64,000 bases of DNA from Capnocytophaga bilenii (GTDB lineage Bacteria; Bacteroidota; Bacteroidia; Flavobacteriales; Flavobacteriaceae). The translations under genes were made by a program, and so were the position numbers. Location of the stretch: positions 124,001 through 188,000 of the forward strand of contig NZ_JAGDYP010000002.1 in NCBI RefSeq assembly GCF_017565765.1. The letters are read 5' to 3'. The notes beneath the pieces were generated by a model, which saw nothing but the letters and a program-made list of their open reading frames with translations, did no database searches and was not told the DNA's origin. Below, piece by piece: positions 1-64,000 of the stretch (position 1 is its first letter; each line of letters opens with the position of its first letter).

Positions 1-861
1 TCGTTAGAGTTTGTAAATGGTGATAAAACAAAAGTACTTTCAGTAGAACACTCTCCTTTGGAAATCAAGGGTAAAGAGCTTAACGATTATGCTTTAGCTA
101 TAGGTTTGGCACCAGAAGAAGCTACTAGGATCAAAGTACTTGTAAAAGCACTCCTTAGTGACCAGCGAAGTTTGGTTTCTGAGCAATCTCTTACCATTAC
201 TCCTTACCCCGATGCGCTTAAACCTAGTGAATGGAGCGTGGTAGGTGCATTTACTGAAGGCGGATGGAAAGAAGATAGAGGTATTCCTTTCTGGAATTAC
301 GAAGGAGATAAGTTGGCTACTTACATCACACTTCCTGGAGGTAATCCTGAAGGAAGAGAGTTTAAATTTGTGAAAAATAAGAAATGGGATGGTTCTTTGG
401 GTGATGACCAAAATGATGGAGTAGTAACTGCAGGGGATGATAATATCAATAAAAAGGTTAAAACATACTTAGCAGGTACTTATCAGGTGATTTTCAATCC
501 AAAAGATAATACTTATCAGATGAACACACCTTATTCTTGGGGGCTTGTAGGTGATTTTAACAATTGGGGAAATCCACTTCATAACGGCACTATACTTCCT
601 GATAAGCCTATGACCTATGACGGCAATACCAATACTTGGGTGTTGAAAGATATGGTGTTAACTCAAGAAAGTGGTGTTAAAATTCGTTTAAATAGTTCGT
701 GGAGCGTGAATATAGGTGTTGATGCCGATGACGATACCACCAACTTAGAAGGTGCTGCCAAAGCTGGTGGTAAAAATATTAAACTACCTGCAGGTACTTA
801 TGATATAGTGTTCTCTTTCAATATAGAAAACAAAGGTACTTATAAGATAGTACGAAAATAA
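1..861 (+). CDS. SusE/SusF-type outer-membrane glycan-binding protein (3' part)
   Basis: The reading frame is open from the first base of the window, so only the C-terminal 286 residues are seen and the start lies upstream. Two consecutive beta-rich modules are visible. The first begins near 'SEWSVVGAFTEGGW' and the second near 'PYSWGLVGDFNNWG'; the 'WG(V/L)VGDFN.WG' pattern is typical of the C-terminal carbohydrate-binding domains of SusE/SusF lipoproteins. These proteins bind starch or other glycans on the cell surface and normally sit downstream of susC/susD in a polysaccharide utilisation locus, so this is probably the last gene of such a locus. The glycan cannot be told from this fragment. 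A strong terminator follows at 923-957. Confidence 0.85.
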   Translation, partial: SLEFVNGDKTKVLSVEHSPLEIKGKELNDYALAIGLAPEEATRIKVLVKALLSDQRSLVSEQSLTITPYPDALKPSEWSVVGAFTEGGWKEDRGIPFWNYEGDKLATYITLPGGNPEGREFKFVKNKKWDGSLGDDQNDGVVTAGDDNINKKVKTYLAGTYQVIFNPKDNTYQMNTPYSWGLVGDFNNWGNPLHNGTILPDKPMTYDGNTNTWVLKDMVLTQESGVKIRLNSSWSVNIGVDADDDTTNLEGAAKAGGKNIKLPAGTYDIVFSFNIENKGTYKIVRK

Positions 862-864
862 GAA

Positions 865-1218
865 CTATAAACAACAATAATTTTTAATAGCCTGCATAAG
901 AATAGGCAACGCACTTTTATCAATCACCTTGCTCGCAGTGAGCAAGGTGATTTTTTTATGTGCTTTTAGTTGTTCGCAAAAAGGAGCAAAGGCAGCATTG
1001 GTAGCCAACTCTTCGCTGTAGTCTTTTTTAAAGGCTTCGTAATCGTTGTCTTGGTGATAACGCTGCCTCAGTAGAGTAGAGGGGGCAATATCTTTCGCCC
1101 AAAGGTCTAATGCCAAAGCCTCTTTTTTGATGCCACGAGGCCAAAGCCTATCAGCAAGAACGCGAAAACTATCGCTGTCATCTTGCTCGTTATATACACG
1201 GCTTAATGTAATTTCCAT
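865..1218 (-). CDS. DUF488 family protein
   Basis: This 117-residue protein starts at the ATG at 1216-1218; a longer reading to 1350 would run into the neighbouring gene and is not supported. The family pattern is clear: 'RVY' near the N-terminus, 'SFRVLADRLWPRGIKKE' (residues about 19-35), and 'ITLLTASK' near the C-terminus. DUF488 proteins are small and of unknown biochemical role (YeaO-like group). It lies 37 nt downstream of the outer-membrane barrel gene on the same strand and may be cotranscribed with it. Its 3' part overlaps the + strand terminator of the SusE/F gene, so one stretch of DNA codes protein on one strand and ends transcription on the other. Confidence 0.85.
   Translation of the reverse strand: MEITLSRVYNEQDDSDSFRVLADRLWPRGIKKEALALDLWAKDIAPSTLLRQRYHQDNDYEAFKKDYSEELATNAAFAPFCEQLKAHKKITLLTASKVIDKSALPILMQAIKNYCCL
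923..957 (+). terminator. Intrinsic terminator of the SusE/F operon, inside the opposing DUF488 gene
   Basis: A perfect 12-bp stem (ATCACCTTGCTC / GAGCAAGGTGAT) with a 5-nt loop is followed by seven T on the + strand. It lies about 60 nt after the SusE/F-like stop codon and entirely within the antisense coding sequence at 865-1218. On the minus strand the T run would precede the hairpin, so it should act on + strand transcripts only. Confidence 0.85.
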
Positions 1219-1255
1219 AGTATTTAGTATATAATCGTTCGTTATAGATTGCGGC

Positions 1256-3007
1256 TTATTTCTTTCCAAGTCCGAACAAAAAGCGTAAGCCCCCGTATAT
1301 CTGTAAGCCTTGCGAATGGTAATAAGCCCACAATTCGTGGTTTTTAGCACTCAAATTATTGGCTTTCGCAAATAGCTGGAAGTGCTTGTTCAGCGTATAG
1401 TCGGCGTGCAGATTTACATCTATATAACCATTTAGCGTGATTTTTTTAGGCTCAATAGTGCCTATTAGGTAATCCAAGTCGTAGCGATTGCCTATATAGA
1501 AAATGTCAATCCCTGCAAATAAGTTAGGCAATATTTTAAAATCGCTGTATAACGACACCTGTATTTGTGGCAAATTCCAAGCAATGTGCTCATATTGGTT
1601 ATCAGCCTTGTAATAGTTGTATTTGCCTTCCAAAGTAAAGAAAAAGAACTCTTTTAGGTTACCTTCCATAGCTACTTTTCCTTCAATTTCGCTTACCCTG
1701 TCATACACTACCCCAAAAGCGTTGTAGTATTGGTAAGGCAGAGGATTGTTGGGGTCTATAGGGCGTTCGGTAAAAGTAGTGATGAGCGGTTTTTCTTTGC
1801 TCAGCCTATAGCTACCCTGCACGCGGTATTGCAAGCCCGTAGCCACCTTGCCATTAATGCCCACAAAGGCATCAGCTTGCACATTGGTAGGTTTCAGTTC
1901 CAGCATTGGGGCTAAATAAGGATTGCGCTCGCTTAGTTTGGATAGTGTATTTTGCTGCATTGTTCCTTTTATGCCCCCGTGTAGTATCGCATCGGGGGTG
2001 AGAGCGTACGAGGCTTCCACATCGGGGTAAGCCTTAAATTTGTCATCATCAGTTTGGTTGGCATCTACGTATAGCATAGAAACTCCCAATTTGGCTGATA
2101 AGTTCCCTGCTTTTAGGTGATAAGCAGGTTGTACCCCAAAGAGCATCCAGCGGTTTTTAATCTCATTCACAAAGTTATCTTGCCTTGTAAAGTTTCCTTC
2201 GTAATAGTCAAATAGCAATTTTCCTTGCACCTGTTGCCCATCAATGAGTGGCACTTCAAACGAAGGTTTTACTTTTAGGTTTACCTCTTGGCTATTAAAG
2301 CTATCCGAAAGTGCATCTACCGAGAAGTCGAACCCTTTGAAGTAAGGATTTGCCCATTGCAAATAGGCGTTACCCCCATAGTTAGTGTAAGCCTGCTGCA
2401 TATCGCTTATTTTATCTATCAGGAACGTTTTGCTGAACACATCAGGGCGTATGCCGTAGTAGTTGTGCATTCGCCTGCCAAGGTAGCCGTTGATGCCCCA
2501 AATAAGCGCTTCATTTTGGTAGTTATAGCCCAGCGTACCTTTGGTATTGGCATAGTTCGTTTCAGGCAAAGCGTCAGGCACATCGCCGTTGCTCGACAAA
2601 TGGTCGGCTACTAACGAAATCTTACTATTTTCGTTCAAGTCGTAGGTAATGTTAGCCTCGCCCATTAGCGTATTTAGCAACCCTAGCCCTGCACCTATAT
2701 ATGAGTTTAGGTAATCCTCGCGAACAGTGCGTTTTTCTATAGGGGCAGCTTTTCCTTTTTCAGGCACAAAGGTAGAAGCTACAGGCACCGAGTTGAAAGT
2801 ATACTTTATCGTCTTCTTTTTCACCGTGATAGAGTCGTTTTTTATTTTTACTTCATCACGTTTTTTATAAGCGTCGGCTATAGTAGGGGCATATGATTTT
2901 ACCACATCCACCACCTTTGTTGTTAGGCTGTCCTTTCGGCTTTGCGCACTTAGTATCATAGGGAGTGCCAGAGCCCACAAGCAGATATATATTCTATAAT
3001 TAGTCAT
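1256..3007 (-). CDS. TonB-receptor-like outer-membrane beta-barrel protein
   Basis: 583 residues with a Sec signal peptide (hydrophobic 'LWALALPMILSAQ', cleavage after about residue 22). The rest is rich in alternating aromatic/polar strands typical of a barrel ('YIGAGLGLLNTLMGEANITYDL', 'LEGKYNYYKADNQ') and ends in an aromatic beta-signal-like strand 'GGLRFLFGLGKK'. There is no convincing plug domain or carboxypeptidase-regulatory domain, so a classical TonB-dependent importer is unlikely even though such proteins are often so named. It follows the TPR gene by 33 nt on the same strand, and this barrel/TPR pair suggests a shared envelope role. The substrate is unknown. Confidence 0.7.
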   Translation of the reverse strand: MTNYRIYICLWALALPMILSAQSRKDSLTTKVVDVVKSYAPTIADAYKKRDEVKIKNDSITVKKKTIKYTFNSVPVASTFVPEKGKAAPIEKRTVREDYLNSYIGAGLGLLNTLMGEANITYDLNENSKISLVADHLSSNGDVPDALPETNYANTKGTLGYNYQNEALIWGINGYLGRRMHNYYGIRPDVFSKTFLIDKISDMQQAYTNYGGNAYLQWANPYFKGFDFSVDALSDSFNSQEVNLKVKPSFEVPLIDGQQVQGKLLFDYYEGNFTRQDNFVNEIKNRWMLFGVQPAYHLKAGNLSAKLGVSMLYVDANQTDDDKFKAYPDVEASYALTPDAILHGGIKGTMQQNTLSKLSERNPYLAPMLELKPTNVQADAFVGINGKVATGLQYRVQGSYRLSKEKPLITTFTERPIDPNNPLPYQYYNAFGVVYDRVSEIEGKVAMEGNLKEFFFFTLEGKYNYYKADNQYEHIAWNLPQIQVSLYSDFKILPNLFAGIDIFYIGNRYDLDYLIGTIEPKKITLNGYIDVNLHADYTLNKHFQLFAKANNLSAKNHELWAYYHSQGLQIYGGLRFLFGLGKK

Positions 3008-3040
3008 TATTATTTTGTTCTTATGGTTATAAAATTAATC

Positions 3041-6000
3041 CTATTGCTTTACCGATGAGTTAGTTTTGGCTGTTTCGGCTTTTATGGCAGCCAATTCTTT
3101 TTTAGCTTCAGCTACTATTTCGGGCATATCTTTAAAGCTTTTTGCTACGCTTTCAAGTACATAAGTAGCCTGATAGCTGTCTTTTTGCCCATAAAAGTTC
3201 TTAGCCATCACGATAAGGCTTTTGGCAGCGTATTCTTTTTGTGCCCCATAGTCTTTAGCAATTCGTTGCACTACTTCGTTAGAGGCTTTGTAATCTTTAT
3301 CTTTATTTTTGTAATAAGCATCGTAATACAAGGCTTCTGCAGCCACGTTCTTGTTTTCGGTGCCTGTTTTTTCCACCTCTTTGTAGTATTTACGAGCCTG
3401 AGCATCATCGCCTTTTTTGAAGTAAGTACGAGCCAATACCACATAAGCATCAGCCTTTACGCGCTCATCTATTTGCTTGTCGGCTAATACCTTGTTGGCA
3501 TATTCGTTAGCCTTGTCATATAGATTTTCGTTATAGCACACACGCATTAGGTTACTGCGAGCAAAGGTGCGGTTTTGGCTGATAGTCGCTCTTTTTTCAA
3601 GCTCTTCCAAGTAAGGTTTAGCCTTTAGGTAGCTGCCGGCATCTAATAGTATTTGGCACACGCGCACCAATGATTGTTCGCTGAAGTCGTTAGAACTACT
3701 CTTGTACACTTTCTCAAAATAAGTGAGAGCGTTGGCTTTGTTACCCTTGTTGAAGTACGATTGCGCCAAGTAAAATTCGGCATTGGTACGTCTCATTCCG
3801 TTAGGGTACTGTTTGATGTATTTTTCAAAACCAGCAATAGCCTCATCTAAGTTGTTTTGCAAATATTGTCGTTCTGCCGATTCGTAAGTGGCTGCTTCAA
3901 GTTCCAAATTGGTAACCTCTACATAGCCCAAGCTCTTTGCCCAAGCGGCATATTCATTCACCTGACCCATATCTACATAAATCATCTTTGCCGAAGCCAC
4001 CGCCTGCGAAGCCTCATTTGTATTGGGGTAATCTTTAGCAATTGTTTTGAATAGTTGTAAGGCTTTTTGCTCTTCACCTCTGCTATAGTACACCAATCCT
4101 TGTCGTAATAGCACACGAGGCACTAATACATTTCCTTTGTAGTTTGTAGAAAGCTGCTCGTAATATTCCATACCTTTGGACATATTTCCTTGCGTTACGT
4201 AGGTACTACCCAATTCGTATAGCGCATTGGGGCGCAAGTTTGAGTCGGGGTAGTTTTTTATAAACTTTTCCAACTCCTCAATTTTGTTATTAGCACGGTC
4301 TACAAAACCATAGCTAATAGCCTTTTGGTATGCAGCGTAATCCTGATTCTCGGTTTTTGCTTCTATCAGTTTGTTGTAGCCCTCCATTGCAGGCCAGTAC
4401 TTACCGGTTACAAAATACGAATCTGCCAATCGCAACATTGCATCTTGTTTCCAAGCCTCATCTTTAGGGCTTTGTTTCAAATAATTTTCAAAGTTTGTGA
4501 TAGCATTAGCGTATTGGTGTTGGTTGAAATAGCTATAAGCCAAGCTGTAATACACCTTGCTGTATTCATCAGTTTTTGTTGCCGAAGGATTTGCTAAGAA
4601 TTTGTCGAAGAATGTTGTAGCTTTGCTGAAGTTTTTTAGCTGATAAGCACTTTCACCAGCCCAGTAAGCCGCACGAGCCGAGATAGTGCTGTTATCGGTA
4701 ATAGCACGTTCCAAATACTTAAGAGCTTCGGTGTATTGCTGATCGTTGAACAGTTCCGCACCCCTGTAGAAAGCTACTTTTTTGTAAAGCTCCTTATCCT
4801 TTGCATCGGTTGATTTTTCTAATATACTTATTGCAGCCTCATAGTTGCCCGATGAGATATACGAATCTACTAGTAGCGATTGTATTTCTTCCTTGTTGTC
4901 TTTAGGATAAGCTTTGGCATAGCCCATTAGTACCGAAGGCACTGCTTCATAAGCATTTCCTATTTCATAGCTCAAGCGAGCGTAGTTTAGGTAAGCATCT
5001 TTTTTTATTTGCTCGTCAAAAGCCATTTGCGAAGCATTTCTAAAAGCGTTTAGAGCCTCTTGCTTTTTATTGGTTTTTAGGTAGCATTCTGCCAAGTGGT
5101 AGTAAGCATTTTGGGCTACTTCATCATTCCCGTCTATAATCTTGTTAAATTGCGAGATAGCTCCCTCGTAATCGTTGTTTTTGTAGAACGCATACCCCAT
5201 ATAATAATAGTCGGTATTAGAAAGTTTCCCTTTTTTGCCTTTGTACAACATCAGGTGAGGCAAAGCCTCTTGGTATTTTTTAAGGTTGAAGTAACTTTCA
5301 CCCACAATTTTGTGCAGTTCCGAAATTTCTTGTGCATTTTTTGTTTTGGCGAGTTGTTTTTCGCCTTCCTCAATAGCGTCATCGTACAACGCCTGACTGA
5401 AGTACATATTTGCCTGAAAATAGCTCACATTCTTATCACTATCGTTAGCACTTAGTTCGCCAAATAGCTTTTCAGCTTTTTGGTAGTCATCGGCATCGTA
5501 AGCCATATAGCCCAAGTAGTATTTAGCATCGTTGCCGTAAGTGCTACTGTTTTGCACCGCCTCAAAGTGTGAGCGCGATTCGCTTTGTTTGTCCAATGTA
5601 AAAAGAGCATATCCCTTTTGGAAGTTTAATTTTTCTTTTTCGGCACTATTTAGCCTGAGTGGGTCTACAGAGGCATACCATTCTAAGGCTTCTGTATAAT
5701 TTCCTTGTTCGTAATAAAGGTTTGCCATTTGCAAATAAGCATCGGCACTTAGTGGCGACTCGGGGTGGCTTGTAATAAACTTATTTACCAAAGTTTCAGC
5801 CCCCTTTTGTCCCAAAATAGCAGCGATTGTAGCCACATAATATTCACTTTGAGTGCGTATCGTTTTATCAGAACCATTGTTCATCGTTTCCCTAAAGATA
5901 AGCTGAGCAGGCTGATAAAGCTTTCGCACAGATAGTCCCAACCCTTTTTGATACCGTTGTTGTGCATTGGTATCGCTTGAGGTTTCTTGTGCTATCAAAG

Positions 6001-6052
6001 TACCACTACTTATCAATACCCATACCATTAGTAAGAAAAATCGCTTCTTCAT
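3041..6052 (-). CDS. Large periplasmic tetratricopeptide-repeat protein
   Basis: 1003 residues beginning with a signal peptide ('MKKRFFLLMVWVLISSGTLIAQ'). Almost the whole protein is made of TPR-type helical pairs, for example 'ADAYLQMANLYYEQGNYTEAL' and 'AEFYLAQSYFNKGNKANALTYF', with YbgF/BamD-like character ('NAEFYLAQSYFNKG', 'YPNSNLRPNALYELGS'-style repeats). Such solenoids are protein-protein scaffolds in the periplasm, at the inner face of the outer membrane. It is first in a two- or three-gene operon with the barrel protein downstream, and a minus-strand promoter motif lies just upstream at 6079-6086. The specific partner is not known. Confidence 0.8.
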   Translation of the reverse strand: MKKRFFLLMVWVLISSGTLIAQETSSDTNAQQRYQKGLGLSVRKLYQPAQLIFRETMNNGSDKTIRTQSEYYVATIAAILGQKGAETLVNKFITSHPESPLSADAYLQMANLYYEQGNYTEALEWYASVDPLRLNSAEKEKLNFQKGYALFTLDKQSESRSHFEAVQNSSTYGNDAKYYLGYMAYDADDYQKAEKLFGELSANDSDKNVSYFQANMYFSQALYDDAIEEGEKQLAKTKNAQEISELHKIVGESYFNLKKYQEALPHLMLYKGKKGKLSNTDYYYMGYAFYKNNDYEGAISQFNKIIDGNDEVAQNAYYHLAECYLKTNKKQEALNAFRNASQMAFDEQIKKDAYLNYARLSYEIGNAYEAVPSVLMGYAKAYPKDNKEEIQSLLVDSYISSGNYEAAISILEKSTDAKDKELYKKVAFYRGAELFNDQQYTEALKYLERAITDNSTISARAAYWAGESAYQLKNFSKATTFFDKFLANPSATKTDEYSKVYYSLAYSYFNQHQYANAITNFENYLKQSPKDEAWKQDAMLRLADSYFVTGKYWPAMEGYNKLIEAKTENQDYAAYQKAISYGFVDRANNKIEELEKFIKNYPDSNLRPNALYELGSTYVTQGNMSKGMEYYEQLSTNYKGNVLVPRVLLRQGLVYYSRGEEQKALQLFKTIAKDYPNTNEASQAVASAKMIYVDMGQVNEYAAWAKSLGYVEVTNLELEAATYESAERQYLQNNLDEAIAGFEKYIKQYPNGMRRTNAEFYLAQSYFNKGNKANALTYFEKVYKSSSNDFSEQSLVRVCQILLDAGSYLKAKPYLEELEKRATISQNRTFARSNLMRVCYNENLYDKANEYANKVLADKQIDERVKADAYVVLARTYFKKGDDAQARKYYKEVEKTGTENKNVAAEALYYDAYYKNKDKDYKASNEVVQRIAKDYGAQKEYAAKSLIVMAKNFYGQKDSYQATYVLESVAKSFKDMPEIVAEAKKELAAIKAETAKTNSSVKQ

Positions 6053-6078
6053 AAATATATTTTTTTGAATAATTGCTG

Positions 6079-6086
6079 CAAAGATA
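6079..6086 (-). promoter_or_regulatory. Bacteroidota -7 promoter element for the TPR/barrel operon
   Basis: On the minus strand this reads TATCTTTG, a perfect TAnnTTTG -7 element, 26 nt upstream of the TPR gene start. I do not see a clear -33 TTTG at the usual spacing. Confidence 0.55.
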
Positions 6087-6184
6087 CAAAATAATGTTTA
6101 ATGGATAATGATTAATGCTTAAAAGTTTGCTTAATATTGAGTCGAAACTGAGTTATGTTATCCTTGCTCTTCCTTAGTTACAAT

Positions 6185-6215
6185 TTTGCTCATTTGCTCA
6201 TTTGTTGTATCTTTG
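6185..6215 (+). promoter_or_regulatory. Promoter of the 6243 secreted protein
   Basis: TTTG at 6185-6188, a 19-nt spacer, then TATCTTTG at 6208-6215 matches the Bacteroidota sigma-ABfr consensus exactly. The ATG follows 27 nt later. Confidence 0.75.
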
Positions 6216-6242
6216 CGTGAAGAATTAATAAATACAATTTCT

Positions 6243-6692
6243 ATGAAAAACATTTTTTTATTCTGTTTAGCCCTTGTGGGCTTTGCAGCAACAGCACAGA
6301 CCTATGAATTTAAGGTCGTAACAGCAGTAGAATCGGTAGTGCCTTCTGGTATGGGGCGTTCACGCTTGATTTCGACTAATGAAGAGCGCAATTACAAAGA
6401 TTTTACCACTACCCGCTCCGAAGAAGGCGATGAGCGCAATAAAAGCGACCGCGATGAGATTCGCGTAAAAGGCTTTGACGAAACCAAGTTGCTGAACTTT
6501 TTCAATATTGCGGGGATTCGCTTCCAAAATATCGCTGCCAACGATGCCCTTATCACTTCCAAACTCAATGCGATGAGCGAAGAAGGCTGGGAACTAGCCT
6601 TCGTTACCAGTGGTGTAGAAAGCAATTCAGGCAAAGAAGATTCTACAGGGCTTTTTATCACCCGTTTTGTGTTCAAACGTTTGAAGAAATAG
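6243..6692 (+). CDS. Small secreted protein with DUF4177-like C-terminus
   Basis: 149 residues, starting at ATG 6243 so that a signal peptide (MKNIFLFCLALVGFAATAQ) is at the N-terminus; the upstream extension would be unnatural. The C-terminal part carries 'LNAMSEEGWELAFVTSG...FVFKRLK', which resembles the DUF4177 pattern (a helix ending in 'EGWEL' followed by a beta hairpin). The middle is charged and low in complexity ('RSEEGDERNKSDRDEIR'). The function is unknown. It has its own promoter and a following hairpin, so it is probably monocistronic. Confidence 0.65.
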   Translation: MKNIFLFCLALVGFAATAQTYEFKVVTAVESVVPSGMGRSRLISTNEERNYKDFTTTRSEEGDERNKSDRDEIRVKGFDETKLLNFFNIAGIRFQNIAANDALITSKLNAMSEEGWELAFVTSGVESNSGKEDSTGLFITRFVFKRLKK

Positions 6693-6722
6693 CTGTTTTA
6701 CGCTTCCCCTTTTGCGCCACAC

Positions 6723-6753
6723 ACTTTGGCAAACTCTTAAAGTTTGCCAAAGT
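6723..6753 (+). terminator. Perfect 13-bp hairpin after the 6243 gene
   Basis: Arms ACTTTGGCAAACT / AGTTTGCCAAAGT with a 5-nt loop. The T run that follows is poor (TAATTACTCTTTG), so it may act as a weak or bidirectional terminator or as an mRNA-end stabiliser. Confidence 0.5.
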
Positions 6754-6823
6754 TAATTACTCTTTGAAACGCTAATCAATACCGCAGCTTGTGCACTTAT
6801 CGCTTCGTTCCTATTATCACCCT

Positions 6824-7573
6824 ATGCAATCCGTTATTCCTGCGGAAGAAAAAGAGGTTACTTATACCGAGTTTCTTCCGTGTGAGGCTTTGCGTTCGTT
6901 TATTTATTGCTATTGGGAACTGAAATCACCTCCGCGTAACACGCCTTTTTGCTACCGAGTAGTTGCCGATGGCTGCATCGACCTGTTTTTTGAATGCAAC
7001 GCCCCACAGATGAGTTCCCTTATGGGCTATTGCAATACGTATGTAGAGATTCTTATAACGGGGGCTTTTCATTATGTGGGGGTTCGCTTTTTGCCTAGTG
7101 CCTTTCCGCTACTTTTCGGTCAGGATGCTTTTGAAATCAGCGCACAAGAAATACCCTTGCGCGAGGTACTGCCTGCACTGGCTACTTATATTGCTCAGCA
7201 GTTGGAAATTCCCCTTTCGTTAGCTGCCATTGCACAGCACTTGGACAACTATTTTCTTCGCCACCTATCACAACGCCCTTTGCAGACGGACAACCGCTTT
7301 TTCTCCGCCCTTTTGCAGATATTGCAAAGCAAAGGGAGCATACACATCAGTCAGTTAGATACCGGTATCAGTACCCGACAGTTGCGCCGCCTTTTCGACT
7401 ACTACATAGGCGATAGTCCTAAAGCTTTTAGCAATATTGTGCGCTTTCAGCATATACTAAGTACAAAAGCCTATCACAACCATTCTTTTTTAGACACCTA
7501 TTACGACCAAGCCCACTTTATCAAATCGTTTAAAACATTCTATGGCGATACCCCGAGTAAGGTGTTAGGCTGA
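6824..7573 (+). CDS. AraC family transcriptional regulator
   Basis: 249 residues from ATG 6824; a GTG at 6791 would add 11 residues. The N-terminal sensor region ('CEALRSFIYCYWELK...VVADGCIDLFFE') matches the DUF6597-type domain found in many Bacteroidota AraC proteins. The C-terminal half holds the two helix-turn-helix motifs ('ISQLDTGISTRQLRRLFDYYIGDSPKAF' and 'YYDQAHFIKSFKTFYGDTPSKV'). It probably controls the adjacent glyoxalase-family gene, now a pseudogene, because such regulators commonly sit next to the gene they control. Confidence 0.85.
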   Translation: MQSVIPAEEKEVTYTEFLPCEALRSFIYCYWELKSPPRNTPFCYRVVADGCIDLFFECNAPQMSSLMGYCNTYVEILITGAFHYVGVRFLPSAFPLLFGQDAFEISAQEIPLREVLPALATYIAQQLEIPLSLAAIAQHLDNYFLRHLSQRPLQTDNRFFSALLQILQSKGSIHISQLDTGISTRQLRRLFDYYIGDSPKAFSNIVRFQHILSTKAYHNHSFLDTYYDQAHFIKSFKTFYGDTPSKVLG

Positions 7574-7614
7574 AGAATGTCCGTTTTTTACAATCGTATT
7601 CCCTGCGCTTGCGG

Positions 7615-7622
7615 TACTTTTG
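7615..7622 (+). promoter_or_regulatory. -7 element (TACTTTTG) of the glyoxalase pseudogene
   Basis: TAnnTTTG match 28 nt before the ATG of the 7650 remnant. Its survival suggests the loss of the gene is recent. Confidence 0.5.
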
Positions 7623-7649
7623 CCCCCGAATAACAAATATATTATCAGA

Positions 7650-7793
7650 ATGAAATTAAACGCAGGTATTATCACCGAGAAATTAGCTGAGAGCAAGGAT
7701 TTCTAATAAGAGCCTTGGGGCGACCGCCATTTTGCCATTGTAGATCCTAACGGCATCGATATAGATATCGTAACCTATTCCGCCCCTGAGTAA
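7650..7793 (+). pseudogene. VOC/glyoxalase-family protein remnant with a large internal deletion
   Basis: The frame reads MKLNAGIITEKLAESKDF, then two stop codons (TAA TAA), then 'EPWGDRHFAIVDPNGIDIDIVTYSAPE' and a final stop, all in one frame. The first part is a typical N-terminal strand and helix of a VOC (glyoxalase/bleomycin resistance) protein. The last part is the characteristic C-terminal 'WGxRxFxxxDPNGxxIDxV' strand set. Roughly 70-80 residues that an intact protein of this family would have between them are missing. Start codon, stop codon, promoter and terminator are all kept. Confidence 0.8.
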
Positions 7794-7800
7794 AAATGAA

Positions 7801-7841
7801 AATCCTCACTGAAAGAAAAATCTATCAGTGGGGATTTTTTT
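7801..7841 (+). terminator. Intrinsic terminator after the glyoxalase remnant
   Basis: Arms AATCCTCACTGA / TCAGTGGGGATT (12 bp with one G-T type pair), a 12-nt loop and a run of T to 7841. Confidence 0.8.
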
Positions 7842-7897
7842 ATTAGAAAATTATTTACTACTTTTGCACTCATCATTCGTAATTCGTCATTAAAATT

Positions 7898-8317
7898 ATG
7901 CCTCATACCTCTTCATTACTTTGCAAGGCAATTATAATAGAGACTATAGTTGTTGTTATTTCAGTATATATATTAGGAACAATCTATGGCGGAACAGATG
8001 CAGCTGGTTCAATTATAGGAATCATCTTTATCCCCCTACTTGCAGGAGTAATTCCCTCTTTCTTAATAGCTAAAATCATAGAAAAGCACATAAAACTCAC
8101 TTCTAAAAACCCAATAATAGGTGTTCTTCTATTTTTTGTACTCACCTTTATTTCCGTAAATATAGGCGCTATAGTTTTCAGTTTTTTAAAAGATGGTGAA
8201 TGGATTGAAAGACATCATTTATATGAAATAGGAGAAGCATTCTTCTATTCCTGTGGTATACAAACCTTAGGGGTAGCCATTTGGTTAGGAATAAAACTCC
8301 TGACTTGTCCGGATTAG
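7898..8317 (+). CDS. Small hypothetical membrane protein
   Basis: 139 residues with four likely transmembrane segments: near residues 8-30 ('KAIIIETIVVVISVYILGTIY'), 36-58, 70-95 ('IIGVLLFFVLTFISVNIGAIVF') and 112-133. No family is recognised. A TACTTTTG -7 element lies at 7859-7866. The gene ends only 11 nt before the left end of the IS630 element, which therefore inserted just past its stop codon and may have displaced its own terminator. Confidence 0.55.
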   Translation: MPHTSSLLCKAIIIETIVVVISVYILGTIYGGTDAAGSIIGIIFIPLLAGVIPSFLIAKIIEKHIKLTSKNPIIGVLLFFVLTFISVNIGAIVFSFLKDGEWIERHHLYEIGEAFFYSCGIQTLGVAIWLGIKLLTCPD

Positions 8318-8328
8318 TGCGACAAATT

Positions 8329-9419
8329 TATAGTCAAAAAGAAATGGTTTGCGAATTTATCAAACGGAAATTGAGAGTTAGAAGTGACTCTAACTCCTTT
8401 TTATAAGTATGTATATTATCAAAGAAATTCCTTATAGCATCTCGGAATTCTGTCTTGTTCCGATAGAAACCCGTATTGATTACTTTTTTTCGTAAGAATT
8501 TCCACAAGTGCTCTATTAAATTGAGGTTCGGAGAGTATGGAGGCAAGAAAATTTGCTTGATTCTATTATCTTCTACCCAGTTTTGAAGCTCTTTATTGTG
8601 ATAATAGCGAGCATTATCGGATATAATATAAATATTTTTAGCGTTTGGATGCTTTTTAAGAGCTAATTCGTAAAGTTCTTTTGTTGATTCTGCATTAACG
8701 CATTCACAATCAAGAGCTATTACATCTGTAACATCATAAGCATTAAGCAAACCATTGATATTCACTCTATCACGTCCACTAACTGTTGGTTGTTGAAACT
8801 CTTTACCTTTCTCTATCCAAGCATAAGTGGAACGGCTGTTGTGCGTAGGATGAACACCATCGGCAAAATACACCACATCCCCTTCTTCCTTTTCTTGAAG
8901 AATTTTAGAGAGCGCTTCAGCAAATAGTTTTTGTTTTAAAGGATCCGCCTCACAAGGCACTTCGGTTGTTTTCTTGTAGGAAAAACCAATTCTGTTAAGT
9001 AAATCAGCCATTCCTTGTGGAGTATAGGTAACTTCAAAAGTGTCTTTAACCCATTGAGATACTTGTTTTGCATCTGTATAAAGATGTGTGCGTAACTCTT
9101 GTTTTAAGGATTCTATTTGAAAAATATTAAGCAGACCTTGATAACCTTTATAACGATTCTCAAGAAGTTTATCTAGTCCTCCTTCAAGATATAAGGAACG
9201 ATAACGATAAGTAGTAGAAATATCTATACCCAAGCAATCAGCAACAAAAATAGGAGTATTGCCCATAGAAAGCATCAAAATGCAGGTAACTCGGGCATAA
9301 TCCAGCGACCTTGCAAGTTGCGTTGGAGCTTTCTAAGTTCCTCTATTTCTGTTGGTGATAATGTTAGTTCCATAGACAGTGCAAAGATAATAAATCTTTT
9401 ATTTATTCGCAATCTAAAT
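8329..9419 (-). mobile_element. IS630-family insertion sequence, copy A (right end missing)
   Basis: The left end is TATAGTCAAA; the transposase stop codon lies inside this terminal repeat. At the other end the sequence follows the MITE end up to about CGCAATCTAAAT and then switches to the cargo DNA instead of continuing to TTTGACTATA. The transposase promoter motif (minus strand TATCTTTG at 9382-9389) is kept. Confidence 0.8.
8334..9373 (-). pseudogene. IS630-family transposase with a 1-nt frameshift near its N-terminus
   Basis: The intended start is ATG 9371-9373 (MELTLSPTEIEELRKL). Compared with the other copies, one G is missing at about 9304 (ATCCAGCG versus ATCCGAGCG), which breaks the frame after about 23 codons. 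From 9278 to the stop the frame is open for 314 residues. All catalytic DDE parts are present: 'VVYFADGVHPTHN', 'IYIISDNARYYHN' and 'FLPPYSPNLNLIEHLWKFLRKK'. The intact length would be 346 residues. The product is probably inactive unless an internal start at 9278 or ribosomal slippage is used. Confidence 0.85.
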
Positions 9420-9485
9420 ATATTCCAATGTAGGGATTAGTGATCGTTTTTGCTTTTGCCGAAAAAGCAGAAACATACAGTAGCT

Positions 9486-9764
9486 TTAAAGTGAAGTAAT
9501 AAAAGTTAAGAATCCTAAAACTACCCCTACCAAATTGGGGATAATGAGAATATAATCTGGCTTAGGCTCTTTTGTCCAGCCATACACCACCCAGATAAGA
9601 CAAGACCCAGCTGCAAACAAAGGTTGCCAAGGTTGTGCTTTGTGCCCCTCTAAGTTGGCCATAATTTGAGGAATATAGGCTACAAATACAGCCACTCCTA
9701 TAAAGGCTCCTATGGAACCTATAAGCAAATTAATTTTTTGCTTGATATTTCTTTTTTCGTTCAT
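9486..9764 (-). CDS. SemiSWEET sugar transporter, mobile copy 1
   Basis: 92 residues with three transmembrane helices (about residues 11-31, 45-62 and 70-90) and the PQ-loop signature 'AYIPQI' (P32, Q33) in helix 1. SemiSWEETs are half-size homologues of eukaryotic SWEETs; they work as dimers and move sugars passively across the inner membrane. Spliced between IS630 sequences, this copy encodes exactly the same protein as the copies at 18060 and 18789. It has a consensus promoter at 9782-9812 and is probably expressed. It differs from the resident gene at 33929, which shares only the family core. Confidence 0.85.
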   Translation of the reverse strand: MNEKRNIKQKINLLIGSIGAFIGVAVFVAYIPQIMANLEGHKAQPWQPLFAAGSCLIWVVYGWTKEPKPDYILIIPNLVGVVLGFLTFITSL

Positions 9765-9781
9765 AATAATATGGTTTTCTG

Positions 9782-9812
9782 CAAAGATAGTAATAATTTG
9801 CGATTTTACAAA
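9782..9812 (-). promoter_or_regulatory. Consensus promoter of SemiSWEET copy 1
   Basis: On the minus strand: TTTG (9809-9812), a 19-nt spacer, TATCTTTG (9782-9789), then the ATG 17 nt further. The same sites recur upstream of copies 2 (18356-18386) and 3 (19085-19115). Confidence 0.75.
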
Positions 9813-9866
9813 GAAACTTCAAAAATAATTAGAAACATTTTTATTTTACACTCTGCGTAACGAAGC

Positions 9867-9935
9867 CTATAATCTCCGAATATAAGGGTCTTCCACTACA
9901 TCAATAATAGCTAAAATATCAGCTGGAATACGCAT
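9867..9935 (-). other. Short ORF remnant upstream of SemiSWEET copy 1
   Basis: Reads MRIPADILAIIDVVEDPYIR plus two more residues, then TAG. The frame continues open upstream for about 12 more codons to the MITE boundary, so it looks like the C-terminal end of a larger gene cut off by the MITE. In the other two copies the TAG is CAG and the peptide runs seven residues further to a TAA. No family is recognised. Confidence 0.4.
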
Positions 9936-9972
9936 TGATGAGTGAGTAATATTAAGCTTTTTTGTCAATTTC

Positions 9973-10162
9973 TATAGTCAAAAAGAAATGGTTTGCGAAT
10001 TTATCAAAATGCAGGTAACTCGGGCATAATCCGAGCGACCTTGCAAGTTGCGTTGGAGCTTTCTAAGTTCCTCTATTTCTGTTGGTGATAATGTTAGTTC
10101 CATAGACAGTGCAAAGATAATAAATCTTTTATTTATTCGCAATCTAAATTTGTTTGACTATA
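9973..10162 (-). mobile_element. IS630-derived MITE, copy 1 (both ends intact)
   Basis: 190 bp from TATAGTCAAA to TTTGACTATA. It equals the two ends of the IS630 element with the interior removed. The deletion ends fall in the 6-bp repeat ATCAAA, present at both sites in the full element. The deletion is in frame: the minus strand (10103 to 9978) encodes a 41-residue peptide made of the first 33 transposase residues joined to its last 8 (INSQTISF). Confidence 0.85.
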
Positions 10163-10238
10163 ATTCGGTTGCTTTTGCCCATAAAGTGATGAGCATTGTT
10201 TCAGGTATTTTGTTCATAAAGCTTACGAATTAGAATCA

Positions 10239-10266
10239 AGGCCTGTCGAACGTGTCAAACAGGCCT
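10239..10266 (-). terminator. Inverted repeat downstream of the DUF4374 gene
   Basis: Arms AGGCCTGT / ACAGGCCT, 8 bp, loop 12 nt, 12 nt past the stop codon at 10278. It has no T run on the minus strand, so terminator activity is uncertain. Confidence 0.35.
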
Positions 10267-10277
10267 GATTTCGAGAG

Positions 10278-11501
10278 TTAGAACTCGTGAAAGAACGCTG
10301 GGTTGCCTACAGTGGTTAGTATTTGCTCTATTGTACCAGTAGCGGGGTCGTACAAAAATAGTCCGCGTTTATCAGTACCAAAGGCAGCAAATACAGCTTT
10401 ATCCTTGTACTTGCTGATGAATACACTATACCCATCGGTAAGAGGTATGCCTTCTATTTGCTTAATAGTTTTAGCATTAAGGTCTATAATAACAGCCATC
10501 GAGCTTTTGGCAGTATAAGGGTTTGCCGTATAGAGTTCAGAAATACCTACATAAGCAGCTACTTTGCCGCTACCCATATACTGTGCGTTAAGTACGCAAG
10601 CGGGTTTATAGGTAGTACCTTCAATAGTGGTGGTAGATATATCCCACGTTTTGGCAGTATCAAATTCTGTTTCCGATACAGTGTTAGCATTTGGTATGCA
10701 TATAAATCCACTTTTTTTATTAGCAGGGTTGAAGCCAAAATATCCTACAGTAGCTATATACAGGTCTTTTGTTTCGGTAACGAACATCATTCCTCTACAC
10801 TGAGCCATAGGGCGTGTAGGGAAAGTAAGTCCTGAAGTAGTTTCAGAAATTACTTTTTCTACTACGTCTGTTTGTGGGTTGATGATAGCCACATCACATT
10901 GTAGGTAGTCAGCGTAAGGTTGCCAACCACCACCTGGGTTTATTTGGGTAAGGCTTAGGTAGTATTTACCGTTGTGTAGTATACCCATAGCAGGGTCGGG
11001 ACTGGTATCGCCGTGAGCGTATTTAGTAAGACTTATTTCACCTTTCTTTTCCAAAGTTTGTGGGTTGATAATCCACACAACGCCTATACCGTACAGAGGT
11101 AGATATGCTTTGGTAGGACTAACGATGGTTAGGTTTCCTACCATTGAGTTAGCAGGTGTCGATAGGTTAGCTTTTTTAGTAAAGCGTTTGGTAGAGGGGT
11201 CGTAGGTATAAAGGATTACGCCTCCGGTACTTTTGATAGTATCGAATAGGTAGATGTTATTACCTTCTACCTGAACAGAGCTACCAAACTCTACCTGCTC
11301 TGCCAAGCTATTATCAATAGTGCCCGACAGCGAGCCGAAAAGCTGTAAGTATGAGCTACCACTCATACCATCATTGGTTAATGAGGTTTCGAGGAGGTAG
11401 TTACCCATTCCTCCTTTAAGGATAGTTTCGGGAGTGTCTTCTTTTTTGCAAGACACAGCGATGAGTGCTAATGAGCACAAGGTTAAGATTGATTTTTTCA
11501 T
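10278..11501 (-). CDS. DUF4374-like surface lipoprotein
   Basis: 407 residues with a lipoprotein signal: a hydrophobic run followed by 'AVSCKKE', lipidated at C18. The body consists of repeated beta-propeller-like blades ('NIYLFDTIKSTGGVILYTYDP', 'KAYLPLYGIGVVWIINPQTLEKKGEI', 'KAVFAAFGTDKRGLFLYDPATGTIEQI'), as in DUF4374 proteins. It lies 32 nt downstream of the TonB-dependent receptor in the same operon. In Bacteroidota such proteins commonly accompany siderophore or metal receptors and are thought to help capture the ligand at the surface; that role is inferred here from context. Confidence 0.75.
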   Translation of the reverse strand: MKKSILTLCSLALIAVSCKKEDTPETILKGGMGNYLLETSLTNDGMSGSSYLQLFGSLSGTIDNSLAEQVEFGSSVQVEGNNIYLFDTIKSTGGVILYTYDPSTKRFTKKANLSTPANSMVGNLTIVSPTKAYLPLYGIGVVWIINPQTLEKKGEISLTKYAHGDTSPDPAMGILHNGKYYLSLTQINPGGGWQPYADYLQCDVAIINPQTDVVEKVISETTSGLTFPTRPMAQCRGMMFVTETKDLYIATVGYFGFNPANKKSGFICIPNANTVSETEFDTAKTWDISTTTIEGTTYKPACVLNAQYMGSGKVAAYVGISELYTANPYTAKSSMAVIIDLNAKTIKQIEGIPLTDGYSVFISKYKDKAVFAAFGTDKRGLFLYDPATGTIEQILTTVGNPAFFHEF

Positions 11502-11533
11502 GGTTTTATATGTTTTTGTTATTAATTGCGTTT

Positions 11534-13855
11534 TTAGAATATAACTCTAATCTTCACTCCCCCATTGATTCCAGGGAGCGGACGGTTAAATTCTGATAAA
11601 GTCTTTTCATTCGTTACATTGCGCAATTTACCCGATATAAAAAGTTTGTTGTTCAGAAAACTGTGTTCAAAGCCTATATCAAGAGTAGTGCTGCGCGGTA
11701 TACGGCGTTTCTGCAACTGGGTCATTTCAAAATCGTAAAAATATTCTTCTACGAAAGCTACATCGGCAAACAGACGCGTATTCTGACCGCTGCCGCCAAA
11801 AAGGTTTTCGCGGTGAAACTCTACCCCTGCATTTGCCATCAGGTAGGGTATGTTGGGCATACGCTTGCCTTTGGTAGGGTTGGGCACGGTACTAGCCGGC
11901 TCGTAATCGCGAGTATCGCGTAGGTCTTGGTAGGTAGTATTCACATAGGCGTAGAGCGAGGGTAGCACATCGGCTTTAGCTTCAAACTCCATACCTAGAG
12001 TGCGCATCTCCCCAAAATTCTGATACTGTGCCCCTATCAGTCCAGAGGTGTAGCGTATCATATCTTGCAGATACATATAAAAGAAGTTCATTTCTATCTG
12101 CGCATTGCTGCGGTGTTTGCCGGTTAGGTCAAACAGAACCCCTATATTCGCGCTGGTGTTGCGTTCAGGCAATAGGTCAGCACTGGGCACTACACTAATA
12201 CCATCTCCCAAAAGCTCTGTTTCTGAAGGGATACGCACCTCATAACCTGCCGATAGCTTACCCATTAGCGAGGGCAAAAACCGATAGCGCAAGGCGTTGT
12301 TCACTCCCCAATTGCTCTTGTGTACATCTACATCATACTTACCAGGTACAAACAGCGGTGCCATTTGGGTATGCATAGTGTATTGGTAGTAGCGCAAGGT
12401 GAGCGAATTCAGAAATACATCATTAAGCGACCGCAGGTCATAGGTAAGACCACTCACCCAGCTGTGCATATGCGAATCAAAATTCACCTGCTTGCCTAAG
12501 CTGCGCGTCTTCAGCTCATCTTTAGGGGTACCTTCTGCTATAGAGAGCACACTGTTGAAGTTAAAAGAATGACGTTCGTTTATGATATACTCTAAGTTCG
12601 TTTTGTTGATGAAGGAGAGTTTTTGGTCGTCAGAGTCCGAAGGGAAGTTATACCCCGCCTCACCACCATAGCGCGAAGGGGTAGGGTAGGAGGTACCGTC
12701 CCATTCATAGCGACGAGTAGCTTTATCGATAAAATTCATTTGGGTGAGTACCAATCCGTTGAACATATCAAGGTTAAGCCCTTCGGTAAGGAAATTGTCT
12801 TTGGTGAATTTGTTAGCCAAACCTGCCATTAGCGATTCGCTATAGGCTTCGCGTATGTCGTACTCTATACCTTGCACTTCTTTGTAGGTCTTCACCAATA
12901 CGGGCTCAAACTCTACCTTGTCAAACCACCATTTTTTAGCGGTAAATCCACCTCCTATCAGGTATTTGCGATACTTATCGTGGTTGCGAGTGATGCGCAA
13001 TCCCTTGCGGTAGGGCGAGTCAAAAGTATAGTTATTATCAGAAGTAGTATAACCACCCCCGATACCTAAGGTATATCCGCGTTCTTTTAGGTTGCGTTTA
13101 AAAACTCCTTGTACTTTATGGGTATTGAAACTCTCATAACCATAGCTGAGGTCGGCATATTTATCGGGGTACTCGCGAATGACGATATTGATAGCTCCTC
13201 CCAAAGACGATCCTCCAAAGCGGGCAGGTACCACACCTTTGTAAATCTCAATGCGGTCTATCATATCTACCGGAATATCATTGATGTCTAAATAATCGGT
13301 CTGCTCAGTCATTGGCAATTCATCTATAAAAAAGCCAATGCGCTTGCCCTCTAAGCCTCGTACCGAAATACGCGAACTACTACCTACCCCTCCAGAAGTC
13401 CGCAGAGTGATGCCTACCGTCTTGGCGAGGATATCTTGCACATTGCTCACCGTACCCCGCATATTGCTCATATCAATTACCGTGATAGGCATACTCTCTT
13501 CTTTTTTTTGGTGTGCTATAGTCTTTGCCGATACTATTACTTCGCTTATTTGCTCAGCTTGCTCTTTTAATGATATGTCTATGCGTGTTTGTTGACCGGT
13601 GCTTACTTTTTTAGTAGCAGTCTGATAACCTAAGTAACTGAATATGATGGTATAATTACCTTTTGGCAAGCCAGCCAACTCATACTCTCCATTAGCATTA
13701 GCAATACTCCCTTTCTTCAATTCTTTAATGTAAACAGTAGCTTGTGGCAAGCCGATACCCGTACTTTTGTCAGTAATGGTACCGATGAGTTTATACGTAT
13801 TCTGAGCCGATACTGAAGCAGAAATTAACAGTAATAAATAAAAAAATCTGTTCAT
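11534..13855 (-). CDS. TonB-dependent outer-membrane receptor, probably for iron-siderophore
   Basis: 773 residues from ATG 13853-13855, which places a signal peptide (MNRFFYLLLLISASVSAQ) at the start; the frame open to 13960 is rejected. After the signal comes a carboxypeptidase-D-regulatory-like domain (residues about 22-95, 'GTITDKSTGIGLPQATVYIK'). Then comes a plug domain with 'NVQDILAKTVGITLRTSGGVGSSSRISVRGLEGKR' character and 'VVPARFGGSSLGGAINIVIREYP', then a 22-strand-type barrel ending in '...GGVKIRVIF'. It imports its ligand using energy from TonB. The divergent PchR-like regulator and the DUF4374 partner suggest an iron-siderophore or similar metal complex. Confidence 0.85.
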   Translation of the reverse strand: MNRFFYLLLLISASVSAQNTYKLIGTITDKSTGIGLPQATVYIKELKKGSIANANGEYELAGLPKGNYTIIFSYLGYQTATKKVSTGQQTRIDISLKEQAEQISEVIVSAKTIAHQKKEESMPITVIDMSNMRGTVSNVQDILAKTVGITLRTSGGVGSSSRISVRGLEGKRIGFFIDELPMTEQTDYLDINDIPVDMIDRIEIYKGVVPARFGGSSLGGAINIVIREYPDKYADLSYGYESFNTHKVQGVFKRNLKERGYTLGIGGGYTTSDNNYTFDSPYRKGLRITRNHDKYRKYLIGGGFTAKKWWFDKVEFEPVLVKTYKEVQGIEYDIREAYSESLMAGLANKFTKDNFLTEGLNLDMFNGLVLTQMNFIDKATRRYEWDGTSYPTPSRYGGEAGYNFPSDSDDQKLSFINKTNLEYIINERHSFNFNSVLSIAEGTPKDELKTRSLGKQVNFDSHMHSWVSGLTYDLRSLNDVFLNSLTLRYYQYTMHTQMAPLFVPGKYDVDVHKSNWGVNNALRYRFLPSLMGKLSAGYEVRIPSETELLGDGISVVPSADLLPERNTSANIGVLFDLTGKHRSNAQIEMNFFYMYLQDMIRYTSGLIGAQYQNFGEMRTLGMEFEAKADVLPSLYAYVNTTYQDLRDTRDYEPASTVPNPTKGKRMPNIPYLMANAGVEFHRENLFGGSGQNTRLFADVAFVEEYFYDFEMTQLQKRRIPRSTTLDIGFEHSFLNNKLFISGKLRNVTNEKTLSEFNRPLPGINGGVKIRVIF

Positions 13856-13914
13856 AAATTTGCTTGTTTGGTATAGATTATTTACTTTTGTTCTAAACAA
13901 TGAGTTTCTGAAGG

Positions 13915-13922
13915 CAAAAGTA
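13915..13922 (-). promoter_or_regulatory. -7 element of the TonB receptor operon
   Basis: Minus strand TACTTTTG, about 60 nt upstream of the receptor start. A similar TACTTTTG faces the other way at 13883-13890 and could serve the AraC gene at 13975. No good -33 element was found for either, as is usual for activator-dependent promoters. Confidence 0.45.
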
Positions 13923-13974
13923 CAGCAAAAACACACGCGAGACTTTAATCTTATTAGCAAAGATTTTAATTTGA

Positions 13975-14934
13975 ATGGCTATGATAAATGAAGTAACATT
14001 ACCGTTGATAACCAATGAAGAAGAAATACTTACTTATTACGAAGGGGTAAGCGAGCAAATAGCTCATTTTCAGTTAGAGCAACAAGCCTTAGGGCATCAT
14101 ACTTACTACCGTTGGCAAGCGCAAGTAAAACAAGAGGCTACTTTCGAAGGACGTATGGATATCCCTTCTTTGCGCCTCTATTTTGTAACCCAAACCCACA
14201 AAGGCATTCAGATAGAGGTAGATAAATCTATTTCCACTGCCAAGGCAGGAACGCATAATATCTTTTTCGGACGTGAAGAATGCACAGGCAAAGACTTTTT
14301 GCATAAAGACGATACTATAGAGGTCATTACCTTAGCCATTAGTGCCGAGCAGTTTGAGCAGATAGCTACTCAGTACCCCGAAACCTTTATGAGTTGGTAT
14401 GAGCGTTACCAGCGCAGCGGCAACTTTATCCTTTCACCCGACTATGCTCTGCCTACTACTTTTGCTATGCAAACAGCGCTAAGCCAATTGCAGCAAGCCT
14501 CCTTATTGGGCAAGGCTTCCCGCCCTTATGCCGAACTCAAGGTACAAGAACTTCTCCTCTTGCAGCTCTATCAATACGAACAACAGCAGAGCCAAAATTG
14601 CCAGTATTGCAAGACCCAAACCGATGTACAGAAGATGTACGAAGTGCGCGACCGCCTTATAGCACAATTAGATGCCACCCCCTCTATTACCGATTTAGCT
14701 CGTGCAGTAGGTATTAACGAAAAGAAGCTGTGCTACGGATTTAAAGAAGTGTTTGGCAATACCGTCTTTGGTTATTTATACGAGTATAAGATGACCTTAG
14801 CGCGCCAGCTACTCCTCCATACCGATAAGACCATCAGCGAGGTCGCCCTCGCTTGTGGCTACGACTATCTGTCGCATTTCTCAACAGCCTTCAAGCGCAA
14901 ATACGGCATCAATCCCAAACAGCTCAAAAATTAA
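13975..14934 (+). CDS. AraC family regulator, PchR-like
   Basis: 319 residues; a second ATG lies at 13981. The N-terminal half resembles the sensor part of PchR/YbtA-type siderophore regulators, including the linker pattern 'YAELKVQELLLLQL' (residues about 182-195). The C-terminal 100 residues contain both HTH motifs ('ITDLARAVGINEKKLCYGFK' and 'ISEVALACGYDYLSHFSTAF') with the family end 'KRKYGINPKQLK'. It is divergent from the TonB receptor, with about 120 nt between the starts, so it most likely activates that receptor operon when the siderophore is present. A Cys pair (CQYC, about residue 210) precedes the HTH. Confidence 0.8.
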   Translation: MAMINEVTLPLITNEEEILTYYEGVSEQIAHFQLEQQALGHHTYYRWQAQVKQEATFEGRMDIPSLRLYFVTQTHKGIQIEVDKSISTAKAGTHNIFFGREECTGKDFLHKDDTIEVITLAISAEQFEQIATQYPETFMSWYERYQRSGNFILSPDYALPTTFAMQTALSQLQQASLLGKASRPYAELKVQELLLLQLYQYEQQQSQNCQYCKTQTDVQKMYEVRDRLIAQLDATPSITDLARAVGINEKKLCYGFKEVFGNTVFGYLYEYKMTLARQLLLHTDKTISEVALACGYDYLSHFSTAFKRKYGINPKQLKN

Positions 14935-14940
14935 CCATTA

Positions 14941-14971
14941 AAAAAGCCACAGCTTTAGGCTATGGCTTTTT
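14941..14971 (+). terminator. Intrinsic terminator after the AraC gene
   Basis: Arms AAAAAGCCACAGC / GCTATGGCTTTTT (one mismatch) with a 5-nt loop. The A and T runs on either side mean it can work in both directions, which suits the convergent gene at 15000. Confidence 0.8.
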
Positions 14972-14999
14972 CGTTCTTAGTTAGTGAAATAATAATAAT

Positions 15000-15257
15000 T
15001 TACTTGTCAATCGACCCTACTACGCGCTTCATAAAGCTGTTTAGGGCTTCTTTCTGCGGAGTGCCGGCTTTTATCATATTATCCACCTCAATGGCTCCGT
15101 AGAAATTAGAGAGCAATTCACCTATTACGTCAAGCTCCTCATCTTTGAGTTGCTCACATTCTATGAGATTTTCGAGAGTCTCTACCGTCTCATTCACATA
15201 ATCCTGATCGTTGGTTTCAATAAACTGAACGATGTGTTTAATTACCGGTAATCTCAT
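15000..15257 (-). CDS. Small conserved protein of the redox operon (DUF6952-like)
   Basis: 85 residues, acidic and helical, with no cysteines and no signal peptide. It overlaps the thioredoxin gene upstream by 20 nt, showing tight coupling. I believe this matches the short flavobacterial family found behind a thioredoxin-like gene, but I cannot confirm the family number. Function unknown; a role as a partner of the thioredoxin is inferred from context. Confidence 0.65.
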   Translation of the reverse strand: MRLPVIKHIVQFIETNDQDYVNETVETLENLIECEQLKDEELDVIGELLSNFYGAIEVDNMIKAGTPQKEALNSFMKRVVGSIDK

Positions 15258-15549
15258 CTATAAATTGCTTTAATATTTCGGCTTTATTAGTTTGCACTTG
15301 GTTTACCAAAGCACCATTTTTGAAAGCCGCAAAAGTAGGTAGGTTATCCACTTTAGCCAGTTTGCGCGATTCTGTAAACGCCTCAGCATCTACATATACG
15401 AAAGTAGCATTAGCGGTTTCGCTAGCGTACTTTTTAAACTTTGGTTTCATTATTTTGCAATTGCCGCACCATCCAGCGCCAAATTGTACGAATACAAGCG
15501 GATTAGCAGCTACTACTTCTTGCAAGTTATCTTGGGTTAGTTCTGTCAT
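15238..15549 (-). CDS. Thioredoxin-family protein with CGNC active site
   Basis: 103 residues with a single thioredoxin fold and no signal peptide, so cytoplasmic. The active site is 'GWCGNC' (C28, C31) in place of the usual WCGPC. The cis-proline is in 'VDNLPTFAAF'. It lies 84 nt downstream of the 2-Cys peroxiredoxin and is a likely reductant for it. The altered CxxC dipeptide should change its redox potential compared with standard thioredoxin. Confidence 0.85.
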   Translation of the reverse strand: MTELTQDNLQEVVAANPLVFVQFGAGWCGNCKIMKPKFKKYASETANATFVYVDAEAFTESRKLAKVDNLPTFAAFKNGALVNQVQTNKAEILKQFIDEITGN

Positions 15550-15633
15550 ACTGATAAATTTTAATTGAGTGAGTCTTTTAGTCAGTGCAAATAGATAGGT
15601 TTACAATGATTAAGTTATTATGAAAAATTATAA

Positions 15634-16269
15634 TTAGTGCGATGCTAAATAGCTAGCAACTCCTTTGCGGTCAGCATTCATGGCATCTTTACCTTCTTCC
15701 CAGTTAGCAGGGCATACTTCACCGTGTTGTTGTACGTGGGTGTAAGCATCTACTAATCTAAGGTATTCTTTTACGTTACGTCCTAGAGGCATATCGTTGA
15801 TGCTTTCGTGGAATACTTTACCAGTTTCGTCTATGAGGTAAGTAGCGCGGAAAGTAACATCATCACCTTCTAAAAGGTAAGCGTCAGCTACTTCGTCATA
15901 TACCTCGTTAGAGTCAAGGATACCAAGTGTACGAGCAAGGTTGCGGTTGCTATCAGCCAAGATAGGGTAAGTAACACCCTCAATACCACCATTGTTTTTA
16001 GGGGTATTTAGCCAAGCGAAGTGTACTTCAGCAGTATCGCAAGAAGCGCCGATAACCTTCACGTTGCGTTTTTCAAATTCAGCCAAAGCCTCTTGAAAAG
16101 CGTGTAGCTCAGTAGGGCATACGAAAGTAAAGTCTTTAGGATACCAGAAAAGGAGTACTTTCTTTTTATTGTTTACGGCTTCGTTAAGCACGTTTATTTT
16201 GAATGTGTCCCCAAGGTCGCTCATAGCGTTAACCTCAATGTTAGGGAATTTTTTTCCTACGAATGACAT
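15634..16269 (-). CDS. Typical 2-Cys peroxiredoxin (AhpC/Prx1 group)
   Basis: 211 residues. The peroxidatic cysteine is C51 in 'FTFVCPTE' and the resolving cysteine C186 in 'EVCPANW'. It reduces hydrogen peroxide and organic peroxides in the cytoplasm and is recycled by a thioredoxin or AhpF-like protein; the thioredoxin gene lies immediately downstream. A TAATTTTG -7 element lies 35 nt upstream. No ahpF is seen here. It could be named ahpC, but the C-terminal region is also close to thioredoxin-dependent Prx1 proteins. Confidence 0.9.
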   Translation of the reverse strand: MSFVGKKFPNIEVNAMSDLGDTFKINVLNEAVNNKKKVLLFWYPKDFTFVCPTELHAFQEALAEFEKRNVKVIGASCDTAEVHFAWLNTPKNNGGIEGVTYPILADSNRNLARTLGILDSNEVYDEVADAYLLEGDDVTFRATYLIDETGKVFHESINDMPLGRNVKEYLRLVDAYTHVQQHGEVCPANWEEGKDAMNADRKGVASYLASH

Positions 16270-16303
16270 ATTTATGATGTTTTATGGTTTATTTTTCTGG
16301 CGG

Positions 16304-16311
16304 CAAAATTA
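16304..16311 (-). promoter_or_regulatory. -7 element of the peroxiredoxin operon
   Basis: Minus strand TAATTTTG (TAnnTTTG), 35 nt before the ATG. No OxyR-like site was recognised by eye. Confidence 0.45.
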
Positions 16312-16374
16312 CTATCATTTTTTATTGAAGAAATAGTTTTCTAATTGAAAGAATTTATAAAGCAATAAGTTTAA

Positions 16375-17559
16375 TACATGACAAAAAACAATATAGAAGG
16401 TACTTGACAAAAGAGCTGAAATTCTTTATATTAGAGTTTCTAATCTACCACAATTATGACTCTAAAAAAGAATATCAGCTCAGGAGACAAAAGTACAAAT
16501 TTATTATCTATATTCCAAGGGTATTTTTCCGGCAAATTTAATTTAGCAAGAATTAAATTTATATGCTTGTTAATCAGTTCTTTATGCAAAGTAAAGACTG
16601 TCAATTTTCAAAAGTTATCAATAGGATTTGATAATAAAGCAGCTACCTCAAGTAATTATAGACGGATTCAACGTTTTCTTGCAGATGTAATCCTACCTAT
16701 GAGATGGATAGCTCAACTTATTTTTAGTTTATTACCTGAGAAAAATAACTTGATATTAGTAATGGATAGGACTAATTGGAAGTTAGGAGGGAAAGATATC
16801 AATATCTTAATGTTAGGGATAAGTTATAAAAATATTGCTTTTCCATTAATGTTCAAGATGTTAGATAAGAGAGGTAACTCCAATACAGCAGAAAGGATTG
16901 CCTTAATAAATGATTTCATAAGTTGGTTCGGTTCCGATTGTATTGATTGTTTGTTAGCAGATAGAGAATTTGTAGGGAAGGAGTGGATTGCTTTCTTAAA
17001 TGACAATGGGATAGCTTATCACATTAGGATAAGAGAGAATTTCATGGTTTTTGACCCTAAGAAGCAAGTATTATCCAAAGCATGGCATTATTTCAACAAT
17101 CTAAAGATTGGAGAGATAAGACATTTCCATAGAATAATGGTAATTAATGATGAATATTGTTATCTTTCAGGAATGAAAACAATAAAAGACAATAAAATAG
17201 AGTTTTGTATTGTCATTTCTTTCAATAAACCTGAAGAATCTTTAGAAAAATATGCAAAGAGATGGCAAATAGAAACACTATTCAAAGCTTTTAAGAGCAG
17301 TGGTTTTAATCTCGAAGATACCCATGTAACGCAGATGGATAGAATAAAGAAATTAGTTTTATTGGTAATGCTTGCTTTTGTTTGGTGTTATAAGATAGGT
17401 GATTATATTGATACAAACATAAAGGCTATTAGAATAATAAAACACGGCAGTAGAGCCATAAGTATCTTTAAATACGGCTTGGATTACCTATCAAGGATAT
17501 TAATTTCAGGAATTAACTGTCTTAAAATCAATGTTTATCAATTTTTGTCGTGTAGTTAG
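16375..17559 (+). mobile_element. IS4-family insertion sequence interrupting an IS630 copy
   Basis: Probable ends are TACATGACAAAAA (16375-16387) and its near inverted copy TTTTTGTCGTGTA (17542-17554), 12 of 13 matching. On the right the element runs directly into IS630 transposase sequence at 17560. On the left the flank is ordinary DNA upstream of the peroxiredoxin gene, with no IS630 sequence, so the other half of the IS630 copy has been lost. No target duplication can be identified. The exact outer few bases are uncertain. Confidence 0.7.
16456..17559 (+). CDS. IS4-family transposase
   Basis: 367 residues, apparently intact. The DDE residues are in 'VMDRTNWKLG', 'CLLADREFVGKEW' and 'YAKRWQIETLFKAFKSSGF'. 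The last contains the Y-x2-R-x3-E-x6-K signature of the IS4 family. The N-terminal 100 residues include the usual helical DNA-binding region ('NYRRIQRFLADVILP'). Composition is more AT-rich than the neighbours. The stop codon lies in the last bases of the element. Confidence 0.9.
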   Translation: MTLKKNISSGDKSTNLLSIFQGYFSGKFNLARIKFICLLISSLCKVKTVNFQKLSIGFDNKAATSSNYRRIQRFLADVILPMRWIAQLIFSLLPEKNNLILVMDRTNWKLGGKDINILMLGISYKNIAFPLMFKMLDKRGNSNTAERIALINDFISWFGSDCIDCLLADREFVGKEWIAFLNDNGIAYHIRIRENFMVFDPKKQVLSKAWHYFNNLKIGEIRHFHRIMVINDEYCYLSGMKTIKDNKIEFCIVISFNKPEESLEKYAKRWQIETLFKAFKSSGFNLEDTHVTQMDRIKKLVLLVMLAFVWCYKIGDYIDTNIKAIRIIKHGSRAISIFKYGLDYLSRILISGINCLKINVYQFLSCS

Positions 17560-17948
17560 CCAATTCTGTTAAGTAAATCAGCCATTCCTTGTGGAGTATA
17601 GGTAACTTCAAAAGTGTCTTTAACCCATTGAGATACTTGTTTTGCATCTGTATAAAGATGTGTGCGTAACTCTTGTTTTAAGGATTCTATTTGAAAAATA
17701 TTAAGCAGACCTTGATAACCTTTATAACGATTCTCAAGAAGTTTATCTAGTCCTCCTTCAAGATATAAGGAACGATAACGATAAGTAGTAGAAATATCTA
17801 TACCCAAGCAATCAGCAACAAAAATAGGAGTATTGCCCATAGAAAGCATCAAAATGCAGGTAACTCGGGCATAATCCGAGCGACCTTGCAAGTTGCGTTG
17901 GAGCTTTCTAAGTTCCTCTATTTCTGTTGGTGATAATGTTAGTTCCAT
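17560..17948 (-). pseudogene. IS630 transposase fragment (N-terminal 129 residues), copy B
   Basis: Starts at ATG 17946-17948 and is open without the frameshift of copy A. It is cut after 'GMADLLNRIG' by the IS4 element. The HTH region is present but the whole DDE catalytic domain is missing. The N-terminal part is almost identical to copy A. Confidence 0.85.
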
Positions 17949-18059
17949 AGATGGTGCAAAAATAACAAATTTTTTATTTATTCGCAATCTAAATATATTC
18001 CAATGTAGGGATTAGTGATCGTTTTTGCTTTTGCCGAAAAGCAGAAACATACAGTAGCT

Positions 18060-18338
18060 TTAAAGTGAAGTAATAAAAGTTAAGAATCCTAAAACTACCC
18101 CTACCAAATTGGGGATAATGAGAATATAATCTGGCTTAGGCTCTTTTGTCCAGCCATACACCACCCAGATAAGACAAGACCCAGCTGCAAACAAAGGTTG
18201 CCAAGGTTGTGCTTTGTGCCCCTCTAAGTTGGCCATAATTTGAGGAATATAGGCTACAAATACCGCCACTCCTATAAAGGCTCCTATGGAACCTATAAGC
18301 AAATTAATTTTTTGCTTGATATTTCTTTTTTCGTTCAT
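18060..18338 (-). CDS. SemiSWEET sugar transporter, mobile copy 2
   Basis: Same 92-residue protein as the copy at 9486, with one silent base change seen (ACA versus ACC around the 9690 position). Promoter TTTG-N19-TATCTTTG at 18356-18386. It is the first of two tandem copies and reads toward the truncated IS630 transposase. Confidence 0.85.
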   Translation of the reverse strand: MNEKRNIKQKINLLIGSIGAFIGVAVFVAYIPQIMANLEGHKAQPWQPLFAAGSCLIWVVYGWTKEPKPDYILIIPNLVGVVLGFLTFITSL

Positions 18339-18419
18339 AATAATATGGTTTTCTGCAAAGATAGTAATAATTTGCGATTTTACAAAGAAACTTCAAAAAT
18401 AATTAGAAACATTTTTATT

Positions 18420-18509
18420 TTACACTCTGCGTAACGAAGCCTGTAATCTCCGAATATAAGGGTCTTCCACTACATCAATAATAGCTAAAATATCAGCTGG
18501 AATACGCAT
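18420..18509 (-). other. Short ORF remnant upstream of SemiSWEET copy 2
   Basis: 29 codons from ATG to TAA, identical to copy 1 but with CAG where copy 1 has the TAG stop, ending in QASLRRV. The frame is open further upstream to the MITE edge, again suggesting the tail of a lost gene. Confidence 0.4.
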
Positions 18510-18546
18510 TGATGAGTGAGTAATATTAAGCTTTTTTGTCAATTTC

Positions 18547-18723
18547 TATAGTCAAAAAGAAATGGTTTGCGAATTTATCAAAATGCAGGTAACTCGGGCA
18601 TAATCCGAGCGACCTTGCAAGTTGCGTTGGAGCTTTCTAAGTTCCTCTATTTCTGTTGGTGATAATGTTAGTTCCATAGATGGTGCAAAAATAACAAATT
18701 TTTTATTTATTCGCAATCTAAAT
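18547..18723 (-). mobile_element. IS630-derived MITE, copy 2 (right end replaced by cargo)
   Basis: Left end TATAGTCAAA and the ATCAAA deletion joint as in MITE 1. After about CGCAATCTAAAT it passes into the next cargo unit instead of its own right end. It also encodes the 41-residue fused peptide (18677 to 18552). Confidence 0.8.
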
Positions 18724-18788
18724 ATATTCCAATGTAGGGATTAGTGATCGTTTTTGCTTTTGCCGAAAAGCAGAAACATACAGTAGCT

Positions 18789-19067
18789 TTAAAGTGAAGT
18801 AATAAAAGTTAAGAATCCTAAAACTACCCCTACCAAATTGGGGATAATGAGAATATAATCTGGCTTAGGCTCTTTTGTCCAGCCATACACCACCCAGATA
18901 AGACAAGACCCAGCTGCAAACAAAGGTTGCCAAGGTTGTGCTTTGTGCCCCTCTAAGTTGGCCATAATTTGAGGAATATAGGCTACAAATACCGCCACTC
19001 CTATAAAGGCTCCTATGGAACCTATAAGCAAATTAATTTTTTGCTTGATATTTCTTTTTTCGTTCAT
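18789..19067 (-). CDS. SemiSWEET sugar transporter, mobile copy 3
   Basis: Identical in nucleotide sequence to copy 2 as far as I can read, shifted by 729 bp. Promoter at 19085-19115. With copies 1 and 2 and the resident gene at 33929, the window holds four SemiSWEET genes. Confidence 0.85.
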   Translation of the reverse strand: MNEKRNIKQKINLLIGSIGAFIGVAVFVAYIPQIMANLEGHKAQPWQPLFAAGSCLIWVVYGWTKEPKPDYILIIPNLVGVVLGFLTFITSL

Positions 19068-19148
19068 AATAATATGGTTTTCTGCAAAGATAGTAATAAT
19101 TTGCGATTTTACAAAGAAACTTCAAAAATAATTAGAAACATTTTTATT

Positions 19149-19238
19149 TTACACTCTGCGTAACGAAGCCTGTAATCTCCGAATATAAGGGTCTTCCACT
19201 ACATCAATAATAGCTAAAATATCAGCTGGAATACGCAT
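19149..19238 (-). other. Short ORF remnant upstream of SemiSWEET copy 3
   Basis: Same 29-codon frame as at 18420-18509, part of the tandem 729-bp unit. Confidence 0.4.
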
Positions 19239-19275
19239 TGATGAGTGAGTAATATTAAGCTTTTTTGTCAATTTC

Positions 19276-19464
19276 TATAGTCAAAAAGAAATGGTTTGCG
19301 AATTTATCAAAATGCAGGTAACTCGGGCATAATCCGAGCGACCTTGCAAGTTGCGTTGGAGCTTTCTAAGTTCCTCTATTTCTGTTGGTGATAATGTTAG
19401 TTCCATAGATGGTGCAAAAATAACAAATTTTTATTTATTCGCAATCTAAATTTGTTTGACTATA
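19276..19464 (-). mobile_element. IS630-derived MITE, copy 3 (both ends intact)
   Basis: 189 bp from TATAGTCAAA to TTTGACTATA; it forms the right boundary of locus 2, just as MITE 1 does for locus 1. One T shorter than MITE 2 in a T run. The DNA beyond 19464 is unrelated to that beyond 10162. Confidence 0.85.
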
Positions 19465-19544
19465 AAAAACAATCATCAAACAACAATATAAGAAAAACAA
19501 CAATTTTATCACCCCCCCAATTCAAAATTCAAAATTCCACCATA

Positions 19545-19676
19545 CCTTCAGCGAAGGTTGAGCGAAGGTTGAGCGAAGGTTGAGCGAAGGATAAGCGAAG
19601 AATAAAAGCCTGTGCGGCTCGCACCGAGCTGGCGCAGCCGAGTATGTGACGAAGGATGAGCGAAGGATAAGCGAAA
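19545..19676. repeat. 11-nt GCGAAGG-type tandem repeat with GC-rich hairpin, array 1
   Basis: Four to five tandem copies of an 11-nt word close to GAGCGAAGGTT, then AAAAGCCTGTGCGGCTCGCACC. The latter folds as GTGCG-GCT-CGCAC. A few more GCGAAGGAT words follow. The period is not a multiple of three and there is no open frame across it. Arrays with the same two parts lie at 32095-32214 and 49204-49271. The rest of the 295-nt gap from 19465 to 19759 holds only short AT-rich repeats (variants of AATTCAAAATTC) and the promoter at 19723. Confidence 0.8.
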
Positions 19677-19722
19677 AAAATCAAAATTCATAATTCAAAA
19701 TTCATAATTCAAAAATATTTTG

Positions 19723-19730
19723 TATCTTTG
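19723..19730 (+). promoter_or_regulatory. -7 element (TATCTTTG) of the 19760 operon
   Basis: Perfect TAnnTTTG 29 nt upstream of the ATG at 19760, without a clear -33 TTTG. Confidence 0.5.
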
Positions 19731-19759
19731 CCCCAAAAATACAGTAATTCGCTAAGCAA

Positions 19760-20167
19760 ATGGTATATTATAGTATTCTCGCTGTTATAGTGGCATATAT
19801 TTTGTATATGCTTATAAGGCAAGGTATTGCCAACTATAAACGCGAAAAATCAATAGAAGAATTAAGAGATAAATGGCAAGCTGCCTTAGTAGACGAAAAA
19901 CAAACTCGCGAAATTATTATGGGGCTTGTAAAATCTACCTATGGCGAAACCACCGTCAATGCTATTGAAAAGAATATATATACTGAAGGTATGCCCAATT
20001 TTTTAGTAAAACTCGCTTTAGGACGACCCCAACAGGTGCAAAGTGCTGTGTTTAGAGGGGCTACTACCGAGCGTTGGCACTACAAAACCCTTACCCTTAC
20101 CTTTCAAAACGGGCGACTTATAGGCTGGGAAGATAATAACGATAATACTCGCAAAGCTGGAATATGA
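19760..20167 (+). CDS. Hypothetical membrane-anchored protein
   Basis: 135 residues with one N-terminal transmembrane helix (residues about 2-20) and a soluble, mixed alpha/beta remainder ending in a beta-rich part 'TLTLTFQNGRLIGWED'. No family is recognised. The stop codon overlaps the start of the DnaJ-domain gene (ATGA), so the two are translationally coupled. It is first in a four-gene operon. Confidence 0.65.
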   Translation: MVYYSILAVIVAYILYMLIRQGIANYKREKSIEELRDKWQAALVDEKQTREIIMGLVKSTYGETTVNAIEKNIYTEGMPNFLVKLALGRPQQVQSAVFRGATTERWHYKTLTLTFQNGRLIGWEDNNDNTRKAGI

Positions 20168-20679
20168 TACTGAAGGACTACTATGAAATATTGGGCGTAA
20201 AACAAAAGGCTACCCCCGAAGAAATACGCGATGCTTATAAAAAGTTAGCCAAAGCCTACCACCCCGATAAACATCAGGGCGACGCTTTCTTTGCCGAAAA
20301 GTTTAAAAGCTTGCAAGAAGCCTATGCAGTATTAGCAGATGAAGATAAACGCAGAGAATACGACACCAAACTCGCCGAACAACTCAACGCACAAAATACC
20401 CAAAAAAAACAACACACCCCCACAAACAACCAACAGAAAAATACCGCAGAGCAACCTTCACCCAGCCACTCGGTAGTAGATTTGCCTACTTTGGTAGATA
20501 TGTATTTCCAGAAAAGAGTGGCTACGGTGCAAGCGCGCAAATTCTATGACGGCTTTATTGCTACCCCCAGAAAACGTTACATCTCTTGGCTTAAATTTAT
20601 CATAGCACTCCTGCTATTGGCAGCCAATATCGCTCTATTACACCCCACTTGGGGCGTATTTAAAGATTTGTTACCCTAA
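20164..20679 (+). CDS. Membrane-anchored J-domain protein
   Basis: 171 residues. The J domain occupies residues 3-68 with the HPD motif at H33-D35 ('AYHPDKHQGD'). A Gln/Pro/Asn-rich linker follows (about 75-105), then a C-terminal transmembrane helix (about 146-164). There is no Cys-rich or C-terminal substrate-binding domain, so this is not a DnaJ proper but a specialised co-chaperone that would recruit DnaK to the membrane. It is coupled to the preceding membrane protein, which may be its client or partner. Confidence 0.85.
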   Translation: MILKDYYEILGVKQKATPEEIRDAYKKLAKAYHPDKHQGDAFFAEKFKSLQEAYAVLADEDKRREYDTKLAEQLNAQNTQKKQHTPTNNQQKNTAEQPSPSHSVVDLPTLVDMYFQKRVATVQARKFYDGFIATPRKRYISWLKFIIALLLLAANIALLHPTWGVFKDLLP

Positions 20680-20695
20680 TTAAATTATCTATACA

Positions 20696-21136
20696 ATGAA
20701 AAAGTACTTTTTATTAGCATTCGCAATGGTAGCTACACTTGCTACTGCCCAAACTGAAACTTACAAAGAAGGCAACCTTACAGTAGCCTACCCAAGTAGT
20801 TTTAAAGCTAAAAAAACTGCTAACAACGCGGCTACTTTCAGTTCGCCCGATGAGTCTATAATCTTCTATGCTTATAAACCCAAAAAAGCAGCGTTGCCTA
20901 CTGATATAGACCTTAAAAGAGATAGCTACGTTATAACTCCCTCATTTGAAGGCGACAAAGTAGCTGGATATACTTACTACGATGGTAAATACCAACACTT
21001 TTATGAGTTGGTTACCAACGAACAGAAAAATATTTATTACGTACTTGGCTTCCGTTTTAATAACGAAGAGTCGATAGGTAAATATCGCGAAGAGTATTCT
21101 GCTTTCCGTAAATCATTAGAAGACCAACGCAAATAA
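20696..21136 (+). CDS. Small secreted hypothetical protein
   Basis: 146 residues with a signal peptide (MKKYFLLAFAMVATLATAQ). The mature part is a compact alpha/beta protein ('TYKEGNLTVAYPSSFKAKK', 'AATFSSPDESIIFYAYKP') with a general likeness to PsbP/DUF1795-type folds, though I cannot assign a family. It lies 16 nt after the J-domain gene and 4 nt before the next gene. Confidence 0.65.
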   Translation: MKKYFLLAFAMVATLATAQTETYKEGNLTVAYPSSFKAKKTANNAATFSSPDESIIFYAYKPKKAALPTDIDLKRDSYVITPSFEGDKVAGYTYYDGKYQHFYELVTNEQKNIYYVLGFRFNNEESIGKYREEYSAFRKSLEDQRK

Positions 21137-21140
21137 TCAT

Positions 21141-22115
21141 TTGCTTACTATACCTCACATACAAAACGATGATGAATTTATAACGGCTGCTTTATCTGTA
21201 TTTCGCTATCAGTACGAAAACAATAAGGTATACCATCGTTTTTGTAATTTATTACATCGCTCACCTCACAATGTGCATACGCTCGAGGATATACCTTTTC
21301 TGCCTATACACTTCTTCAAGACAGAAAAGGTATATTGTGGCGATACCCCACACCAAGAAATCTTTACCAGCAGTGGTACTACAGGGGCGCAAACTTCACA
21401 ACACTACGTAAAAGACCTCAGTATTTATCAGGAAAGTTTTCGCAAAGGCTTCCAACACTTCTACGGCGATGTGCGCAACTACACCATATTAGCCCTATTA
21501 CCCTCATATTTAGAACGCAAAGGCTCCTCACTCATCACAATGACCGATGACCTCATCAGGCAATCGCAAAGTGAAGAGAGCGGTTTCTACCTGCACAACT
21601 ACGACCATTTGGCTGCTACCCTACAACGTTTGGATAAGGCTGGGGGGCGGGTTTTGCTTATAGGCGTATCCTTTGCCCTACTTAGTTTGGTAGAGCAATA
21701 CACCTTTCAGCTAAAAAATACAATTGTAATGGAAACAGGAGGAATGAAAGGAAAACGCAAAGAGCTGATACGCGAAGAGTTGCACCAGCTATTGAAGGAA
21801 GGTTTTGGCGTGCCCCATATCCATTCGGAATATGGTATGACGGAATTGCTATCACAAGCCTATTCATCGGGGGAAGGTATTTACCGCAGTGTCCCTTGGA
21901 TGAAAATACTCATACGCGACACCAACGATGCCCTCAGCTATTTGCCAACGGGCAAAACAGGCGGTGTAAACGTGATAGATTTAGCAAATATTCACTCTTG
22001 TAGCTTTATTAGTACGCAAGATTTAGGCAAGCTACACCCCGATGGCTCTTTTGAAATACTCGGTCGTTTTGATAATACCGACCTCAGAGGTTGTAACCTA
22101 ATGGTTAGTCTTTAG
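21141..22115 (+). CDS. LuxE/PaaK-like acyl-protein synthetase (adenylate-forming)
   Basis: 324 residues from a TTG start just after the previous gene; no in-frame ATG fits. The glycine/threonine-rich ATP-binding loop 'IFTSSGTTGAQTSQH' (residues about 71-85) and the later 'HIHSEYGMTELLSQAY' are those of the LuxE/adenylate-forming family. These activate a carboxylic acid as an acyl-AMP and pass it to a protein or carrier. It is shorter than full AMP-binding enzymes, as LuxE is. The substrate is unknown. Its last 11 nt overlap the convergent tatA gene. Confidence 0.75.
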   Translation: MLTIPHIQNDDEFITAALSVFRYQYENNKVYHRFCNLLHRSPHNVHTLEDIPFLPIHFFKTEKVYCGDTPHQEIFTSSGTTGAQTSQHYVKDLSIYQESFRKGFQHFYGDVRNYTILALLPSYLERKGSSLITMTDDLIRQSQSEESGFYLHNYDHLAATLQRLDKAGGRVLLIGVSFALLSLVEQYTFQLKNTIVMETGGMKGKRKELIREELHQLLKEGFGVPHIHSEYGMTELLSQAYSSGEGIYRSVPWMKILIRDTNDALSYLPTGKTGGVNVIDLANIHSCSFISTQDLGKLHPDGSFEILGRFDNTDLRGCNLMVSL

Positions 22116-22380
22116 GAAGGTGATTACCAGCTACTTCCTCTTTTATTTCTTCTATATCTTCCTTTATTTGTTCTATCTCTTTTTGAGTTTCTTCAAGCAA
22201 TGAGTTGCCAGCACTACTGCCGTGCTGCACTGTGTGTTGTATCTCGGTTTTTATTTCATCAGTAGCATCGCGCACTTGGCGAATGGTTTTACCCAAACCG
22301 CGCGCTACTTCGGGCAATTTATCTGCCCCAAAAAGTATCAGTACTGCAAAGAGTATCAGTAAAATTTCAGAAAATCCCAT
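22105..22380 (-). CDS. tatA: Sec-independent translocase protein TatA/TatB
   Basis: 91 residues: an N-terminal membrane helix (residues 3-18, 'FSEILLILFAVLILFG'), the 'FGADKLPEVARGLGK' hinge and amphipathic helix, then a charged coiled-coil tail rich in E/K/I. It should form the Tat pore that exports folded proteins. A second TatA-like gene is at 40605; no tatC is in the window. It is convergent and overlapping with the LuxE-like gene. Confidence 0.9.
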   Translation of the reverse strand: MGFSEILLILFAVLILFGADKLPEVARGLGKTIRQVRDATDEIKTEIQHTVQHGSSAGNSLLEETQKEIEQIKEDIEEIKEEVAGNHLPKD

Positions 22381-22397
22381 AAGGTTTGTAATTAGTC

Positions 22398-22480
22398 GTT
22401 AGGTGTGAGCCGCACGGGGAATTTTGGGTGCAGGTAGCACCGGCAATATCATAGATGGCTTGTGCCGCTCGCATAGCACT
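22398..22480. repeat. Decayed remnant of the dispersed GC-rich hairpin repeat
   Basis: Contains GTGAGCCGCACGGG and GGCTTGTGCCGCTCGCA, both close to the GTGCGGCTCGCAC hairpin of the three larger arrays, but without the 11-nt tandem words. It fills most of the 174-nt gap between tatA and the M23 gene. Confidence 0.45.
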
Positions 22481-22541
22481 TAATAATTGCAAAATTACAA
22501 TTTTTTTTTAGAAAGAATACGCTTCTATTCAGTTTTTTTTG

Positions 22542-22549
22542 TACCTTTG
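22542..22549 (+). promoter_or_regulatory. -7 element (TACCTTTG) of the M23 peptidase gene
   Basis: TAnnTTTG match only 5 nt before the ATG at 22555, so the transcript would be nearly leaderless. Confidence 0.5.
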
Positions 22550-22554
22550 CCGTT

Positions 22555-23532
22555 ATGAAAAAGGTAAAGTATTATTATGACCCCGACACGCTTTCCTATA
22601 AGCGTATCAGAAATAAAAAGCGCACTAAAGTACGTAATGTATTGGTGTTCTTGATGGCGGCTGCTCTCTTTGGTGCTTTGTTATCTGTAGTAATGAATAA
22701 TTCGAGCCTATTCTTTACCCCACGCGAAGTGTCTTTAGCCCGCGAAATAAAAAACTACGAAAATAACTATCAGATTCTCAATAAAAAAATGGAACTGATG
22801 GAGGAGGTACTTGCCGATTTGCAAGAACGCGATAACAATATGTACCGCTTGTACTTCAACGCTCCTATTATCCCTGATAGTATCCGTAAGGGTGGGTTGC
22901 GCAATCCTAACAAGTACAAAGATTTGGAAAAATATGGCGGCTCTAAGCTCATCGCCGATGCTACCAAGCGAATGGACGTGTTGCGCAAGCAAATAGTTGT
23001 GCAATCGAAATCGTTGGATAACATTACAAAGTTATCCAAAGAAAAAGAAAAATTCTTGGCTTCTATCCCTGCTATACAGCCCGTGAATAACAAAGACTTG
23101 AAGCGTATGGCTTCGGGCTATGGCTGGCGTACCGACCCTTTTACAAAAGCGCGTAAGTTTCATTACGGTATGGATTTTTCATCGCCTCAGGGTACTCCCG
23201 TATATGCTGCTGGCGATGGGGTTGTTATTCGTGCTGATGACGGGTCATCGGGCTATGGTAATCACATCCGTATAGATCACGGTTATGGTTATGTAACACT
23301 TTACGGACACCTATCAGCTTATAATGTGCGCGCTGGGCAAAAAGTAAAACGAGGCGATTTGATAGGTAAAGTGGGTAGCACAGGGCGTTCGGAAGCTCCT
23401 CACTTGCACTACGAGGTAATGAAAAACGGCGAGCATATCAACCCAATACATTTCTATTACGGCAACCTTACTCCTGAGGAGTTTGCCGATATGCTACACG
23501 TATCAAACCAAGAAAATCAATCTTTGGATTAG
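22555..23532 (+). CDS. M23 (LytM) family peptidoglycan endopeptidase
   Basis: 325 residues: a basic N-terminus, one transmembrane helix (about residues 25-47), a coiled-coil region (about 58-165), and a C-terminal LytM domain with intact zinc motifs 'HYGMD' (H203, D207) and 'HLHYE' (H283, H285). It would cut peptide cross-links of peptidoglycan from the periplasmic side. Because all four metal/catalytic motif residues are present, it should be active, in contrast to the EnvC-like protein at 51678. Confidence 0.9.
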   Translation: MKKVKYYYDPDTLSYKRIRNKKRTKVRNVLVFLMAAALFGALLSVVMNNSSLFFTPREVSLAREIKNYENNYQILNKKMELMEEVLADLQERDNNMYRLYFNAPIIPDSIRKGGLRNPNKYKDLEKYGGSKLIADATKRMDVLRKQIVVQSKSLDNITKLSKEKEKFLASIPAIQPVNNKDLKRMASGYGWRTDPFTKARKFHYGMDFSSPQGTPVYAAGDGVVIRADDGSSGYGNHIRIDHGYGYVTLYGHLSAYNVRAGQKVKRGDLIGKVGSTGRSEAPHLHYEVMKNGEHINPIHFYYGNLTPEEFADMLHVSNQENQSLD

Positions 23533-23620
23533 TGATTTAGTCATTAGAAGTTAGTGAGATTGTACGGGCAATGAAAGTTTGCCAAATGTAAAAAAATAAA
23601 GAAAGATAAGCAATTATATT

Positions 23621-26053
23621 ATGAAAATATCTTATAACTGGTTAAAGCAGTATTTGAAAGTAGATAGTTCGGCAGAAGACACAGCGGTAATTCTTACCGA
23701 TTTGGGTTTGGAAGTAGAAGGTGTGGAACTTTATGAGAGTGTGAAAGGCGGACTGAAAGGGGTAGTGGTAGGGCACGTGCTAGAGTGTGTTAAACACCCC
23801 AACGCCGATAAACTCAAGATTACCAAAGTGGATGTGGGCAGTGAGGCTCCGCTGCAAATAGTGTGTGGGGCTCCTAATGTAGCTGAAGGGCAAAAAGTGC
23901 CTGTAGCTACTATTGGCACTGTATTGTACGACAAAGAGGGCAATGCTTTCCAGATAAAGAAAGGAAAAATACGAGGTGAAGAAAGCTACGGAATGATTTG
24001 TGCCGAAGATGAATTGGGCTTGGGCAATAGCCACGAGGGTATTATGGTTTTAGACGATAAATACGCCGTGGGTACCCCTTGTAGCGAGGTATTTGAGGTG
24101 GTTACTGATGAGGTCTTCGAGATTGGGCTTACTCCTAACCGTGCCGATGCGATGAGCCACTACGGCGTAGCGCGCGACTTGCGTGCAGGCTTGATGCAAA
24201 AAGGCACGCACTTAGAGCTTATATCACCTTCGGTAACCAAGTTTCACGTAGATAATCGTTCTTTAAAAATAGACATTGAGGTAAGCAACCGCAAGCTGGT
24301 GCCTCGTTACACGGGGGTAACCATTAGCAATGTGCGTGTGGGCGAATCGCCTGCGTGGTTGCAACACCGTCTTAGGGCAATAGGCATCACCCCTAAAAAC
24401 AATGTAGTAGATGCTACTAATTATGTGCTTCACGGCTTAGGACAACCGCTTCACGCCTTTGATGCCGACCATATTATAGGGCGCAAAATTGTAGTGAAAA
24501 ACGCTCAAGCGGGTACTAAATTCAAAACCCTTGATGGCGTAGAACGTACCCTTGATGCAGAAGATATTATGATTTGCGATGCCGAAAAACCGCTTTGCAT
24601 AGCAGGGGTATTGGGTGGTGAAAACTCTGGTGTTACCGATTTTACGCGCAATGTGTTTTTAGAGAGTGCTTATTTTGACCCTGTAGCGGTGCGCAAAACG
24701 GCTAAAAGGCACGCTATCAATACCGATGCTTCCTATCGTTTTGAGCGTGGTATCAATATTGAAGAATGTAAATTTGCCTTGATGTATGCTGCGGTACTGA
24801 TTGAAAATATTGCAGGAGGGGTGATTTCATCAGATGTTATTGATTTTTACCCTAAAAAATACGAAGATTTTCAGGTATTCCTTGCTTTTGAAAACGTAGA
24901 CAAGCTCATAGGGCAAAAAATACCTCGTGATACTATCAAATCTATATTGCACTCGTTGGATATTAAGGTCAATTCGGTTACCGAACGCGGTTTGGGCTTG
25001 CTGATACCTACTTATCGTGTTGATGTGCAACGCGAAGCCGATGTAATAGAAGAAATATTGCGTATTTATGGCTATAACAACATTACTTTTTCTGAAAAGA
25101 TAAACGCTACAATGTCGCATTCGTCTAAATATGACGACCTGAATATGCAAAATGTAGTGGCTACACAACTTATAGGTCAGGGGTATTACGAAATAATGAC
25201 CAATAGTTTGGTTTCAGAAAAAGAAATCACTACCTATACTACCCACCCCGAAACGGCGGTGAAATTGCTAAACCCGCTGAGTGCCGATTTGGGCTATATG
25301 CGTAAAAACCTTGTGTTTTCTGGCTTGGAAGTGATAGCATATAACATCAACCGCAAGCGCACCGACCTGAAATTGTTTGAGTTTGGCAAGAACTATCACT
25401 TCAATAATGGCAAGTATAGCGAAAGCAAACACTTGGCACTTTATCTTACAGGCAATGCACAACCAGAATATTGGGGTGCTCCTGCCCAAAAGGTTACTTT
25501 CTACGAGCTAAAAGGGGTTGTAGAACGTATCTTGGAACGTGTAGGCATACAAGGAGTTACAATGCTACCGCTGCCCGAAGGGGCTTGCTCTTTTGGGCAA
25601 GAAGGTTTGCGCTTGCAAGTGGGTGATACAGCATTAGGGGGTATAGGCATCATCAAGCCGAGTGTGCTAAAAGATTTCGGCATCAAGCAAGAAGTATTCT
25701 TTGCTGATTTGCAGTGGGAAGCTATCCTACAACTTGCCCAAGGGCATAAGGTAGTTTATAAAGAAATTGCTAAATACCCCGAAGTGCGCCGCGACTTGGC
25801 ATTGCTTATAGATGAGCAAATTAGCTTTGCACAAATACATCAGTTGGCATTCCAAACCGAGAAGAGTTTGCTGAAGAGCGTAAACCTTTTTGACGTATAC
25901 CAAGGTGATAAATTACCAAAGGGCAAAAAGAGCTATGCTGTGAGCTTTATCTTGCAAGACGAGAACAAAACCCTTACCGATAAACAAATAGAAAAAACAA
26001 TGACGCACCTGCAAACGGCTTTTAAAGAGCAATTAGGTGCTGAGTTGCGATAG
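23621..26053 (+). CDS. pheT: Phenylalanyl-tRNA synthetase beta subunit
   Basis: 810 residues, full length for the family. Order: N-terminal OB-type tRNA-binding domain (about 40-150, 'VVGHVLECVKHPNADKL'), B3/B4 editing domain ('LTPNRADAMSHYGVARDL', 'GVLGGENSGVTDFTRNVFLE'), B5 domain, the synthetase-like core, and the C-terminal anticodon-binding FDX-ACB domain ('EIAKYPEVRRDLALLIDEQISF'). It forms an alpha2-beta2 enzyme with PheS, whose gene is not adjacent here. The next gene starts 9 nt later and may be cotranscribed. Confidence 0.97.
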   Translation: MKISYNWLKQYLKVDSSAEDTAVILTDLGLEVEGVELYESVKGGLKGVVVGHVLECVKHPNADKLKITKVDVGSEAPLQIVCGAPNVAEGQKVPVATIGTVLYDKEGNAFQIKKGKIRGEESYGMICAEDELGLGNSHEGIMVLDDKYAVGTPCSEVFEVVTDEVFEIGLTPNRADAMSHYGVARDLRAGLMQKGTHLELISPSVTKFHVDNRSLKIDIEVSNRKLVPRYTGVTISNVRVGESPAWLQHRLRAIGITPKNNVVDATNYVLHGLGQPLHAFDADHIIGRKIVVKNAQAGTKFKTLDGVERTLDAEDIMICDAEKPLCIAGVLGGENSGVTDFTRNVFLESAYFDPVAVRKTAKRHAINTDASYRFERGINIEECKFALMYAAVLIENIAGGVISSDVIDFYPKKYEDFQVFLAFENVDKLIGQKIPRDTIKSILHSLDIKVNSVTERGLGLLIPTYRVDVQREADVIEEILRIYGYNNITFSEKINATMSHSSKYDDLNMQNVVATQLIGQGYYEIMTNSLVSEKEITTYTTHPETAVKLLNPLSADLGYMRKNLVFSGLEVIAYNINRKRTDLKLFEFGKNYHFNNGKYSESKHLALYLTGNAQPEYWGAPAQKVTFYELKGVVERILERVGIQGVTMLPLPEGACSFGQEGLRLQVGDTALGGIGIIKPSVLKDFGIKQEVFFADLQWEAILQLAQGHKVVYKEIAKYPEVRRDLALLIDEQISFAQIHQLAFQTEKSLLKSVNLFDVYQGDKLPKGKKSYAVSFILQDENKTLTDKQIEKTMTHLQTAFKEQLGAELR

Positions 26054-26062
26054 TTAGTAAAA

Positions 26063-29000
26063 ATGACACCAGAAGTATTTGCTACCTTTCAGAACAAATT
26101 AAAAGTAGGCAACAGGCGTGGAGTACATCTCAACGCCTTGCCTGCCAATTCTCGCTATAAATTTGATATAGCGCGCTTATCGGCTATTGTGCCTACACTG
26201 CCACAACAGTTTGTAACAGAACTGATGAGTGTGCGCAATGTGAAATTTTCTTTTTCTATTGAAAATAGCAAGAAAAATGAGAAAGAGGAAGCGCTACTAC
26301 AAAAAATAGTGAGTAGTGTGGAAAACCTTATCTTTCAGAATGAGGTAATTTGGGCTGAAAAAGGTGTAAATACATTGGGCTTTGGCTACCCCATACTGCT
26401 AAGGCGCGATAGTAACGATGGGCAACTTACGGCTGCCCCTGTGCTGATATGGCAAATAAAGATGAAACCTACCTCACAGATGAACACTTGGGAACTCTCT
26501 CGTAATGAAGATGACCCTATTTACCTGAACGAGGTACTCATCAACCACTTACAAAACGATTCGGGGATTAGCCTGAAACCCATTCCCGATGAGATGCTCG
26601 AAGACGGCATTATTGATGCCAACGAGCTTTACACCCTTTGCGCCGACTTGCTGCAACAACTAAAAGTAGAGCAATCATTGGATTTTCTTACCGATGATAA
26701 AGCTGCTATGGGGGCATTGAAAACCAAACAGGATTATGAGGCTCTATTGCCCAATCGCGGAGATGCTTTGATAGAAAAATGCGGTATATTATCGCTTTTT
26801 GAGGTACAGAAACAAAATATCATTGCCGACTATCAGTGCCTGATAACGCAATTTAAGCCCGAAGAGTTTGCTGCCAATGATACTTTTCAAACACTTACCT
26901 CTGTTCCCACCGACCCTTCCCAACAAAGTATATTAGAACAACTGCGCCAGCAGCGCAAAATACTCATACAGGGTCCGCCAGGTACGGGCAAGAGCCAAAC
27001 GCTTACGGCACTTCTTATCAATGCACTTCAAAACAAACAAAAAACCTTAGTGGTATGCGAAAAGCAAACCGCTCTGGAAGTGTTGTACAACGCCTTACAG
27101 CAAAAGGAACTGGGCAACTACTGCACTATGATAAAAGACCCCGTTACCGACCGCCGATTGATAGTGGAAGCAGTACGTAATATTATTGACAGTCAGGATT
27201 TTAGGAAACCTTCTAACAATGTAAGCGAAATACTTGTTGATAAGCAAGTTGCGGCTATGCAAGAGCACAAAAGGCACATCAATGCTATTCACGAGAAACT
27301 AAATAGCGTGCTGATAGCAGGACAAACGTGGACGGATATAGTTGCCGCAATGATGCAGCACGAGCCGCAAGCCGAAAAGCTAAACCTCACAGGCTTACAC
27401 TTTGCCTTTACCGATGAAGAATGGCAAATGCTCACCCCTTTGTGGGAGCAGGGGCAACGCCTTTACGAGGCTTTTAAGCCTTATAAGGCAAGTGATTTCT
27501 TCAATCCTGTTACCCTTACTGCCCAGAATCTATTCACCACACAACAGCTCTTAGCCGAAGCTTTCCAACAATACGAGCAGCAAGCCCAAGCCATAGGCGA
27601 CACCGTAGAGAACTACCGCAAATATTACCACCAAAAACGCCAAGAAGAGTTTGACACCCAGCTGCAAGAGCTTACCGCTTATCACAACGAATACGACCTG
27701 CTCACCGCTATGCTGCCCGAAAATTCGGAGGTGTATCAGCCTGAAAAAACAGCAGGGTTCTTTTATAAATTGGCTTCGGTATTTTCGGGAGCGAAGAAAA
27801 AAGTATTGCGCACCCAAGAACGCCTTATTGCTATCAGTACAGCAGTGAAGGCAATGAGCACGCATCCCAATTTGCAGCCTGTAGATATTACGGCAAATCT
27901 TTATCACAACAAATCTGTTATTACCGATTATTTGCAGAAAATAGTTGCCTTACAAGCTAATTTTGACGAACGTATATCTGAAGACTTTGCGGCTCTAAAT
28001 CTTTTGGGTTTTAACAATGCTGCTTTTGCCGATGTTAGTTTGCAAACGCTACAATCGCAAGTGCAACAGCTTAAAACACAGCTTACTAATGATAAGTGGT
28101 TAAAACGCACCAGCTGGGGGAATACCTTTGCCGAGTTCAGCAAAGCCCTGCAAGAAGTAGTGAGCACCTACAAGCAATATCAGGCAGATGCCGCTCACCC
28201 GCTGAAACTCATTTATGAGTGGCAACAATGGTATTTGTCGCTTACCGCTTTCCAACAACAGTGCGTGCAGCTATTACAATCTGTAACGCATTGGGAAGCC
28301 TCATTGCTGATGGCATACTACCCGCTGTTATTACAGCACCACGCCGATGCGTCTTTAAACTTTTCAGCTCACCATTATTCCGATTTGGACACCCTCTTGA
28401 AAGACTTTGCCGCTACCCAACAACAGTTTATAGAAAACTATTGGAATGAGCAGCAGCGTTTGGCTGTAAAAGCCTTTGAGGATAATCATAACGAACTTAC
28501 GGTAGCCAATTTGTACAACAAGCGCAAAAGCGAAAAGCACAACCGCTTGCCGCTGCGCCAAATTGCGATGCACGATGTGAATCTCTTTACTAACTTCTTC
28601 CCTATAGTACTCACTACCCCCGATGCTTGTTGTAACCTGTTTGAAGGCAAAAACTTCTATTTTGATAATGTAGTTTTTGACGAGGCAAGTCAGTTGAAAT
28701 TGGAAGACAACTTGCCAGCGATGCTCAAAGGCAAAACTGTAGTTATTGCAGGCGATGAGCACCAGATGCCTCCTTCCAATTACTTCAGTAAAGTATTTGA
28801 CGGTACTGCCGAAGACGAAGATGATGACGAAAGTGAAGGTGAGGTGATTAGCTATAAAGATGCGATGCTCAATATAGAGTCTTTGTTGGATTACGCTCTT
28901 GAGTATCAATTCAATAAAAATCACTTAGATTTTCATTACCGTTCTAAACACCCTCACCTGATAGATTTCTCTAATCACGCTTTCTATAACGCCCGCTTGC

Positions 29001-29920
29001 GTCCTTTGCCTAATACCAAGGTCTTTACACCTATAGTATTCAAGCAAGTAGACGGGGTTTTTGATGAACACATCAATAAAGAAGAAGCGGCTGAGGTGTT
29101 GCGCCTATTGGAGGAGCTGCCCGCACGTGCCGATGGCTCTTACCCCTCTGTGGGGATAGCTACCTTCAACATCACCCAGCGCAATTACATACGCAAGCAG
29201 TTGTTGCAAAAGCAAAACGACCCTGCCAATAAGGCATTTCGTGAGAAAATCGCTGCACTTGAGGCAGCAGGCTTATTCATCAAAAACCTTGAGAACATAC
29301 AAGGTGATGAGCGCGATGTGATTATCCTTTCGGTTACCTATGGCAAGAAGAAAGACGGCAAATTTGTACAAGCCTTTGGTCCTTTAAATCATACCAAAGG
29401 TTATAAGCTGCTGAATGTAATCATCACTCGTGCCAAAGAACAAATATACGTGTGCAACTCTATTCCGCAAGAAATTTACGCAGCCTATAAAGACGCTTTG
29501 GCACAAGAGGGTGCCAACAATAGGCGCGCTGTGCTATATGCTTATTTGGCATACAGCAAAGCCGTGAGCGATAATAACGAAAGTGCGAGACAAGAAATCC
29601 TTGCCGAATTAGACCGTTATGGGCATAAGCACAACAATATAGCTCATAGGGCAGAAAGCCACTTCAAGAACGAAGTTTATAAAAAGCTCAAAGCACAACA
29701 CCCCGACAGCGATATTACTCAGGATTATCACTTTGGCGGTTATACTATAGATGTGCTCTTGCGCCCCGAAAACAACCAGCCTGCTGTAGCCGTAGAATGC
29801 CTTAGCAAACCACTATACGCTGGCGAGCTCGCTTACCTTGAAGACCTTCATAAAGAGAAGATACTCACCGCTGCAGGCTTTCAGTACAAGCGTGTTTGGG
29901 CACACGAAATGATGCGTTAG
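26063..29920 (+). CDS. Large superfamily 1 helicase with C-terminal nuclease-like domain
   Basis: 1285 residues. The N-terminal 250 residues resemble DUF4011-type leaders. SF1 (UPF1-like) motifs follow: Walker A GPPGTGKS (304-311), Walker B 'FDEASQ' (D873, E874), 'GDEHQMPPSNYF', 'HYRSKHPHLIDFSN', 'QGDERDVIILSVTYG' and 'NVIITRAKEQIYVC'. The roughly 560 residues between motifs I and II hold long coiled-coil helices. The C-terminus (about 1190-1285, 'YHFGGYTIDVLLRP...AVAVECLSK') looks like the MTES_1575-type restriction-endonuclease fold, with a possibly altered catalytic site. Such proteins act on nucleic acid and some belong to defence systems; here it sits between housekeeping genes, so the role is open. 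Confidence 0.8.
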   Translation: MTPEVFATFQNKLKVGNRRGVHLNALPANSRYKFDIARLSAIVPTLPQQFVTELMSVRNVKFSFSIENSKKNEKEEALLQKIVSSVENLIFQNEVIWAEKGVNTLGFGYPILLRRDSNDGQLTAAPVLIWQIKMKPTSQMNTWELSRNEDDPIYLNEVLINHLQNDSGISLKPIPDEMLEDGIIDANELYTLCADLLQQLKVEQSLDFLTDDKAAMGALKTKQDYEALLPNRGDALIEKCGILSLFEVQKQNIIADYQCLITQFKPEEFAANDTFQTLTSVPTDPSQQSILEQLRQQRKILIQGPPGTGKSQTLTALLINALQNKQKTLVVCEKQTALEVLYNALQQKELGNYCTMIKDPVTDRRLIVEAVRNIIDSQDFRKPSNNVSEILVDKQVAAMQEHKRHINAIHEKLNSVLIAGQTWTDIVAAMMQHEPQAEKLNLTGLHFAFTDEEWQMLTPLWEQGQRLYEAFKPYKASDFFNPVTLTAQNLFTTQQLLAEAFQQYEQQAQAIGDTVENYRKYYHQKRQEEFDTQLQELTAYHNEYDLLTAMLPENSEVYQPEKTAGFFYKLASVFSGAKKKVLRTQERLIAISTAVKAMSTHPNLQPVDITANLYHNKSVITDYLQKIVALQANFDERISEDFAALNLLGFNNAAFADVSLQTLQSQVQQLKTQLTNDKWLKRTSWGNTFAEFSKALQEVVSTYKQYQADAAHPLKLIYEWQQWYLSLTAFQQQCVQLLQSVTHWEASLLMAYYPLLLQHHADASLNFSAHHYSDLDTLLKDFAATQQQFIENYWNEQQRLAVKAFEDNHNELTVANLYNKRKSEKHNRLPLRQIAMHDVNLFTNFFPIVLTTPDACCNLFEGKNFYFDNVVFDEASQLKLEDNLPAMLKGKTVVIAGDEHQMPPSNYFSKVFDGTAEDEDDDESEGEVISYKDAMLNIESLLDYALEYQFNKNHLDFHYRSKHPHLIDFSNHAFYNARLRPLPNTKVFTPIVFKQVDGVFDEHINKEEAAEVLRLLEELPARADGSYPSVGIATFNITQRNYIRKQLLQKQNDPANKAFREKIAALEAAGLFIKNLENIQGDERDVIILSVTYGKKKDGKFVQAFGPLNHTKGYKLLNVIITRAKEQIYVCNSIPQEIYAAYKDALAQEGANNRRAVLYAYLAYSKAVSDNNESARQEILAELDRYGHKHNNIAHRAESHFKNEVYKKLKAQHPDSDITQDYHFGGYTIDVLLRPENNQPAVAVECLSKPLYAGELAYLEDLHKEKILTAAGFQYKRVWAHEMMR

Positions 29921-29948
29921 TGATTAAAAAAAACAAAAAATAAAACTA

Positions 29949-31139
29949 TTGGAGAATTTTCTTACTGCAGCTGAACACTTAAAGGACGTGTTGCTGCCAA
30001 CACGGTTGATTTATAGTCCTATATTTAGTGAAGAATCGGGGAATTTAGTTTATATAAAGCCTGAAAATCTACAGAAAACGGGTTCGTTTAAGCTGCGTGG
30101 CGCTTACAACAAAATACGAAAGCTTACCGAAGCCGAAAAGCAACGAGGGGTGATAGCCTCTTCGGCAGGCAATCACGCGCAGGGGGTAGCCTATGCAGCT
30201 CGTGAACTTGGCATAAAGGCAGTTATCGTAATGCCCAAAACAACGCCTCTCATAAAGGTAGAATTTACTAAAAAATACGGAGCTGAGGTGATTTTGCACG
30301 GCGATGTTTATGACGATGCCTACCAAAAAGCCAAAGAATTAGAAGCCCAAGAGGGCTACGTATTTGTGCATCCTTTTGACGACCCTGATGTAATTGAAGG
30401 GCAAGGTACAATTGCCCTTGAAATATTAGAAGAATTGCCCGATGCCGATGTAATTGTAGTGCCGATAGGCGGGGGTGGACTCATATCGGGGGTGGCTTGT
30501 GTAGCCAAACACATCAACCCTAATGTTAAAATTATAGGAGTAGAGCCTAGTGGAGCTGCCTCTGCAACAGCTTCTTTACGGCAAAACCACTTAGTAACTT
30601 TGCCTGAAGCTAATACCATAGCCGAAGGTACTGCTGTAAAACGTATAGGGGAACTTACCCTCGCACTCATTAGAGAGTATGTAGATGAGATTATTACAGT
30701 TGATGATTACGAGCTAACTGAATCGTTTTTGCTATTGGTAGAAAAACATAAAATTATAGCTGAAAACTCGGGTATATTAGCTATGGCAGCATTGAAAAAA
30801 CTGCAAGAACGAGCTAAAAAAATAGTGCCGATAGTGAGCGGTGGCAATATTGATGTATTGATGATAGCCTCGATGATTAGCAAAGGTTTGGTTAGCCGCA
30901 ATAGGATTTTTAATTTTGCAGTAAGTATCCCCGACAGGCCTGGTGAACTTGCTAAAATTACTCAGATTATAGCTGAAGAAGGTGCTAATGTGATAAAATT
31001 AGCACATAATCAGTTTAAGAATTTATCTCGTTTTCGCGATAAAGAAGTGTTAATAACGGTAGAAACGAATGGTGCAGCCCATATAGCACAGCTGATAGCA
31101 GCTTTTCAGGCTAAAGGAATAGCTGTAGTAGCCTCGTAA
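29949..31139 (+). CDS. ilvA: Threonine ammonia-lyase (threonine dehydratase)
   Basis: 396 residues from a TTG start; no in-frame ATG lies near. The PLP-binding lysine is in 'KTGSFKLRGAYN', the phosphate/glycine loop is 'VPIGGGGLISG', and 'SSAGNHAQGVAYAA' is diagnostic. A C-terminal ACT-like domain (about 315-396, 'SIPDRPGELAKITQIIAEEGANV') is present. It converts threonine to 2-oxobutanoate and ammonia for isoleucine synthesis. The single ACT-type tail is shorter than the E. coli biosynthetic IlvA regulatory part, so feedback control may differ. Confidence 0.9.
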   Translation: MENFLTAAEHLKDVLLPTRLIYSPIFSEESGNLVYIKPENLQKTGSFKLRGAYNKIRKLTEAEKQRGVIASSAGNHAQGVAYAARELGIKAVIVMPKTTPLIKVEFTKKYGAEVILHGDVYDDAYQKAKELEAQEGYVFVHPFDDPDVIEGQGTIALEILEELPDADVIVVPIGGGGLISGVACVAKHINPNVKIIGVEPSGAASATASLRQNHLVTLPEANTIAEGTAVKRIGELTLALIREYVDEIITVDDYELTESFLLLVEKHKIIAENSGILAMAALKKLQERAKKIVPIVSGGNIDVLMIASMISKGLVSRNRIFNFAVSIPDRPGELAKITQIIAEEGANVIKLAHNQFKNLSRFRDKEVLITVETNGAAHIAQLIAAFQAKGIAVVAS

Positions 31140-31201
31140 AGGCTGCCTGTTTTTGCAAAAAAAACATTACCAGACTAAAAATATAAATTAAGAATAAAAA
31201 A

Positions 31202-32026
31202 ATGTCGTTTTCGCACCAACAATTACGCGGTATATGGATAGTATGCGTGCTGATAACAGCAGCCGAAGTACTACTCTATTACTACAACCAGCAAAAAAGA
31301 GACTTCAACAACCACATAGTAACAAGTTTGGACAGCGAAATAGACTCCCTGCGCTCGCTTGCCTCTCACCACAAGCACGATACTATTTACCCCTTCAACC
31401 CCAACTTCCTTACCGATTACAAAGCCTTCAGAATAGGGCTTACACCCGCACAGTACGACCGCTTGCAAGCCTTTAGAGCGCAAGACAAATACCTCAATTC
31501 GGCTAAAGAATTTCAGCAAATTACCAAAGTAAGTGATAGTGTATTGGCAAGGATAAGTCCGGCGTTTAAATTTCCCAGCTGGGCATCACAAGCGAAAAAG
31601 ACACATGAACAACCAAAGTTGCCCCCTAAAGAAGATATCAATACAGCTACTGCCGAAACTTTGATGAAAATCTACGGCATAGGCGAAGCATTTGCCAAAC
31701 GCATACTCCAATACCGCGAAAAATTAGGTGGATTTACCTATATAGAGCAAGTAGCAGAGGTATATCATTTAGAAAAAGAAGTTTATGAGCGCGTAGCCGA
31801 GCGTTTTGAAGTAAAAACAGCCCCTGTAATAGAAAAAAAAGACATCAACCAACTCAATATGTACCAATTATCTAAGATACCCTACATCAATTACGGCGAA
31901 GGAAAAAAGATAGTAGCTCTCCGTTCTTCTTTAGGAAAAATACAAAAAATAGAAGATTTACAACAAATAGAAGGCTTTAGCCCCCAGCGCATACAACGTC
32001 TACAACTGTATTTGTACGCCGACTAA
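31202..32026 (+). CDS. ComEA-like helix-hairpin-helix protein
   Basis: 274 residues with an N-terminal membrane helix (residues about 9-27, 'GIWIVCVLITAAEVLLYYY') and three helix-hairpin-helix DNA-binding repeats toward the C-terminus: 'ATAETLMKIYGIGEAFAKRILQYREKLGG', 'LNMYQLSKIPYINYGEGKKIVALR' and 'LQQIEGFSPQRIQRL'. Anchored in the inner membrane and facing the periplasm, it could bind incoming DNA as ComEA does; competence itself is not shown by other genes here. Confidence 0.75.
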   Translation: MSFSHQQLRGIWIVCVLITAAEVLLYYYNQQKRDFNNHIVTSLDSEIDSLRSLASHHKHDTIYPFNPNFLTDYKAFRIGLTPAQYDRLQAFRAQDKYLNSAKEFQQITKVSDSVLARISPAFKFPSWASQAKKTHEQPKLPPKEDINTATAETLMKIYGIGEAFAKRILQYREKLGGFTYIEQVAEVYHLEKEVYERVAERFEVKTAPVIEKKDINQLNMYQLSKIPYINYGEGKKIVALRSSLGKIQKIEDLQQIEGFSPQRIQRLQLYLYAD

Positions 32027-32042
32027 TGACTAACTACTAATT

Positions 32043-32073
32043 TTTGCAGTTTCAAAAATATTTTGTATTTTTG
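32043..32073 (+). promoter_or_regulatory. Promoter of the acyl-CoA dehydrogenase gene
   Basis: TTTG (32043-32046), 19-nt spacer, TATTTTTG (32066-32073). It implies a 5' leader of roughly 180 nt that contains repeat array 2. Confidence 0.65.
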
Positions 32074-32094
32074 CCTCGTGATTTTAAGCATAGC

Positions 32095-32214
32095 TTCAGC
32101 GAAGGATAAGCGAAGGATGAGCGAAGGATGAGCGAAGGATGAGCGAAAGATAAAAGCCTGTGCGGCTCGCACCGAAAGATAAAAGCCTGTGCGGCTCGCA
32201 CCAAAGGATAAGCC
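32095..32214. repeat. 11-nt GCGAAGG-type tandem repeat with doubled hairpin, array 2
   Basis: About five words like GCGAAGGATGA, then two direct copies of a 29-nt block that begins GAAAGATAAAAGCCTG and contains the GTGCG-GCT-CGCAC hairpin. It lies between the promoter at 32066 and the acyl-CoA dehydrogenase start at 32262, so it should be transcribed into the mRNA leader, unlike arrays 1 and 3. Confidence 0.8.
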
Positions 32215-32261
32215 CCCTGCCCCCCTCTAATAAATTAGATTGTAAAAAAAGAATATAATAA

Positions 32262-33404
32262 ATGAATTTTAGTTATTCGGAAACACAACAGATGGTAGCA
32301 CAAGCAGCAAAAGAATTTGCTGAAAAGTACGTACGCCCACACGTGATGGAATGGGACGAAACGCAAGAGTTCCCTGTAGAAGTATTTAAAAAAGCAGGAA
32401 GCTTAGGATTTATGGGTATCTTAGTACCCGAAATATATGGCGGCTCAGGATTAGACTACCACTGTTACATTGCAATTATTGACGAAATTTCAAAGGTAGA
32501 CCCCTCTATAGGGCTTTCTATAGCAGCTCATAACTCACTATGCACTAACCATATACTAAGTTTTGGCAACGAAGAACAAAAACAACGCTGGTTACCCAAG
32601 CTCGCTTCAGGCGAATGGATAGGCGCTTGGGGGATTACAGAACACAATACAGGCTCGGACTCTGGCGGTATGGCAACTACTGCGGTGAAAGACGGCGATC
32701 ACTGGGTACTGAACGGAGCTAAAAACTTTATTACACACGGCAAAAGCGGACAATTAGCCGTAGTTATAGCACGTACAGGCGAAAAAGGCGACAAACACGG
32801 CATCACTGCCTTTGCTGTAGAACGCGGAACAGCAGGCTTTAGTGCAGGTAAAAAAGAAAACAAGCTTGGGATGCGCGCCAGCGAAACTGCCGAAATGATA
32901 TTTGATAACTGCCGCATACCCGATGCCAACCGCTTAGGCGAAGTAGGTGACGGTTTTATTCAAGCAATGAAAATATTAGACGGCGGGCGCATTTCAATAG
33001 GAGCACTTAGTTTGGGTATCGCTAAAGGTGCTTACGAGGCTTCCCTTAAATACGCCAAAGAACGAATGCAGTTTGGCAAACGCCTGATAGACCTTCAAGC
33101 CATAGGGTTTAAACTTGCTGATATGGCTACTGAAATAGAAGCTTCAGAGCTCTTGCTACACAAATCGGCATACCAAAAAAACAATCACCAGCGCGTAACC
33201 CTATCGGGGGCAATGGCAAAAATGTACGCCTCTGAAGTATGCGTACGCGTAGCCACCGAAGCTGTACAAATACACGGAGGTTACGGATATACTAAAGACT
33301 TTCCTGTAGAAAAATTCTTTAGAGATTCCAAGCTATGTACCATAGGCGAAGGAACTACCGAAATACAAAAATTAGTAATTAGCAGGCAGATAGACAAACA
33401 ATAA
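32262..33404 (+). CDS. Acyl-CoA dehydrogenase
   Basis: 380 residues, the usual length. Family patterns include 'LGFMGILVPEIYGGSGLDY', the FAD-binding 'GAWGITEHNTGSDSGGMATTA', 'QIHGGYGYTKDFPVEKFFRDSK' and 'EGTTEIQKLVISRQI'. The likely catalytic base lies in the C-terminal 'IGEGTTEIQ' or 'GYGYTKDFPVE' region, as in short/branched-chain enzymes. It oxidises acyl-CoA to trans-2-enoyl-CoA with electrons going to ETF. The Rrf2 regulator follows 22 nt later and may share the transcript. Confidence 0.93.
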   Translation: MNFSYSETQQMVAQAAKEFAEKYVRPHVMEWDETQEFPVEVFKKAGSLGFMGILVPEIYGGSGLDYHCYIAIIDEISKVDPSIGLSIAAHNSLCTNHILSFGNEEQKQRWLPKLASGEWIGAWGITEHNTGSDSGGMATTAVKDGDHWVLNGAKNFITHGKSGQLAVVIARTGEKGDKHGITAFAVERGTAGFSAGKKENKLGMRASETAEMIFDNCRIPDANRLGEVGDGFIQAMKILDGGRISIGALSLGIAKGAYEASLKYAKERMQFGKRLIDLQAIGFKLADMATEIEASELLLHKSAYQKNNHQRVTLSGAMAKMYASEVCVRVATEAVQIHGGYGYTKDFPVEKFFRDSKLCTIGEGTTEIQKLVISRQIDKQ

Positions 33405-33425
33405 CAATAATAAAAAAGAATAATT

Positions 33426-33878
33426 ATGCTGTCCAACTCAAGCAAGTACGCCATTAATGCAGTAATTTATTTAGCAGTACACTCATCTGTTACACGTAAA
33501 ATAGGCGTAAAAGATGTAGCCGAAGCGCTCCATATACCCTCACCCTTCTTGGCAAAAATATTACAAACACTTGCGAGAAAAAACGTAATCAGCTCTAATA
33601 AAGGACCAGGAGGAGGATTTTGGCTATCCGACCAAGAAAAAGAAGCCCCTTTGATGAGCGTAGTGGAACAAATAGGCGAAGCTGATAAGTTTATTCGCTG
33701 TGTGATGAGCCTAAAACAATGCTCAGACGACAAGCCCTGCCCTATGCACGCGAGCGTAAAACCCTTTAGAGATGCCTTTAGGCAAGAACTTTCTGATAAT
33801 TCTATCGCTTCTTTTGCCCAAAAAGTCATCAACCAAGAAGTTTTCCTTCTCCCCATAGAAGACGATTATACTGATTAG
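33426..33878 (+). CDS. Rrf2-family Fe-S cluster transcriptional regulator
   Basis: 150 residues. The winged HTH is at about residues 1-70 ('YAINAVIYLAVHS', 'IPSPFLAKILQTLARKNVISSNKGPGGGFWL'). Cluster ligand candidates are C92, C99 and C105 followed by H108 in 'CPMH'. This resembles the C-C-C plus H arrangement of IscR/NsrR-type sensors, though with a six-residue first gap. It probably senses iron-sulfur status, nitric oxide or oxygen. It is placed between an acyl-CoA dehydrogenase and a SemiSWEET. Confidence 0.88.
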   Translation: MLSNSSKYAINAVIYLAVHSSVTRKIGVKDVAEALHIPSPFLAKILQTLARKNVISSNKGPGGGFWLSDQEKEAPLMSVVEQIGEADKFIRCVMSLKQCSDDKPCPMHASVKPFRDAFRQELSDNSIASFAQKVINQEVFLLPIEDDYTD

Positions 33879-33928
33879 CCTAAAGCCCTTAGGTGAACAG
33901 AAAAAAGAAAATTTTAAAATAATTCAAT

Positions 33929-34192
33929 ATGGAAAACAACAAATTTTTTACAGTACTAAGTTATGCAGCTGCCATTATGGCGGTAGGGATGTATGTATCA
34001 TACATACCCCAAATTGCTGATAACCTTGCAGGACACAAAGGCAACCCCATACAGCCTTTGGTAGCAGCTATCAACTGCACCCTATGGATTGCTTACGGCT
34101 TGCTGAAAAAGCCCAAACGTGATATGCCTATAATATTTGCTAATGCACCAGGTATCATTTTTGGACTTATAGCATTCCTAACAGCGTTATAG
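33929..34192 (+). CDS. SemiSWEET sugar transporter (resident copy)
   Basis: 87 residues, three transmembrane helices, PQ-loop motif 'SYIPQI' (P27, Q28) and 'WIAYGLLKKPKRD' at the second-third helix loop. It shares the family core (YIPQI.ANL.GHK...QPL.A) with the three mobile copies but differs at many positions, so the mobile gene is not a recent copy of this one. It lies 50 nt after the Rrf2 gene and may be in its operon. An IS1182-related MITE begins 9 nt after the stop. Confidence 0.85.
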   Translation: MENNKFFTVLSYAAAIMAVGMYVSYIPQIADNLAGHKGNPIQPLVAAINCTLWIAYGLLKKPKRDMPIIFANAPGIIFGLIAFLTAL

Positions 34193-34200
34193 AGCTTTAG

Positions 34201-34327
34201 AGAGGCTGTCCGAAAGGTTTTGTTTTGTGAGGGCGATTTGCCAATCGCCCCTACAATGTGAATAAAAGCACCTGATTATCAAAGTGTGTGGCGCAATCAT
34301 ACTTTTAAAACTTTTCGGACAGCCTCT
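34201..34327. mobile_element. 127-bp MITE related to the IS1182-type element at 56.7 kb
   Basis: 21-bp terminal inverted repeats (AGAGGCTGTCCGAAAGG... and its complement, one mismatch), the same as the ends of the transposon at 56681-58550. Inside is an 8-bp perfect stem (GGGCGATT / AATCGCCC). The interior CTGATTATCA word also occurs next to the left end of the full element. It could fold into one long hairpin and may end transcription before trpC. Confidence 0.75.
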
Positions 34328-34370
34328 TGCTTATCCTGATAGACCAAAAATAACCAAAAAGATAAAGATA

Positions 34371-35201
34371 ATGACTATTTTAGAACGTATTATTGCAGAT
34401 AAACAACGTGAAGTAGCTTATAAAAAAGAGCTAATACCGCAGTTGCAATTGGAACAGAGTGTGCTTTTTGAGCGCAAAATCAACTCGCTTGCTGAAGCTA
34501 TCAAAAGTAATGCAAGTGGAGTAATTGCAGAACACAAACGCCGTTCCCCTTCCAAAGAAGTGATAAACCAATCGCTCAATTGCTTTGAGGTGGTGCAGGC
34601 TTATGAAAAAGCAGGAGTAGCTGCCATTTCGGTACTCACCGATGGTAAATACTTTGGAGGCTCATTGGACGACCTATTGGTAGCACGTGCCAACACCACC
34701 CTGCCTATACTGCGCAAAGATTTTGTAATTGATACCTACCAAATAACCGAAGCCAAAGCCTATGGAGCCGATGCTGTATTGCTCATAGCCGCAGTGCTTA
34801 CCCCAGAGCAAGTGAAAAACTTTGCCGCTTATGCTCACTCTATAGGGCTTGAAACACTCTTAGAAGTACATAATGCCGAAGAAGTAGCCTCACACCTCAT
34901 CAGCGAAGTAACCATAGTGGGTGTAAACAACCGAAACCTAAAAACCTTTGAAGTAAGTATTGATGTGAGCAAAGAACTTTCTATGAAAATACCTTCGCAA
35001 TACGTAAAAGTATCTGAAAGTGGTATTTCCGACCCTAAAGTTGTTAAAGAACTCAAAGGATACGGCTATCAGGGATTCTTGATAGGCGAAAACTTTATGA
35101 AAAGTGATGATATTCTCACTGCCACCACCGAATTTGTAACTGCAATTACCCAAAAATATAAAAAACCATCGAGCATATTGCGCTGGAACAAAAAGAAATA
35201 A
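34371..35201 (+). CDS. trpC: Indole-3-glycerol phosphate synthase
   Basis: 276 residues from ATG 34371 (MTILERIIADKQ); an extension to 34284 would run back into the MITE and is rejected. TIM-barrel motifs: 'IAEHKRRSPSKEVIN' (substrate phosphate/lysine region), 'VLTDGKYFGGSLDDL', 'LRKDFVIDTYQI', 'GVNNRNLKTFEV' and 'SESGISD'. It closes the indole ring in tryptophan synthesis. The other trp genes are not nearby; serS follows 22 nt later, so trpC is separate from a trp operon at this place. Confidence 0.93.
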   Translation: MTILERIIADKQREVAYKKELIPQLQLEQSVLFERKINSLAEAIKSNASGVIAEHKRRSPSKEVINQSLNCFEVVQAYEKAGVAAISVLTDGKYFGGSLDDLLVARANTTLPILRKDFVIDTYQITEAKAYGADAVLLIAAVLTPEQVKNFAAYAHSIGLETLLEVHNAEEVASHLISEVTIVGVNNRNLKTFEVSIDVSKELSMKIPSQYVKVSESGISDPKVVKELKGYGYQGFLIGENFMKSDDILTATTEFVTAITQKYKKPSSILRWNKKK

Positions 35202-35223
35202 CAACAATCTATACCTAAAAACT

Positions 35224-36495
35224 ATGTTGCAACTAAACACTATTAGAGAAGAAAAAGACCGCGTAATAAGCGGACTTAAAAAGCGTAATTTTAAAGAATT
35301 AGCACTCGTAGATGAAATTATCACCCTTGATGAAAAACGCCGAAGCACACAGCTGGCACTAGATGAAACACTTGCAAAATCTAATACCCTATCTAAAGAA
35401 GTAGGGAACCTTTTTAAAGCAGGCGAAACCGACAAAGCCAATGCCTTAAAAGCAGAATCGGCGACTTTGAAAGACGATATTAAAACACTTACCGACAAGC
35501 TAAACGATACAGTAACTGCACTAAACGACCTCTTGTACCGAATTCCTAATATCCCCTGCGATTTGGTTCCCGAAGGAACTTCTGAAGCGGATAACGTAGT
35601 AGTTTACGAAGCAGGTACTATTCCTAATTTACCTGCCGATGCACTACCTCATTGGGAATTGGCTAAAAAATACGACATTATAGATTTTGAATTGGGCGTA
35701 AAACTCACAGGGGCAGGATTCCCTGTTTATAAAGGCAAAGGAGCTAAATTGCAACGCGCCCTTATTACCTACTTTTTAGATAAAAACACCGAAGCAGGCT
35801 ATAATGAATACCAAGTACCCCACGTGGTAAATGAAGCTTCAGGCTATGGCACGGGGCAACTTCCTGATAAAGAGGGACAAATGTACCACGTAGGCTTAGA
35901 CGACCTTTACCTAATTCCTACTGCGGAAGTGCCTGTAACCAATATCTTCCGTGATACGCTCCTCAATGAAAACGACTTGCCTATTCTTTGTACTGCCTAT
36001 ACTCCTTGTTTCAGGCGTGAAGCGGGTAGCTATGGAGCGCACGTGCGCGGGCTAAACCGATTGCATCAGTTTGATAAAGTAGAAATTGTACGCATAGAGC
36101 ACCCCGATAACTCTTATAAAGCCCTCGATGCTATGGTAGAACACGTGAAAGGTATTCTAAATGAACTACAATTGCCTTATCACATCTTGCGACTTTGCGG
36201 TGGCGACTTAGGATTTACTTCGGCAATTACCTATGATTTTGAGGTGTATTCTACCGCACAACAAAAATGGTTAGAAATTAGCTCGGTGTCTAACTTTGAG
36301 ACCTTCCAAGCCAATCGCTTAAAATTGCGATTTAAAGATGGGCAAGGCAAAAATCGCTTAGTACACACCCTCAACGGAAGTTCGCTTGCCTTACCACGTG
36401 TGTTGGCAGGTATTTTAGAAAACTACCAAACCCCCGAAGGAATTGTAGTTCCCGAAGTATTAAGGAAATACACGGGTTTTGACCTTATCAATTAA
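35224..36495 (+). CDS. serS: Seryl-tRNA synthetase
   Basis: 423 residues, normal length. The N-terminal long antiparallel coiled coil (about 30-105) binds the tRNA-Ser extra arm. The class II core shows 'IPTAEVPVTN' (TxE serine-binding loop), motif 2 'CFRREAGSYGAHVRGLNRLHQFDKVE' and motif 3 'LNGSSLALPRVLAGILENYQ'. It charges tRNA-Ser in the cytoplasm. It is close behind trpC and may be cotranscribed with it. Confidence 0.97.
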   Translation: MLQLNTIREEKDRVISGLKKRNFKELALVDEIITLDEKRRSTQLALDETLAKSNTLSKEVGNLFKAGETDKANALKAESATLKDDIKTLTDKLNDTVTALNDLLYRIPNIPCDLVPEGTSEADNVVVYEAGTIPNLPADALPHWELAKKYDIIDFELGVKLTGAGFPVYKGKGAKLQRALITYFLDKNTEAGYNEYQVPHVVNEASGYGTGQLPDKEGQMYHVGLDDLYLIPTAEVPVTNIFRDTLLNENDLPILCTAYTPCFRREAGSYGAHVRGLNRLHQFDKVEIVRIEHPDNSYKALDAMVEHVKGILNELQLPYHILRLCGGDLGFTSAITYDFEVYSTAQQKWLEISSVSNFETFQANRLKLRFKDGQGKNRLVHTLNGSSLALPRVLAGILENYQTPEGIVVPEVLRKYTGFDLIN

Positions 36496-36538
36496 TAAAG
36501 AGGGTGCTGATAATCTCACGAACTGACGACTAAAGAAT

Positions 36539-36844
36539 ATGACCCAAATAACCTTAAAAAAAGAAGATTTATCTGGCTTAGCGCAAGGGGTACAAGCTGG
36601 AGACTTTGGTGCTCAGCACCTTATCATATCTCTATCCCCCGATGAAAATTGGAATATAAAGGACTTAAAGCCGCTGCTGGCTATCGCAAAACTACAAAAT
36701 GAACAATACCGAAAATCGGTAGTGGTGGTAAGTGCAGCACTTGCTTCGGCTGAGGCAGATAGTACCCTAAATATAGTCCCCACTGTGCAAGAAGCCCTTG
36801 ACCTTATAGAATTAGAAGAAATAGAACGTGAGTTATGGAGCTAA
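36539..36844 (+). CDS. Small protein coupled to ribonuclease Z (STAS-like)
   Basis: 101 residues, acidic C-terminus ('LDLIELEEIERELWS'). The alternating strand/helix pattern ('HLIISLSPDENWNIKDLKPLLAIAKLQNEQYRKSVVVVSAA') resembles the STAS/anti-sigma-antagonist fold. Its last 10 nt overlap the start of rnz, so the two are coupled. No function is known. Confidence 0.6.
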   Translation: MTQITLKKEDLSGLAQGVQAGDFGAQHLIISLSPDENWNIKDLKPLLAIAKLQNEQYRKSVVVVSAALASAEADSTLNIVPTVQEALDLIELEEIERELWS

Positions 36845-37746
36845 CCATTTTGGGTTGCCATAGTGCTACCCCTCGTAACAATGCACGACCTACAGCCCAA
36901 CTCTTAGAAATGAGAGGGCACCTTTTCCTGATAGATTGCGGTGAGGCTACTCAAATAGCCTTGCGCAATGCCAATGCCAAGTTCTCACGCATTAAGCATA
37001 TCTTTATCTCACACTTGCACGGAGACCACTTCTTTGGACTCTTTGGGCTTATCTCTACTTTTCAGCTTTTGGGCAGAGAAGCCGAAATGCATATTTACGG
37101 GCCTAAAGGCATCAAAGAAGCTGTATTGTTGGTGCTGAAATTGGGTGGGGCTTATACACCTTTTCCCTTGTACTTTCACGAATTATCGGGAGACACATCG
37201 GAAGTGCTGTACGAAGATGATAAAGTGCTGGTACGTACTATCCCGCTACGCCACAGAGTGTATACCAACGGCTTTTTCTTTCAGGAAAAAGAAAGCGAAC
37301 GCCGACTGGATATGACAGCGATAAGCAACTATCCTTCTATTGAAAAATGTGATTATCAGAACATAAAAAGCGGAAAGGACGTTGTACTGGAAAACGGAAC
37401 GATAATACCTAACGAAGAACTGACATTTGCCCCTCACAAGCCGCAGAGTTATGCTTTTTGTAGTGATACCTTGTATTTTGAGTCTTTGGCAGAAGAGATT
37501 AAAGGAGCAAGAGTGGTATATCACGAGGCTACATTTTTGAAAAACAACGAAGAATTGGCAGCCAAAACGATGCACTCGACAGCCTACCAAGCGGGGCTAA
37601 CTGCCAAAAACGCTAATGCTGAGGTGCTAATACTGGGGCACTATTCGTCTCGGTATAACGATATAAAACTTTTTAAGGAGGAGGCGAGTGAGGTGTTTGC
37701 TAATGTGTATTTAGCCGAAGACGGCAAGAAATTTGTATATCAATAA
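36835..37746 (+). CDS. rnz: Ribonuclease Z
   Basis: 303 residues of the metallo-beta-lactamase fold. The zinc motif 'HLHGDHFFG' has H60, H62, D64 and H65. Further ligands are in 'PLRHRVYTNGFFF', 'FCSDTLY' and 'ILGHYSSRY'. It cuts tRNA precursors at the 3' end. Length fits the short (bacterial) form of tRNase Z. Confidence 0.95.
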   Translation: MELTILGCHSATPRNNARPTAQLLEMRGHLFLIDCGEATQIALRNANAKFSRIKHIFISHLHGDHFFGLFGLISTFQLLGREAEMHIYGPKGIKEAVLLVLKLGGAYTPFPLYFHELSGDTSEVLYEDDKVLVRTIPLRHRVYTNGFFFQEKESERRLDMTAISNYPSIEKCDYQNIKSGKDVVLENGTIIPNEELTFAPHKPQSYAFCSDTLYFESLAEEIKGARVVYHEATFLKNNEELAAKTMHSTAYQAGLTAKNANAEVLILGHYSSRYNDIKLFKEEASEVFANVYLAEDGKKFVYQ

Positions 37747-37780
37747 ATAGAAAAAAACAAAAAAAATAATTAATTGAACT

Positions 37781-38362
37781 ATGAAAAGTAAAAAGTGGAT
37801 TTACATTGGTATTGCTGTTGTATTGGGCTGGTTTGTTATCAGCACTTATAATGGATTGATTGTACAAAAACAAGAAGTAAAAGCGAAATGGTCGCAAATA
37901 GAGGTACAATTGCAACGCCGTACAGACCTTATTCTCAGTTTGGTGAAAACGGTGAAGGGGTATGCAAAACACGAGAGTGAAACACTTGAGCGAGTGATGT
38001 TGGCTAGGGCGAAGGCTACTCAGATAACTGTAGACCCTACTAAACTGGACGAGGCTACGATGGCAAAACTATCGCAAGCACAGGGTGAACTTTCACAAGC
38101 CTTAGGGCGCTTGATGGTTGTGAGTGAAAACTACCCCGAGCTGAAAGCTAATCAGAATTTTATGATGTTGCAGACAGAGATTGCGGGCTGTGAAAACCGC
38201 ATAGCGGTAGAGCGCAAGCGTTATAATGATGCTGCTAAAGTATACAATACATCGTTGCTTAGCTTTCCTAAAAACCTTGTAGCGAGTTTTTTAGGTTTTA
38301 CAGAAGTGGCTTATTACCAAGCTGAAGCAGGCTCTAACAAAGCCCCAGACTTTGAATTTTAG
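37781..38362 (+). CDS. LemA family membrane protein
   Basis: 193 residues with one N-terminal transmembrane helix (about 6-24, 'WIYIGIAVVLGWFVISTYNGL') and a long helical bundle with the family patterns 'VKAKWSQIEVQLQRRTDLI', 'AQGELSQALGRLMVVSENYPELKAN' and 'RKRYNDAAKVYNT'. Paired with the TPM-domain gene 26 nt downstream, a frequent arrangement. Its exact cellular role is not defined. Confidence 0.9.
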   Translation: MKSKKWIYIGIAVVLGWFVISTYNGLIVQKQEVKAKWSQIEVQLQRRTDLILSLVKTVKGYAKHESETLERVMLARAKATQITVDPTKLDEATMAKLSQAQGELSQALGRLMVVSENYPELKANQNFMMLQTEIAGCENRIAVERKRYNDAAKVYNTSLLSFPKNLVASFLGFTEVAYYQAEAGSNKAPDFEF

Positions 38363-38387
38363 TACATTACAATAAGATTTTACGACA

Positions 38388-39494
38388 ATGAAAAGGTTTG
38401 TTATCGCTCTCCTTATAGCAACCTTGTTTCCCTTGTGCGCTATAGGGCAAACCTCTACTGAGGCTGAAGAACAACCCTCAAAAGGCTATACCATAGAGCA
38501 AGTACCCAATGTACAATTAGAAAACGCTGCCCATTATGTAACTGACCCACAGGGGATTTTGAGTGCGCAGCAACGCGATTCGCTTAACGCTATCAGCAGG
38601 CAATTGCGCGACAGCACTACTACCCAAATGGCAATAGTTATTCTCCCAGCTATAGACCGCGAGAAGTATGCAGATGCTCGTGAGTTTGCCTTTGAGCTCT
38701 TCAATTATTGGAAGTTGGGCGAAAAAAAAGTAGATAACGGGCTGTTAATTTTATTGCTCACCAACCCCGATGAGCGTGAAATTACTTTTGAAGTGGGGTA
38801 CGGGCTGGAAGAGTACCTGCCCGATGGACTTTGCAAATACATACAAACTGAACTGATGATTCCTAAAATGAAAGGTGGCGATTACGGTGGAGGACTTATT
38901 GCTGGAGCTACTGAAGTAGATAAAATCATCAAGAAAAAGTCGGATTTTGCTAATCGGTATTACGAAGGAGAGAAAAACAAAGAAAGTAATGCTGTAAAAG
39001 GGATTTTAGTTTTTGTGGGAATACTAAGTAGTTTGGGTTACCTCTTTGGGCTGCGCCCTTTGCAAAGAATAAGCAAAAACCCTCACTTTTCGGGCTACAA
39101 AAAGTATGCACTGATGAAAGAAGATAGAAACTCTTTTGGCTGTCTTGTATTTTTGTCATTAACTTTGTTGCTGCCTATTGCCATTCTTTACGGCATAGTG
39201 ATAGATAGAATGAAACGCCGCCAGCTAAAAGCGATAGTATGTGAAGGTTGTGGTGCTACCAATACGCAAGAGGTGAGAAAAACCGAAACCAGAGAAAGTG
39301 CGTATCGCTACATTATCAACTATTTATTTACTTGTAAAAAGTGTGGTAGGGTACATAAAGAAACAATATATAAAAATATACAGCCGCGCAATATTGGCGC
39401 CTCAGGAGGTCTTTTTGGCGGAATGAGTGGCGGTTCGGGCGGCTCATTTGGCGGCGGAAGTTCAGGCGGTGGTGGCGCTTCAACTAAATTTTAA
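38388..39494 (+). CDS. TPM-domain protein (YgcG-like)
   Basis: 368 residues: signal peptide (to about residue 20), TPM domain (about 45-170, 'VTDPQGILSAQQRDSLNAISRQL', 'GLLILLLTNPDEREITFEVGYGLEEYLPD'), two transmembrane helices (about 204-222 and 248-268). A cysteine-rich knuckle-like segment follows ('CEGCGATN' ... 'CKKCGRVH', probably metal-binding), then a Gly/Ser-rich tail 'GGSGGSFGGGSSGGGG'. Found with lemA upstream. TPM proteins are periplasmic or membrane-bound and have been linked to photosystem repair in plants; the bacterial function is unclear. Confidence 0.88.
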   Translation: MKRFVIALLIATLFPLCAIGQTSTEAEEQPSKGYTIEQVPNVQLENAAHYVTDPQGILSAQQRDSLNAISRQLRDSTTTQMAIVILPAIDREKYADAREFAFELFNYWKLGEKKVDNGLLILLLTNPDEREITFEVGYGLEEYLPDGLCKYIQTELMIPKMKGGDYGGGLIAGATEVDKIIKKKSDFANRYYEGEKNKESNAVKGILVFVGILSSLGYLFGLRPLQRISKNPHFSGYKKYALMKEDRNSFGCLVFLSLTLLLPIAILYGIVIDRMKRRQLKAIVCEGCGATNTQEVRKTETRESAYRYIINYLFTCKKCGRVHKETIYKNIQPRNIGASGGLFGGMSGGSGGSFGGGSSGGGGASTKF

Positions 39495-39606
39495 TGCGTT
39501 ATGCTCTTTTGAAGACTTTTGGGGCAGTCGTATAAAAAAATATTTTACGAAAAAAGTAATTTTGGAACGATTTTGGTAGGTGTTTTTAGTGGAAAAAGAT
39601 ATTTTT

Positions 39607-40602
39607 ATGAAACAATTGTTATTGAGTTTGATAACAGCTTTATTACTTGTAGGTTGCACCGATAAGGGTAGCAATAACGAGAAGTATTTACCAGCATCAG
39701 TAGGGAAGATAAACACAGTTTCGGTAGTGATAGACGATGAGCTGTGGAAAGGTGCTGTAGGCGATACTATAAGGCGTTATTTTGCGGCTGCTATAGATGG
39801 GTTACCCAATGAAGAGCCGCTTTTTACGCTTCGCCAGATGCCACCACAAGTATTTCAAGGCAATACTCGTAATAGCCGTAATATACTTATAGTGCAACGC
39901 GGCGATAAACCAAAGGTAACTATAGAAGAAGATGTGTATGCCCGTCCGCAAGTTATCGCTACTGTACAGACGAATAAAATACGCGAAATTTGTTGTAAAA
40001 TAGAAGAATACAACCAGCAGCTCATAGAAGCGTTTAGAGAAAATGAGCTGAAGGAAACGCTACACCGCTTTGAGAACTCATTGAATACTGAAACAGCTAC
40101 TGTAGAAACCTTAGGGGTAAAGCTAAAGATGCCTTCGCTGTATAAATCGCATAAATATGGAACTAATTTCTTTTGGATAGAACGCGACATTAAAGGAGGC
40201 AAAGCAAGTGTTATCCTCTACGAAATGCCTTTGGGGAGTATTCCCAACGAAGGGGTGGCAAGAGCACAGGCTATCGTAAAGATGCGCGATTCTATAGGAA
40301 AACTCTATATACCAGGGCCTGAAAAAGGAATGTATATGGTTACCGAAAGTTATCTTGCGCCCAGCATTAAGCTTTTCACTTTCAAGGATAGAAAAACAAT
40401 AGAAAGCAAGGGCTTATGGGAAGTGAAGAACTTTGCGTTGGGAGGTCCTTATATCAATTATATTATTGAAGATCAGGAGAACAACCGCTTGCTTGTAGTA
40501 GAGGGCTTTATGTATGCCCCACAGATGCCTAAACGCGATGTAATGTTTGAGCTTGAGGCAATTATAAAAAGCATAGAATTTAAAAATAACAATAAACAAT
40601 AA
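39607..40602 (+). CDS. DUF4837 family lipoprotein
   Basis: 331 residues from ATG 39607, chosen because it places a lipoprotein signal (MKQLLLSLITALLLVGC, C17) at the N-terminus. The rest is mixed alpha/beta with the DUF4837 pattern 'LPASVGKINTVSVVIDDELWKGAVGD' and 'LFTLRQMPPQVFQG'. This family is largely confined to Bacteroidota and has unknown function. The TatA gene starts 2 nt after its stop. Confidence 0.85.
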   Translation: MKQLLLSLITALLLVGCTDKGSNNEKYLPASVGKINTVSVVIDDELWKGAVGDTIRRYFAAAIDGLPNEEPLFTLRQMPPQVFQGNTRNSRNILIVQRGDKPKVTIEEDVYARPQVIATVQTNKIREICCKIEEYNQQLIEAFRENELKETLHRFENSLNTETATVETLGVKLKMPSLYKSHKYGTNFFWIERDIKGGKASVILYEMPLGSIPNEGVARAQAIVKMRDSIGKLYIPGPEKGMYMVTESYLAPSIKLFTFKDRKTIESKGLWEVKNFALGGPYINYIIEDQENNRLLVVEGFMYAPQMPKRDVMFELEAIIKSIEFKNNNKQ

Positions 40603-40604
40603 CT

Positions 40605-40808
40605 ATGAATTTGAGTATATTTTTAGGAATGGTAGGGCCTTGGCAAGTAATTATAATAGTAGCACTTATATTACTGCTATTTGGAGGTAAAAAAATTCCC
40701 GAACTGATGCGTGGTCTTGGTACGGGTATCAAAGAATTTAAAGATGCTACCAAAGGTACCGATGACACTCAAGAAAATAAAAAAACAGAAGAAACTACTA
40801 AAAATTAA
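40605..40808 (+). CDS. tatA: TatA-family translocase protein (second copy)
   Basis: 67 residues: N-terminal helix '[16 protein letters not shown]', then '[23 protein letters not shown]', the classic TatA hinge and amphipathic helix, and a short charged tail. It is closer to canonical TatA than the longer protein at 22105, which may play a TatB-like or alternative role. Confidence 0.92.
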
Positions 40809-40813
40809 TAACG

Positions 40814-41131
40814 ATGATTCTTACAACAACACCTACAATTGAAGGACGACCTGTAAAACAATATTTGGGTATCGTAACAGGTGAAACTATTATAGGGGCT
40901 AATGCTATAAAAGACTTTATGGCATCGCTTACCGATTTTTTTGGGGGTAGATCTACTACCTACGAGCAAGTGCTTATAGAAGGTAAAGAAACTGCTCTCA
41001 GAGAAATACAAGACCGTGCTGCACAATTAGGCGCTAATGCTATTGTGGGTATTGACCTTGATTATGAAACTGTAGGTGCCAATGGGGGAATGCTAATGGT
41101 TACTGCCAGCGGTACAGCCGTATTGGTGTAA
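40814..41131 (+). CDS. YbjQ family (UPF0145) protein
   Basis: 105 residues, with '[31 protein letters not shown]' and '[28 protein letters not shown]' as in YbjQ-type proteins, which form pentamers and are of unknown function. Its stop codon overlaps the mutY start (TAATG). Confidence 0.9.
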
Positions 41132-42189
41132 TGCCTACGGATAAACACACTCATAAGCATTTGTGGTTTAGCGACAGGCTCATAGCGTGGTTTGCTACAG
41201 CACAACGCACACTGCCTTGGCGGGGAACGACTAACCCTTATAAGGTGTGGCTATCGGAGATTATATTACAGCAAACGCGCGTAGTGCAAGGATTGCCTTA
41301 CTACGAGCGTTTTCTTGCTACATTCCCTACCGTGCAGCACTTAGCCAAAGCTGATGAAGCGCAGGTGCTGAAGCTATGGCAGGGCTTGGGCTACTACTCA
41401 CGAGCTAAAAACCTGCACCACACAGCCCAATATATAACCTTTGAACTGAAGGGCGTGTTTCCTACTAATTATGAGGGGTTGGTGAAACTAAAAGGTATTG
41501 GTGATTATACGGCAAGTGCTATCGCTTCGTTTTGCTATAATGAGCCTTGTGCGGTAGTAGATGGGAATGTATACCGCGTGTTATCACGTGTTTTTGGTAT
41601 AGAAACGGCTATTAATAGTACCCAAGGAGCTAAAGAATTTAAAGAGCTGGCGGTACTATTACTCGATAAGCAGCAAGCTGGCTTGCACAACCAAGCCCTA
41701 ATGGAGTTTGGAGCATTGCAATGTGTGCCACAATCACCTGATTGTAATGGCTGTGTGCTGCGTGATAAGTGCTGGGCTTTTCAGCATAAAAAAGTAGAAG
41801 GATTGCCTGTAAAGGAGAAAAAGCTGACGATAAAAAAACGCTATTTCAACTACATAGTTTGGCTTTCGGCAGATAAAAAAACACAATTGCAACGGCGCGA
41901 AGCGAAGGATATATGGCAGGGATTGTACGAGTTTCCGCTAATAGAAACTACTGAAGTGGCTACAGCTACAACTATTAAACAACAGCTTGCCCTCACGGAC
42001 GAAAAAGCATTGAGCTTGTACAACGAACAGCCTATAGTGCACAAGCTGACGCATCAGCATATTTATACCCACTTTTGGATTGTAGAAACGGAGACGCTTG
42101 GCAATGCTATAACAGTGGAGGAACTGCACGAGTATCCAGTATCGGCACTTACTGCTAACTTTATTGCGAGCTTTTGGAAAATGATATAA
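41131..42189 (+). CDS. mutY: A/G-specific adenine glycosylase
   Basis: 352 residues. Helix-hairpin-helix 'LKGIGDYTASAIASFCYNEPCAVVDGNV' with the catalytic Asp region; the iron-sulfur loop has the spacing C-x6-C-x2-C-x5-C ('CVPQSPDCNGCVLRDKC'). The C-terminal NUDIX-like domain (about 230-350) recognises 8-oxoG. It removes A mispaired with 8-oxoguanine. It is followed by ssb and gldE, an order known from flavobacteria. Confidence 0.95.
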   Translation: MPTDKHTHKHLWFSDRLIAWFATAQRTLPWRGTTNPYKVWLSEIILQQTRVVQGLPYYERFLATFPTVQHLAKADEAQVLKLWQGLGYYSRAKNLHHTAQYITFELKGVFPTNYEGLVKLKGIGDYTASAIASFCYNEPCAVVDGNVYRVLSRVFGIETAINSTQGAKEFKELAVLLLDKQQAGLHNQALMEFGALQCVPQSPDCNGCVLRDKCWAFQHKKVEGLPVKEKKLTIKKRYFNYIVWLSADKKTQLQRREAKDIWQGLYEFPLIETTEVATATTIKQQLALTDEKALSLYNEQPIVHKLTHQHIYTHFWIVETETLGNAITVEELHEYPVSALTANFIASFWKMI

Positions 42190-42207
42190 AAATATTTTGT
42201 GTGTTTT

Positions 42208-42238
42208 TTTGGTAGTTATAAAAAATATTGTAATTTTG
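42208..42238 (+). promoter_or_regulatory. Promoter of ssb-gldE
   Basis: TTTG (42208-42211), 19-nt spacer, TAATTTTG (42231-42238). It gives ssb and gldE a promoter separate from mutY, with a leader of about 75 nt. Confidence 0.7.
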
Positions 42239-42317
42239 TGGTTACAAATAGACCTTAGTCATTAATGATTGGAGGTTAGACCTTGAGAAAAGAAAGAATT
42301 TAAGAAATTAAGTATAT

Positions 42318-42728
42318 ATGAATGGGACTTTGAATAAGGTAATACTCATTGGGAGAATGGGTGAGAAGGTAAAGTTAACTTATTTTAATGAAGGAAGTTG
42401 TATAGGTCAGTTCCCTTTGGCTACAGATGATGAATATCTGAACCGCGCGACCAATGAACGTATTGTAACTGCTGAGTGGCATAATATAGTGGTGCGCAAC
42501 AAATTGGCTGAAATAGTAGAGCGTTATACTCATAAAGGAGATTTGATATACGTAGAAGGGAAAATAAGAACACGCAAATGGCAAGCCGAAGATGGTACTA
42601 TGCGTTACCTGACGGAAATACAAGCCAGTGAGGTGAATTTTTTACCAAACAGGCGTGAAGGAAGGAGTTCATATCAGGCGGAAATAGAAAAAGACGATCC
42701 AGATGTGAGTACTACTCCCTTGTTTTAA
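42318..42728 (+). CDS. ssb: Single-stranded DNA-binding protein
   Basis: 136 residues. OB-fold pattern 'LNKVILIGRMGEKVKLTYF', 'TAEWHNIVVRNKLAEIVERYTHKGDLIYVEGKIRTRKW' and a short acidic tail 'EKDDPDVSTTPLF' in place of the usual DDDLPF-type tip. It binds single-stranded DNA in replication and repair; the tip would recruit partner proteins. A conserved flavobacterial neighbour of mutY and gldE. Confidence 0.93.
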   Translation: MNGTLNKVILIGRMGEKVKLTYFNEGSCIGQFPLATDDEYLNRATNERIVTAEWHNIVVRNKLAEIVERYTHKGDLIYVEGKIRTRKWQAEDGTMRYLTEIQASEVNFLPNRREGRSSYQAEIEKDDPDVSTTPLF

Positions 42729-42746
42729 TAATAAAACCTTAATATT

Positions 42747-44063
42747 TTGGAAATAGAACCTCTGACGATACAGCTGTTGATGCCTTTACTGACGATAGAT
42801 ACAGGTTTAGTAATTCAATTTGCTGTATTTTTTGTATTATTACTATGCTCGGCACTCATTTCGGGCTCTGAAGTGGCCTTGTTTTCACTTTCGCTTACAG
42901 AGCTTGAAAACCTAAAAGAAGAGAAAACTACGCAATCCGATTTGATAATCACGCTAGTAGAAAATCCGAAGAAACTATTGGCTACTGTGCTAATAGCTAA
43001 TAATTTGGTAAATATATCTATCGTATTAATCTCGGCAGACTTGTGTGAATTTCTTTTTGGAGGTATAAAAAAACCTATTCTTAAAGATGTAATGAATATA
43101 GGGGTGGTTACCTTTGTACTCTTGCTATGCGGTGAAATCTTGCCTAAGATATATGCTAATAGGAATAACTTGGCTTTTTCACGGAAGGTTATTTACGTTA
43201 TATATACTTTTGATAAGTTCTTTACACCTATAAGTCTGCCGATGAAGGCTTTTACGGTATGGATACAGAAGTTTTTGGGCAAGAGAAAAAGTAATATATC
43301 GGTGGGGCAGCTTTCGCAGGCGTTGGAGCTGGCATCGGTGGATGATACTACTAATGAAGAAAAGAAGATATTGGAGAGCATTGTATCTTTTGGCAATACC
43401 GAGACGCACGAAGTAATGGTGCCGCGTGTGGATATATTTGCTCTTTCGGATACGCTTTCTTTTAGGGCGCTGCTTAGTGAGGTGTTGCGCATTGGGTATT
43501 CGCGAATACCTGTATATCACGAGAATTTGGATAACATTACGGGCGTTATTTACATCAAAGACTTGTTGCCACACTTAGATAAAGACGATTTTGAATGGAC
43601 ACAGGTGATGCGCAAGGCTTTCTTTGTGCCTGAAAATAAAAAACTGAATGATTTGTTACAGGAGTTTCAGGAGAAGAAGATACACCTTGCGGTAGTGGTA
43701 GATGAGTATGGCGGCACGTGTGGTATTATAACGCTGGAGGATATTATAGAGGAAATTGTGGGGAGCATCAACGATGAGTTTGACGATGATGATGTTACAT
43801 ATACCAGAATAAACGATCATACCTTTATATTTGAGGGTAAAACGGTGATGAAGGATTTCTATCGGATTATGCAGATAGATGATACTGAAGAGGTATTTTT
43901 TGACGAAAAACGGGGTCTAGCAGAGACTCTTGCGGGCTTCTTGTTGGAACTATCGGGGAATTTCCCACAAAAGGGCAAACCTATACAATTTGGGAAATAT
44001 AAATTTATAGTAGAGGCTTTTGACAAGAAGCGAATAAAGGAGATAAAAGTAGTGGTACTTTAA
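42747..44063 (+). CDS. gldE: Gliding motility-associated protein GldE (CNNM/CorC-type)
   Basis: 438 residues from a TTG start (an ATG lies 33 nt further in). DUF21/CNNM membrane domain with several helices (about 22-165), a CBS pair (about 215-335, 'VMVPRVDIFALSDTLSFRALLSEVLRIGYSRIPVYHENLDNITGVIYIKDLL' region) and a C-terminal CorC-HlyC domain. The assignment as GldE rests on the mutY-ssb-gldE order known in Flavobacterium. The gldD gene that normally follows is missing; glsA comes next. It could alternatively be a general magnesium/cobalt transporter-like protein. Confidence 0.8.
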   Translation: MEIEPLTIQLLMPLLTIDTGLVIQFAVFFVLLLCSALISGSEVALFSLSLTELENLKEEKTTQSDLIITLVENPKKLLATVLIANNLVNISIVLISADLCEFLFGGIKKPILKDVMNIGVVTFVLLLCGEILPKIYANRNNLAFSRKVIYVIYTFDKFFTPISLPMKAFTVWIQKFLGKRKSNISVGQLSQALELASVDDTTNEEKKILESIVSFGNTETHEVMVPRVDIFALSDTLSFRALLSEVLRIGYSRIPVYHENLDNITGVIYIKDLLPHLDKDDFEWTQVMRKAFFVPENKKLNDLLQEFQEKKIHLAVVVDEYGGTCGIITLEDIIEEIVGSINDEFDDDDVTYTRINDHTFIFEGKTVMKDFYRIMQIDDTEEVFFDEKRGLAETLAGFLLELSGNFPQKGKPIQFGKYKFIVEAFDKKRIKEIKVVVL

Positions 44064-44065
44064 AT

Positions 44066-44980
44066 ATGAAATATTCAAAAATTATAGAAGATATTTACAA
44101 ACAGGTGCTTTCGGAAGATAATTTGGGTACGGCACCCACATATATTCCAGAGTTGGCACAAGTAGACCCCAATAAATTTGGGGTATATTTATATAGTTTG
44201 AACAAGCAGTCGTATGGGGTGGGTGATTGTGAGGAGCGTTTTTCATCACAGAGTATTGCAAAAGTACTATCGCTGTGCTTGGCATATAGTATTATAGGTG
44301 ATAAACTTTGGAAGCGTGTGGATGTAGAGCCATCGGGTACCTCGTTTAACTCATTGGTGCAGCTGGAGGCAGATAATGGTATACCGCGTAATCCGCTCAT
44401 CAATGCGGGGGCTATAGTGGTGTGTGATATATTGCTCTCTATACTGGAAGATGCGGAGGCTGATTTTTTGAATTTTGTGCGTGAATTAGCCAACGATGAT
44501 AGCATTAATTACTCTGTATTGGTAGCCGAGTCGGAAAAATCAGTAGGGTATCGCAATTTTGCACTTTGTTATTACATAAAGTCATTGGGGAATATAGAAA
44601 ATGAGCCTATAGAGGTATTGAATTTTTACTTTAAAATGTGCTCGCTGGAATTGAGTTGTAAGAGCTTAGCTTATATATTTTCATTTCTTGCCAATGATGG
44701 TATTCGTATGCACGACAGGGTGCAAATACTTACCGAAACTTGTACTAAGCGTGTGAATGCCCTGATGCAGACTTGCGGTTTTTATGACGAATCGGGGGAA
44801 TTTGCTTTTAAGGTGGGACTCCCTGGCAAGAGTGGTGTAGGAGGGGGCATAGTAGCGTTGTTGCCCAACCATTACAGCATAGCTGTATGGTCGCCAAAAC
44901 TGAATGAAAAGGGGAATTCTTACAGAGGAATGAAGTTTTTAGAAGAGTTTACAGCACAGACACATAGTTCGATATTTTGA
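44066..44980 (+). CDS. glsA: Glutaminase
   Basis: 304 residues, normal length. The serine/lysine pair is in 'FSSQSIAKVLSL' (S63, K66). 'EPSGTSFNSLVQLE', 'GIPRNPLINAGAIVV' and 'VGLPGKSGVGGGIVALLP' are diagnostic. It hydrolyses glutamine to glutamate and ammonia and can help in acid tolerance or nitrogen supply. It begins 2 nt after gldE and ends directly against the convergent MerR gene with no gap. Confidence 0.95.
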   Translation: MKYSKIIEDIYKQVLSEDNLGTAPTYIPELAQVDPNKFGVYLYSLNKQSYGVGDCEERFSSQSIAKVLSLCLAYSIIGDKLWKRVDVEPSGTSFNSLVQLEADNGIPRNPLINAGAIVVCDILLSILEDAEADFLNFVRELANDDSINYSVLVAESEKSVGYRNFALCYYIKSLGNIENEPIEVLNFYFKMCSLELSCKSLAYIFSFLANDGIRMHDRVQILTETCTKRVNALMQTCGFYDESGEFAFKVGLPGKSGVGGGIVALLPNHYSIAVWSPKLNEKGNSYRGMKFLEEFTAQTHSSIF

Positions 44981-45313
44981 TTACTCTAAGGCGTTTTTGA
45001 TAGCGATGAGAGTTTGTTTTATGTGCTGTAGTTTGCTGATAAGGTCGTAGTTGGAAAGCGTTTTTTGGTTTTCTTCTTTCAATCGTTGTCGGGCACCTTC
45101 TAAAGTAAAACCTTTTTCTTTTACGAGATGATAAATAAGCTGTAGTTTTTTTACGTCTTCGGGGGTAAATTTGCGAGATCCTGTAGTGCTCTTGCGCGGA
45201 CTTATAATGGCAAATTCTTTTTCCCAAAAGCGTATGAGCGATGTATTTACGCCAAAGGCTTTCGCAACTTCGCCTATGCTGTAATAGAGTTTATCGGGCA
45301 GATTGATTTCCAT
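44981..45313 (-). CDS. MerR family transcriptional regulator
   Basis: 110 residues from ATG 45311-45313 (MEINLPDKLYYSIGEVAKAF); an ATG ten codons upstream is possible. N-terminal winged HTH 'YSIGEVAKAFGVNTSLIRFWEKEF' and then 'FTPEDVKKLQLIYHLVKEKGFTLEGARQRLK', followed by a short dimerisation helix. No cysteines suit metal sensing and no ligand domain is present, so its signal is unknown. It is convergent with glsA and divergent from the gene at 45405. Confidence 0.9.
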   Translation of the reverse strand: MEINLPDKLYYSIGEVAKAFGVNTSLIRFWEKEFAIISPRKSTTGSRKFTPEDVKKLQLIYHLVKEKGFTLEGARQRLKEENQKTLSNYDLISKLQHIKQTLIAIKNALE

Positions 45314-45404
45314 AGGATAATTAGTAATTTGTATTTCAGGCAAAAATAGTAAATTGGCAGGAGATACACAAGTTTTTTTTGAATAACTATAAAAATCTAT
45401 AATT

Positions 45405-47657
45405 ATGAGTAGAATGTATTTTATATTACTGGCTTTGTTGCCTGTACTATCATTTGGGCAAGCTGAAAAGCCATCTGGGCTATATCAATCGGATAAGGCG
45501 AAAGAGCAGTTTCAGTTTCGTTTTAATAATGATAATACGGTAGATATTATCACCGCTAATGGTGTGTATTCAGTAAGCAACGAAGTGGTTACCATTGATC
45601 TTAAAACCCCCGATAGCTTTACTCTTACTAAAGAGAACGGCAATAGTGCGGCACTACAGATTAGTTTTGAGCCTTTAGATGACTTCTTTGGTTTGGCTAC
45701 ACGTTATATATACATTGGTTATGAAGACGATAAAGGTGAAGTGCAATACGTTAGCCTCTATAACAAAGCACAAGGAGAGGGCAATGAAAATGACGATAAG
45801 GTGACAATTGAAGTGCCTCGTACTGAGCATTTGTACTTAGCAAATGCTTATGCTACTGCTTACAAAGGCAAAAATGCTGAAGTGAAAATAGAAAAATATG
45901 CTATTGGCAAGAATACCAATGCGCTAAAAATACAATTTAATGCACGTGGTGCTGTTTCACGCTCACTAAAGTTGGTTCGCGACTCTCAAAACCCAGAACA
46001 TTATGTGCTAAACGAACCTGAAATTTATGAAACCCCTGTAGTATTTACAAAGGTTACTAATGAACCCTCGCTATCTTTGCGACCTCAAAGTACTGAGGCT
46101 GTGAAAAAATGGAAACACCTCATCGCTTTTGAAGAAGAAAGTAATATTCCTGAATATAATCCTGAAAAATCTAAAAACGCTATTGCTCCTGTAAAAGAGC
46201 ATAAATCGCTTAATGAGGCTTTGGCGGCAGCTGCTAAAAACAAACGTTTGCTACTTGTATTTTTGCAGCCTAATAACAATACGGCTAAAGAAGAATTTAA
46301 CAGCTTGCTAAATAGCTATAGTAGTGGTAGTAGTGATGACGACGAGTATGCATACAGCAACAAGTTTAGATACGAACTCTATTTGGCAACTGCAAAAGAA
46401 GCTAAAACGCTTACAAAAAAAGGAATAGGCGGTGGTAACCAAGTGGTGCTGCTAAACGCTGCTGGCGATGTAATTTACCACCAAGAAGGTACTATTGCAC
46501 AACAAGAAGCCGAAGACCTATTGGAAAATGGCAGGTATGAAAACATCTTTCAAACTCTTGCTATAGCTTATGAACTTGATAAGGTGCTGGGTAACCCTAA
46601 AAGTACTACTAAAGAGGTGGAAAATACTTTTAGCAACCTCCTTAACAATGATTCTTCACAAATATTTTTATTGGCAGAGAATCGTCCTAAAGAAGAAGAC
46701 GCTGATGACCAAAAGACTTACGAAGAAAATACTAAAGACTATCTGAAAAAACTGAAGAACCCTAAAGGATTCCGCAAGCTACAACTCACCCCTGCAACGC
46801 TTGAAAACCAATGGAAACGCGTAGTGGATAGCCACCTAAAAGACAAGAACTTAGATGCTAAATACGCTCAACTATTGGTGCTGGCAGGCGTAACTGAATA
46901 CTACGAAAAAGTATTTGCCCAAACTCCTACTCCTACAGCTACTTATATGGATGTAGTAGATTATCTGTTGCGCTTTAAAGACGAAATTGCTGCACATAAC
47001 AAAAAAGTATTGGGCAAAGACCCTGATGCTACTGATGAAGATTATATACCTTATAGTGAACGCATAGAAAAAGGAGCTATAGAGGTGAGCTACAAGCAAC
47101 AATGCAACGGCTTAGAAAACTTGGCAGAAAAGAATAAAGACCTATTGCCACGTATTAAAAGTATCTATGAAAAAGGATTGCAATTGGGGGTATATGAGCC
47201 TAATGACTATTTAGATTTCTTGTACGAAAACGATGCTGAAGGTGCTGGTGTGTATTTTGCTGAATATTTCAACAATATCACTCAAAAAGACAGTAACTTA
47301 ATTGCTGCCTTGGACAAAGCTTATACCGAATCTAAGGATGCCTACAGCTGGCGAACCTTCAAAATGTACTTTGCCAACCGCGCTAATAATATCGCTTGGA
47401 AAGTGTATCAATACGACCATACCGATAAGGATAAGCTAAAAGCACCTTACCAATGGGCAAAAGCCGCAGTGCAATTAGAGCCTGAAAATCCTTTCTATAT
47501 AGATACTTTGGCACATTTGGTGTATGTGCTTGAGAGTAAAGAAAAAGGGATTGAACTTGAAGAAAAAGCGGTGCAGCTGATGGATAAATACGAAGATGGT
47601 AGTGAAGCTGAACGTGCTGAAATTAAAAAGAACTATGAAGCTATGAAAGCTCGCTAA
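45405..47657 (+). CDS. Large secreted protein with thioredoxin-like and TPR-like parts
   Basis: 750 residues with a signal peptide (MSRMYFILLALLPVLSFGQ). After a beta-rich N-terminal part there is a thioredoxin-fold-like stretch around residues 265-375 ('LNEALAAAAKNKRLLLVFLQPNN' ... 'VVLLNAAGDVIYHQEG') lacking a CxxC site. A long helical region follows, ending in TPR-like helices ('PYQWAKAAVQLEPENPFYIDTLAHLVYVL'). The architecture resembles flavobacterial periplasmic proteins of unknown function. The redox site is missing, so a structural or chaperone role is more likely. Confidence 0.65.
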   Translation: MSRMYFILLALLPVLSFGQAEKPSGLYQSDKAKEQFQFRFNNDNTVDIITANGVYSVSNEVVTIDLKTPDSFTLTKENGNSAALQISFEPLDDFFGLATRYIYIGYEDDKGEVQYVSLYNKAQGEGNENDDKVTIEVPRTEHLYLANAYATAYKGKNAEVKIEKYAIGKNTNALKIQFNARGAVSRSLKLVRDSQNPEHYVLNEPEIYETPVVFTKVTNEPSLSLRPQSTEAVKKWKHLIAFEEESNIPEYNPEKSKNAIAPVKEHKSLNEALAAAAKNKRLLLVFLQPNNNTAKEEFNSLLNSYSSGSSDDDEYAYSNKFRYELYLATAKEAKTLTKKGIGGGNQVVLLNAAGDVIYHQEGTIAQQEAEDLLENGRYENIFQTLAIAYELDKVLGNPKSTTKEVENTFSNLLNNDSSQIFLLAENRPKEEDADDQKTYEENTKDYLKKLKNPKGFRKLQLTPATLENQWKRVVDSHLKDKNLDAKYAQLLVLAGVTEYYEKVFAQTPTPTATYMDVVDYLLRFKDEIAAHNKKVLGKDPDATDEDYIPYSERIEKGAIEVSYKQQCNGLENLAEKNKDLLPRIKSIYEKGLQLGVYEPNDYLDFLYENDAEGAGVYFAEYFNNITQKDSNLIAALDKAYTESKDAYSWRTFKMYFANRANNIAWKVYQYDHTDKDKLKAPYQWAKAAVQLEPENPFYIDTLAHLVYVLESKEKGIELEEKAVQLMDKYEDGSEAERAEIKKNYEAMKAR

Positions 47658-47679
47658 TTATAAATAATTACTTTTTACA

Positions 47680-48501
47680 ATGAAAGAATTTTCAGCAGCA
47701 GATTTTGAAGCTCTTATTAAAGAGTGGATTACGAGCCTTATAAAATTTGCCCCAGCACTTATTGGGGCTATTGCCCTATACTTTGCAGGAAAGTATTTGA
47801 TAAACTTCATTGTGAAGATGGTAAGCAAACTGATGAACAAACGCGAGGTGGAACCTACCCTGCAAACTTTCTTATTGCAGGTGATACGCTGGGTGCTACA
47901 CATTGCTTTGTTCCTTACAATTGTACAGGTTATAGGCTTACCCGCTACACAGTTTATCGCTATTATCACCTCAGGATTTGTAGCCGTAGGTCTCGCCTTG
48001 CAAGGTTCGCTATCCAACTTTGCCAGTGGGATAATGATTCTTATATTCAAACCCTTCAGAGTGGGCGATATTATTGAGGGCAAAGGACAAAAAGGCACCG
48101 TTAAAAACATTGGTTTATTTGCTACCACTCTCAACAAGCCTAATAACGAACAGGTAATTATTCCTAACACACAGCTATTTAGCGATAGCATTATCAACTA
48201 TAGCAGGGAAGAGAAACGCCGCGTGTTTATACTCGTGGGTATAGGCTATGGTGATAATATACAGAAGGCGCGCGAAGTGCTCTTGCAAATTGCTAAAGAC
48301 CAGCCCCTTGCCCTTTCTACTCCTGAACCTGAAGTAATGGTGGAAGAACTTGCGGAAAGCTCAGTAAATTTGTCATTGCGCTATTGGTGTATGTCTGCGG
48401 ATTATGCCGTTTGTTATTTCAGCAGCTTGGAAGAAGTGAAGAACCGATTTGATGCTGCTAATATCAATATACCTTATCCTCAAGTACAAATTAATCAATA
48501 G
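47680..48501 (+). CDS. Small-conductance mechanosensitive channel (MscS)
   Basis: 273 residues with three transmembrane helices and the MscS signature: TM3 'GLALQGSLSNFASGIMILIFKPFRVGDIIE', then the beta domain 'GTVKNIGLFATTLNKPNNEQVIIPNTQLFSDSIINYS' and the C-terminal alpha/beta domain. It opens on membrane tension to release solutes. It lies 22 nt after the large secreted protein and 2 nt before the next gene. Confidence 0.93.
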   Translation: MKEFSAADFEALIKEWITSLIKFAPALIGAIALYFAGKYLINFIVKMVSKLMNKREVEPTLQTFLLQVIRWVLHIALFLTIVQVIGLPATQFIAIITSGFVAVGLALQGSLSNFASGIMILIFKPFRVGDIIEGKGQKGTVKNIGLFATTLNKPNNEQVIIPNTQLFSDSIINYSREEKRRVFILVGIGYGDNIQKAREVLLQIAKDQPLALSTPEPEVMVEELAESSVNLSLRYWCMSADYAVCYFSSLEEVKNRFDAANINIPYPQVQINQ

Positions 48502-48503
48502 TT

Positions 48504-48827
48504 ATGAGCTATTCTAAGGATTATAAAACCAGTGAGCGCATAGATGAAGCCAAAAACAAGAATACGAACTCTCCTAAAGAAACACAATCAATAGGTTTTT
48601 TGTATAGGCATCGCGGGTTGTTTTGGTTGGGAGGTGCCATAATCATTTCGAGTGTGATAATAATGATTTTTGGTATGACAGCAGTGGTATATCCACAGAT
48701 GTTAGAATCCCCATCGATGTTGTTTTTTATTCTCTTTGTGCTGACGTTCTATATCACCACTTTTGGGAGTGTTGCTTTTATAATCCTCTGTATTATCTAT
48801 TATTTAAAAGACAAGAATAATGATTAA
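48504..48827 (+). CDS. Small hypothetical membrane protein
   Basis: 107 residues with a charged N-terminal 35 residues and two transmembrane helices (about 43-63 'LFWLGGAIIISSVIIMIFGMT' and 74-98). No family is recognised. Tightly spaced after mscS, so probably in the same operon, which ends at the terminator at 48873. Confidence 0.6.
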   Translation: MSYSKDYKTSERIDEAKNKNTNSPKETQSIGFLYRHRGLFWLGGAIIISSVIIMIFGMTAVVYPQMLESPSMLFFILFVLTFYITTFGSVAFIILCIIYYLKDKNND

Positions 48828-48872
48828 TACCACAAGTGCCCCCCAAAAAAAATATGAATTGGGAAAATATTA

Positions 48873-48910
48873 AAAAGCAATGTGCCTCTTTGGGTACATT
48901 GCTTTTTTTT
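48873..48910 (+). terminator. Intrinsic terminator of the mscS operon
   Basis: Arms AAAAGCAATGTGCC / GGTACATTGCTTTT (one G-T type mismatch), a 6-nt loop and a run of eight T. Confidence 0.85.
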
Positions 48911-48947
48911 GTGATATCGCCAATTCCACCCACAAGTGCAATTCTCC

Positions 48948-49010
48948 TGTAAAAATAAACATTTAAAACGATATAAAATAGCTTATTTGTACAAAAATGT
49001 AAAAATAAAC
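48948..49010. repeat. Pair of 13-nt direct repeats, possible operator
   Basis: TGTAAAAATAAAC occurs at 48948-48960 and 48998-49010, exactly 50 nt apart (about five helical turns). Both lie upstream of the ORF fragment at 49060. The spacing suggests binding of one regulator on the same face of the DNA, but none is known. Confidence 0.4.
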
Positions 49011-49059
49011 CTTTGTTGCCAAGCTTATTTTTACCATCTTTACCTAAAAAATATTTATA

Positions 49060-49218
49060 ATGAAACACTTGGTACTTATTCCAACTGAAAAAATAATAGC
49101 GCGCTTGCAGTACGAAAACACTTGGTGGGTAAATAATAAAATACCTTCGGCTATTTATGCCTACAATGTAGGAGCCAATATGGTAAATCTTATTCCCCTA
49201 CACTTCACCGAAGGTTGA
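49060..49218 (+). pseudogene. 5' fragment of a gene, possibly a DUF4143-type ATPase
   Basis: A 52-codon frame beginning MKHLVLIPTEKIIARLQYEN and containing 'TWWVNNKIPSA' is cut off when it enters repeat array 3, which supplies the stop. 'RLQYENTWW' resembles the N-terminus of bacterial AAA ATPases with DUF4143 tails. It is not a complete protein. The gap 48828-49356 otherwise holds a terminator, the direct repeats, array 3 and the promoter at 49295. Confidence 0.45.
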
Positions 49219-49271
49219 GCGAAGGTTGAGCGAAGGTTGAGCGAACGATAAAAGCCTGTGCGGCTCGCACT
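49204..49271. repeat. 11-nt GCGAAGG-type tandem repeat with hairpin, array 3
   Basis: Three to four words close to GAGCGAAGGTT followed by ACGATAAAAGCCTGTGCGGC and the rest of the GTGCG-GCT-CGCAC hairpin. It is the shortest of the three arrays, about 25 nt upstream of the WG-repeat promoter and directly at the break of the 49060 ORF. Confidence 0.8.
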
Positions 49272-49294
49272 AAATTTTTCATTAAACATTAATT

Positions 49295-49325
49295 ATTGAC
49301 AATTGAACATTATTTTGTATCTTTG
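49295..49325 (+). promoter_or_regulatory. Promoter of the WG-repeat gene
   Basis: ATTG (49295-49298), 19-nt spacer, TATCTTTG (49318-49325), 31 nt before the ATG. Confidence 0.65.
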
Positions 49326-49356
49326 CCGCTGAATAATTAATAAAAAAGAAATAACT

Positions 49357-50445
49357 ATGAATGAGCTTAATGATGAACTATGGCGCGCTAAATATCAAGA
49401 AACTCTTATGACTACCTCTGGAGGACTAACTGCTGCTAAACGCAATGATAAATGGGGATTCGTAAACCATAATGGCAAAGAAATATGTCCGTTTAAATAC
49501 GATAGCGTCCTTCCTTTCCTGATGGGGACAGCTACCGTATCTATAGCCAACCAATGGGGGGTGATAGATGATAATGGTAAAGAAATAGTGCCTGTGTATT
49601 ATGACAAAGCTTTCTATTTTTCTTACGAGCTGGCACAAGTTATCAAAAACGGCAAAACAGGATTCGTAAATAAACGAGGCGAAGTAGCCATTCCCCTAAT
49701 ATACGATGAACTCCACCCCTTTATGAGCTATATCACTTGTGCCAAAAAAGACGGAAAGGCAGGCTATATCAACATTAAAGGTAAAACAGTTATAGATTTT
49801 GTTTATGACGAAGCACTCCCTTTCTTTGAAAACCTCGCTGCTGTAAAGCGCAATGATAAATGGGGATTTATAGATAAGAAAAACAACCTAATTATTGATT
49901 TTCAGTATGACGATGTGGAAAATTTTTGGGAAGGGGTAGCCAAAGTGAAAAAAGGCAACCATTGGGGGCTTATAGACGATAAAAACACATTGCTCATTCC
50001 TACTGAATATGACGATGTAGTGCGCTTTGTAGAAGGATTGGCACCTGTAATGCGCAATGATAAATGGGGCGTGATAGATGCTAAAGGCAACCTCATCTGT
50101 CCGCTACAATATGACGAAATATACGATTTTCACAACGGTTATGCCATTGTAGAACTAAACGAAAAATTGGGTTATATCAATAAAAAAGGCGAGGAAATAT
50201 GCGCTCCTAAATACGATGAGGCACGCGATTTTAAAGGTAAAATGGCGGCGGTGTGCCAAGATGATAAATGGGGCTTTATTGATGAAAAGGGCACAGAAAT
50301 TGTAGAACTAAAATTTGATGAGGTCTATGACTTTGATGAGAATCCTTTCACCTTGGGAATCATAGATGATGAAGAATGGGTAGTGTGGAATAACGGACAC
50401 ACAACTTCATATGAAGAATTTAAAAAACAAGCAAAAAAGCTATAA
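49357..50445 (+). CDS. WG-repeat (KWG) protein
   Basis: 362 residues made of nine to ten repeats of about 35 residues, each with a core such as 'KWGFVNHNGKEI', 'QWGVIDDNGKEI' or 'KWGFIDEKGTEI' followed by 'YDE(A/V)..F'. There is no signal peptide, so it is probably cytoplasmic. WG repeats form a beta-solenoid-like binding surface; the ligand is unknown. It overlaps no gene but is only 3 nt before dut and likely cotranscribed with it. Confidence 0.9.
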   Translation: MNELNDELWRAKYQETLMTTSGGLTAAKRNDKWGFVNHNGKEICPFKYDSVLPFLMGTATVSIANQWGVIDDNGKEIVPVYYDKAFYFSYELAQVIKNGKTGFVNKRGEVAIPLIYDELHPFMSYITCAKKDGKAGYINIKGKTVIDFVYDEALPFFENLAAVKRNDKWGFIDKKNNLIIDFQYDDVENFWEGVAKVKKGNHWGLIDDKNTLLIPTEYDDVVRFVEGLAPVMRNDKWGVIDAKGNLICPLQYDEIYDFHNGYAIVELNEKLGYINKKGEEICAPKYDEARDFKGKMAAVCQDDKWGFIDEKGTEIVELKFDEVYDFDENPFTLGIIDDEEWVVWNNGHTTSYEEFKKQAKKL

Positions 50446-50448
50446 CAA

Positions 50449-50880
50449 ATGATAGTAAAAATAATCAATACCTCTACCAATGAGCTTCCCGCCTACCAAA
50501 CCGCAGGTGCTGCGGGCTTAGATATTAGAGCTAATTTGGAAGAGCCCATAGTGCTGGCACCGCTACAGCGTACGCTTGTGCCTACGGGGTTGTTTTTGGA
50601 AATTCCCGAAGGCTACGAAGTGCAAGTGCGCCCGCGTAGTGGTTTGGCTGCGAAACACGGCATCACGGTTATCAATGCCCCTGGTACTATAGATAGCGAC
50701 TATCGCGGCGAAGTGAAAGTGCCTATTGTAAATCTATCTGATGAAAGTTTCACCATTGCACACGGCGAGCGCATCGCTCAAATGATATTTGCTAAATACG
50801 AACGAGTAACATTTCAGCAAGTAGAAGAACTTTCTGATACCCAAAGAGGTACCGCAGGCTTTGGAAGTACCGGAAAATAA
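50449..50880 (+). CDS. dut: dUTP diphosphatase
   Basis: 143 residues with all five trimeric dUTPase motifs: 'AGLDIRA', 'RPRSGLAAKHGI', 'GTIDSDYRGEV', 'GERIAQMIF' and the C-terminal 'RGTAGFGSTG'. It hydrolyses dUTP to dUMP and pyrophosphate, keeping uracil out of DNA. Confidence 0.96.
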   Translation: MIVKIINTSTNELPAYQTAGAAGLDIRANLEEPIVLAPLQRTLVPTGLFLEIPEGYEVQVRPRSGLAAKHGITVINAPGTIDSDYRGEVKVPIVNLSDESFTIAHGERIAQMIFAKYERVTFQQVEELSDTQRGTAGFGSTGK

Positions 50881-50924
50881 GGGATAATGATTAATGATTA
50901 TGTTAATTATTAATGGTAAATGGT

Positions 50925-51665
50925 ATGAAAAAGATATTTTTTTTAATAATAGCCTTGTTGGCGTTGGTAAGTTGCAAGCCTAAACAACAGCTCGTAACCG
51001 TTACAGGCAAAGTAACTGAAGCTGAACAAGCGGGTGAAGTTATCAATAAGCACCTCAATAAAACACCTTCATTCAGTACCCTTAGTGGTAGTGTGATGAC
51101 CAGCTATAGTGAAAATGGCGAAGCCTCACAATCAATGCCCTTTTCGCTGCGAATGGAAAAAGGCAAGAATATATGGCTATCAGCACCTTTGGGCGTAGCC
51201 AAAGCCCTCGCCACTCCCGATAGGCTCTCGTTTTACAATCGTTGGGACAATACTTCCTTTAGCGGCGATTTTGATTACTTGACAGAACTCTTGGGCTTCT
51301 CGGTAGGTTTCAATGAAATTCAAAACCTACTGTTGGGCAATATAATATATTCTGTTACGCCTAATATAAAGCTACTTGCCAACGATAGCAACCGCTATGT
51401 GTTGCAATATAACGATGGTAGCCTTACCGTTACCTACAAGCTCTTGCCCGATAGCTATAGGGTGGAAAGTGCCCTGCTACAGCACAACGTAAAAGAACAA
51501 CGAGCACTTATTACCTACACCTACCAAAAAGTAACCGATGAGCTACTGCCAGCTACTATAAAAATAGAAGTAGTAAACGGAGATAATCGCAATGATATAG
51601 TTTTAGAACTAAAAAGTTTAGAGCTCAACGGGCAAGTTAGTTTTCCGTTTAAAATGCCTGAATAG
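50925..51665 (+). CDS. DUF4292 family lipoprotein
   Basis: 246 residues from ATG 50925, which gives a lipoprotein signal (MKKIFFLIIALLALVSC, C17). The mature part has a LolB/LppX-like antiparallel half-barrel pattern ('FSTLSGSVMTSYSENGEASQ', 'IWLSAPLGVAKALATPDRLSFYNRW'), as in DUF4292. It could carry or bind a hydrophobic ligand or help lipoprotein transfer. It precedes the EnvC-like gene by 12 nt. Confidence 0.85.
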   Translation: MKKIFFLIIALLALVSCKPKQQLVTVTGKVTEAEQAGEVINKHLNKTPSFSTLSGSVMTSYSENGEASQSMPFSLRMEKGKNIWLSAPLGVAKALATPDRLSFYNRWDNTSFSGDFDYLTELLGFSVGFNEIQNLLLGNIIYSVTPNIKLLANDSNRYVLQYNDGSLTVTYKLLPDSYRVESALLQHNVKEQRALITYTYQKVTDELLPATIKIEVVNGDNRNDIVLELKSLELNGQVSFPFKMPE

Positions 51666-51677
51666 CATAAAAAATTA

Positions 51678-52946
51678 ATGAAATTAAAGCTAAAAATAAT
51701 TGTATTACTACTGTTATTGCCATTAACCCTGATGGGGCAGCGGCAAAAAGACTTAGAGCAACGCAAGAAGGCACTGTTGGAACAAATAAAACAGATGTCG
51801 GCACTGCGCCAACAACAAAGTCAGCAACACCGCACCACCATACAACAAATAGAAGCTGCCAATGAGAAAATACAAATGCGCACGCGGCTTATACAAATAA
51901 ATCAGCAGCAAGCTAATATGCTGTCTAAAGAAATTGCTAATAATGAAAAAGAACTCCGTACGCTTAAAAAAGAATTAGAATATCACCAAGGTGAATATGC
52001 GAAAACCATACGGCAGTCGTACAAAAGCAAATCTGCCGAAAATAGATTGTTATTTATACTCTCATCGGAAAGCTTTGGGCAAGCCTACAAGCGGCTTACC
52101 TATATGAAACAATATGTAAATTACCGTCACGACCAAGTAACGCAAATACAGACGAAAACTGAGGAAATAAGGCGTATTAACGATACTTTGGTTGTACAAC
52201 GCAACGAAAAAAATAAAGTTCTTGCTGAACAGCGCCGTGAGCAAGCCTTGTTGCAGCAAGAAAAGCGAGAATTGGAACAGCTGGCAGTAAATATACGTCA
52301 GGTGGAGCGCAATTACGAAGCCCAAATACGCGAAAAGCAAAAGCAAGCAAATGCTATTGATAAAAAAATACAGCAACTCATACGCTTGGCTATCATAGAG
52401 GCGAATAGACGCGAAAGCAGCAAGGTGAATGCCAATACAGGAGGTACTGCTGTTGCTACTACACCTCCTCCGGAAGAAGACGATAGTACTACCGAAGTGG
52501 CTTTTGTACTTACTCCCGAAACACGGCGTGTGGCGAATAGCTTTGAAGCCAATAAAGGCAACCTGATATGGCCTGTGGTAAAAGGCTACAAATCACAAGG
52601 TTTTGGGGTGTACTACGACCCTGTGTATCCTGAATTGCAACATTATAACAACGGTGTTACCATTGCTACGGAGCGTGATGCTGAGGCTCGTTGCGTGTTT
52701 GAAGGTGAGGTGTCGGCGATACAATCTATCCCAGGTAGTAATAAGGTGGTGCAGGTACGGCACGGGAATTACATCACTATTTACTATAATTTGACAGAGG
52801 TGTATGTGAAAAAAGGCGATAAAGTACGTGCTAAAGAGCCATTAGGAAAAATATTTACTAACAGTAAAGGGAAAACCGAAATGAAATTCTTTCTATATAA
52901 GAACACTACACGCCTGAACCCTGAGTTTTGGATACACAAATTGTAA
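51678..52946 (+). CDS. EnvC-like murein hydrolase activator (degenerate LytM)
   Basis: 422 residues: signal peptide (to about 21), a long coiled coil (about 25-245) and a C-terminal LytM fold (about 300-420). The zinc site of active M23 enzymes is lost: where HxxxD is expected the protein has 'HYNNGVTIA', and the HxH strand reads 'TEMKFFLYKN'. The 'VRHGNYITIYYNLTEVYVKKGDKVRAKEPLGKIF' segment is typical of EnvC proteins, which are themselves inactive and switch on amidases during cell division. Confidence 0.88.
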   Translation: MKLKLKIIVLLLLLPLTLMGQRQKDLEQRKKALLEQIKQMSALRQQQSQQHRTTIQQIEAANEKIQMRTRLIQINQQQANMLSKEIANNEKELRTLKKELEYHQGEYAKTIRQSYKSKSAENRLLFILSSESFGQAYKRLTYMKQYVNYRHDQVTQIQTKTEEIRRINDTLVVQRNEKNKVLAEQRREQALLQQEKRELEQLAVNIRQVERNYEAQIREKQKQANAIDKKIQQLIRLAIIEANRRESSKVNANTGGTAVATTPPPEEDDSTTEVAFVLTPETRRVANSFEANKGNLIWPVVKGYKSQGFGVYYDPVYPELQHYNNGVTIATERDAEARCVFEGEVSAIQSIPGSNKVVQVRHGNYITIYYNLTEVYVKKGDKVRAKEPLGKIFTNSKGKTEMKFFLYKNTTRLNPEFWIHKL

Positions 52947-52994
52947 TTGGGGATTAGTAAATGAAAGGATTGACTTTTACAAATTAATATAAAT

Positions 52995-54014
52995 ATGAGT
53001 AAAATAGTAGTAACGGGTGGACTTGGTTTTATTGGGTCGCACACTGTAGTAGCCTTGCAAGAAGCAGGCTTTGAAGTTGTTATTATTGACAACCTGTCTA
53101 ATGCTGAAGAAAGTGTATTAGGCAAAATTGCTAAAATTACGGGTATTACCCCTGTGTTTGAGAAATTTGACCTTAGAGATAAGGCTGATGTAAAAGACTT
53201 TTTTAAACGCCATAATGATGTGCAGGGGGTGATACACTTTGCTGCCTCAAAGGCTGTGGGTGAAAGTGTAGAAAAGCCTTTGCTTTACTACGAAAACAAT
53301 CTTAATTCGCTTATTTATTTGCTTCAGGAACTTAGTGCTTTGCCAAAGGCTAACTTTATATTTAGTTCTTCTTGTACCGTTTATGGTCAGGCAGATGAAT
53401 TGCCCGTAACAGAAAACGCTCCTGTGAAGAAGGCTGAATCGCCTTATGGTAATACCAAACAAATAAGCGAAGAAATCATCGTAGATACTTGTCGTGTAAC
53501 GCCCAACTTGCAGGCTATTGCTTTGCGCTACTTCAACCCTATAGGGGCACACCCTTCAACAGAAATAGGCGAGCTTCCTATAGGCGTACCTCAAAACTTA
53601 GTGCCTTTTATCACACAAACAGCAATAGGCTTGCGCGAAAAACTATCGGTATTTGGTAATGATTACCCAACTGTTGATGGTACTTGTATCCGTGATTATA
53701 TTCACGTAGTAGATTTGGCACAAGCACACGTAGTGGCTTTGCAACGCCTTATCGAGGGTAAGAATACCGAAAATTACGAAGTATTCAATATCGGTACGGG
53801 CAAAGGTAGTAGCGTGCTGGAGGTGATTGAAAGCTTTGAGCGCGTATCGGGCAAAAAACTGAACTACCAAATTATAGGCAGGCGCGCAGGTGATGTGGTA
53901 GCCGCTTACGCCAATACTGATAAAGCAAACAACGTATTGGGCTGGAAAGCAAAAAGCACCCTTGACGAGGCGCTTCTATCGGCTTGGCAATGGGAACAAA
54001 AAGTAAGACAATAA
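52995..54014 (+). CDS. galE: UDP-glucose 4-epimerase
   Basis: 339 residues. Rossmann motif 'VTGGLGFIGSHTVVALQEAGF', active-site Ser/Tyr/Lys in 'FSSSCTVYGQ' and 'SPYGNTKQISEEI', and 'ALRYFNPIGAHPSTEIGE'. It interconverts UDP-glucose and UDP-galactose for surface glycans. The next gene begins 4 nt after its stop but is of a different pathway. Confidence 0.95.
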   Translation: MSKIVVTGGLGFIGSHTVVALQEAGFEVVIIDNLSNAEESVLGKIAKITGITPVFEKFDLRDKADVKDFFKRHNDVQGVIHFAASKAVGESVEKPLLYYENNLNSLIYLLQELSALPKANFIFSSSCTVYGQADELPVTENAPVKKAESPYGNTKQISEEIIVDTCRVTPNLQAIALRYFNPIGAHPSTEIGELPIGVPQNLVPFITQTAIGLREKLSVFGNDYPTVDGTCIRDYIHVVDLAQAHVVALQRLIEGKNTENYEVFNIGTGKGSSVLEVIESFERVSGKKLNYQIIGRRAGDVVAAYANTDKANNVLGWKAKSTLDEALLSAWQWEQKVRQ

Positions 54015-54018
54015 CCCA

Positions 54019-54558
54019 ATGAAAACCTGTACCATACAAAACAACACAATTAGCCTGAACCATTCGGTTATTTTTACCGAAAAGGGTATCCCTCTTGCTG
54101 AATTTGCTAAAAAGGCACTGAAAGCCTTGCGTGTGGAATACGCCAAGTTCTACAAGATGGATACCCTTAGCAAGATGGCTTTTTTGGCAGCTGAGGTACT
54201 TTTAAGTCCGTTTTCGCAAGAGGAGAAAAATGGGATAGCGCTTGTATTTGCGAATCGTGCTGCGAGTTTGGATACGGACTTGAAACATCAGGCTACAATA
54301 GCAGATGAAGGAGAATACTATCCGAGTCCGGCGGTATTTGTATATACACTGCCTAATATTTGCTTGGGCGAGATAAGTATCAGACATCAGCTTAAAACCG
54401 AAAATGCTTTTATGGTATTTGATAACTACGGGCAAGCAGAGGTGTTTTTCAAAGAGTATAGTCGGCAGCTAATAGCCGAAAAGTCAGCTGAAAAAGTGCT
54501 TTGCGCGTGGGTGGAAGTACTTGAAGATGAATGTGAAGTGATAGCAACACTTTACTAG
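54019..54558 (+). CDS. Short ketosynthase-related protein (3-oxoacyl-ACP synthase-like)
   Basis: 179 residues. The segment 'IALVFANRAASLDTDLKHQ...YPSPAVFVYTLPNICLGEISIRHQLKTEN' follows the ketosynthase fold around the usual active-site region, but the cysteine is absent and the protein is far shorter than a ketosynthase. Such proteins sit in flexirubin/aryl-polyene clusters beside an ACP and a full ketosynthase, as here. It may be a chain-length or structural partner of the ketosynthase at 54869. Confidence 0.6.
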   Translation: MKTCTIQNNTISLNHSVIFTEKGIPLAEFAKKALKALRVEYAKFYKMDTLSKMAFLAAEVLLSPFSQEEKNGIALVFANRAASLDTDLKHQATIADEGEYYPSPAVFVYTLPNICLGEISIRHQLKTENAFMVFDNYGQAEVFFKEYSRQLIAEKSAEKVLCAWVEVLEDECEVIATLY

Positions 54559-54559
54559 A

Positions 54560-54591
54560 TTTGTGTAATTGCTAATAAATGGCTATCTTTG
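54560..54591 (+). promoter_or_regulatory. Promoter of the ACP-ketosynthase-rnhB operon
   Basis: TTTG (54560-54563), 20-nt spacer, TATCTTTG (54584-54591), 20 nt before the ATG of the ACP gene. Confidence 0.65.
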
Positions 54592-54611
54592 CACTCTAAA
54601 CTATTATATTA

Positions 54612-54869
54612 ATGGACGCACTTATTTTAGAACTGAAGAAAAAAATTATTGAAGTATTAAACCTTGAAGAGGTAACTCCTGAAGATATTCAGGACGATGA
54701 GCCTCTGTTTGGTACGGGTTTAGGCTTAGACTCCATAGATGCCCTTGAACTAATTGTACTATTAGATAAAAATTACGGCATCAGATTGGACGACCCCAAG
54801 AAAGGGAAAGAAATATTTCACTCGGTAAAAACAATGGCTGAATATATCACAGCACACCGCACCAAATAA
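54612..54869 (+). CDS. Acyl carrier protein
   Basis: 85 residues with the phosphopantetheine site 'GLDSIDALEL' (S41). The sequence departs from housekeeping AcpP ('DSLD'), and the gene lies next to a ketosynthase with a 1-nt overlap (TAATG), so it is a dedicated ACP of a secondary fatty acid or aryl-polyene/flexirubin-type pathway. Confidence 0.9.
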   Translation: MDALILELKKKIIEVLNLEEVTPEDIQDDEPLFGTGLGLDSIDALELIVLLDKNYGIRLDDPKKGKEIFHSVKTMAEYITAHRTK

Positions 54870-56065
54870 TGCCTCCTAAAATAGTTGTAACGGGTATGGG
54901 TATCATCTCTTCAATAGGTAATTCTGTTGAAGCGAATTTTTACGCACTCACCCACAAGCGCACAGGGCTTTCTGTTATAGAAAACCTTGTTACGGCACAT
55001 AAGAACAATATCAGGGTGGGGGAGGTGAAGCTCACCAATATTCAACTTGCTGAAAAACTACATCTTCCTATTGTAAATGCCTACTCACGCACTTCGCTGC
55101 TGGGGATTATTGCAGTGAAAGAGGCAATAGCCAATGCAAATCTTATTCCTAAACAGCTTGGCAATGCAGGTTTTATCAATGCTTCTACGGTAGGCGGTAT
55201 GGATATGACTGAGCGTTACTTTTTTGAGTATGAGAATAGTGAGTCGGTAAGGCGTTACATCACCACGCACAATATAGGCGATGTTACCCATCAAATTGCT
55301 GATTATTTTCGCTTGAAAGGTATAGTAACAAGTGTGAGCACGGCTTGTTCATCATCGGCTAATGCTATTATTACTGCGGCGCACCTGCTCACTACGGGTA
55401 GGGCTGATTGCCTAATAGTAGGGGGGAGTGATGCGCTCTCAAAATTTACTATCAATGGCTTTAATAGCCTGATGATACTCTCGGATAGCGAATGTACGCC
55501 TTTTGATGCACATCGCAAAGGATTGAACTTGGGTGAAGCAGCGGCTTATTTGGTATTGGAAACTGAAGAGAATGCTTTAAGGCGTGGTGCAAAAATAAAG
55601 GCTGTACTTAGTGGCTGGGGCAATGCAAATGATGCTTACCACCAAACGGCTTCTTCTGAAGATGGACAAGGGGCTTATTTGGCTATGCAACAAGCACTAC
55701 AAATAGCACACTTACAGCCCGAAACTATAGACTACATCAACGCTCACGGTACAGCGACCCCTAATAACGACCTTTCGGAAAGTAGGGCTTTATTGCGTGT
55801 TTTTGGTGAGTGTGTACCTCATTACAGTTCTACTAAACCTTTTACGGGGCATACTTTAGGGGCGGCATCGTCTGTAGAGGCTGTTTTTAGTGTAATGGCA
55901 CTGCGCAATGACATTGTATTTCCTAATTTGAACTATCAAACTCCAATGCCCGAAGTGCCTATACGCCCTCAAACAGAATTATTACACTTGCCTGTAAGGC
56001 ACGTGCTTTCTAACTCGTTTGGCTTTGGGGGGAACTGCTCGGCACTTATATTTAGCAAAAAATAA
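54869..56065 (+). CDS. Beta-ketoacyl-ACP synthase (FabF-like)
   Basis: 398 residues. The thiolase-fold catalytic triad is complete: C160 ('[10 protein letters not shown]'), H293 ('[10 protein letters not shown]') and H328 ('[10 protein letters not shown]'). It extends the chain carried by the neighbouring ACP. With the ACP and the short ketosynthase-like protein it looks like part of an aryl-polyene or flexirubin pathway, but the dehydratase, reductase and aromatic ammonia-lyase are not in the window, so the product is inferred only in general terms. Confidence 0.88.
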
Positions 56066-56078
56066 ATATATTATAAGA

Positions 56079-56675
56079 ATGTTACAGCTTTACTATCATT
56101 GTTCATCAGAAGCTGGTACCGATGAAGCAGGGAGGGGGTGCTTGGCAGGACCTGTAACCGCCGCAGCTGTAATACTTCCTGCTGGCTTTAGTAACAATCT
56201 TCTTACCGATTCAAAACAGCTTACAGAAAAGCAACGCAATATATTACGCCCTATTATTGAGCGTGAGGCTGTTGCCTATGCTGTTTGTCATATTATGCCC
56301 CATGAGATAGACCAATTGAATATCCTTAGAGCTTCTATCACTGCTATGCACCGCGCAATAGCACAGCTTAATCCTCAACCTACTTTTATAGCTGTAGATG
56401 GCAATAAATTTGTGCCTTACAATAGTATTCCACACGCTTGTATCGTAAAAGGCGATGGCAAAATACAGACGATTGCTGCGGCTTCGGTACTTGCTAAAAC
56501 TTATCGCGATGCTTATATGGAAACCCTTGCAGCTGATTATCCTGAGTACCATTGGGAGCAAAATAAAGGCTATCCAACTACCGAACATCGCAAAGCTATA
56601 GCCGAATATGGTGCTACGCCTCATCATCGCAAAACTTTCCAGCTACTACCTGCCCAGCAGCTTTCGTTATTTTAA
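56079..56675 (+). CDS. rnhB: Ribonuclease HII
   Basis: 198 residues from ATG 56079; an alternative start at 56019 would overlap the ketosynthase end. Motifs: '[20 protein letters not shown]' (catalytic D, E), 'LTDSKQL', 'VDGN' and 'KTYRDAYM'. It removes ribonucleotides from DNA and RNA from RNA-DNA hybrids. The IS1182-type element begins 5 nt after the stop. Confidence 0.95.
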
Positions 56676-56737
56676 ACTATAAAACGAAGAGCCTGTCCGA
56701 AAAGTTTTAAAAGGCTGATTATCAGTAATGAATAAAA

Positions 56738-56767
56738 AAGAGGCTATCTTTTATCGGATAGCCTCTT
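56738..56767 (+). terminator. Hairpin upstream of the IS1182 transposase
   Basis: Arms AAGAGGCTATC / GATAGCCTCTT, 11 bp perfect, 8-nt loop, followed by ATTATTT. It resembles the terminal repeats of the element itself. It could block read-through from rnhB into the transposase. Confidence 0.65.
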
Positions 56768-56771
56768 ATTA

Positions 56772-56803
56772 TTTGGTGTTTTACCACAAATTTTGTATCT
56801 TTG
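56772..56803 (+). promoter_or_regulatory. Promoter of the IS1182 transposase
   Basis: TTTG (56772-56775), 20-nt spacer, TATCTTTG (56796-56803), 19 nt before the ATG. The promoter matches the host consensus well. Confidence 0.7.
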
Positions 56804-56822
56804 TGGCTCCTAAAAAAACACT

Positions 56823-58445
56823 ATGACAAAAATATCATTTAAATCTGAACCTGACAAATTTTTAACACTTTTTCCCGAAAATATTTTTGATAAAATAGAT
56901 AAGAACCATCCTGCTAAACTAGTTGAAATGGTTGTTAATCAATTAGATATAAAAGATATACTTCAAAAATATAAGGGGGGAGGATGTTCTGCGTATCATC
57001 CTCGTACGATGATAAAAATAATCTTTTATAGCTACCTTTCTAATATTTATTCTTGCCGTAAAATGGCTCTCGCAGTTAAAGAGAATCTTCCTCTTATGTA
57101 TTTGGCAGGTGGTACAACTCCTGATTTTAGAACTATTAATGATTTTAGAGGCAAAACTCTGAAAGATTCTCTGCAAAAACTTTTTGCTGAAATTGTAAAA
57201 CTCTTAGTAAAAGAAGGTTATCTTAGCCTTGATATTCAGTATATTGATGGTACAAAAATAGAGTCAGCTGCCAATAAATATACTTTTGTGTGGAGAGGTT
57301 CTGTAGAGAAGTACAAGGAAAGGTTAGAAGCAAAAATTAATAAAGTACTTTCTGATATAGAAGATAGTATACAATCTGATAATCAAGAAATTAACAAAAA
57401 GGAACTTCCTAAAGAAATTAATGCAGAAGCACTTAAAGAGCAATTATCCCAAATCAATAAAAGGCTAAAAGAACCTACTAAAAAACAAGAAAGAGAGTTA
57501 CAAAAGCTTCAAAATGAATATCTTCCAAAGTTAGAACAATACGAAAAAAGTTTAGAGATAATGGGAGATAGGAACTCTTATAGTAAAACAGATACTGATG
57601 CTACTTTTATGCGAATGAAAGATGATCATATGAAAAATGGTCAGTTAAAGCCAGCTTATAATGCTCAAATATCTACTGAAAATCAGTTCATTACTCACGT
57701 TAGCATCCATCAAACGCCAAGTGATACTACTACATTAGAAAGTCATCTAAATGGGTTTGAAAAGAATTATCAGAAACAAAGCAAAGAAGTTTGTGCTGAT
57801 GCAGGGTATGGCAGTGAAGAAAACTACGAAATACTTGAAAGAAAAGGTGTTAAGGGATATATAAAGTTCAGTTTTTTTCATATAGAACAGAAAAAGAAGC
57901 AAAAAGAAGACCCATTTTTAGTTCAAAATATGTACTATAACCTAAAAGAGGATTATTATGTATGTCCAATGGGGCAAAAACTACGAAATGTAGGGAAGGG
58001 GAAGCGAATATCGAGTAATGGATATAAATCAGAAATTGCTTATTACCAGGCACAAAGATGTGAGGGGTGTCCGCTTAGAGGTTTATGTCATAAATCAAAA
58101 GGCAACCGAAGAATAGAGGTTAATTATCGATTAAATCAGTTAAAATCACGAGCGAGAGCATTATTAACCAGTGAAAGAGGTCAGTATCATCGTAGAAAGC
58201 GTCCGATAGAAGTTGAAGCAGTATTTGGACAGCTAAAAAGTGATAATAAGTTTAATCGGTTCACACATAGAGGTAAGGAAAAAGTAGAAATGGAATTTTT
58301 ACTAATGTCAATTGGTCATAATTTTAGAAAATTATTGTCTAATAGGAAGAAGACCGCCCAATTGGAAGCAAAAACTAATAAAAACACACTAAAATCTTCT
58401 CAAAATACAACTTTTTTATTTTCTTACCTTTTACAAGCTGCTTAA
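56823..58445 (+). CDS. IS1182-family transposase
   Basis: 540 residues, apparently intact. The DUF772-type N-terminal domain ('HPRTMIKIIFYSYLSNIYSCRKMALAVKENLPLMYLAGG...PDFRTINDFR') is followed by 'LSLDIQYIDGTKIES' (first Asp), a coiled-coil insertion of about 85 residues, 'EVCADAGYGSEENYE' (second Asp), a Cys-rich segment ('CPMGQKL', 'CEGCPLRGLCHKSKGN') and 'RPIEVEAVFGQLKSDNKFNRFTHRGKEKV' (Glu). This is the usual DDE layout of the family. Confidence 0.93.
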   Translation: MTKISFKSEPDKFLTLFPENIFDKIDKNHPAKLVEMVVNQLDIKDILQKYKGGGCSAYHPRTMIKIIFYSYLSNIYSCRKMALAVKENLPLMYLAGGTTPDFRTINDFRGKTLKDSLQKLFAEIVKLLVKEGYLSLDIQYIDGTKIESAANKYTFVWRGSVEKYKERLEAKINKVLSDIEDSIQSDNQEINKKELPKEINAEALKEQLSQINKRLKEPTKKQERELQKLQNEYLPKLEQYEKSLEIMGDRNSYSKTDTDATFMRMKDDHMKNGQLKPAYNAQISTENQFITHVSIHQTPSDTTTLESHLNGFEKNYQKQSKEVCADAGYGSEENYEILERKGVKGYIKFSFFHIEQKKKQKEDPFLVQNMYYNLKEDYYVCPMGQKLRNVGKGKRISSNGYKSEIAYYQAQRCEGCPLRGLCHKSKGNRRIEVNYRLNQLKSRARALLTSERGQYHRRKRPIEVEAVFGQLKSDNKFNRFTHRGKEKVEMEFLLMSIGHNFRKLLSNRKKTAQLEAKTNKNTLKSSQNTTFLFSYLLQAA

Positions 58446-58579
58446 GAATCCAAAATCTTGAATATTTTAGAAAATATAAAATAAAATCTTAAAAAAGAAG
58501 GCTGTCTTTAAAAGTTTAAACAAAACTTTTCGGACAGCCTCTTCGTTTTGTAATTGTTTCTGCTTATAATCTGTTTTGA

Positions 58580-59845
58580 TTAATCAACTTTGATGTCGGT
58601 ATTTACGTTCTTACTACCTGCTAAAGCGTAGAATAGCAAGTAAGCAAGAGCAAGTACTATTACCCAATAACTTTGTATATAACCTACTACATCGGCTACC
58701 CAGCCTTGCAATGCAGGCAAAATACCTCCACCACACACCATTACCATAAAGATACCTGAAGCTGCTGCGGTGTATTTTCCTAATCCGTTGGTGGCAAGGT
58801 TGAAAATACCTCCCCACATTACCGAAGTACACAATCCACAAAGCACAAAGAATAAGATGCTAATAGGGACTTCAGCCATTGCAAACGATAGGTTTTCTTG
58901 TAGGGCTGGTACTGTTACGGTTACGCTTTCGGGCATAAAAATAGCCACTGTTACTAATATCAACCCTAAAGCTGATACAAACGACAACATTGCCTTACTA
59001 GAAATAACGTTGCCCAAGCCTCCGCCTATAAATCGTCCTATAAACATCAAAAACCAATAAGTACCTACTACCGAGCCTGCTACAACTTCAGCTATACCTA
59101 AATTTTGCATATATACGTTGCTGATATTTGCTATTCCCACTTCTATCCCTACATATAAAAAGATAGCTACCGCTCCTAATACAAAGTGACGGAATGATAG
59201 CGGACTTATTTTGCTATCTGCTTCTACGCGGCTGCTTTCTGCTTGAGGTTCTGGTATTTGTACCATTGTAAGCACTATAAAAGTAAGTGCAAAAATACCC
59301 ATTGCCAAGAACAACACAGGGTTTGCATTAGCAATCTTGGCAGTAGCGAGGTTTCCTATAAGGTATCCACCTAATACGGGTGCTATAGTAGCCCCAATAG
59401 AGTTCAGTGCGCCACCAAATTGCAATAGCTGGTTTCCTTTTTTGCCACCACCACCTAGTGTGTTGAGCATTGGGTTTACTACCACGTTTAGCATACACAT
59501 AGAGAAGCCCGCAACAAACGCTCCTGCAAGATATACCCCAAAACTATCTAATACCCCTGAAAAATAGGTGATACATACCCCTGCAAAACCTACTACTATA
59601 GCAGTAAGTGCGGTTTTTTTATAACCTATGTTTTGCAACATTTTCCCTGCGGGGATACCCATAAAAGCATAGGCAATGAAGTTTGCAAAATTACCCAATT
59701 GTGAAAGCAATACTGAGGTGTCGAATTGGCTTTTTACGATTTTACCTAATGGGTTTTGTAGCCCTGTTACGAATGATATCATAAAGAAAAGCGCAAACAT
59801 CATTACGATGGGCAATAAGTAACTTTTTTTTTCTTGATTTTCCAT
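58580..59845 (-). CDS. Sugar MFS transporter (FucP-like)
   Basis: 421 residues with about 12 transmembrane helices. The FucP/glucose-galactose group shows the N-terminal pattern 'FFMISFVTGLQNPLGKIVKSQF' and 'GFAGVCITYFSG', plus 'LQFGGALNSIGATIAPVLGGYL'. It imports a hexose or fucose with protons. A promoter lies at 59962-59993. The IS1182 element sits downstream in the convergent gap. Confidence 0.9.
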   Translation of the reverse strand: MENQEKKSYLLPIVMMFALFFMISFVTGLQNPLGKIVKSQFDTSVLLSQLGNFANFIAYAFMGIPAGKMLQNIGYKKTALTAIVVGFAGVCITYFSGVLDSFGVYLAGAFVAGFSMCMLNVVVNPMLNTLGGGGKKGNQLLQFGGALNSIGATIAPVLGGYLIGNLATAKIANANPVLFLAMGIFALTFIVLTMVQIPEPQAESSRVEADSKISPLSFRHFVLGAVAIFLYVGIEVGIANISNVYMQNLGIAEVVAGSVVGTYWFLMFIGRFIGGGLGNVISSKAMLSFVSALGLILVTVAIFMPESVTVTVPALQENLSFAMAEVPISILFFVLCGLCTSVMWGGIFNLATNGLGKYTAAASGIFMVMVCGGGILPALQGWVADVVGYIQSYWVIVLALAYLLFYALAGSKNVNTDIKVD

Positions 59846-59961
59846 TATTATATGTTTTTTGTTATTTTATTTACTTGTTATAAAAAGGTAATAAAAGAAA
59901 TTACCCCTTCACTATCAGCCATATAGGCAGGCGTTTTTCAAAAGATTTATTAAAACGACTG

Positions 59962-59993
59962 CAAAAGTAAATAATAATAATGAAAAACGCAAC
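59962..59993 (-). promoter_or_regulatory. Promoter of the sugar MFS transporter
   Basis: Minus strand GTTG (59990-59993), 20-nt spacer, TACTTTTG (59962-59969). The leader would be about 110 nt. Between 59846 and 60009 nothing else is recognised. Confidence 0.5.
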
Positions 59994-60009
59994 TAAAATA
60001 CTAACTTTT

Positions 60010-61311
60010 TTAAGGTTTATTTATGAAATTTTTTACACCACCTTTTATTTTTATAGGGGTTGCTTTTCTATTTATTTCGTAATCAGTGATTCGGGAGCTG
60101 CGCAGGTAAAGTTCTCTGTCTTTTATTTCTGCCTCTATTCTTGCTGAGGGTCGTCTTCTTCGGAATAAATAATATGGGTAACCTGTATTGAAATATCCTT
60201 GAAAAGTGAGCCTTTCCTCCCCGCGTAATACTGTAATTTCTGTAGGGTCGCCTGCTCGCTTTTTGCTCGTGTACATCATAGGGATAAATGGCGAACTAAC
60301 GCTGTCTTTTTCCAAAGCTATCACTATATCACCTTCTTTTACGCCAAGCCGCTTAGCGGTAACAGTGTCATTCTTAAAGCCAGCAACTTTCAGTCCGTTG
60401 CCTTTGTAGTTATAGTCAAATTTTAATCCCAAATCGGCTTTGTTGTTGTAGATTTTTACTCGCTGCTGTGGCTTGTGCCATTCGGCTTTTGCGCTTGTGG
60501 TATCTATCGCTTTTACCCTTAGCCAACCGATGCCCTTAGGATTTTGATAATCAGAAGTTTCCCATACAATGCGCATAAGCGGTTTTCGTGTATGGCTGCC
60601 GATAAATTGCAATAAATTATCCTCTTCAGTATCAAAATAGCCCATAAAGTGGTCGCCAGCGAGGCTGCGAAAAGTAATATTAGGGTTTTCTGTCTTCAAA
60701 AAGTCAATAGTAGGTGTAATTTGTTCTATGGGATACAGCGTATCGCTATAGGTATTTACGATGTAGAAAGGCTTTTCGTTGGTATTACAAGGGTAAATTT
60801 CGTCTTCGCCCAGCATACTTGCTACTTTTATACTGCCATTTAGGGCGATAAATCCTGCAAAATCGGTAGGATAAGTCATAGAGAAATAGTAAACTCCCGA
60901 TGCTCCGTCCGAAAAACCTGCCAAAAACACTTTGTTTTCGTCAATTTTATACTGTTTCTTTACAGCTGCAATTTCGTCTAATACCATTTGGCAGCCTATT
61001 TCGTCAAACCAAGTGCAGCCTTTTTGCCCAAACGGAAAGAGCAAATAATAATCTCCTCTGTCGGCTAAGCCAACAAAAGGCGATTGCTCTACGTATTTTT
61101 CAGGATTCGGACGAATAGCTGGCGAACCAATTGCCCCGTGCAAAAATACTACCAAAGGCTTGCCGCCTTTTTTTGCTGATGTAGCTTCTTTAGGAGCGTA
61201 CACCACATAAGGACGTGTTTTCCCGTCCGCGCACGTTTGTTCGTAGGTCTTGAAATTTTGCGCCTGACCTACCAAGCCGCATACCAAGAATAAAAATCTA
61301 AAGTATTTCAT
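60010..61311 (-). CDS. Secreted alpha/beta-hydrolase (esterase-like) with C-terminal PDZ-like domain
   Basis: 433 residues with a signal peptide (MKYFRFLFLVCGLVGQAQ). The hydrolase core runs about residues 25-235: 'PLVVFLHGAIGS' (oxyanion region), nucleophile 'LAGFSDGASG' (G-x-S-x-G) and a late 'AGDHFMGYF' histidine, as in PHB-depolymerase/feruloyl-esterase-like proteins. The second half contains a PDZ-like stretch 'AKRLGVKEGDIVIALEKDSVSS' and a basic tail. It may cleave an ester in a polysaccharide or lipid outside the cytoplasm. The PDZ-hydrolase fusion is unusual. Confidence 0.75.
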   Translation of the reverse strand: MKYFRFLFLVCGLVGQAQNFKTYEQTCADGKTRPYVVYAPKEATSAKKGGKPLVVFLHGAIGSPAIRPNPEKYVEQSPFVGLADRGDYYLLFPFGQKGCTWFDEIGCQMVLDEIAAVKKQYKIDENKVFLAGFSDGASGVYYFSMTYPTDFAGFIALNGSIKVASMLGEDEIYPCNTNEKPFYIVNTYSDTLYPIEQITPTIDFLKTENPNITFRSLAGDHFMGYFDTEEDNLLQFIGSHTRKPLMRIVWETSDYQNPKGIGWLRVKAIDTTSAKAEWHKPQQRVKIYNNKADLGLKFDYNYKGNGLKVAGFKNDTVTAKRLGVKEGDIVIALEKDSVSSPFIPMMYTSKKRAGDPTEITVLRGEERLTFQGYFNTGYPYYLFRRRRPSARIEAEIKDRELYLRSSRITDYEINRKATPIKIKGGVKNFINKP

Positions 61312-61337
61312 AATAAGTGTGTTAATGTATTATTATT

Positions 61338-63308
61338 CTAAAAATTTACCACTACATTCAGTTTTTTAGCCAATATTTTTTGCAGTTGTATATAGCCCAT
61401 TATATGGTCTATGAGTTCGTTTTTTTGCTCATCGGTAGCTGTTTGCAGCTGCTCGCTCAGTTGGGCTATAAGGTGGCGCACCAGTAGCGTACGGATATTC
61501 AGTATGGTATCAGCTACAAACAGATGCACGTCTTCGTCTTTGTCTTTGGCAATGATGTTTCGTTTTTCCCATTGGTCTAAATGCCGCGCCTCATCTTCCA
61601 TCAGCAATGACGATACCTTTTCCGATAATTCTATAGGCAGCTCATTCACTATATGGTTGATGTTGTAATCAGGGTTTTGGTTTAGCTTGGCTATTAGCAA
61701 GTCGTAGATGTGTTTAAAGTCGGGGTTAGCAAGTTCTATTTCGTCTTCTTGCAGTTCTAAGAATATCTTTTCGTATATCTTCAGTGTCTGCTGTACGGTT
61801 TGTTCTTCAAGATTGCCGTCTTCAGTTTCGGTGAGGATAGTATCGGTAAAGGTACATTCGCGGTTGCCGTAAAGCAGCAGGTTTTTTATCAGGTCGTGTT
61901 CCAAAGTCTCCAATTTGCTTACACTACGCTTTTGCACCGCTTCGGGGGTATTGTTTACTTGCATAGTAGCTTTGCGGCGTTCTACTTTTTGCCCCTCGTA
62001 TAGTTCTTTTTTCTGTATTTGAGCCAAAGTACCAAAAAGCACCTGTTCCGAAACTCCCATCAGCCCAGCGCATTCACGCACATACACCTCTTGCTTGATG
62101 AGGTCGGGAATTTTGGCTATACTTTCTACCATATCTCTAATAATTCCCGCTTTTTTTATAGGGTCGTCTTTTGCTTCTTCGATGAGCAATGAGGCTTTGA
62201 AACGTATAAAGTCGGTGGTGTTATTGGCAAAATAAGCCAATAAATCTTCATAAGCCGTTTTGCGAGTAAAGCTATCAGGGTCTTCACCTTCGGGGAAAGT
62301 ACACACTTTCACATTCATACCCTGTTCCAAAATCAAGTCAATCCCCCTGATAGATGCCCGTAGCCCAGCAGCATCACCATCGTAAAGCACTGTAATATTG
62401 GGCGTTAGCCGATGTATAAGCCGTATTTGCTCTACGGTCAATGCCGTTCCACTCGATGCCACTACGTTTTCAATGCCTTTTTGGTGCATCTGTATCACAT
62501 CGGTATAACCTTCCACAAGGTAACAATTATCAGCTTTAGCGATAGCTTGTTTGGCAAAGAAAATGCCGTATAGCACTTTGCTTTTGTGGTAAATATCACT
62601 TTCGGGCGAGTTTAGGTATTTAGCTACATTCTTATCGTTGGTCATAATGCGCCCGCCAAAGCCCAACACGCGTCCGCTCATAGAGTGAATGGGGAACATT
62701 ACCCGCCCTTTGAAGCGGTCGTAGCGTTTGCCTTCGCTATTTACGCCCGTCAAACCTGTCTTTTCCAAAAACTCCAGCTGATATCCTTTTTTTATAGCCG
62801 TATCTGTAAAAGCAGTCCATTCGTCCAACGAATAACCTAATTTGAATTTTTTGATAGTATCATCGGTAAAACCGCGCTCTTTGAAGTAAGGCAGAGCGAT
62901 TGCCATTCCCGCCTGCGTTTGGTGCAGTGTATCCTGAAAGTATTGCTGAGCGTATTCCGAAACAATATACATACTTTCGCGCTCGTCTGCTTTTTCTTTT
63001 TCTTCCGAAGAAACTTCTGTTTCCTCTATTTCAATATGATATTTTTTAGCTAAATATTTGATAGCCTCAGGGTAAGTAAAGTGTTCGTGCTCCATCAAAA
63101 AAGCAATCGCGTTTCCACCCTTTCCACTACTAAAGTCTTTCCATATCTGTTTTACGGGCGAAACCATAAAGCTCGCCGTCCGTTCGTTGGTAAACGGACT
63201 TAAGCCTTTATAATTAGAACCAGAGCGTTTCAGTTGAACGAAGTCGCCAATAACCTCCTCCACGCGCATTTGGTCGTATACCTTATCTATTGTGTTTTTT
63301 GTAATCAT
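61338..63308 (-). CDS. dnaG: DNA primase
   Basis: 656 residues. The N-terminal zinc-finger region is recognisable ('GLSPFTNERTASFMVSPVKQ', 'DFSSGKGGN'), but all four usual Cys/His ligands are replaced (S37, T40, D58, S61). The catalytic TOPRIM part is intact ('YLVEGYTDVIQMHQKG', 'VLYDGDAAG'). A helicase-binding C-terminal region follows. It makes RNA primers for replication. I recall the same zinc-less motif in other flavobacterial primases, so it is probably a lineage trait, not damage. Confidence 0.95.
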   Translation of the reverse strand: MITKNTIDKVYDQMRVEEVIGDFVQLKRSGSNYKGLSPFTNERTASFMVSPVKQIWKDFSSGKGGNAIAFLMEHEHFTYPEAIKYLAKKYHIEIEETEVSSEEKEKADERESMYIVSEYAQQYFQDTLHQTQAGMAIALPYFKERGFTDDTIKKFKLGYSLDEWTAFTDTAIKKGYQLEFLEKTGLTGVNSEGKRYDRFKGRVMFPIHSMSGRVLGFGGRIMTNDKNVAKYLNSPESDIYHKSKVLYGIFFAKQAIAKADNCYLVEGYTDVIQMHQKGIENVVASSGTALTVEQIRLIHRLTPNITVLYDGDAAGLRASIRGIDLILEQGMNVKVCTFPEGEDPDSFTRKTAYEDLLAYFANNTTDFIRFKASLLIEEAKDDPIKKAGIIRDMVESIAKIPDLIKQEVYVRECAGLMGVSEQVLFGTLAQIQKKELYEGQKVERRKATMQVNNTPEAVQKRSVSKLETLEHDLIKNLLLYGNRECTFTDTILTETEDGNLEEQTVQQTLKIYEKIFLELQEDEIELANPDFKHIYDLLIAKLNQNPDYNINHIVNELPIELSEKVSSLLMEDEARHLDQWEKRNIIAKDKDEDVHLFVADTILNIRTLLVRHLIAQLSEQLQTATDEQKNELIDHIMGYIQLQKILAKKLNVVVNF

Positions 63309-63334
63309 TACTAGTCTATTAGTAGGGTGATAGG

Positions 63335-64000
63335 CTATTCCAGAAAGCCGTAGGCATATACTCCTTCTTCCAATTTCCTTGCCAATACTTCCATTGCTTT
63401 TCGCAGCGTGTCTATTAGCTGGTTGTATTGTGTGTCTTCACTTTTGCTATTCATCTTTTCTTGGGCATTTTTACCCTGAAAATGCAAGCGAATGTCGTAC
63501 AGCGAACCATTTACATTCACTTTAGGCTGAGCCAAATAGTAGCGCCACAAGGCTCGTCCTGCTGCAAATACGGCTTGGGCTTCTGCCGAAAATACTATCG
63601 GACTGCGGTGATAGGCTTCCGTAGGCTCGCATACTCTGAAAAGGTCGGGGTGCGAGAGTGGCGAAGGCGATACTTTTCCTGCTATATAGTCCGTCATAAA
63701 GTGGCTGCTAAAGTTATCGGGGGCATCTACCTCTTGTTCGGTAAACGGAATCCAATGGTTTATGCCTTCTTGTGCTGTAATCCGATTTTGTGAGTGAAAG
63801 AGTGTAAAGGCGAGGCAATCGGTTTGAAACTCACGGTCGTACAACCAATCTTCTTTAGGGAATAAGAATTGGTCGCGGTCGTTTAACCACGTAGCAGGTA
63901 TACAATGCCGAACCGCAAAGTAAATAGCAAATTGTATCAAATTATTGTTGGTAATATTCAAACAATATCTCTTTTGTGGTTTTGATAAGATAGCCAATTG
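63335..64000 (-). CDS. C-terminal part of a DNA methylase/restriction-type protein
   Basis: The frame stays open to the window edge; the codon at 63997 is TTG read as Leu, so the start lies beyond. 221 residues are seen. 'TNNNLIQFAIYFAVRHCIPATWLNDRDQFLFPKEDW', 'TDCLAFTLFHSQNRI' and 'VFSAEAQAVFAAGRALWRYYL' resemble the C-terminal region of Bacteroidota proteins annotated as Eco57I/type IIG- or ISP-like methylases. The catalytic domains are outside the window, so the enzyme type is uncertain. Confidence 0.6.
   Translation of the reverse strand, partial: QLAILSKPQKRYCLNITNNNLIQFAIYFAVRHCIPATWLNDRDQFLFPKEDWLYDREFQTDCLAFTLFHSQNRITAQEGINHWIPFTEQEVDAPDNFSSHFMTDYIAGKVSPSPLSHPDLFRVCEPTEAYHRSPIVFSAEAQAVFAAGRALWRYYLAQPKVNVNGSLYDIRLHFQGKNAQEKMNSKSEDTQYNQLIDTLRKAMEVLARKLEEGVYAYGFLE

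Follow-up and report, generated by a model that had tools for sequence, protein, structure and literature searches.

In the genome of Capnocytophaga bilenii a gene for a SemiSWEET sugar transporter lies between IS630 sequences, and it has to be asked whether this gene travels with them or is a resident beside which they landed. The first-pass annotation of the 64,000-nucleotide stretch analysed here (the window) had proposed that it is the cargo of an IS630 unit with IS630 ends as boundaries. The features of this unit (copy A) and of a second, rearranged occurrence (copy B, window 17560-19464) are collected in Table 1.

Table 1. Positions of features of copy A and copy B in the window.
Feature	Position	Strand	Remark
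Composite transposon, copy A	8329..10162		1834 bp counting TA at each end
Copy A left arm, IS630 copy	8329..9419	-	outer end intact, inner (right) end 10 bp short
IS630 transposase, longest open frame, 314 aa	8334..9278	-	frameshift near 5' end
Cargo segment between IS630 arms	9420..9972		homologous to IS630-free L042, L044, L026 and IS1595-flanked L176, L174
SemiSWEET sugar-transporter gene, 92 aa	9486..9764	-	PF03083 MtN3_slv
Promoter-like TTTG-N19-TANNTTTG upstream of SemiSWEET	9782..9812	-	consensus match
Chromosomal gene 3' fragment within cargo	9844..9950	-	86-88% to L022, L027, L032, L033
Copy A right arm, internally deleted IS630	9973..10162	-	36 bp left end joined to right-end segment
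Gene 5' fragment cut by copy A right end	10163..10217	-	267-aa ORF in L202
IS4-family transposase ORF adjoining copy B	16456..17559	+	NF033591 246.3 bits, cut-off 152
Copy B, remnant of IS630 left arm	17560..17994	-	outer end lost
Copy B, first SemiSWEET gene	18060..18338	-	
Copy B, first deleted IS630 arm	18547..18723	-	joined directly to second cargo copy
Copy B, second SemiSWEET gene	18789..19067	-	tandem 729-bp unit
Copy B, terminal deleted IS630 arm	19276..19464	-	right end complete
23 bp in common with chromosomal flank of C. leadbetteri insertion	19465..19487		

Both proposed boundaries were present: TATAGTCAAA occupies 8329-8338 and its reverse complement terminates at 10162. The window contained seven exact copies of TATAGTCAAA, against 0.19 expected from shuffles. 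The transposase of the left arm matched the IS630 model of NCBIfam (NF033545) with 182.7 bits (cut-off 100), and a profile search found DDE_3 and HTH_33 domains in it. As had been noticed before, this arm lacks its own right end where the cargo begins: compared with intact right ends in the genus it is 10 bp short and has thereby lost most of the terminal inverted repeat, and its truncation point (9419) coincides exactly with the cargo start. The outer right end had been ascribed to a MITE. The end is there, but it belongs to an IS630 copy reduced to 190 bp by one internal deletion, with both ends present. A dispersed MITE family was rejected, since among the matches listed the contiguous deleted form was found only beside the cargo, in two of the 20 genus genomes (three places in the source genome G000, one of them without the right tip, and one place in the C. 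leadbetteri genome G008). Keeping both ends, this arm could in principle also move alone. The two arms are in the same orientation; they share 36 bp on the left (100% identity) and 147 bp on the right (99.3%). Judged from this layout, copy A is a composite transposon, in which two IS630 copies surround a passenger gene and the outer ends form the bounding pair.

The seventh exact TATAGTCAAA, at 60411-60420, has no recognisable IS630 sequence around it and is probably a chance occurrence. We rejected it as a functional IS630 end, because IS630 matches of the own genome skip this place and its surroundings show no arm.

The passenger encodes a single-domain protein which matched PF03083 (MtN3_slv) with 31.4 bits (cut-off 23.7); neither a PDB chain (by phmmer) nor an NCBIfam model was found for it at E<=0.001. 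The earlier statement that the gene has its own promoter agrees with the promoter-like match at 9812-9782, TTTG-N19-TANNTTTG being what we take as the Bacteroidota promoter consensus. The genome encodes three identical SemiSWEET proteins and one 43% identical paralogue, the latter at window 33950-34189 on the + strand. PMC5972207 describes SemiSWEETs as transporters of sugars, with few of them tested. The effect of the cargo gene would most likely be extra uptake of mono- or disaccharides.

The cargo also includes a piece of another chromosomal gene, the 3' end of a 175/197-aa ORF in L022 and L033. At its right end copy A cuts a gene whose 267-aa homologue in L202 we take to be methyltransferase-like. 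A full homologue of the cut gene was found on contig 14, and the rest of the cut gene is absent next to the left end, which points to a deletion or rearrangement at the copy A site. The neighbourhood on the left looks decayed, with what seems from our reading of the sequence to be a glyoxalase/VOC-like gene remnant at 7655-7793.

The entire 1834-bp unit was found at a second site, an esterase site in C. leadbetteri DSM 22902 (L043/L177; G008 contig 1; L177 4357/6191), with 99.2% identity and with outer ends exact at both sites. The first 1048 bases are identical between the two units, including the frameshift lesion of the transposase. Comparison of the copy A flanks with the 16-kb C. leadbetteri locus gave a sole match of 72 bp (76%), between TonB-receptor genes. 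The equivalent of the C. leadbetteri site in another genome of the genus, G013, is empty: the left flank matches with 85% over 558 bp and is followed by one TA, beyond which 43 bp match the C. leadbetteri right flank with 77% (a short match). The C. leadbetteri unit has TA on both sides, against this single TA in G013. Insertions with TA duplications and empty sites in related strains had been named as support for a mobile unit; an empty site was found in G013 for the C. leadbetteri insertion, but for copy A an empty site was looked for and none was found. Taken together, the 1048 identical bases, the shared lesion and the single-TA empty site favour insertion of the C. leadbetteri unit as a whole with TA target duplication. 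The gene and its IS630 arms appear to have reached new places in the chromosome together. Full composites were present in only two of the 20 genus genomes, G000 and G008.

We consider it probable that copy A is a natural IS630 composite transposon which moved as a unit into new TA sites; this is the best explanation of the data. Two IS630 copies of the same orientation would have inserted at TAs to the left and right of a SemiSWEET gene in the chromosome. Later, most of the interior of one copy and the inner end of the other would have disappeared, and the two remaining outer ends would thereby have become the pair bounding the whole unit. IS630 transposase acting on these outer ends could then have moved the 1.8-kb unit, with the transporter and its own promoter, to new TA sites. 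The transposase would have been supplied in trans, the resident gene being frameshifted; we infer this supply as well as the order of events.

The frameshift is found in both composites, copy A and C. leadbetteri, so the moved unit was probably already without an intact transposase and in need of supply in trans. Mobility would need a transposase from elsewhere, unless the 314-aa frame with its internal start is enough. Plain IS630 has multiplied within the genus: six copies in G013 have intact 346-aa frames, the same ends and TA on both sides. Among the matches listed, no other full-length IS630 was found in G000 or G008, and with the frameshift the composite may therefore be immobile at present. 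Elsewhere in G000 (L178; contig 11, 6.5-14.5 kb) a 79-bp IS1595-type end occurs three times around an IS630 right-end fragment; this looks like another IS-built patchwork.

The composite at the new site could also have arisen without transposition of the whole unit, if a plain IS630 already present there was converted by homologous recombination with incoming DNA, with crossovers within the IS630 arms. The outer ends of the unit are identical to plain IS630 ends, the transposase is frameshifted, and copy B retains 23 bp of donor flank as a sign of transfer by recombination. Also, both arms of copy A carry base differences from the arms of copy B and of C. leadbetteri, and such differences common to both arms fit recombination between arms. 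However, 1048 identical bases with a shared lesion would require near-total replacement of the resident copy, and the related G013 site is empty, without IS630. We regard this conversion as unlikely, and transposition as a unit as the preferred reading.

The SemiSWEET gene was also found without IS630. In oral taxon 863 (L042) a homologue of the cargo, 93.8% identical over window 9416-9974, lies in a locus without IS630 match; this locus has a TA exactly at the right-arm start and one more at the left junction. The gene before SemiSWEET in L042 is presumably polysaccharide-flippase-like, by our reading of the sequence. C. leadbetteri (L044) and G013 (L026) have the gene next to a closely similar sequence on the left, without any IS630 match, and their homology to the cargo ends at 9794. 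One 32-bp repeat (94%) lies across the SemiSWEET gene in L044. IS630-free loci in three Capnocytophaga genomes mean that the gene was captured and that its bracketing by IS630 is secondary.

The same IS630-free loci would be expected if SemiSWEET were resident and IS630 elements merely landed beside it, with no mobile unit. Against this, the composite lies at sites unrelated to the IS630-free loci, G013 has an empty site, and at two further places the gene has IS1595-type pieces on both sides, with 8-bp duplications; we hold such a resident gene to be extremely improbable. It had been stated that a gene always found at one conserved location would not be cargo. SemiSWEET was found at several unrelated places, and a fixed resident gene was rejected on this ground and on the empty site in G013. 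The cargo reading is upheld by the unit at two sites with unrelated flanks, one of them with an empty site, and by the gene elsewhere without IS630.

The first-pass annotation had also reported that cargo and right arm recur at 17.9-19.5 kb with unrelated outer flanks. Cargo and deleted arm do recur there, but copy B is truncated on the left at 17560 and tandemly doubled, consisting of two tandem 729-bp units of cargo and deleted IS with the same arm/cargo junction in both. Because its arms are direct repeats, the unit can undergo unequal crossing-over, and this accounts for the doubling. The IS4-family element on the left is probably linked to the truncation. The right flank is not wholly unrelated, since it begins with 23 bp that are also found beside the insertion in C. 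leadbetteri. It means that copy B did not come from clean transposition, and an independent TA insertion was rejected because this piece of flank is kept at the right. Copy B most likely derives from the C. leadbetteri insertion, relocated with some of its flank. In C. leadbetteri the peroxiredoxin region near copy B (window 14937-16372) has a 97.8% identical counterpart, and the similarity ends before the IS4 ORF.

Copy B and its tandem repeats might be assembly artefacts, as 729-bp repeats are hard to assemble from short reads and the assembly has 20 contigs. But comparison of arm and cargo gave nine differences between copies A and B, and the flanks of copy B are its own; this makes an artefact highly unlikely, and the finding on copy A is independent of copy B. 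To the right of copy B, window 19550-19680 contains short repeats of GGTTGAGCGAA type; short matches similar to them occur in C. leadbetteri at L037 and near the peroxiredoxin gene of that genome (L227).

A second type of vehicle was found for nearly the same gene. In C. gingivalis (L045/L176, with flanks as in G006) SemiSWEET lies between direct IS1595-type repeats (129 bp at 95%, 164 bp at 78%), with an 8-bp target duplication AAAACTTT at 3298 and 4693. In G013 (L174) two 356-bp IS1595-type repeats in direct orientation (95.8%) enclose it, with an 8-bp target duplication TACTTTTA at 3435 and 4570. The chance of a match of random 8-mer pairs in these loci is about 4e-5. IS1595 was assigned from a truncated ORF in L176 that scores just below the curated cut-offs (NF033547, 68 bits, cut-off 75; PF12760, 24.2, cut-off 25.4), and no transposase ORF of at least 50 aa was found in the arms of L174. 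IS1595-family elements with passenger genes are known, and the C. gingivalis and G013 loci are like them in carrying SemiSWEET between IS1595-type pieces with 8-bp duplications. This family is separate from IS630. The IS630 and IS1595-type copies would represent parallel captures of nearly the same gene by separate families.

In G013 the IS1595-type composite lies between two GH32 genes (L174 1217-8491, with L239 and L240; contig 1, about 769-786 kb). The order is TonB-dependent receptor (SusC-like), SusD, DUF4960, GH32, [SemiSWEET], GH32, MFS, PfkB kinase and hybrid two-component regulator. The genes of this SusC-like/SusD locus are all on one strand, and co-transcription of the GH32-SemiSWEET-GH32 part is possible. 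The first GH32 has a BT1760-like C-terminal domain, and we take the polysaccharide locus to be levan-type from what is known of BT1760.

Between species the gene is highly similar. The 279-bp CDS of copy A differs by three bases from the IS630-free copy of C. leadbetteri, four from that of C. gingivalis, six from the IS1595-type copy of G013, seven from that of oral taxon 863 and 26 from that of C. periodontitidis (L046). For the IS1595-bracketed genes in two genomes, 97.8-98.9% of CDS bases are identical. The IS-free G013 copy was left out of this CDS comparison; it is 99.6% identical over 278 bp to the IS630-free copy of C. leadbetteri. As a host gene we compared the peroxiredoxin gene of the window, a single gene with possible paralogues: identity was 71% in G006 (C. 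gingivalis), 74% in G012 (oral taxon 863), 79% in G013 and 99% in G008 (C. leadbetteri). The longest matches of the copy A right flank in G006, G007, G010, G011, G012 and G018 were 68-71% identical. We infer transfer between species by DNA uptake. A plasmid vehicle was rejected, as megablast gave no match in 72,556 plasmid records. A viral vehicle was also set aside; a single viral contig was found with a related protein, 72% identical.

Cargo DNA matched at E<=0.001 in half of the genus genomes (10 of 20): over more than 250 bp in eight (G000, G006-G010, G012 and G013) and only in shorter pieces in G015 and G018. In the family sample 19 of 149 genomes had a cargo match, long only in its two Capnocytophaga genomes (G000 and G009). 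In the class-level sample five of 295 genomes, own included, had any SemiSWEET match, and the best outside the own genome (by E-value) was 37%. Peptide patterns found 110 protein relatives, of which 80 were compared. Five were from Capnocytophaga and 75, by title, from other phyla, with 70-80% identity; the latter include Streptococcus, Selenomonas, Actinomyces, Gemella, TM7/Saccharibacteria and Leptotrichia.

Composite (compound) transposons such as Tn9 have arms in direct orientation. Our unit resembles them in its passenger between two IS copies, in having kept its outer ends but lost an inner one, and in its apparently whole insertion. It is unlike the Tn9 type in having IS630 arms with TA target, one arm which is a 190-bp deletion derivative, and a sugar facilitator as cargo. 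The annotation had expected a new kind of composite element, but the architecture is ordinary and IS630-associated ones are already in print. An IS630-associated composite transposon stands in the title of Tenzen and Ohtsubo 1991 (a reference in PMC2170065). By this title it is like ours in IS630-type ends and TA target. Ours is a natural unit of the chromosome and has SemiSWEET as its cargo. PMC9977792 states that IS630 occurs in composite transposons and names genes of catabolism and of antibiotic resistance as cargo that composite transposons can have; according to PMC3606827 its IS630-family element may form composite transposons. Among the papers listed on SemiSWEET in transposons, in Capnocytophaga or in horizontal transfer, and on Capnocytophaga with IS630 or composite transposons, none dealt with this arrangement. 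The metabolic cargo and the capture by two IS families look new.

We suggest only tentatively, as a possibility somewhat short of even, that SemiSWEET is a roaming oral sugar-uptake module: captured separately by IS630 and by IS1595-type elements, tandem-amplified, passed between species at about 98-99% identity and, in one genome, placed in line between two GH32 genes of a presumably levan-type locus. If true, this would point to selection on the gene itself rather than to simple hitch-hiking. Two different IS families within one genus carry nearly the same gene, which encodes a sugar facilitator on its own. It thus becomes testable whether selection for so small a transporter is strong enough in the mouth for insertion sequences to spread it. 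The finding also bears on the published view, as given in PMC5972207, that transfer of SemiSWEET genes between phyla is rare, whereas 75 of the 80 relatives compared here are from other phyla by title. The same paper describes a Capnocytophaga SemiSWEET with sugar-synthesis genes upstream of it, e.g. one for a polysaccharide biosynthesis protein; the L042 gene is similarly placed with regard to its preceding gene, as read from sequence.

Repeats in the flanks were found at 15 of 104 SemiSWEET gene places (14 loci; Capnocytophaga included, some places counted twice). In Parvimonas micra, Granulicatella elegans and Streptococcus parasanguinis (L063, L065 and L084; about 7.3-8.8 kb) the gene lies between direct repeats of 178-313 bp with 91-95% identity. 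A viral contig of IMG/VR (L207, 17.5 kb) encodes at 5001-5282 a SemiSWEET 72% identical to the cargo protein.
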